Shown here in pieces: positions 1 to 22,248 of a stretch of DNA of 22,248 nt. The first letter of the stretch is position 1; every line of letters starts with the position of its first letter. The stretch comes from a virus, in IMG/VR virus record IMGVR_UViG_3300030012_001236, positions 1-22,248 of that record. One strand, written 5' to 3'. Under the pieces are notes generated by a model. It had not been told where the DNA came from. It made no database searches and saw only the letters and a program-made list of their open reading frames with translations. The position numbers and the translations under genes were made by a program.

Positions 1-309
1 CAATGATATCAATGACTTAGCAAATCTTTTCTGACTGTTGCAAAAATACAACACCAATTTTTAGGGTCAGTTTTTAGGTTGAATATTTCAGTGTAAGTGT
101 TTGAAATCATTGACTTTTTTTCTTGAGCCGACCAGGGTCTGAATGCAGAAAAATATAGGGCATTTTTCTTAGGTTTTTTTATATTTTTTGTCTCTTTTTG
201 CTTGACAGAGGTAGAAAAAGGCGGTGGACCACAATATCTAGAATGTGTATAAGTGTATTCTAGATTGTAATACCACACCCTAATAAAAAATATCATCAAA
301 ATCTAGAAG
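1..309. other. Left-edge stretch without a convincing gene
   Basis: One minus-strand frame is open from an ATG at 296 to a TGA at 9 (95 codons), but it has no Shine-Dalgarno sequence and its product is lysine-rich and unlike any family I know, so I do not call it. On the plus strand, CTGAC (31-35) can pair with GTCAG (66-70) around a nested TGTTG/CAACA pair (36-40, 49-53), followed by five T: a weak rightward terminator at best. TTTTTAGG occurs twice (58-65, 71-78). A TTGACA at 204 has no matching -10 box. Confidence 0.4.
236..265. repeat. Perfect 9-bp inverted repeat
   Basis: ATCTAGAAT (236-244) and ATTCTAGAT (257-265) are perfect reverse complements around a 12-base spacer, GTGTATAAGTGT. 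The core ATCTAGAA appears again at 301-308, just past the end of the nearest gene. Length and spacing fit a dimeric protein-binding site. No T-run follows on either strand, so it does not look like an intrinsic terminator. Function is inferred only. Confidence 0.5.
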
Positions 310-441
310 TTATATTCTACCAATCCAGTGTGTGCAATCATCATGTGGATCATCTATTTGTGAATAATCATAGTCTTTTTCACTATGTCTATTCGAACCA
401 ATGCTAGTGTAGTGTAAGGTCTTTGGGTATGATATAACCAT
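310..441 (-). CDS. Hypothetical small acidic protein (43 aa)
   Basis: This frame reads from ATG 441 to TAA and ends in an aspartate- and histidine-rich stretch, DYDYSQIDDPHDDCTHWIGR. AGAGG lies 9 bases before the ATG. An in-frame ATG two codons earlier (447) is possible but sits too close to that site. The gene overlaps the 3' end of the 59-aa gene upstream by 38 bases in another frame, so the two would be translationally linked. I recognise no family. The case rests on the ribosome site, the position at the end of a run of small genes and a plausible composition. The clustered Asp, His and Cys might bind metal, which is a guess. Confidence 0.4.
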   Translation of the reverse strand: MVISYPKTLHYTSIGSNRHSEKDYDYSQIDDPHDDCTHWIGRI

Positions 442-583
442 AAGCATAAGCCTCTACTCTGAGTTCATGCAGTTGTATCATCTCTTCTATTGTAGGATCT
501 TCTCCTGCTAATGTGTATTTTAGAATTAACATATTTTCAACATCAGTAAGTTCTTGAAAGATCTTTTTTGCTTTGTCATCCAT
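404..583 (-). CDS. Hypothetical small protein (59 aa)
   Basis: The frame runs from ATG 583 to TAG. The product looks like a soluble helical protein: KKIFQELTDVENMLILKY, then GEDPTIEEMIQLHELRVEAY, ending near YGYIIPKD. No transmembrane segment is visible. There is no clear Shine-Dalgarno sequence. The ATG lies inside TATTATAATGG, which also resembles a -10 box, so initiation on a very short leader is conceivable but unproven. Upstream are a weak hairpin (656-678) and one copy of the dispersed TTCAGTAAA element. I do not recognise the family; small acidic helical proteins of this kind are common in early or accessory arms of phages. Confidence 0.5.
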   Translation of the reverse strand: MDDKAKKIFQELTDVENMLILKYTLAGEDPTIEEMIQLHELRVEAYAYGYIIPKDLTLH

Positions 584-655
584 TATAATATTTAAGTCAA
601 AAAGAAAGCCAGCAAGGCACTCACATATCTCACTGACTTTCTATCACAGGAATAA

Positions 656-678
656 AACTATGTGTCACAAACATAGTT
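656..678 (-). terminator. Weak hairpin terminator candidate
   Basis: On the minus strand AACTATGT and ACATAGTT form a perfect 8-bp stem around a 7-base loop, followed by TTATTCC. The stem is AT-rich and the U-tract is short, so termination would be partial. It lies between the 34-aa gene and the 59-aa gene. Confidence 0.4.
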
Positions 679-685
679 CAGTAAA
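677..685 (+). repeat. Dispersed element TTCAGTAAA, copy 1
   Basis: This copy reads TTCAGTAAAC on the plus strand and so matches the first nine bases of the 11-base form TTCAGTAAATA found in three other gaps of the left arm. It overlaps the edge of the hairpin at 656-678 by two bases. Confidence 0.45.
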
Positions 686-717
686 CTTAGCGAGGTTATT
701 GCTTGTGTTTACTAGTT

Positions 718-822
718 CTATTTATTTTTTATGTTTTTAGCAAGTTCATAGGCTTCTTTAGTCTTACCTGCCAGTAATAGTGCAAGTGCCTTTGCTAGTA
801 TTTCTTTATCTGTTGATGTCAT
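718..822 (-). CDS. Hypothetical 34-residue helical peptide
   Basis: ATG 822 follows the stop of the SET-domain gene by one base and the frame ends at TAG 718. The product, with a core EILAKALALLLAGKTKEAYE and a basic tail NIKNK, would form one or two amphipathic helices. The ribosome site is weak (GGAATATAAC), so translation probably depends on ribosomes finishing the SET-domain gene. No family is recognised. The close junction and the absence of rare residues support a real gene, but its short length keeps confidence modest. Confidence 0.45.
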   Translation of the reverse strand: MTSTDKEILAKALALLLAGKTKEAYELAKNIKNK

Positions 823-823
823 G

Positions 824-1117
824 TTATATTCCGCTTAGTGTGTATTTCACTGTTATTTCTCGATAGGGTTTGATCTCTTCAAGTGTTGTTAGTATATACA
901 CTGAGCCTGCTTGTTTTGTTTTAATACTGTTGGGTTCTTCACTGTGATTATAGAATGCACCTAAAGGTGTTCTGTGTAGTTGTCCACAACATTCAAAGTG
1001 GCTTACACCTATTTCAGTTCCTGCTGGTATATAAGTTGTTGAAAACAGACCCAAGCCATGTATACTGCTGGGTCTAATTGTTACACTATCGGGTAGGGGT
1101 TTGTACTTCTTTGCCAT
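824..1117 (-). CDS. Compact SET-domain protein, probable lysine methyltransferase
   Basis: The 97-residue product carries the core SET-domain signature in order: HGLGLF at 20-25 (first part of the S-adenosylmethionine site), a short middle, YNHSEEPN at 56-63 (matching the family's NHSxxPN), and EITVKY at 87-92, where Y92 sits where the catalytic tyrosine is expected. SET proteins move a methyl group from S-adenosylmethionine to a lysine side chain of a protein. The usual domain is about 130 residues; this one is near the size of the small viral SET protein of chlorella viruses (about 119 residues). The frame is open further upstream to a GTG at 1165, but ATG 1117 with AAGGAG 11 bases before it is preferred. 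It overlaps the upstream gene by 32 bases. The target is unknown; host proteins such as ribosomal or nucleoid proteins are only guesses. Confidence 0.68.
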   Translation of the reverse strand: MAKKYKPLPDSVTIRPSSIHGLGLFSTTYIPAGTEIGVSHFECCGQLHRTPLGAFYNHSEEPNSIKTKQAGSVYILTTLEEIKPYREITVKYTLSGI

Positions 1118-1322
1118 TTGCCCATTTGCTCCTTGCTTTGCGATCCCACCATTCAGCTTCAACACCTTCAGTAGTTGTTATTTTGTAACCTGTAAGAGTG
1201 TTGCTTAGTCTTTTGATCATGGCTAGTTTCAGGATATCATTTAAGTTTTCTGTCTGTAGTTCTTTTCTATGTCTGTAACCAGTTTCATCATCAAACCAAT
1301 ATACAGTTCCTAGATATATCAT
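1086..1322 (-). CDS. Conserved-looking hypothetical protein (78 aa)
   Basis: ATG 1322 has AAAGGA 8 bases upstream. The product begins MIYLGTVYWFDDETGYRH, continues with a helical stretch (NLNDILKLAMIKRLSNTL) and ends in a basic, tryptophan-containing part (EWWDRKARSKWANG). No transmembrane segment or known catalytic motif is visible. The gene overlaps the SET-domain gene by 32 bases in another frame, so the two are probably cotranslated. It is the first clear coding frame downstream of the interrupted regulator and its promoter. No function is recognised. Confidence 0.65.
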   Translation of the reverse strand: MIYLGTVYWFDDETGYRHRKELQTENLNDILKLAMIKRLSNTLTGYKITTTEGVEAEWWDRKARSKWANGKEVQTPTR

Positions 1323-1486
1323 CTGTTTTTTCCTTTAGCCTACTTGCTTCGCTAGTAGGAAACTGCGAGATATCTTCAATATCTCTTGTTTATTTTTTGT
1401 TACTTCGAAGTTCTATGCTATCTTTTATTTACTGAATCTTCAATCAGCCACAGAATACCTATTACAGGTATTCAAATAAAAAGACA
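1323..1486 (-). other. Hairpin-rich leader between broken regulator and next gene
   Basis: No reading frame with a normal start was found. Three perfect or near-perfect hairpins lie in 135 bases on the minus-strand transcript: GAATACCT/AGGTATTC (1453-1473, 5-base loop), GAGATAT/ATATCTC (1367-1385, 5-base loop) and CCTACT/AGTAGG with an inner GC-GAA-GC loop (1339-1359). A frame reading RDIEDISQFPTSEASRLK is open here but has no ATG, GTG or TTG start before it. On the plus strand the middle hairpin is followed by a T-rich run, so it could end rightward transcripts. One copy of the TTCAGTAAATA element lies at 1426-1436. Confidence 0.45.
1426..1436 (-). repeat. Dispersed element TTCAGTAAATA, copy 2
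   Basis: A full 11-base copy on the minus strand, in the gap upstream of the 78-aa gene. Confidence 0.5.
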
Positions 1487-1723
1487 TCAGCCTTCTGAAT
1501 AGTAGGTATTTTTTAGCACTGCTGGGTTATTAGCACTGGACTTTGGACTTGTCCCACCTACAACAATTATATTATACTGCCTCGCGAGTCTGTACCCTAG
1601 AGCAGTTTTGTGCCTAACCCTGTGTTATACAGTAACACCACTGTCCTCATGCAAGTTCCGAACAGATGTCTCTTCTGCCCTCAATGCTTTTTGTATGGAG
1701 GCTATGTAAACAATATACAACAT
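1487..1723 (-). pseudogene. Helix-turn-helix regulator interrupted by an in-frame TAA
   Basis: One frame reads for 78 sense codons with a single stop, TAA at 1627-1625. The first part (from ATG 1723) contains EETSVRNLHEDSGVTV, and the second starts HRVRHKTALGYRLARQY and ends VVGGTSPKSSANN. Together they match the layout of a small XRE-like helix-turn-helix: helix 2 (TSVRNLHEDSG), turn, recognition helix, basic helix. The stop falls in the recognition helix, and the spacing there is about two residues short, as if a small deletion made the TAA. An overlapping frame (ATG 1650) could join the second half by -1 slippage at AAAA, giving a 54-residue product. The promoter at 1712-1740 overlaps the proposed ATG, so its transcript would lack that start. 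Broken gene, recoding or sequencing error all remain possible. Confidence 0.5.
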
Positions 1724-1737
1724 ACACTGTATATTGT
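1710..1737. promoter_or_regulatory. Operator-like 10-bp palindrome over a promoter
   Basis: On the minus strand ACAATATACA and TGTATATTGT are perfect reverse complements separated by 8 bases. The palindrome covers the spacer, the whole -10 box and the last three bases of the -35 box of the leftward promoter, the classic placement for a repressor that blocks RNA polymerase. The helix-turn-helix frame just downstream is an obvious candidate for the binding protein, but that is inference. Confidence 0.6.
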
Positions 1738-1740
1738 CAA
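1712..1740 (-). promoter_or_regulatory. Consensus sigma70-type promoter, leftward
   Basis: TTGACA (1740-1735) and TATATT (1717-1712) are separated by exactly 17 bases on the minus strand. The start of transcription would lie near 1704. It would serve the interrupted regulator region, the 78-aa gene, the SET-domain gene and the small genes beyond. It begins four bases from the last base of the 148-aa gene. Confidence 0.65.
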
Positions 1741-1743
1741 GTT

Positions 1744-2190
1744 TTATTCCCAACTTCTCTTGACAGGTTCAAACAAACTCCGATCTTCAATAGTTGAGGT
1801 AATCTTTCTGTGTAAATTTTTTGTTCTTGCTTGCTGTAACCAGGCTTCACACTCTACATATTCTTTAATGATACCGCTTGTAAGTTTTAGCCATTCAAAA
1901 CTTTCATCAGTGTTTCTTTGCTTTCGCTTTGTTTGTTGCTGTTCAAAGATAGTATCAAAGTCTGTTGTAGTCATATTGTAGTGTGACATCCAGGCCGCAA
2001 GGTCATGCATCTTGCCCTGTAGAACTTCTCTTCTACTCTTGCTTATGCGATTATCTGTCATGTATTCAGCACAAGTTTCGATAATCTCCTGTAGGTTTTC
2101 ACCACTGTCTCGATACTTTCTTAGTGCTGTATCATCATGTGATTCATGCGCCAGATAGTGTTTAATCAGTTTTTTAATATTGGGATTCAT
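1744..2190 (-). CDS. Hypothetical helical protein (148 aa)
   Basis: The preferred start is ATG 2190, which has AAGGAG 10 bases upstream; an in-frame TTG at 2217 lacks such a site. The product is hydrophilic and mostly helical, with MNPNIKKLIKHYLAHESHDD at the start, charged helices around EIIETCAEYMTDNRIS and KMHDLAAWMSHYNM, and a basic region QQQTKRKQRN before LKLTSGIIKEYVECEAWLQQ. No enzyme motif or membrane segment is seen. It has its own consensus promoter (2250-2279) with a palindrome between promoter and start, so it is probably expressed early and under control. Together with the basic stretch, that fits a regulatory or host-takeover protein, but the family is not recognised. Confidence 0.7.
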   Translation of the reverse strand: MNPNIKKLIKHYLAHESHDDTALRKYRDSGENLQEIIETCAEYMTDNRISKSRREVLQGKMHDLAAWMSHYNMTTTDFDTIFEQQQTKRKQRNTDESFEWLKLTSGIIKEYVECEAWLQQARTKNLHRKITSTIEDRSLFEPVKRSWE

Positions 2191-2220
2191 GTTAATCTCG
2201 CTCCTTTGTAACTCCAATAC

Positions 2221-2242
2221 TATTTACAATATTCAGTAAATA
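2221..2242. promoter_or_regulatory. Palindrome between promoter and gene
   Basis: TATTTAC (2221-2227) and GTAAATA (2236-2242) are perfect reverse complements 8 bases apart. The site lies just downstream of the -10 box of the leftward promoter, where a bound protein could block early elongation. Its right half is also a copy of the dispersed element TTCAGTAAATA. Confidence 0.5.
2232..2242 (+). repeat. Dispersed element TTCAGTAAATA, copy 3
   Basis: A full 11-base copy on the plus strand. It forms one arm of the palindrome at 2221-2242. Confidence 0.5.
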
Positions 2243-2249
2243 ATACCCT

Positions 2250-2279
2250 ATTATAGCATTAAAAAGGGCATTTTGTCAA
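2250..2279 (-). promoter_or_regulatory. Perfect-consensus sigma70-type promoter, leftward
   Basis: TTGACA (2279-2274) and TATAAT (2255-2250) both match the consensus exactly, with an 18-base spacer, on the minus strand. It drives the 148-aa gene, whose ATG is about 60 bases from the -10 box. The T-rich tail of the preceding terminator abuts the -35 box. Confidence 0.75.
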
Positions 2280-2280
2280 G

Positions 2281-2317
2281 AAAAGAAGGACCCTGCTATG
2301 GTTCAAAACAGGGTCCT
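2281..2317 (-). terminator. Intrinsic terminator, leftward
   Basis: On the minus strand AGGACCCTG and CAGGGTCCT form a perfect 9-bp GC-rich stem around a 13-base loop, followed by TTCTTTTCTT. It would end transcripts from the late operon and the 162-aa gene just before the next promoter. Confidence 0.7.
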
Positions 2318-2347
2318 ATAGTTGTGTTATAAACTATATATTGATTA

Positions 2348-2464
2348 TTATAAAGCAGGAGGCCAGTAAGATTCTAACATTAATATTTGATTTGGAGTCA
2401 CACAATTAATTGTTCTAAAGGAGTCCTCTAAATGGCAGTAAAGAGAACAAGCCTCCTGCTTCAA
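2348..2464 (-). CDS. Probable 38-aa peptide, TTG start, framed by an inverted repeat
   Basis: This frame follows the stop of the 162-aa gene directly and in the same frame, with a TTG at 2464 as the only normal start. The product, MKQEACSLYCHLEDSFRTIN followed by CVTPNQILMLESYWPPAL, has a protein-like composition with three cysteines. GAGG lies 11 bases before the TTG. Codons 2 to 5 and the last codons form the two arms of a perfect 11-bp inverted repeat, so the message could fold with the whole gene in the loop and mask its own start. It could instead be a readthrough tail of the 162-aa protein past its TAA. No family is recognised. Confidence 0.45.
   Translation of the reverse strand: MKQEACSLYCHLEDSFRTINCVTPNQILMLESYWPPAL
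2353..2461. repeat. 11-bp inverted repeat enclosing a mini-gene
   Basis: AAGCAGGAGGC (2353-2363) and GCCTCCTGCTT (2451-2461) are perfect reverse complements, 87 bases apart. The arms coincide with the first and last codons of the 38-aa frame. Confidence 0.6.
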
Positions 2465-2470
2465 TAGTAT

Positions 2471-2959
2471 TTATACCTCTTGTTTTTTTCTGCGCCTGTG
2501 ATAAGGATCAACACCAAATTCTACATTATATTTTTTCATTAGTTCCTGTGCTCTTTCAAGAAGCGGATCATAACTTGCTTGATCAGGTCTTGTTTCTCTG
2601 TGATGTAGTGTATTGTTTGAATATTGTCGATAGGTGCCAGACTTGTGTCTTTGTGTAATCCTTTTCATATCATCCTGTTTAAGTTTACATAAAGGTTCAA
2701 GATCATTTCTTCTAAGCCATTTTTGTATGGGCACTACAACATCACTACATAGAATATATTGATTCTCCCAGCGAATTATCACAACATGACTGTGTTTAGG
2801 AAAGTCTAGATCGCTAAAAGGTGGTTGATCTTTTAGCACAACAAAAAACTTGAAGTCAGTATACTGGTGATCCACTGCTCTGAGTGCACCTTTTACAAAT
2901 ATTTTTGTTTTTAATTCTGTGTTCAGCACTTTAGAGCCATGAACATTCTTTCTGATCAT
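2471..2959 (-). CDS. Hypothetical basic protein (162 aa)
   Basis: ATG 2959 has AAAGGA about 11 bases upstream. The N-terminal part looks like a small mixed domain (KTKIFVKGALRAVDHQYTDF, KFFVVLKDQPPFSDLDFP, HVVIIRWENQYILCSDVVVP). The C-terminal part is hydrophilic and basic (LCKLKQDDMKRITQRHKSGT, then RRRKKQE at the end). It has no signal peptide or membrane segment. It lies between the terminator after the tail genes and the terminator at 2281-2317, with no clear promoter of its own, so it probably depends on readthrough from the late operon. The basic tail suggests nucleic-acid contact, which is inference. No family is recognised. Confidence 0.65.
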   Translation of the reverse strand: MIRKNVHGSKVLNTELKTKIFVKGALRAVDHQYTDFKFFVVLKDQPPFSDLDFPKHSHVVIIRWENQYILCSDVVVPIQKWLRRNDLEPLCKLKQDDMKRITQRHKSGTYRQYSNNTLHHRETRPDQASYDPLLERAQELMKKYNVEFGVDPYHRRRKKQEV

Positions 2960-2992
2960 TTTGATGTCTTTCCTTTACCTGGATACACTTTC

Positions 2993-3019
2993 AAAAAAAA
3001 GGCACTACATATAGTCCTT
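2993..3019 (-). terminator. Intrinsic terminator after the tail operon
   Basis: On the minus strand AAGGACTA pairs with TAGT-G-CCTT (one bulged base, 4-base loop) and is followed by eight T. An upstream segment, ATATAGTC (3052-3045), is fully complementary to GACTATAT (3016-3009), which contains part of the terminator's left arm. The two folds exclude each other, as in attenuators. Confidence 0.65.
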
Positions 3020-3025
3020 ATATTC

Positions 3026-3036
3026 TATTTACTGAA
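3026..3036 (-). repeat. Dispersed element TTCAGTAAATA, copy 4
   Basis: A full 11-base copy on the minus strand, in the loop between the two alternative stems of the terminator region after the J-like gene. Confidence 0.5.
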
Positions 3037-3060
3037 CCTTAACTGACTATATCCTGTGTC

Positions 3061-4431
3061 TTATATTTGTATACTAGATGTATATTCTTGAGCAAGAATC
3101 TTAATGGTATCATCTTCTGTAAGCACAATTTCCTGGACTCTAAATTTTTTATTTGTGTAACCTACAACAGGATGTGTAACATCAATAATATCACCTGCTT
3201 GAACATCAACTGCTGTATGTGCTGATGTAAAACTAATTGTAGTCTGGTTGCGGCTACTGTTCATAATCCAGGTTGCTAGGTTTCCTGCGATTGTTGCATC
3301 ACTAACAAGGGTTGTGTCCTGTTGTGCTAATAGTGTTGTGCCATTGTCTTCAGTCTTAAAACTACTGTTATCCACAACCTTTAGGTCATCATTAAAGTTT
3401 GTTGCTATGTTGTTAAAAGTAAATTCAACTTTGTTAAATTTTGCACTCTTAGGTGTTACACCTATATCAAATGCGCCTATAATGTTTGCTTCTGAAAAAC
3501 TAAACACTGAACTTTCATTCTGTTGTCTAGCTCTAAACTTGTATTTGCCATTATGATATGTAAGTATACCATTACATGCTGAAAGAATCTCTTCTACATT
3601 GTCAAACAGTCTTTGTCCTGTATCTAGGAAGCCATTAATCTTAAATCTGCTTGCCATGTAAGTTCTTGCACTAGCAAAACTTGCTAAATCAATGTCTGCA
3701 TCAGGAATGCCTTTGCCATAAGTTGTATTTGTCATGTAGTCTAACAAAACATCAGCAGGATTTTGATCAACTGAGGCAGTTGCTGACCCTACAGGATTTG
3801 TAGCAGGTCTAATCTTCTTGCCTGTGAATTCTACAAGTATTTCTGGTGCGGCACCATTATAATCATCATCAGTAGGTAATTTCAGTGCCATGTATGCAAT
3901 GCCGGTAAGTTTTCTATTGCTATCCCAGGTCCCTGAACCGATACTTGCTTGTAGGGTAGGATCTACAGTTTGTGTTGTAGTTCCTGGATAGAAAGCTATG
4001 TAATGACTGCCATACTTTGTAGTTTCAAAGTTTGCTAAACTATAGCCATCTGTGCCTACTGTAGTACTAGTTCCTGAACCACCATCTGACTGAGCATGCC
4101 AGACTAGTGTGTCACCGAAAAAGACTTTCAAAGGAGCACCTACTTCACCTTCACATAAAATTAGTGCTTGGTTAAGTATGTTGTTACCTGAACCACCGCT
4201 TCCATTAGTTGTGTTAATAAAAGCCCTAGTTCCTCCTACTCTCTGCCTTCCATAGACTACTGGGATAGGTTCATTGTTGCCCGATTTGTTAATTAGTATT
4301 CCGCTACTAGTAGGAGTTCCGCCTCTTCTACTTTTCTTTTTGCCAAATACTTTGCTTACAATAGCACTAACAATAAATTGAATAATTAGTTTCTTAATAA
4401 TAGGCGCAATAATAGGTATAAACTGTGGCAT
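3061..4431 (-). CDS. J-like tail-tip hub protein (456 aa)
   Basis: This looks like a short member of the lambda J / gene transfer agent gp15 group, which forms the central hub and tip under the tail tube. The product starts with a hydrophobic stretch (PIIAPIIKKLIIQFIVSAIV) and a basic turn (GKKKSRRGG). It continues with NEPIPVVYGRQRVGG, typical of the N-terminal J domain, then NPADVLLDYMTNTTYGKGIP and DNVEEILSACNGILTYHNGK, also typical of J hubs, and ends with a beta-rich domain near DVQAGDIIDVTHPVVGYTN. Usual J proteins exceed 1,100 residues, so the long receptor-binding C-terminal part is missing. ATG 4431 overlaps the stop of the upstream gene (TAATG) and has GGAGGA 7 to 8 bases before it, so it is preferred over the ATG at 4446. 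Confidence 0.75.
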   Translation of the reverse strand: MPQFIPIIAPIIKKLIIQFIVSAIVSKVFGKKKSRRGGTPTSSGILINKSGNNEPIPVVYGRQRVGGTRAFINTTNGSGGSGNNILNQALILCEGEVGAPLKVFFGDTLVWHAQSDGGSGTSTTVGTDGYSLANFETTKYGSHYIAFYPGTTTQTVDPTLQASIGSGTWDSNRKLTGIAYMALKLPTDDDYNGAAPEILVEFTGKKIRPATNPVGSATASVDQNPADVLLDYMTNTTYGKGIPDADIDLASFASARTYMASRFKINGFLDTGQRLFDNVEEILSACNGILTYHNGKYKFRARQQNESSVFSFSEANIIGAFDIGVTPKSAKFNKVEFTFNNIATNFNDDLKVVDNSSFKTEDNGTTLLAQQDTTLVSDATIAGNLATWIMNSSRNQTTISFTSAHTAVDVQAGDIIDVTHPVVGYTNKKFRVQEIVLTEDDTIKILAQEYTSSIQI

Positions 4432-4835
4432 TACACAATCCTCCAAATTTCATCAATGACCTGCATCTGTTTATTTAGATCAACTTTTACAAGCCCATGT
4501 TCTTCATTCATTGTATAACAGTACCCATGCATTACTATACTACTATGATAAAAACCTGTTTTGTCTTTTTGTAGCAGTATGTCGCCTGTCTGTGCTTTGC
4601 CTGTTACTATACTGTAACCTGCCTTTTCTAATTCTTTTTTAATCTTTTTTACTTTTGCGAATCTTAACATTTCTCTTACTGTGCTATATTGCCCTATAAC
4701 TTCATTTGCTATACCAGGATTTGCAGTTCTATCAACCCAATCAGCAATAAAAGTGTTGCAGTCTGCCTGTCCCCACTGAAAATCTTTGTTTTTATATTCT
4801 GCAATGTATTGTCCAAGTTTTAGGCTGGTTTCCAT
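4431..4835 (-). CDS. Tail-tip NlpC/P60-like cysteine peptidase candidate (134 aa)
   Basis: FQWGQADCNTFIADWVD at 19-35 matches the start of the NlpC/P60-like phage group (DUF6950 type), where C26 would be the nucleophile. Further on, AQTGDILLQ (80-88) is the usual GD-plus-hydrophobic strand, and H96 or H102 may be the catalytic histidine. Such proteins sit at the tail tip and cut or bind peptidoglycan during DNA entry, and the position before the J-like hub matches gene transfer agent gp14. The gene overlaps the end of the upstream hub gene by 16 bases. Catalytic activity is not certain because the histidine context is weak. Confidence 0.68.
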   Translation of the reverse strand: METSLKLGQYIAEYKNKDFQWGQADCNTFIADWVDRTANPGIANEVIGQYSTVREMLRFAKVKKIKKELEKAGYSIVTGKAQTGDILLQKDKTGFYHSSIVMHGYCYTMNEEHGLVKVDLNKQMQVIDEIWRIV

Positions 4836-5371
4836 AGGATCTCTTTCTGAACTTCTTCACAGTTGTTAAATCCTGTATCTGATGAATGATAAAACTGTTG
4901 GCTATTTTTATTTGTTTTTCTGCCATTTGCTTTGTCCCATGTTGACCAGTGACTTGCTACTTCAATACCTACTGAACAACCGCCACTAGGATCATAATTT
5001 AATTGTGCAGTTTCAATGTTGCCCTTAAAAACTTCAATAGTGCCTATTTGTGTTCCTTGATCAAAATAAGTTCTGAAAATTGTTACAGGTCTATCTACAT
5101 ATTGTAAGCCTAACATTGTTTCAATAAAAAATTCACCATCTGTAAATTCTTTAAGGCCATTTACTTGTATTGTAATTTTAGGAACTTCAAAATTCATATT
5201 GTTTTCAAGTTCATCAATGCTTAGTAGTGCGCCTGCTGAACTATATGTTTCACTATTATGCGAAATATTGAAAGGAGCATTAGTTACTTTGAAAACTGTG
5301 CTTGTTTCAATCTTAACAAGTTCATAATATGTAGTTTGTTTTCTTGCTTTAATTTCTGATAATGTTGTCAT
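4820..5371 (-). CDS. DUF2163-like tail hub protein (183 aa)
   Basis: The product begins MTTLSEIKARKQTTYYELVK, has a strand-rich middle (KITIQVNGLKEFTD, RPVTIFRTYFDQGTQIG, IEVFKGNIETAQLNYDPSGG) and ends with HWSTWDKANGRKTNKNSQQF, then YHSSDTGFNNCEEVQKEILW. That end resembles the DUF2163 group (gene transfer agent gp13), in which a W-x-x-N/G-R-x-T stretch precedes a conserved DxGF. Such proteins join the distal tail ring to the tip. Its place between the large distal tail protein and the NlpC/P60-like protein is as in gene transfer agents. It starts with a TAATG overlap. Family placement is by motif and context, not by a search. Confidence 0.65.
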   Translation of the reverse strand: MTTLSEIKARKQTTYYELVKIETSTVFKVTNAPFNISHNSETYSSAGALLSIDELENNMNFEVPKITIQVNGLKEFTDGEFFIETMLGLQYVDRPVTIFRTYFDQGTQIGTIEVFKGNIETAQLNYDPSGGCSVGIEVASHWSTWDKANGRKTNKNSQQFYHSSDTGFNNCEEVQKEILWKPA

Positions 5372-8300
5372 TAGTTGAACTCATCTAAGTCAAATTTTAC
5401 AGTCAAGTAATAATAGTTGTCTGTAGATATTTGATATTCAAAGTTATCTTCACCTAATGTTACAGCAACACTGAATGGATTCTTAAATAACTGTGAGCCG
5501 CTGTTTTGTGCTACTGTTAGTGGGTAAGCAAGTCTTACTCTTGTTTCACCATACTCATTAGCATCAGCATCATGAACTACAACATTGTAACTACCATTAT
5601 TATTACTGGCAAAGATAACAATTTCACCTCTGTTGAATGCTTTTGTTTGATTACTGTCAAAGCCGCCTATTCTAACAACACTATCTCCTACAGCATTTTT
5701 CTTTACAAGTTCAAGAGTTGTATCACTACCTGTATTTGTGTAATTTGCATCAAATATAATAGGGTTACCATCACTATTTCTGTTTATAAACATAAATGGT
5801 AAATTTTGTCCTTGAACAGCATTTGCTACACCTTGAAATTCAGCAAATTGTTGTGGTGTCATTGGTGGGTAAGTTACTTCTAACTGCCACTTTGTAAATC
5901 CTGCTGACCTTGTAAACTTTGTGCCATCTTGTGAAATGTTAGTTGTGCTAGGATGATTTTGAATAATTTTAGCACTAGCTGGTGTAACTGTTCTTGGCCA
6001 TTCTTTATTAGTGTTAAATGTAGGATCAACCCAGTAATCCTGTGTGTCAAAAACATCTTCTGATTCTGCTGTTGTTGTAGCCCTTGGCGCATAAGTGTCT
6101 GCTTTTGATTCAATAATTAGTGCTATGTCATCACCATCAGCATACCTACCTTCAGCATCTACTTCTTCTGTAAGTGTAACACCTGTTAGATAGCCACTTG
6201 AATCTGTTGCTACAGTAAACTGAGCCGCTGTTTCACCTGTGCTTGAATAAGTTGAAACACTACCATCACCAGCACCCCAGTATTCTGTTGTTTTTACTTG
6301 ACCACCTGCTGTTGTTACATTGCTTGTGTTTTGAAATGTGTATTTTTGTGTGCCTGGAAGATACATTGTAACAGTGTCAATTTCATATCTATAGGGCTCA
6401 CTTGTTGCTGGTGCTATTGAACCTGTTGTTGCCGCTGTTAGGGTTGTTCTAGCAATTTGACCAGCATCAGCAGGTGTAAAGTTTTCTACAAGGTCACCTG
6501 TTGTAGCCGCTGATGTTGCATTAGCTACTGTTACACTCATAGTGTTATCATACTGATAATGGAATGGCGCAAAACCAATATGACTTGAAATATTTAAATA
6601 TGTACCTGTATCAACTGTCGCATGTTTATCTGCGAATGTAGTTTCTGATAAACTTGTTGGTAGATGTTCTGTCCAATGATTTTCATACTTAGAACTAAAG
6701 TCCCAACTTGATTGTAATGTTTCATTACCATCTTGTGTAAATGGGTAAGCAGGATGAAATCTTGCGCCTACATCACCAGGATATGCTGTAGCACTAGAAG
6801 GTGTCCATGTTGTCGCTTTGTCAGTCAAAGCATATAACCAAATTGATTCAAAATCACCACTAGCACCATCATTTGTCCAGCTAGATGTAGAGCTATTATA
6901 GTAATGGAATTGACCAGCAACTGCTTCTCTGTTTCTTATAGCAAGATAATCTGTGCCATTATAATTAACAATTACACCTGGTTTAATTTTCTGAAATACT
7001 GGATTAAGTGTTGTGCCACTTGGCGCACCTGACAAAACAGGTCCTACAGCATTTGAATTGCCTGCATTTGTGTCCCATGTGCCATTTTTATGTTGTCCAA
7101 ATGTATGTTTTAAAAATTTTGGAACAAGTAAAACAGTTTTGCCTGAAGGTACATCTGTTGTAGGTGTTTGATCAAACCAAACATTATCAGTTATATCAAG
7201 TGCTACTGATTCAACAGTGTAATCAGGTGTAGAATAATAACCAGCACTAAAAACTGTATCATCCTGAAAGTTCCAACCATTAAGACCTACTGTGTTATAG
7301 TAAGGACTATTAGGAACATCACTACCAGCGCCACCTGTGCCTGTGTCTGTATACTGAAATACTTCATAATAACCATTAGGTACTGTTCCTCCACCGAAGG
7401 AGATATCTCCTGTGTAAACAAACTGATGCACAAACAAGAACCTTTGATCAATGTCACTACCTGAACCACCTGTAATAGTAGCACAGATTAATGGTTGATT
7501 AAGTTCTTTTGTAGTTTTACCTTCAATCCAAGTAGCAAAAGGACTTTTATTATAACCGCCTGAGCCATCACTTGTGTAAGCATAAATTTTCCAGCCATCT
7601 AAGAAATTTGTGCCATCACTATCTAAAAGGAAACTAAATGATCCTGATTCATGTGTGCCTGGTGTAGGAATGTTACCATTAAAAGCATCACCTCTTAATA
7701 TTGAATTGGACTGATATGCTCCGGATAATGTTGTAACTGTCTGCCTACTATGAACACCATCACCATAAAAATCATCTAATGATCCATCAGCATTAACTGC
7801 CATATAATACCCACTGTTAAATGCATTTCCTGAGTATGTTACCATACCATAGTAACCATTTGTTCTTAAAATATCTGTTGATGAACCATCTAAGGTTACA
7901 GGCAATCTAAATTTTGTAAGATCAAAATTTTCTTTATCAATATGTTTGACTCTTGTAAATCCAAAATTACTTAAATCTACTTTATTTGTCAAACCATGAT
8001 CTGTAAAAAGATCATAACCAAAAACATAATAGACTTTGTTAGCATCGATAATTTTTTGTCCTAATATACTAAAGTCAGCTCTGAATGTTTGCATTGAGCC
8101 AGTATTTAAGAATCCTGGTCCTGTAAAACCTAACCTGTTGCTGTTACTACCTAAACTTTTTAGACCAATTATCGGCATGAAAGTATCTGTAGATTCCATA
8201 TGATCAGGTCTACCATAGATGCCTAAACTAGTGCCAGTGCCGGCTAGTGTTGGTGCTCCTACAATATCTTCATTAAGTATATTTTGCAGTGTTTTACTAT

Positions 8301-9444
8301 TACCTATTGTAGCATCAGTGCTAATATAAAATAAATTATCACTAATACCAGTAGGAATAAGGTTGTAAGTGCCTCCTGCTGGACCTAATTTTTTATTCTG
8401 TCCTGTATTTGTAAATGTAATTGTTTGATTATTGTTGCCTGTTGTGGTTTGAAATCCTGTTAAATCAACAATCCATTTTGCTGATGTATCACCTGTTGTG
8501 CCCCACCTGTATTGAAGCGAAGGTACAGCAAGTGTGCCTGTTTGGTTGAATCCTAGCAGATTACTACCACCTGAATCTGTTGATAATTGTAATGTTGTTG
8601 ATGTTTTATTTTGAACATAATAACTTTGTCCATTATGTATTGTGTAATCATTATTGAAGTTACTTAAATCTACAAGATCACCATTGTTAAATGGATGACT
8701 TGAAAATGTTAGTGTAAAAGGATCAAGCAAATTACTGCTAGAAATACTTGCATTTTTAAGGTCATAGAATCTAACATAAGGTCCGCTTGAACTACCTACT
8801 TTTAGTTTAAGTGTGCCATTACTAGCATTGCTAACATCACTTGCAAAATAATCTGCATTATCAATATCTGCCCAAGTGCCATTCATACCTGAAATAGTAA
8901 CTTTCATACCATTTTCAAATTCATGTGCGCCTGATACAGTTACAAGAGCACTTGTAGTATCTACATTTGCGGCTGTAATTGTTTCACTGTCAATTAGTTT
9001 CTTAGTTGCTACAACAAGAGGATTGTCATAAAATGTTCTCATGTTTAGTTCAGCATTTGCGCCTGTTAAACTATCAAAATAATTAACAAACTTACTGCTG
9101 TTTTCTAGTAGTAATTGTGGTGATGTATTACCGCCATAAGAAATAGGCCAGTTAAACAAATTATTATCTTTTAGGTCCTTAAATCTACCATGCAGTCCTG
9201 TATCTGCTAGATATACAGTCCCGCTACCAGTAGGTGTGCCCGATGCTGTGAAACTTTGTCCTACATTATTGTTTGAACTTCCTACAGTAGTATAATCTGT
9301 TGTGCCTACTGTTTTAATTACACATTTGTCACCACTTACAATATCTGTTGCATTTATTGTGCCAGCAACATATGTAGGATTTATAAATTTTATTGGTTCA
9401 CTACCATTGCTAGGATAAGTGAATAAATTTTTCATAGTTGCCAT
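5371..9444 (-). CDS. Giant distal tail / receptor-binding protein (1357 aa)
   Basis: The N-terminus contains a motif frequent in marine phage virion proteins (VGTTDYTTVGSSNNNVGQSF, about residues 46-65). The long middle is rich in Thr, Ser, Gly, Asn and aromatic residues with few charges, as in beta-rich fibres. The C-terminal part (about 1140-1357) contains KWQLEVTYPPMTPQQFAEFQ and LPFMFINRNSDGNPIIFD and ends YYYLTVKFDLDEFN. This resembles distal-tail (Dit-like) domains, in which a strand with PMT/xxQ precedes a loop and a closing beta strand. The gene lies between tape measure and DUF2163-like hub, the Dit position. A usual Dit has about 200 to 300 residues, so this is a greatly enlarged protein that probably carries receptor or glycan-binding regions. 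Both ends overlap neighbours by TAATG. Confidence 0.65.
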   Translation of the reverse strand: MATMKNLFTYPSNGSEPIKFINPTYVAGTINATDIVSGDKCVIKTVGTTDYTTVGSSNNNVGQSFTASGTPTGSGTVYLADTGLHGRFKDLKDNNLFNWPISYGGNTSPQLLLENSSKFVNYFDSLTGANAELNMRTFYDNPLVVATKKLIDSETITAANVDTTSALVTVSGAHEFENGMKVTISGMNGTWADIDNADYFASDVSNASNGTLKLKVGSSSGPYVRFYDLKNASISSSNLLDPFTLTFSSHPFNNGDLVDLSNFNNDYTIHNGQSYYVQNKTSTTLQLSTDSGGSNLLGFNQTGTLAVPSLQYRWGTTGDTSAKWIVDLTGFQTTTGNNNQTITFTNTGQNKKLGPAGGTYNLIPTGISDNLFYISTDATIGNSKTLQNILNEDIVGAPTLAGTGTSLGIYGRPDHMESTDTFMPIIGLKSLGSNSNRLGFTGPGFLNTGSMQTFRADFSILGQKIIDANKVYYVFGYDLFTDHGLTNKVDLSNFGFTRVKHIDKENFDLTKFRLPVTLDGSSTDILRTNGYYGMVTYSGNAFNSGYYMAVNADGSLDDFYGDGVHSRQTVTTLSGAYQSNSILRGDAFNGNIPTPGTHESGSFSFLLDSDGTNFLDGWKIYAYTSDGSGGYNKSPFATWIEGKTTKELNQPLICATITGGSGSDIDQRFLFVHQFVYTGDISFGGGTVPNGYYEVFQYTDTGTGGAGSDVPNSPYYNTVGLNGWNFQDDTVFSAGYYSTPDYTVESVALDITDNVWFDQTPTTDVPSGKTVLLVPKFLKHTFGQHKNGTWDTNAGNSNAVGPVLSGAPSGTTLNPVFQKIKPGVIVNYNGTDYLAIRNREAVAGQFHYYNSSTSSWTNDGASGDFESIWLYALTDKATTWTPSSATAYPGDVGARFHPAYPFTQDGNETLQSSWDFSSKYENHWTEHLPTSLSETTFADKHATVDTGTYLNISSHIGFAPFHYQYDNTMSVTVANATSAATTGDLVENFTPADAGQIARTTLTAATTGSIAPATSEPYRYEIDTVTMYLPGTQKYTFQNTSNVTTAGGQVKTTEYWGAGDGSVSTYSSTGETAAQFTVATDSSGYLTGVTLTEEVDAEGRYADGDDIALIIESKADTYAPRATTTAESEDVFDTQDYWVDPTFNTNKEWPRTVTPASAKIIQNHPSTTNISQDGTKFTRSAGFTKWQLEVTYPPMTPQQFAEFQGVANAVQGQNLPFMFINRNSDGNPIIFDANYTNTGSDTTLELVKKNAVGDSVVRIGGFDSNQTKAFNRGEIVIFASNNNGSYNVVVHDADANEYGETRVRLAYPLTVAQNSGSQLFKNPFSVAVTLGEDNFEYQISTDNYYYLTVKFDLDEFN

Positions 9445-11192
9445 TAGTAAATGCCCTGCCTTCCTCTTCTTGTGTAAGCATTTTGTATAATGCCTTCAAT
9501 TTGTTTCTTGTTGTCTAACAGAAACTGTGTTCCTGTTTGTGTGTCTATAGCATTAATGTTGAATACAACTTGTGTTGTGCCACCTGCTTGATCCATTGGT
9601 GTAATGTTTGCTGGTCCACTAATAAGTTCAGGTCCGCTTTCACCAACAATACCTACTTTGCCTGCACTTAGGTATCCGCCTTGGCTAAAGAAGCCACCGA
9701 AAATAGATCCTATGCCTGAGAATATACTGCTGAAGAAGCCACCGCCTCCTCCGCCAAACATGCCACCTATTGAACTAAAGATGCCACTAAATGCACCTGA
9801 CAAGCCACTGCCTGAACTTAGTGCTTCTGTCAGTATGTTTGTCATTGTTCGCTTGAAGAAACCTTCAAAATCTGACAATGTAATTTTGCCATCATCTAAG
9901 GCACTTACAAGTGTATCTGCAAAGTCCTGTATACCATCTGCGGCTTGTGATGTTGCTTCATTTGTTGTTTCAACCATGCCCTGTTGCATTCTTTCGAACT
10001 CTCTTAGGACATCTCTGACCATATCAGGAACAATAGACCCGCCAACAACTTTTTCATACATGTCACCGAAAAAGCCTTTAACACTATTAGTCATGTCCTT
10101 TGCTTTTGTTGTAACAGCATCGCCCATTGCATCGAATGTGCCAACAACATCATCTTTTAGTGCTTTTGCTTTGTCAAATATTGCTTGTAAACTATCTGCA
10201 ACACCCTGAAAGAATTCTATAATACTTTTTACAATGCCTACAAGTCCATCGAATGCCGCCTTAAGTCCTGGTAAAGCTGATTCTACAAGAGGTGTAATTG
10301 CTGTTGCAATGTGTCCTAATACTTCAAATACTGATTCTAATACAGGAAATACTAGGTCTGTTAGGACTGTGCCTATTAGACTGAACACTGGTTGTAGTGT
10401 TTCAAATGCACCCTGCACTTTTTCTATAATTGCAGGCATGTTAGCCATAATATCTTCTGAAAGTTTTACAAGGTGTGGTAGTAAAGGTGTAATAGCATCA
10501 GTAAGTAACTGACCCATACCCTCTTTTAATCTACCTATGTTGTCATTGAATACTTCTGCATTTTCTGCGGCATCTAAACTTACAATGTTACTATTTGCTT
10601 CAACATCAGCAAGTGTACTTGCTAAACCTTCTGCTGTTGTGTTTAGACTTGCAAACTGTTGTTGAATAACTGGTCCTGCTCGACCACCTACAACTTTTGC
10701 AAATTCTTCTGTTGATATCTGACCACTGTTGAGTGCATTGATCATAGCCTCAAGTGCAGATGCACCATCAACCATTTTACCATTTGCATCTAGGATACTA
10801 TCTCCTAGTTTGTCAGTTATTTCTTTAAAACTTTTACTACCTTCAAGACCTTTTTGTAGTCTGTTTGAAGTTTGTAGCATAGCCCTGTCGAATGTGCCGG
10901 CATCAACACCTGCTTCATTCATTGCTTGTTTTAGGACTTGAAAGCCCTGAAATGCATCATTACTAGCCGCCGCACCTGCCATTCTTGCAGATTTTGCAAG
11001 AGCATCCATGCTGTCGATTGTTTCTGTAACTTTGCCTATTGTTGCACTTATAGCAAAAGCGCCTGCCGCGGCCGCGAATGCCGCTTTAACTTTTCCTGCA
11101 GATATACCTAAGCCAGCTAGGCCTTTGTCAATAGAACTAAATGCGCCTTTAGTATTATCTTGTGCAGTGATGTTAATATTATAGTCAGCCAT
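9444..11192 (-). CDS. Tape measure protein (582 aa)
   Basis: The product sets tail length and is ejected with the DNA. It starts MADYNINITAQDNTKGAFSS, typical of tape measures, with an Ala-rich helix (AFAAAAGAFAISATIG). A region of long helices with hydrophobic stretches follows (LVFPVLESVFEVLGHIATAI, LVGIVKSIIEFFQGVADSLQ), then a Gly/Phe-rich segment (about 470-505). The C-terminal domain at 505-582 (GGYLSAGKVGIVGESGPELI) is the lambda-H type ending. At roughly 1.5 angstrom per residue the tail would be about 87 nm, which is an inference from other phages. The gene starts one base after the T-frame stop of the chaperone gene and ends in a TAATG overlap. Confidence 0.9.
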   Translation of the reverse strand: MADYNINITAQDNTKGAFSSIDKGLAGLGISAGKVKAAFAAAAGAFAISATIGKVTETIDSMDALAKSARMAGAAASNDAFQGFQVLKQAMNEAGVDAGTFDRAMLQTSNRLQKGLEGSKSFKEITDKLGDSILDANGKMVDGASALEAMINALNSGQISTEEFAKVVGGRAGPVIQQQFASLNTTAEGLASTLADVEANSNIVSLDAAENAEVFNDNIGRLKEGMGQLLTDAITPLLPHLVKLSEDIMANMPAIIEKVQGAFETLQPVFSLIGTVLTDLVFPVLESVFEVLGHIATAITPLVESALPGLKAAFDGLVGIVKSIIEFFQGVADSLQAIFDKAKALKDDVVGTFDAMGDAVTTKAKDMTNSVKGFFGDMYEKVVGGSIVPDMVRDVLREFERMQQGMVETTNEATSQAADGIQDFADTLVSALDDGKITLSDFEGFFKRTMTNILTEALSSGSGLSGAFSGIFSSIGGMFGGGGGGFFSSIFSGIGSIFGGFFSQGGYLSAGKVGIVGESGPELISGPANITPMDQAGGTTQVVFNINAIDTQTGTQFLLDNKKQIEGIIQNAYTRRGRQGIY

Positions 11193-11710
11193 CTATCTAG
11201 TTCTCCCCCGAGTCATCTGCTTTTGCTTCTGCTGTTGGGCTATGTATGCATAATATTTAGCCCACCCTTTTAACTCCAGAGTGGACACATTTTCCATTAC
11301 CCATTCTACAGTTTGGCCTAATGTTTCAGCCAGTTTGAACAGGAACAGTGTATCTGTGTCCTGAGTTAGTTTCCCAGGTTTGCTTCAGCCTCATCAGTTG
11401 CTTTGTTCATAGTTGTTACAATCTTTGTTACAACTTCTGGATCAACTTCATTCATTAAAAAAACAAATTCAGCCTGTTGAAACATTGCTGAGCCATCTTC
11501 TTTTTTGGCTCTTACAATTAGTGTTTGCACTAATGCTTCTACTAGCTGACCTTTGTTGTGTAATTCAAAAATCTTTGTTTGTTCTTTCAGTGTCATTATA
11601 GGTTTAAAGTAAATTGTTGTGTCCCATTGTGGAACTTCAATTGACTTTAGTCCTACTGCAAGTTGCTCTTTAAAGTGAGTGCTTGCTTTTTGTAATACTG
11701 GATTCTTCAT
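11193..11710 (-). CDS. Tail assembly chaperone, frameshifted long form (G-T type, 172 aa)
   Basis: Ribosomes that slip back one base on G-GGA-AAC (11375-11369) pass the stop of the short form and add 58 residues, starting LTQDTDTLFLFKLAETLGQT and including LELKGWAKYYAYIAQQQKQK. This T-like part has no start codon of its own and is the classic partner of lambda gpG. The extra domain contacts the tail tube protein and the tape measure during tail assembly. The T-frame stop TAG (11195) touches the ATG of the tape measure gene. The slippery site, the missing start and the position before the tape measure all agree, so confidence is high although the shift is not measured. Confidence 0.85.
11366..11710 (-). 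CDS. Tail assembly chaperone, short form (G type, 114 aa)
   Basis: The normal-frame product is a helical protein with MTLKEQTKIFELHNKGQLVE and FVFLMNEVDPEVVTKIVTTM, like the G proteins that coat the tape measure before tail tube polymerisation. Its last two codons, GGA AAC, form the slippery site and its TAA stop follows at once. Lambda uses the near-identical GGGAAAG. The ATG lies next to the stop of the upstream gene. Most ribosomes should make this short form, with a minority making the long form. Confidence 0.85.
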   Translation of the reverse strand: MKNPVLQKASTHFKEQLAVGLKSIEVPQWDTTIYFKPIMTLKEQTKIFELHNKGQLVEALVQTLIVRAKKEDGSAMFQQAEFVFLMNEVDPEVVTKIVTTMNKATDEAEANLGN

Positions 11711-12001
11711 TTATTTTTTCCTTGTTCTGTTTAGTGCAGGTTCAACAATACCCCTTGGTGCTTGTCTACTTGTGCCCTCATCTAACACACCTATATAAGG
11801 AACATTGTTTTTAGCAATGGGTACAGGTCTACCTGAGCCTGCAACTCCTTTCCTAAATGTGCTTTGCCAACCATTTCTGGCTCTGCCAGTTCTTATGGGG
11901 GTGGTTGCTCTTAATTGTACAAGATATTGTTGCACAAATGTAGACAGATCAGTGTCTATCTCAGTTCTTAACTGTTTTATAGTTTGTCCTGATGTTGCCA
12001 C
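11711..12001 (-). CDS. HK97 gp10-like tail completion / neck protein (96 aa)
   Basis: The product has the family signature TPIRTGRARNGWQSTF followed by NNVPYIGVLDEGTSRQAPRG and a final EPALNR. In HK97 gp10-like proteins this TGRxxxxW ... YxxxLxxGTSxQAPxG pattern marks neck or tail-completion proteins that join head and tail. The start is a GTG (12001) with AAAGGA 7 bases before it; no better ATG is available. It lies after the tail tube gene, whereas such genes usually come before tail terminator and tube, so the order is swapped here. Its length is a little short for the family (about 110 to 140 residues). Confidence 0.72.
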   Translation of the reverse strand: MATSGQTIKQLRTEIDTDLSTFVQQYLVQLRATTPIRTGRARNGWQSTFRKGVAGSGRPVPIAKNNVPYIGVLDEGTSRQAPRGIVEPALNRTRKK

Positions 12002-12019
12002 TGACCTATCCTTTAGTTT

Positions 12020-12424
12020 TTAAGCCGCCGCATCTGAATCGATGGTTAAGCCGCCTGTCCCTTGAAGTGAAACACTTGCTGTTGCTAGTTCGCCTACAGT
12101 TGAGCTGTATTCGATAGCAGTAACAATGCCTGTTCCTGTCATCTTCGCAGGAGTGCCATCATTGTCCCAGTAGAAAGCACAAGATGCCTCTTGTCCAATG
12201 GTGAAAGCCTCATCAACTGAAGCATTACTGTCTCCACTAGCAGTCCAAATAACTTCTGCGGAGCCTTCCCATACTTTCAATCCATTACAGAATGTGCGGT
12301 ATGATGTGCCCATCACAGTTTTATCAAGAACTTCCTGGGTATGTGTAACAGTCCAAGCAGTGATTTCAGCAACAGTGTTGCTTCCAAACTCCATGGCGCC
12401 TGTTGTTCCGGTATAGCATGCCAT
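12020..12424 (-). CDS. Major tail tube protein (134 aa)
   Basis: The product starts MACYTGTTGAMEFGSNTVAE and is beta-rich, with ITAWTVTHTQEVLDKTVMGT, then CNGLKVWEGSAEVIWTASGD, and a C-terminal strand GELATASVSLQGTGGLTI. This strand-turn pattern with a central W-E-G fits the small tail tube proteins of siphoviruses, which stack as hexamers. It is placed between the tail terminator and the chaperone pair, as expected. Its leader, AAGGGTAAAATATTATGGC, is identical to that of the major capsid gene, fitting a need for very high expression of both. Confidence 0.78.
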   Translation of the reverse strand: MACYTGTTGAMEFGSNTVAEITAWTVTHTQEVLDKTVMGTSYRTFCNGLKVWEGSAEVIWTASGDSNASVDEAFTIGQEASCAFYWDNDGTPAKMTGTGIVTAIEYSSTVGELATASVSLQGTGGLTIDSDAAA

Positions 12425-12438
12425 AATATTTTACCCTT
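12420..12438 (-). promoter_or_regulatory. 19-base leader of the tail tube gene, identical to the capsid leader
   Basis: The minus strand reads AAGGGTAAAATATTATGGC, including the ATG. The same 19 bases precede the major capsid gene at 14144-14162. AAGGG serves as the ribosome site. Confidence 0.6.
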
Positions 12439-12443
12439 CTAAA

Positions 12444-12863
12444 TTATATATTGAAACAATATTCAACAGTGAATATCGCCCTACAACTAGCATAAGGCTC
12501 AGTCTCGCCTAGTTCTACTAGTTCAATTCTAGTCAAATTGCAATCCTTTGCATGACCACCTAGAGTTTTGTCTTGTGCAATATGCTCTTCAATGTGATCT
12601 ACAACTATGTTTCTTTGTCTATCTCTTTCCTTACCTGCTACAACAATTACACAATTAATTTGCATAATGCTTCGCATCAATCTTGTTGCACCCATAGTAA
12701 GATTTTCTCTATCTTCATCTACAGTTTCAACATAGACTGCTGGGAAACCTGTTTTAGGTAATTCAGAAATAATTATAGGATCTCTCTGAACAACACCAAG
12801 TTTTGTAGTCTTCATGTTCTTCAGTTGCTTAACAAATTCATTAACAACATCTTCTCTAGCCAT
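12444..12863 (-). CDS. Tail terminator protein (139 aa)
   Basis: The product begins MAREDVVNEFVKQLKNMKTT and contains SELPKTGFPAVYVETVDEDR, a strand MRSIMQINCVIVVAGKERDR, a helix RQRNIVVDHIEEHIAQDKTL and a final LGETEPYASCRAIFTVEYCF. This alternating fold is typical of tail terminators (lambda gpU type), which cap the tail tube and join it to the head. Its place just before the tail tube gene supports this. It begins with a TAATG overlap with the connector gene. A head-closure protein of similar size is the main alternative. Confidence 0.62.
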   Translation of the reverse strand: MAREDVVNEFVKQLKNMKTTKLGVVQRDPIIISELPKTGFPAVYVETVDEDRENLTMGATRLMRSIMQINCVIVVAGKERDRQRNIVVDHIEEHIAQDKTLGGHAKDCNLTRIELVELGETEPYASCRAIFTVEYCFNI

Positions 12864-13279
12864 TAGCGATACAACCTATCCATAGTAAGTCTTTCTACTT
12901 CTTCAGAAGAAACACTACCATCATTGTTATGGTCATAATCTACACCAATACCAAATTGCACAGCAAACTCTTCTGCAAATCGCTCTTTATAAAACTCTAA
13001 TTGATTATAAAAAGGATCTCCTTCAGGTCTAAATGTGCTTAATTTAGGTAGGATGTAAGTATACAATGCTTTATACACTGTTGCTTTTGTCCATTGAGAT
13101 TCAGTTAATTTTGTTTTGTCAAACTTGGAAGGATCCTCATATCTGTTCCACCAGGTCATTCTAATTTGATTGACAACATCTGTCTCAGCCTTAGCTAAGT
13201 CAGGCGACCAATCATCTACTCCCTGATCGAACACTTCAGGAACATATTCATGTATATTTTCATTAACAGCAAATGCCAT
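12863..13279 (-). CDS. Head-tail connector / adaptor protein with EF-hand-like loop (138 aa)
   Basis: The gene follows the major capsid gene, the usual place for the adaptor ring that sits under the portal (HK97 gp6 group). The product is mostly helical: LAKAETDVVNQIRMTWWNRY, SQWTKATVYKALYTYILPKL, DPFYNQLEFYKERFAEEFAV. Near its end, residues 116-127 read DHNNDGSVSSEE, which meets the EF-hand loop rule (acidic or Asn at 1, 3 and 5, Gly at 6, hydrophobic at 8, Glu at 12), so a calcium ion may stabilise it. GGAGGA lies shortly before the ATG. A hairpin separates it from the capsid gene, so its expression may be lower. Confidence 0.62.
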   Translation of the reverse strand: MAFAVNENIHEYVPEVFDQGVDDWSPDLAKAETDVVNQIRMTWWNRYEDPSKFDKTKLTESQWTKATVYKALYTYILPKLSTFRPEGDPFYNQLEFYKERFAEEFAVQFGIGVDYDHNNDGSVSSEEVERLTMDRLYR

Positions 13280-13298
13280 TTCAATCCTCCAGTTTATT

Positions 13299-13322
13299 GG
13301 AAGAGGACATAAGCCCTCTTCC
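13299..13322 (-). terminator. Hairpin after the major capsid gene
   Basis: On the minus strand GGAAGAGG and CCTCTTCC form a perfect 8-bp stem around an 8-base loop, 11 bases after the capsid stop. It is followed by AATAAACTGG without a U-tract. It may end some transcripts or shield the capsid message from 3' decay, as is common after phage capsid genes. Confidence 0.5.
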
Positions 13323-13332
13323 TAGTAGTCTA

Positions 13333-14148
13333 TTAGACATTTACAAATCTAATTGCTCTGTTTGCATCTAATAGTGCCGCTTTCGCATGTAGCGATGCTA
13401 CAACATCATTACCAACAGCGGCCGCTCTTCGAGCAACCTCAATGTCAACATTCTTTTGCATTGCAATTCTCATTGCATCTGCACCGAACATGTAACCTGC
13501 TGTTGTGCTTGTTGTGATGTGGTGTGACATGAATACTTGCACACCAGCGATTGTGCCTAGGTTACCTGAGCGAAGAGCTTGTGATTGGAATTCACCACCT
13601 GCATAAGCGGCTGTACCAATGTTCTTCATTAGGTTGTAACCTTCTGTTGTAGAAAGCACTGCATAAAGTGGACCCATTTCACCATTGCCTCTGATTACAG
13701 CGGCGCCATCCATGATGTCATCAACTGTTAAAGGAACAGAGTCGAATGATGAGTCACCAGCACTGTCAAGTGCGGCATATACAGTTGTGTCGAACTTCTC
13801 TGCAACTGCTTTACCTAATGCTGTTCCGATTGCTGTTGGGTCAATTGCACCCAAGTCGCGAACAACAGAGCGAACTGCAAAAAGATCACATACAATGTCA
13901 TTCTTTGTTACTGTTGCTAGTTCTGATTCTAAATCAGCATTTGTTTCTGAAGAAATCTGATCAACTGTCACTGCGGATGAAGTTGCGATTTCTGGAACCC
14001 TTGCAATACCATTTGGTGCTTGCACAATAGGAATAATTTCACCACCTAAAAACATAGATGATTCTGAAGCTTCATAAATCGCGGCGGCTAGGGCTGGTTG
14101 CACTAGGCCATCGCTGTTAATGGAACTATGATAATTTTCATTAGCCAT
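13333..14148 (-). CDS. Major capsid protein (271 aa)
   Basis: The product fits an HK97-fold capsid protein without a long N-terminal delta domain. It begins MANENYHSSINSDGLVQPAL and contains GGEIIPIVQAPNGIARVPEI, then ATVTKNDIVCDLFAVRSVVR (spine-helix side strand), LGKAVAEKFDTTVYAALDSA (helix), a P-domain stretch GEMGPLYAVLSTTEGYNLMK, then GTIAGVQVFMSHHITTSTTA and a final helix-strand IEVARRAAAVGNDVVASLHA. The size, about 28 kDa, suits a scaffold-dependent capsid. No prohead protease gene is visible nearby, in line with the missing delta domain. The gene follows the scaffold gene by 23 bases and shares its leader with the tail tube gene. Confidence 0.85.
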   Translation of the reverse strand: MANENYHSSINSDGLVQPALAAAIYEASESSMFLGGEIIPIVQAPNGIARVPEIATSSAVTVDQISSETNADLESELATVTKNDIVCDLFAVRSVVRDLGAIDPTAIGTALGKAVAEKFDTTVYAALDSAGDSSFDSVPLTVDDIMDGAAVIRGNGEMGPLYAVLSTTEGYNLMKNIGTAAYAGGEFQSQALRSGNLGTIAGVQVFMSHHITTSTTAGYMFGADAMRIAMQKNVDIEVARRAAAVGNDVVASLHAKAALLDANRAIRFVNV

Positions 14149-14162
14149 AATATTTTACCCTT
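14144..14162 (-). promoter_or_regulatory. 19-base leader of the major capsid gene
   Basis: The minus strand reads AAGGGTAAAATATTATGGC with the capsid ATG inside; the identical string starts the tail tube gene. TATTAT within it could also act as a -10-like box. Confidence 0.6.
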
Positions 14163-14171
14163 TGGTTAAGT

Positions 14172-14846
14172 TTAAACTAATCCTTTCTGCCTTTTCTCTT
14201 TATAGATTTTTCGGTGTTCAGGATTGTTCATATCTAATGTTGAAAGATCAAACTTAGTGTCAGATCTTGGTGCAGTATTTGATTCAGAGCCCGCACCGCT
14301 TGGCCCTGCAACTCTAAAATAAGAGTTATTTGTTAGAAACTCTTCTACAAGAGCACTAACAGTCATGCTGTCGCCTGTGTCAGTAAATCTTGCATTGCCT
14401 TCTGCATCAACTACAGTAACAGTGCCATCATCTGACATTTTGACATTAGACCTTAACAGTTTAGACACATGTTCCGGATTTACTGCCTTCGCACTACTTG
14501 ATGCACTAATAAGGGCGCCATCAATCTTGATTGATTCTAGTTCGCCTCTTAGTTGTTGCACTTCTTGAGCACTTTTCTGTTTGGTCTTCTGCAGGACTTT
14601 ATCAAACTCCTGCCTCTTTATAAGTTGCTCTTCCTCAAGTCCTTGTTTAAGTTGTTTTAGTTCTGCATACTCATTCAAGTCTACATCCTGAAACTTCTTA
14701 GTGGCTTGAGACAGCCTCTTTTGCAAAATGTTATCAAGTTCCTCTTGACTAAACATTTTTTCCTTAACCTGGGTATCATTTGGTCCACTATCAACAGTCC
14801 CAGTGTCTGTTTCAGTGTTTTCAACCATGGTGTTTTCTGTTTCCAT
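14172..14846 (-). CDS. Capsid scaffold protein (GP20-like, 224 aa)
   Basis: The product is acidic at the N-terminus, then forms a long coiled coil from about residue 30 to 110 (EELDNILQKRLSQATKKFQD, LKQLKQGLEEEQLIKRQEFD), and has a mostly helical end with KFDLSTLDMNNPEHRKIYKE. Scaffold proteins of this GP20-like type fill the procapsid and bind the coat protein through the basic C-terminus (here KEKRQKGLV). The gene sits between portal and major capsid, the standard place. AAGGAG lies 9 bases before the ATG. No protease domain is seen. Confidence 0.78.
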   Translation of the reverse strand: METENTMVENTETDTGTVDSGPNDTQVKEKMFSQEELDNILQKRLSQATKKFQDVDLNEYAELKQLKQGLEEEQLIKRQEFDKVLQKTKQKSAQEVQQLRGELESIKIDGALISASSSAKAVNPEHVSKLLRSNVKMSDDGTVTVVDAEGNARFTDTGDSMTVSALVEEFLTNNSYFRVAGPSGAGSESNTAPRSDTKFDLSTLDMNNPEHRKIYKEKRQKGLV

Positions 14847-14895
14847 GTCAACAATCTCCTTTGTTAGTGTAGGGGGGTATCTAACCTACTATTAT

Positions 14896-16425
14896 TTAGT
14901 TGCTATTTCTAGCCCTATTAATGTCTTCCTGACTTATTTCAGGATGTAACTGTAGTATTTCAACATCACTATAGTTGCCTGCAATCATTTCTCGAATGTG
15001 ATCAGCTCTAGTTTCTGCACTTGTTGTAGGATGTGTCATAGGCACAGGTCCTGCATCAGGTGCTACTGGTGTTGTTATACTGTCAGTAACTTGTTTTAGT
15101 GTCTCTTCATTATCAATAAGCAATTCTGCAACTTTAACATTCATTTCTTCAACAAACTTAGGATCGCTTACAGTTGTTAGTGCTTTGCGATACAGTTCTA
15201 AGTCTGAATGTTCATCTCTGATATCAAATGTTTGTGCATAGTGTATTGAAAAGTCTTCAGGCATATCTAGTTCCTGCCATACCATAAAGAGGTTCCAAAT
15301 TTTTTGTTCTGTCTCTTCTAGTCCTTGACTTATTTGTGCAAGTTTAGTGTTTAACAGTTGTCTTTCTGTAGCAAGAGCAACACCTGACATAGGTGATCCT
15401 CTCATAATTTGAACAGCACTTGTATGTGTCATTCTGTGTATTGAATGTACAATTTTGTCAATAGCATCAAGGATCCCATCAATTGAACTACCACTAGGCT
15501 GAAGTAAATATGGCTTCAATCCAGGTTCCATGTCCTCTTGTACTTCAATAATTGCACCTGCGCCTGCACTTGCTCTTGTGCTTGGTGTTTTAACTAGGCT
15601 GGGGTGTCCGCTAATTCTAATATTTTGCTCTAGTTCACTTAGTAAGTTATAGATATACTTTTGTGAATATGCAACATCGCCAACTACACTATAACCTATA
15701 CCTTTTTGTGGTGCAGGTAGTGGTGCATAGTTAATGAATGGAACAATACCCAAAGGATTTACAAATTCTTCAGTGCTTACAATATGTGAAGCATCTCCTA
15801 AGTCATTTGTTTGAACAATAGATTTTACAATCCTGTCAGGATACCATTCTGTTACACTACTTTGATTATTTGATTCAGATTCTAAAACTTTTACATAAGA
15901 CAGTTGATGTGTTCCATTAACTGATCTTTTGTATTCCCAATCTAAAACATTTTGTGGTGTATATGCACAAACATAAGGCTTTATACCTAATGCTTCTGCT
16001 TCAGCGGCACTTGACACCGCATAATTTGGCTTATCTACTAATAGCCATACAGACCCTAGCACTAGTGCCATGTCATTTATGCTTTTCATAAATGAATCTA
16101 GCCCCATGCCATTCTGATCTGTGTTTTTCATAAATTGTTGTACACTAGGATTTGAATAAAGTTGTCCTAATGTTCTTTTAGGTAAGTTTCGAAAAATGAA
16201 ACTGCTGTAGATGTCTACAGTTGTTTTCACATGATTATCTAATGGTGTGGCTCCAATTCTTTTGCCATAACTATCTCCAGGTGTGTTGTCTTCACCGAGA
16301 TACTTAATTAGATATTCACCCTTTTGGTATAACTTACCACCAACATAACTTCTGTAAAAGAAATCTGCTTCTTTTGCAGTTTGCTGATACATTGGATGTG
16401 TGTTTAATAAATCTTCAGCCTTCAT
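14896..16425 (-). CDS. Portal protein (509 aa)
   Basis: The product forms the dodecameric ring at the capsid vertex through which DNA passes. It begins with a helical region (KEADFFYRSYVGGKLYQKGE), followed by TPLDNHVKTTVDIYSSFIFR, a typical portal stretch. A wing region contains PYVCAYTPQNVLDWEYKRSV and ITEWYPD-like strands (VTEWYPDRIVKSIV). The stem region contains DVAYSQKYIYNLLSELEQNI and GVALATERQLLNTKLAQISQ, helices common in SPP1 gp6-like portals. The disordered end is Pro-rich. The 509-residue length is normal. The gene sits 37 bases after the terminase stop, and AGGA lies about 9 bases before the ATG. Confidence 0.85.
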   Translation of the reverse strand: MKAEDLLNTHPMYQQTAKEADFFYRSYVGGKLYQKGEYLIKYLGEDNTPGDSYGKRIGATPLDNHVKTTVDIYSSFIFRNLPKRTLGQLYSNPSVQQFMKNTDQNGMGLDSFMKSINDMALVLGSVWLLVDKPNYAVSSAAEAEALGIKPYVCAYTPQNVLDWEYKRSVNGTHQLSYVKVLESESNNQSSVTEWYPDRIVKSIVQTNDLGDASHIVSTEEFVNPLGIVPFINYAPLPAPQKGIGYSVVGDVAYSQKYIYNLLSELEQNIRISGHPSLVKTPSTRASAGAGAIIEVQEDMEPGLKPYLLQPSGSSIDGILDAIDKIVHSIHRMTHTSAVQIMRGSPMSGVALATERQLLNTKLAQISQGLEETEQKIWNLFMVWQELDMPEDFSIHYAQTFDIRDEHSDLELYRKALTTVSDPKFVEEMNVKVAELLIDNEETLKQVTDSITTPVAPDAGPVPMTHPTTSAETRADHIREMIAGNYSDVEILQLHPEISQEDINRARNSN

Positions 16426-16462
16426 GATGTTATTCCTAGGTAATTATCATATATATTTATAC

Positions 16463-17689
16463 TTAATAATGAGCAAACAACTCCGGTCCTTTGCTGTGTT
16501 GAACTGGCCTTCTAATAGGCATAAGTCCCCAAACAAGGTATCCTAAAGCATCAGGCATATGATCAAGTCCTGCTGATTTGTCAGGCGCTCTAGTTCCTTC
16601 TTTGTATACCTGCTTGTCCAGGCATTTGATTAGACTTTTGCATTTGGGTTGCACTGTCAATCTAGTCTCTCCAACTTTGTTATAAAATGCAGTATTCACA
16701 CTAGCAATTCTATCAATTACAGGAGGATTCACTCTCGCACTTTTCACAACAAAGTTGTATTGTCTTAAAATGTTGTGATCAGTGTTTATTGCACTTGTCT
16801 TTGAGTTTGCACCCGAAGCATCTGGATATGCAATTATTCTGTTTTTAGGATATCTCCTACTAAGTTCTTCACACATCTCATATGTGTTTGAATTTCTTAT
16901 TTCTATTTCATCAATGACATGCATTGTTAAGCCATCCCAATTGGCTACAACCGCACTCATTGGTTGTGTGTTAAAGTCGATGCCTACATGTAAGACATCT
17001 CGCTTGTCTAACTGTGGTTCAAGTTCTTTAACATTTCTATCTCTTTCAAAACTGTAGTATACAACACCAGAGAAGTTTACAAATGAAGCTAGAAACTCCT
17101 GTTCAAATGTTCTAGGATCCATTTCAGCTTTTGCAGATTCAACTTCTTCTTCAGGCACATTGCCTCCTTCAATAGTTGTAAACTGAAAGCCCTCCCAGTT
17201 CTGTTGTGCCGGTGCGCCTGCCCACAAATCATAAAACCAATTATAACCTTTGGGTGTGGAAATGAATAAAGCATGTCCTTGCCTGTCAGCAAGAGCAGGT
17301 CTTAACACCTCGCTCCAACAAGCGACATCAATGTCACTACATTCATCCATTACAAGATAATCTATACTGATACCTCTTAAACTTTCATAGTTGTCTGCAC
17401 TTCTTAATGCGATAGTACTTCCATTCTTAAGTTTGACAGTAAGTTCAGTAGCATTTACTTTCTTTATCCATCTAACCTGTGTTAGTTTATTGACAAGTTC
17501 ATCCCATATAATAGTTTTTGCTTGTCTGTAAGTTGGTGCAACATAATAGACTTTTTTGCCGGGTTGACTTGCAAACCTGCACATCTCTCTAATGCTTAAC
17601 CAACTTTTGCCCCATCGGCGGCCTGCACAGACTACCTTGAAGCGATTGTTGTCATCAGCCACCATTTGCTGAGTGGGGGTTAGTGGCAT
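16463..17689 (-). CDS. terL: Terminase large subunit (408 aa)
   Basis: This is the DNA packaging motor and nuclease. Visible motifs are a Walker A AGRRWGKS at 22-29 (preceded by an adenine-binding TPTQQ at 4-8), Walker B LVMDE at 112-116, coupling motif STPKG at 144-148, and RNase H-like nuclease acids at D238 (VGIDFN), D290 (YPDASG) and D380 (LDHMPDALGY). All key residues are present. At 408 residues it is at the short end for the family. The ATG follows AGAGGA. The small subunit lies five genes upstream rather than directly next to it, an arrangement also seen in other marine phages. Confidence 0.93.
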   Translation of the reverse strand: MPLTPTQQMVADDNNRFKVVCAGRRWGKSWLSIREMCRFASQPGKKVYYVAPTYRQAKTIIWDELVNKLTQVRWIKKVNATELTVKLKNGSTIALRSADNYESLRGISIDYLVMDECSDIDVACWSEVLRPALADRQGHALFISTPKGYNWFYDLWAGAPAQQNWEGFQFTTIEGGNVPEEEVESAKAEMDPRTFEQEFLASFVNFSGVVYYSFERDRNVKELEPQLDKRDVLHVGIDFNTQPMSAVVANWDGLTMHVIDEIEIRNSNTYEMCEELSRRYPKNRIIAYPDASGANSKTSAINTDHNILRQYNFVVKSARVNPPVIDRIASVNTAFYNKVGETRLTVQPKCKSLIKCLDKQVYKEGTRAPDKSAGLDHMPDALGYLVWGLMPIRRPVQHSKGPELFAHY

Positions 17690-17691
17690 TT

Positions 17692-18042
17692 TTATCCTCT
17701 TCTTCTAGGTCCTCCAGGTATTTCTCCTGCGGCCCTCATTTTCCTTATCTTATCCTCTGCCCAGGGCAATCCACTTGGCCCGCCCCAGCCAAGATATGCA
17801 TAGTAGCCTTTGCCTTTTTCCTTGCCAGCACCTACATATCTTTCATAGTTTGATTTTGCTCTTGTTAAAAAAGCAAACATTCTTAAAATGATGTCAGGAG
17901 AAAGTTCTTCTCCTCTTGCAATCTGGCCTGCTCTTCTTCTACCTGTAGGAGTGCCCCACCTTTGTGAAGGAGGAACACTCTTATTAAAATCGATAGCCCT
18001 TTGTGCATCTGACATCATCATTTTATTGGGCTTGTAAGGCAT
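17692..18042 (-). CDS. Conserved small phage protein, MSDAQRAIDFNKS type (116 aa)
   Basis: The product reads MMSDAQRAIDFNKSVPPSQR, then WGTPTGRRRAGQIARGEELS, a helix IILRMFAFLTRAKSNYERYV, and GKGYYAYLGWGGPSGLPWAE with a basic end. A similar pattern (GT-x-x-G-x-x-RA-x-x-IA ... LS ... RM-x-x-F-x-R ... GxxxWxxWGG-x-x-G-x-x-WA) occurs in proteins found as stand-alone genes or as a domain of prohead-protease-like proteins in T4-like cyanophages. I recall the pattern but cannot name the family with certainty. No enzyme motif is visible. It begins with a TAATG overlap and precedes terL by two bases, so a packaging or virion role is likely. Confidence 0.6.
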   Translation of the reverse strand: MPYKPNKMMMSDAQRAIDFNKSVPPSQRWGTPTGRRRAGQIARGEELSPDIILRMFAFLTRAKSNYERYVGAGKEKGKGYYAYLGWGGPSGLPWAEDKIRKMRAAGEIPGGPRRRG

Positions 18043-18791
18043 TAGTCAGTCTCTAATAGTATTTGAAAGTCTGCACTTACTACTGCATCTGTTGAACCAA
18101 TCTTCTTGGCTCTGAATTCCATTCTACCGCCACCTGGGATAGGAAATGGATTCGGTAACTGATACACATTAGAACTTCCTGCTGTTACAACCACTGTAAG
18201 TTTTTGTAAGTAAGGAACACCGGCTGGATTTGGTGTTACCCAAATTGAAACTAGTGCTGGCTCTGTTGAACTTACCATAAAACTAGTAAGATAACCTACA
18301 TGTCCTGTTGGAACTGCAAAGTCTGCTTTTTGTGCTTGGTTTTCACCAGCAACAATTTCTGCAAGAAGTGTAGAACCATCATTTGCAAAGCAAGAAATCT
18401 TACCTGCATTGACACCGCCTGATCCGGCTTTCTGTACTCTAATACTGTTTACATACTTAAAGGAACCTGTTGTTGTAACAACACCTGTGCCATTTAAGTT
18501 AATATCTTCTGTTGTTAGAAGATCATTATCATCAATGCCTTCAAGTCTTACTCTGCGAGCACCTGTGCCGCCTGAGTTTGTGTCATTAGCATCTGCTGAA
18601 CTAAATTTTAACTGTTCTGCACTGGATAACTTATTCATAATGCCACCCTGTGTGCATACTGTTTCATGTGAAGACCCAACTGCTGAGTTGAGTCCTGATC
18701 TACCTTTCAGAGCTAGATCATTAAATCTACCTGCGGATACTGCAAGACCTGCTGGCATTGCGGTAACCTTTTGTCCTACTGGAACACTCAT
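18042..18791 (-). CDS. Beta-rich virion structural protein (249 aa)
   Basis: The product contains ANDTNSGGTGARRVRLEGID followed by NGTGVVTTTGSFKYVNSIRV, a layout I know from structural proteins of marine podoviruses and siphoviruses (NDTxxGTGAR-x-V-x-x-x-G-x-D ... LNGTxxVTT). Later come AGSGGVNAGKISCFANDGST and VPTGHVGYLTSFMVSS, then a compact beta end (PGGGRMEFRAKKIGSTDAVV). It is likely an exposed virion protein, such as a head or tail decoration or fibre protein, but its site on the particle cannot be read from the sequence. AAGGAG lies 7 bases before the ATG. It overlaps the previous gene by four bases. Confidence 0.68.
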   Translation of the reverse strand: MSVPVGQKVTAMPAGLAVSAGRFNDLALKGRSGLNSAVGSSHETVCTQGGIMNKLSSAEQLKFSSADANDTNSGGTGARRVRLEGIDDNDLLTTEDINLNGTGVVTTTGSFKYVNSIRVQKAGSGGVNAGKISCFANDGSTLLAEIVAGENQAQKADFAVPTGHVGYLTSFMVSSTEPALVSIWVTPNPAGVPYLQKLTVVVTAGSSNVYQLPNPFPIPGGGRMEFRAKKIGSTDAVVSADFQILLETD

Positions 18792-19147
18792 ATCTTCTCT
18801 CCTTTTTGCCTTGCCCTAGAGAGATGTGCAAGGTCTTGTTGTATTAGGACAGGCACCTCTGTGCTATGTCCTTTGAATCTAGGATGACTGTATAACCATT
18901 CTTCTGCTGGCCTAGCAGACATCATCCTATCTGCAATTTTGTTTAGTAATCTACTGCTTGCATGTTTGTGAACATACACTATAGCCAGATTATCTTCCAA
19001 GTCTCTCGGTTTACCCTTCCAAACTTGTATATCGATTTTGCCTTTATTGTAAGCAGGTGCTGACCATGGACAGACATCTCGGATACTAGAAAAATATCCT
19101 TGCCAATCAACATGATTAGCCTCTTCTTCCGCCTTTTTTCTTGTCAT
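18788..19147 (-). CDS. Conserved phage protein with CPWS motif (119 aa)
   Basis: The preferred start, ATG 19147, gives MTRKKAEEEANHVDWQGYFS, then IRDVCPWSAPAYNKGKIDIQ, a charged middle and VYVHKHASSRLLNKIADRMM, ending with HSTEVPVLIQQDLAHLSRAR. The frame stays open upstream to a GTG or TTG codon near 19237, but that part overlaps the XhlA-like gene and looks random. The pattern DWxxYFxxIRxVCPWSxxAYxKGxIDI is one I associate with small proteins of marine phages of unknown role. GAGGCGG lies about 8 to 12 bases before the ATG. It lies among packaging genes and overlaps the next gene by four bases. Confidence 0.65.
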   Translation of the reverse strand: MTRKKAEEEANHVDWQGYFSSIRDVCPWSAPAYNKGKIDIQVWKGKPRDLEDNLAIVYVHKHASSRLLNKIADRMMSARPAEEWLYSHPRFKGHSTEVPVLIQQDLAHLSRARQKGEKI

Positions 19148-19175
19148 TCTTTTTACCGCCTCTTTTTGAAGCCAT
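19116..19175 (-). CDS. 19-residue basic peptide, possible translation coupler
   Basis: ATG 19175 follows the stop of the XhlA-like gene by one base and has a GGGGG run 6 bases before it. The frame encodes MASKRGGKKNDKKKGGRRG and ends at TAA 19116, so the start of the 119-aa gene (19147) lies inside it in another frame. The peptide is almost all Lys, Arg and Gly. It may be functional (nucleic-acid contact) or may only bring ribosomes to the internal start. Confidence 0.42.
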   Translation of the reverse strand: MASKRGGKKNDKKKGGRRG

Positions 19176-19176
19176 G

Positions 19177-19392
19177 TTATCCCCCTTTCAGCATACCTAA
19201 TATGCCACTTGCTACTAATAAGCCTAATACCCACCAAATGCGAGCATCAATCTTCTCAACCTTCTTGTGTAGGCTTGCCACATCCTTCTCAAGGTGATGC
19301 AAATGATTGTCCTTAATAGTAGTAATGTCCTTTTCGAGAACCTTTAACATCATTGTGTTCTCTGATACTTGTTCTTCTAATTTTTTACTCAT
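19177..19392 (-). CDS. XhlA-like lysis accessory protein (71 aa)
   Basis: The product starts MSKKLEEQVSENTMMLKVLE, forms a coiled coil to about residue 50 (KDITTIKDNH, LEKDVASLHKKVEKIDARI), and ends in a single membrane segment (WWVLGLLVASGILGML, 53-68). Coiled coil plus C-terminal membrane anchor is the layout of haemolysin XhlA-type proteins, which work with holins in host lysis. ATG 19392 lies one base after the terminase small subunit stop. The frame runs further upstream to a TTG or GTG near 19461, but that would overlap the upstream gene. No endolysin or classic holin is seen in this window. A membrane-bound virion or spanin-like role is the alternative. Confidence 0.66.
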   Translation of the reverse strand: MSKKLEEQVSENTMMLKVLEKDITTIKDNHLHHLEKDVASLHKKVEKIDARIWWVLGLLVASGILGMLKGG

Positions 19393-19393
19393 A

Positions 19394-19894
19394 TTAATCA
19401 ACCCATGGTAGTGGCAGATCCTCTTCACCATTGTTAGGATCATCTTTCTGACCAAGAACATTCTTGCCCAACCAGATTAACATAACAGGATTGCCTTCTA
19501 ATGCTTTTCTGTATTGTGCTTTTCTTAGTCTCATTCTACCTGCATTGGAACCTCTGTCCATTACATGTTGATAATTGTTTCTTAAGGTGAATGCACTTAC
19601 ACCCATTATATAACTCATTTCTTTAACAGTACAATGACACTCTGCTAGTTTGAACAATAGATCTTCATCCAGTTCAATCTTCTTTCTGCCTCTAGTCTCC
19701 TCAGGATTTTTTTCCTTTACTTCAGGAGCAAACTCAGCAGGTTGTTGTGCAGTTTCTGTTAGTTGCTCATTGAACTTTTGTTCTTCAATATACTTTGAAT
19801 CTGTTGCCTGTATGTCTATGCCTAAAAGTTGTGCCTCTGTTTCTTCTACATCTGCTACATGAGCAAACTGCATTGTATCTTTTTTCTCTGTCAT
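19394..19894 (-). CDS. Terminase small subunit (166 aa)
   Basis: After an acidic, disordered N-terminal part (1-65), RGRKKIELDEDLLFKLAECH (68-87) leads into a helix-turn-helix (CTVKEMSYIMGVSAFTLRNN, 88-107), the DNA-recognition part typical of terminase small subunits. A C-terminal helix pair follows (RMRLRKAQYRKALEGNPVML, 120-139), then WLGKNVLGQKD (141-151), a motif shared by many phage small subunits. It recognises the packaging site and recruits the large subunit. There is no strong ribosome site before ATG 19894; an in-frame ATG at residue 8 is a second option. It follows the fibre gene by 32 bases. Confidence 0.75.
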   Translation of the reverse strand: MTEKKDTMQFAHVADVEETEAQLLGIDIQATDSKYIEEQKFNEQLTETAQQPAEFAPEVKEKNPEETRGRKKIELDEDLLFKLAECHCTVKEMSYIMGVSAFTLRNNYQHVMDRGSNAGRMRLRKAQYRKALEGNPVMLIWLGKNVLGQKDDPNNGEEDLPLPWVD

Positions 19895-19926
19895 TGTTTT
19901 GTTCTAGTGCTTGGTCACTATGCTCC

Positions 19927-21045
19927 TTAATGTAGGTTTACCCAAGATCCGCCTGCATAGGCTTGTATTTTACTATCAGTGGTATTGTAGATTAAATCTC
20001 CATTAGCCGCTGTTAGTGCATTTCTTTGTGTTGTTGTTAGGTTTGCAAGTCCAATAGGCTTTGATTCTACCTTTGCTCTATGTCCATCAACTAAAAATCT
20101 ATTTTGCACTGTCTGATCATGTTCCTGTGATACTAATTCTATCTGATTGTCTGTTTCTGTATTGCCATAATGAAATTTAATTTGGCCAATTCTCCTAGGT
20201 GAACTGGCACCGCCTATTGCATCATTTGTAATGTCACCAGTAAAAGTTATTTCTGCACCATCAGTCATTGAACTTGAACCGAAGTCTGCCATACCTGTTA
20301 ACATATTGTGTGCTGTAGTAGTTGTGCCATCCATGCTTACAGTTGTTCTGTTTGAATTGGGCATAACATCAGCATCTGAAACAGTAAGGTTAATTCTTCC
20401 TGTCATTTGCAATTCAGCAAGGTTGTTGCTGGTTGTAAAGTTTGCATTCTTTTTAAATCTTACAAGTTCAACTGGTTGAGCACTATTGGAATCATCATGT
20501 TCAAATATCTGAAAGAACTTGTCATTGACACCTGTGCCTGTTCTTCTACTCACAACACTGTGATTGTGAAAGGTGCTTGAACCATCTGCACTCTTAAACT
20601 TAATGTTAGTTTGTCTGCTTGATGTGTTGTGCTTCTTTGTTACTACTAGGACATCTGCGGCATTGGCTACATTGCCTGCTGAGCCAGTATAGTCTCCCAG
20701 TATACTTACAACATCACCAGTGCCTGCAGGACCAGTTGTTGTTATTGTGCCTGTATGTGAAATGTCACCAGTGCCAGTTATGTCTTTTGAATTTAAATCT
20801 AAGTTGCCACCTAACTGCGGTGTTGTATCTTCTACAACATTTGCAATACCTGTATCTGTGTCATCACCTATTTCAAACTGATTACTTGTGCCATTAAAGA
20901 TTAAAATTTTACCATTAGCGGCACCACTTGTGTTTACATCTGAAAGATCATTAATCGACTTTGAACTTAAACTGACTTCTCCACTAACATCTCCACCTGT
21001 AGGAAAGTTACTTGTTGAATTACCATTAACTCTAATAACAGCCAT
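19927..21045 (-). CDS. Tail fibre-like protein (372 aa)
   Basis: The N-terminus (MAVIRVNGNSTSNFPTGGDV) would attach to the virion. Residues 60-90 contain VEDTTPQLGGNLDLNSKDIT, a motif very common in tail fibres of marine phages. The middle is a Thr/Ser/Gly-rich, repeat-like beta region (GTGDISHTGTITTTGPAG). The last part, ANGDLIYNTTDSKIQAYAGG with a final SWVNL, is a typical fibre end. No enzymatic or self-cleaving chaperone motif is seen. The gene lies upstream of the terminase small subunit, far from the other tail genes. It begins with a TAATG overlap. Confidence 0.72.
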   Translation of the reverse strand: MAVIRVNGNSTSNFPTGGDVSGEVSLSSKSINDLSDVNTSGAANGKILIFNGTSNQFEIGDDTDTGIANVVEDTTPQLGGNLDLNSKDITGTGDISHTGTITTTGPAGTGDVVSILGDYTGSAGNVANAADVLVVTKKHNTSSRQTNIKFKSADGSSTFHNHSVVSRRTGTGVNDKFFQIFEHDDSNSAQPVELVRFKKNANFTTSNNLAELQMTGRINLTVSDADVMPNSNRTTVSMDGTTTTAHNMLTGMADFGSSSMTDGAEITFTGDITNDAIGGASSPRRIGQIKFHYGNTETDNQIELVSQEHDQTVQNRFLVDGHRAKVESKPIGLANLTTTQRNALTAANGDLIYNTTDSKIQAYAGGSWVNLH

Positions 21046-21212
21046 TATGCCTCGCTTATTGTAATCTGATCTGTGTCTTTAAAATGTGTAATGTTATAGA
21101 CTACAGGTGTAGGCACAGTAATTTCTGTATACTGGCCATTTGAATGTTCAGCCGCTGTGTTTTGTGAACTAGCATCTGAATATTCTATATCATGTGTGTA
21201 TGTTCTAGCCAT
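21045..21212 (-). CDS. Small fibre-associated protein (55 aa)
   Basis: The frame runs from ATG 21212 to TAA 21045 and both ends overlap neighbours as TAATG, which leaves little doubt that it is translated. The product starts MARTYTHDIEYSDASSQNTA and ends with YNITHFKDTDQITISEA. It is acidic, soluble and without cysteine or membrane segment. Its place between two fibre-type genes suggests a fibre subunit, adaptor or chaperone. No family is recognised. Confidence 0.68.
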   Translation of the reverse strand: MARTYTHDIEYSDASSQNTAAEHSNGQYTEITVPTPVVYNITHFKDTDQITISEA

Positions 21213-21550
21213 TAGTCTATACTTGGCTCCATAGTTAGATAGCCTCGAATCAGTGTTTGCTTGTTTGTTCCTGAGCCATCATCTGCTTTTAGGTCATAAC
21301 TCCAAGTACCGGGTGTCATACTACCAGTAATTGTGTCTGACATAGCCATTGTAAACTCCCCATGGCTTGCATTTGTTTTTGTAATTGTAAAACTAACAGA
21401 TCCTGTTGTTTTAGTGTGATGTTGTTTTGCTTTTGCTGTGAATGTGTAATTTGTTATATCTGTGTTACCAGTTCCATCCTTAAGTTTGAACTTTCGCTCA
21501 AAATCAGCACCAACATTAGCATTCATATTGAATTGTGCCGCATGTGCCAT
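21212..21550 (-). CDS. Tail/baseplate attachment-like beta protein (112 aa)
   Basis: The product begins MAHAAQFNMNANVGADFERK and continues FKLKDGTGNTDITNYTFTAK, strands ending SFTITKTNASHGEFTMAMSD, then MTPGTWSYDLKADDGSGTNK and a final RGYLTMEPSID. This is the common beta-sandwich of baseplate upper protein (BppU)-like N-terminal domains, in which 'D.tg...Dltg.tf..k.r' is followed by 'GxYxYDL...G....l..G.v.i'. It may join fibres to the tail or be part of the fibre foot. AGGAGG precedes the ATG, and both ends overlap neighbours as TAATG. Confidence 0.62.
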   Translation of the reverse strand: MAHAAQFNMNANVGADFERKFKLKDGTGNTDITNYTFTAKAKQHHTKTTGSVSFTITKTNASHGEFTMAMSDTITGSMTPGTWSYDLKADDGSGTNKQTLIRGYLTMEPSID

Positions 21551-21693
21551 TAACTACCTCCTAAAAATGGTGTTGCTAGTGTTGTCATTACAAAATGAAC
21601 TAGCTGATAGCCCCATGTAAGCAACAGATATAAAAAGCATAACTGCACTAGGGCTGTAACACTTTTTAGTAGCGGTAAGTATTCTTTTTTCAT
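21550..21693 (-). CDS. Small one-pass membrane protein (47 aa), first gene of the late operon
   Basis: ATG 21693 has AAGGAG 7 bases upstream and the TAA overlaps the ATG of the next gene. The product, MKKEYLPLLKSVTALVQLCF followed by LYLLLTWGYQLVHFVMTTLA, has a basic start and one hydrophobic segment (about residues 12-36). Size and topology suit a small holin or other lysis protein, or a membrane peptide acting on the host, but no family is recognised. It is the first gene after a terminator hairpin and so opens the long leftward operon. Confidence 0.62.
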   Translation of the reverse strand: MKKEYLPLLKSVTALVQLCFLYLLLTWGYQLVHFVMTTLATPFLGGS

Positions 21694-21725
21694 AGTAAGT
21701 CTCCTTGTTCCTTATATTTAGTATA

Positions 21726-21757
21726 GGAAAAAGCCCAGCACAAGGAGGCACCGGGCT
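21726..21757 (-). terminator. Intrinsic terminator upstream of the late operon
   Basis: On the minus strand AGCCCGGTGC and GTGCTGGGCT form a 10-pair stem (including wobble pairs) around CTCCTT and are followed by TTTTTCC. TATACT (21725-21720) comes next but lacks a -35 box at the right distance. Leftward transcripts that enter from the right would stop here unless modified. Confidence 0.6.
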
Positions 21758-21828
21758 AGAAGAACTCCCCCCAGCCCTTCATGCATGTATTTAACAAGGC
21801 TGTAGGCCTTAGAAATTTTTTTTGTAGC

Positions 21829-21857
21829 TTGACATCTGCACCCTAAATCTATATTGT
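21829..21857 (+). promoter_or_regulatory. Sigma70-type promoter, rightward
   Basis: TTGACA (21829-21834) and TATTGT (21852-21857) are 17 bases apart. An eight-T run (21816-21823) just upstream resembles an UP element. The 40-aa gene starts about 30 bases after the -10 box. Confidence 0.55.
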
Positions 21858-21887
21858 ATAACTGTAAACAACTATAGGAGATACACA

Positions 21888-22010
21888 ATGAGCATGAGTC
21901 TAGAAGCATACAGAACAATGCTGGTAAATGCTGTGAAGTGTGGTGCAATCAGTGCTAAACAGGCAAGTAAACTTTTCAATACCTTTTTATCACAAAGGTT
22001 GACAAAGTGA
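21888..22010 (+). CDS. Small rightward protein (40 aa)
   Basis: This is the only convincing plus-strand gene. It has a promoter, AGGAG 7 bases before ATG 21888 and a TGA stop at 22008-22010. The product is MSMSLEAYRTMLVNAVKCGA followed by ISAKQASKLFNTFLSQRLTK: a soluble, probably two-helix, basic peptide. It lies head-to-head with the late operon, so it belongs to another, probably early, transcription unit. A second promoter's -35 box lies in its last codons. No family is recognised; a small regulator or host-directed peptide is possible. Confidence 0.62.
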   Translation: MSMSLEAYRTMLVNAVKCGAISAKQASKLFNTFLSQRLTK

Positions 22011-22026
22011 TAAACTGTGTTATACT
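21999..22026 (+). promoter_or_regulatory. Sigma70-type promoter of the small-RNA locus
   Basis: TTGACA (21999-22004) and TATACT (22021-22026) are 16 bases apart. The -35 box is built into the last codons (TTG ACA) of the 40-aa gene. Transcription should start near 22033. Confidence 0.68.
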
Positions 22027-22032
22027 GTGAAG

Positions 22033-22149
22033 ATATAGTGAAGGCCACAGTTCACTTGTAGAATTACTAAAGGTTGCGAGTGCAATCATTGTGGTTATTT
22101 CCTCGAAAGTGGGGGTCTAGTTTTGCTAAAAGGACTAGCCCCCCTTTTT
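22033..22149 (+). ncRNA. Probable phage small RNA (about 115 nt)
   Basis: The segment lies between a strong promoter and a strong terminator and contains no frame longer than a few codons with a ribosome site. Its predicted fold has three stems: AGTGAA/TTCACT (22037-22056), GGTTGC/GCAATC with a GAGT loop (22072-22087), and the terminator stem (22111-22143). Single-stranded parts such as GAATTACTAAA and TTATTTCC could pair with a target. The start and end points are inferred from promoter and terminator. It does not match tRNA, tmRNA, 6S RNA or a riboswitch class I know. Confidence 0.55.
22111..22149 (+). terminator. Strong intrinsic terminator, rightward
   Basis: GGGGG (22111-22115) and CTAG (22117-22120) pair with CTAG (22135-22138) and CCCCC (22139-22143), leaving one bulged T; an inner TTTT/AAAA pair extends the stem. 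TTTTT (22145-22149) follows. It ends the small-RNA locus. Confidence 0.8.
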
Positions 22150-22248
22150 GGTAGAAAAATTTGAGCGGTGTGTATGTCGCAGGATCGGCCGGCCATTTCT
22201 GGGCCTGAATCGAATTTCAATTTTCAAATCATTCTAAAATATTTTCCG
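22150..22248. other. Right edge, no gene, GC-rich patch
   Basis: No reading frame of note on either strand. GGATCGGCCGGCC (22182-22194) and GGGCC (22201-22205) form a GC-rich island in otherwise AT-rich DNA, including the perfect palindrome GGCCGGCC. The last 40 bases are very AT-rich. It might be a packaging or protein-binding site, or mark a junction. Confidence 0.4.

Follow-up and report, generated by a model that had tools for sequence, protein, structure and literature searches.

A candidate small RNA gene at the end of a 40-amino-acid reading frame in an uncultured marine siphovirus-like phage

In an uncultured, siphovirus-like marine phage, one locus combines a strong promoter, a noncoding stretch predicted to fold and a strong stop signal, and a small RNA of about 117 nucleotides (nt) is therefore very likely to be made there from a promoter of its own. 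The window analysed is the whole 22,248-bp IMG/VR viral record, a linear fragment, and the locus lies on the plus strand at its right end and is oriented divergently to the late operon. The reading we favour, and hold to be rather probable, is that the locus represents a small RNA gene at the 3′ end of a short rightward p40 unit, the terminator of which also guards an adjoining DNA site. The features concerned are the following:

21829-21857, plus strand: promoter-like site of p40, TTGACA-17-TATTGT (10/12 match)
21888-22010, plus strand: p40, a 40-aa ORF with a good ribosome-binding site
21986-22014, strand not given: dyad TTTATCAC-N13-GTGATAAA around the −35 box
21999-22026, plus strand: small RNA promoter, TTGACA-16-TATACT (11/12 match)
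22033-22149, plus strand: predicted small RNA, about 117 nt, its start placed by promoter spacing
22044-22095, plus strand: main 5′ hairpin, pair probabilities mostly 0.9-1.0
22111-22149, plus strand: intrinsic terminator, the strongest in the window
22145-22168, strand not given: 24-nt DNA motif TTTTTGGTAGAAAAATTTGAGCGG, with exact matches elsewhere

The preliminary description of this DNA had claimed a TTGACA-N16-TATACT promoter whose −35 box doubles as the codons TTG ACA at the end of the 40-aa gene, followed about 85 bases later by a strong terminator, and all of these elements were recovered. The −35 box (TTGACA, 21999-22004) and the −10 box (TATACT, 22021-22026) are separated by a 16-nt spacer, TG precedes the −10 box (extended −10), and in the p40 frame the −35 box is read as part of AGG TTG ACA AAG TGA with the stop codon at 22008-22010. 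The dyad around the −35 box is a possible operator, though it could be due to chance. Relatives of p40 were found neither in the related loci under permissive blastn nor in Pfam or PHROGs.

The terminator, composed of GGGGGTCTAGTTTTGCTAAAAGGACTAGCCCCCC (22111-22144) and TTTTT (22145-22149), is located 85 nt past the −10 box and ranked first among the U-tract hairpins on both strands of the window; such hairpins of −17 kcal/mol or lower are expected at a frequency of 0.017 per shuffled window. Scanning for promoters with a match of at least 11/12 and a terminator of that strength within 250 nt downstream yielded one pair in the window and none in 60 shuffles. No other strong U-tract terminator hairpin is present between 22010 and 22111. 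Since transcription from the p40 promoter would thus meet no terminator before 22111, the unit would also provide p40 with its 3′ UTR and terminator. A noncoding transcript with separate initiation and termination is well supported by the sequence, but to call the locus stand-alone, as had been done, goes too far, given the terminator in common with p40.

The RNA (22033-22149) showed an MFE of −42.2 kcal/mol (z −4.45), and none of 200 shuffles was as stable. Its MFE fold consists of the long hairpin at 22044-22095 and the terminator. Much of the significance of the fold is contributed by the terminator; the 5′ part without it showed modest structure (z about −2.1, 13/500 shuffles). The sequences of two further stems proposed ahead of the terminator, AGTGAA/TTCACT and GGTTGC-GAGT-GCAATC, are indeed present, but in equilibrium folding their pairing probabilities were about 0 and 0.01, respectively, and the hairpin 22044-22095 takes their place. 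The RNA remained below the Rfam gathering cut-off for every family, and a tRNA/tmRNA cloverleaf was absent from it. Direct repeats common to p40 and the RNA were estimated to be within chance.

That no useful reading frame lies in the cassette, as also claimed before, was confirmed: the longest ORF with a start codon comprises 26 codons (a six-frame check was also made), and Pfam and PHROGs searches with the reading frames of the cassette gave no match. A cysteine-rich stop-to-stop frame beginning RPQFTCRITKGCECNHCGYF was rejected, having neither a usual start codon nor a family match. It is highly improbable that a tiny peptide gene instead of an RNA gene occupies the locus, for example one starting with GTG at 22080 (MQSLWLFPRKWGSSFAKRTSPPFW): a weak AAAGG is located 6 nt upstream of this GTG, but the 24 codons would extend through the terminator hairpin, a family match is absent, and no relative shows codon conservation.

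The late genes are encoded on the minus strand:

21693-21550, minus strand: p47, first late gene
21550-21212, minus strand: p112, late gene
minus strand, after p112: late gene for a 372-aa protein
19894-19394, minus strand: TerS-like protein of 166 aa, named by position and reading of the sequence (PHROGs without match)
17689-16463, minus strand: TerL, a PHROG terminase
minus strand: portal, major head protein and tape measure genes of the late operon

TerL is 43-46% identical to its nearest cultured relatives, which are Vibrio and Pelagibacter phages. The phage also encodes a 113-aa SET-domain protein (824-1165, minus strand; PF00856, E 1.2e-7). Where the tail genes end, on the minus strand at 2217-2289, a perfect 12/12 promoter, TTGACA-18-TATAAT (2279), comes immediately after a strong terminator (about 2287) and starts a leftward gene block (2217-404).

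Relatives were collected by a TerL search of viral contigs, which yielded 32 contigs. Few contigs found with TerL, p112 or the TerS-like protein (p166) reach the junction in question: the p47 junction is covered only by L008, L016, L018 and the sister contig G013 (to which L014, L035 and L097 all belong), and a contig with a 99% identical TerL (L002) stops short of the small RNA region. L008, G013, L016 and L018 showed no sequence homologue of either the RNA or p40. Searches for a homologue of the RNA by blastn against phage records, in 27 related records and, under permissive settings, in all related loci were likewise negative, and the exact terminator pattern was not matched in viral contigs. 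The RNA lies opposite no annotated gene of the window, elsewhere in which it has only chance 11-nt complementary matches. Cofolding with 28 start regions of the phage gave a best value of −11.5 (21045-), which was reached by 1/100 target shuffles and 18/100 RNA shuffles, and none of these regions stood clearly above shuffles. Antisense pairing with the start region of p112 was favoured by RNAduplex, but this signal was lost once folding costs were counted. Target prediction against the phage's own messages gave no clear target with folding costs included, and the action in trans on host or late messages envisaged in the preliminary description is unsupported so far because no homologue, no covariation and no target was found.

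A scan of 775 kb of related viral DNA for promoter-terminator pairs without a gene revealed three independent cassettes, namely that of the window, one in G013 (L014 3842-4049) and a weak case in L047; two of the three sit at the p47/late-operon junction. The G013 cassette is located directly upstream of p47, with the late operon downstream on the same strand, and its −35 box falls within the 3′-terminal codons of the early gene before it (3499-3867), the product of which weakly matches families of DNA-binding proteins and regulators. Near its 5′ end the RNA, a 184-nt stretch (about 185 nt; fold z −6.15), has a long stem; it also contains two tetraloop hairpins of 8 bp each and a terminator carrying eight U. 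L018 has kept this terminator and, with changes in their stems, the tetraloop hairpins, whereas L016 has kept the terminator, and both contigs end inside the unit; further members of the sister-type terminator were not found. The RNAs of the window and of G013 show zero sequence similarity, and because similarity is lacking a function common to both cassettes can only be inferred. A GAGT/GAGA tetraloop common to both RNAs was discarded, its enrichment being too low to claim. The G013 cassette is directed towards the late genes whereas the window cassette points away from them, which argues against a cis-leader role common to both.

In L014, two adjacent early genes just before the sister cassette (2950-3867) are built of repeated units of the helix-turn-helix-like type YKGKTYRQWAQELGVHxETI..HLKxHGHL, and the divergent early region of L008 contains a tRNA-Arg(tct) gene. 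A further reading, which we consider quite unlikely, is that this group of marine phages keeps a slot for a small RNA at the early/late junction. Unrelated structured RNAs (117 nt here, about 185 nt in the sister), each started from a promoter placed in the closing codons of the final early gene, would fill it in different members and act in trans in the early-to-late switch.

The late-operon leader (window 21693-21815, minus strand; L014 4041-4206, L018 111-278, L016 71-248 and L008 1096-1271, plus strand) carries a hairpin of about 10-14 bp, the stem of which varies by lineage (window, L014/L018, L016, L008) and the loop of which, CCUUGU, is kept across lineages. A GGG(G)A run 5′ of the hairpin could pair with the loop, and TAAATA motifs flank the structure, both well upstream of it and close to the ribosome-binding site. 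Rfam gave no match for this leader, which resembles a conserved structured RNA or a late-promoter region and is possibly of greater interest than the small RNA locus.

The first five bases of the 24-nt motif TTTTTGGTAGAAAAATTTGAGCGG are the U-tract of the terminator. Exact copies were detected in four podovirus-like contigs, which belong to another phage group (L082 2692, L084 4643, L085 12383, L086 321), upstream of terminase genes; in L084 the genes for the small and large terminase subunits begin about 0.2 kb from the motif. In G013 (L035 1529-1593, minus strand) the first 22 bases occur with one mismatch inside a 66-bp match, and the 22-base pattern was absent from 84,980 bacterial and archaeal genomes. 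The position upstream of terminase genes suggests that the motif region is a candidate packaging site, an origin being possible as well. Beside the motif (window 22145-22205), an 8-bp palindrome is kept in the sister as a palindrome of different sequence (GGCCGGCC versus CAGATCTG).

A promoter, a short structured RNA and a strong terminator would also make up an attenuated leader. The promoter would then serve rightward genes located past the end of the contig, and the RNA would be the product of termination, as lambda 6S RNA is at pR′-tR′, until a phage factor of the Q, N or put type relieves that termination. This is possible, if on the unlikely side, and has its place because only 99 nt of the record follow the terminator. 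A TATAGT resembling a −10 box (about +2 to +7) and the dyad around the −35 box would fit such a leader, as would the sister cassette placed before a late operon and the rightward genes that L008 has past its divergent promoter. However, the late operon here is on the opposite strand, the 99 nt past the terminator are noncoding and carry the conserved DNA motif, the predicted fold differs from a two-stem put-like fold, and the sister and window cassettes are oriented oppositely relative to the late genes. We regard it as unlikely that the terminator is the only functional element, ending the p40 mRNA and insulating a packaging or origin site, with an incidental promoter and a functionless RNA. 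The U-tract forming the first five bases of the motif would agree with this, as would a 5′ part weakly more structured than shuffles and an RNA for which no homologue was found, but a promoter that is extended and close to consensus speaks against it, as does the occurrence of only three independent cassettes in 775 kb, two of them at this junction.

According to the favoured reading as a small RNA gene, host RNA polymerase would initiate from the strong promoter embedded in the final codons of p40 and produce a transcript of about 117 nt, modelled as a long hairpin and then the terminator, which would end p40 read-through transcripts as well. We infer that the RNA is transcribed, stable and active in trans, like small RNAs that arise from 3′ UTRs by way of an internal promoter, and the terminator would keep rightward transcription off the adjoining conserved DNA site, perhaps a packaging site. 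The sister phage possesses an analogous cassette of unrelated sequence at the same junction. What the sequence itself shows is a start signal, a predicted fold, a stop signal, the lack of a gene, the terminator common with p40 and the sister analogue.

The 6S RNA of phage lambda is the pR′-tR′ leader of the late operon: a promoter that looks constitutive, placed where the last early gene ends, gives a short RNA and is followed by a terminator. The sister contig L014 has the same layout and is the only case in which the late operon follows at once on the same strand, whereas the RNA of the window is directed away from it; a lambda 6S-like model therefore fits the sister and not the window, where the late genes are on the other strand. 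The put RNA of HK022 comprises two stem-loops, about 70 nt (PMC9378689), and is similar in layout in that a structured RNA lies between an early promoter, which it follows directly, and a terminator. In the window RNA, however, one long hairpin dominates, and instead of a pair of neighbouring stem-loops immediately behind the promoter we found local stems that pair at about 0 to 0.01. Lambda OOP RNA, which is antisense to cII (PMC12197685), also is a short phage RNA, delimited by a promoter of its own and a terminator, but no annotated window gene lies opposite the RNA described here. Small RNAs derived from 3′ UTRs by means of an internal promoter are known from bacteria and phages, for example MicX of V. 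cholerae (PMC9438474). As in that type, the promoter (21999-22026) sits within the upstream ORF or at its end and the RNA would end at the Rho-independent terminator in common with the upstream mRNA; here, in contrast, the parent is a 40-aa phage orphan. Phage and 3′-UTR small RNAs are a kind already known (PMC9438474, PMC12197685), and the positional parallel in the sister phage is moderately interesting.

The defined promoter and 3′ end, together with the parallel sister cassette, make this locus a concrete small RNA candidate. To our knowledge, few small RNAs from marine phages are known. If expressed, the RNA may offer a route into early-to-late gene switching or into the guarding of the packaging site from transcription.
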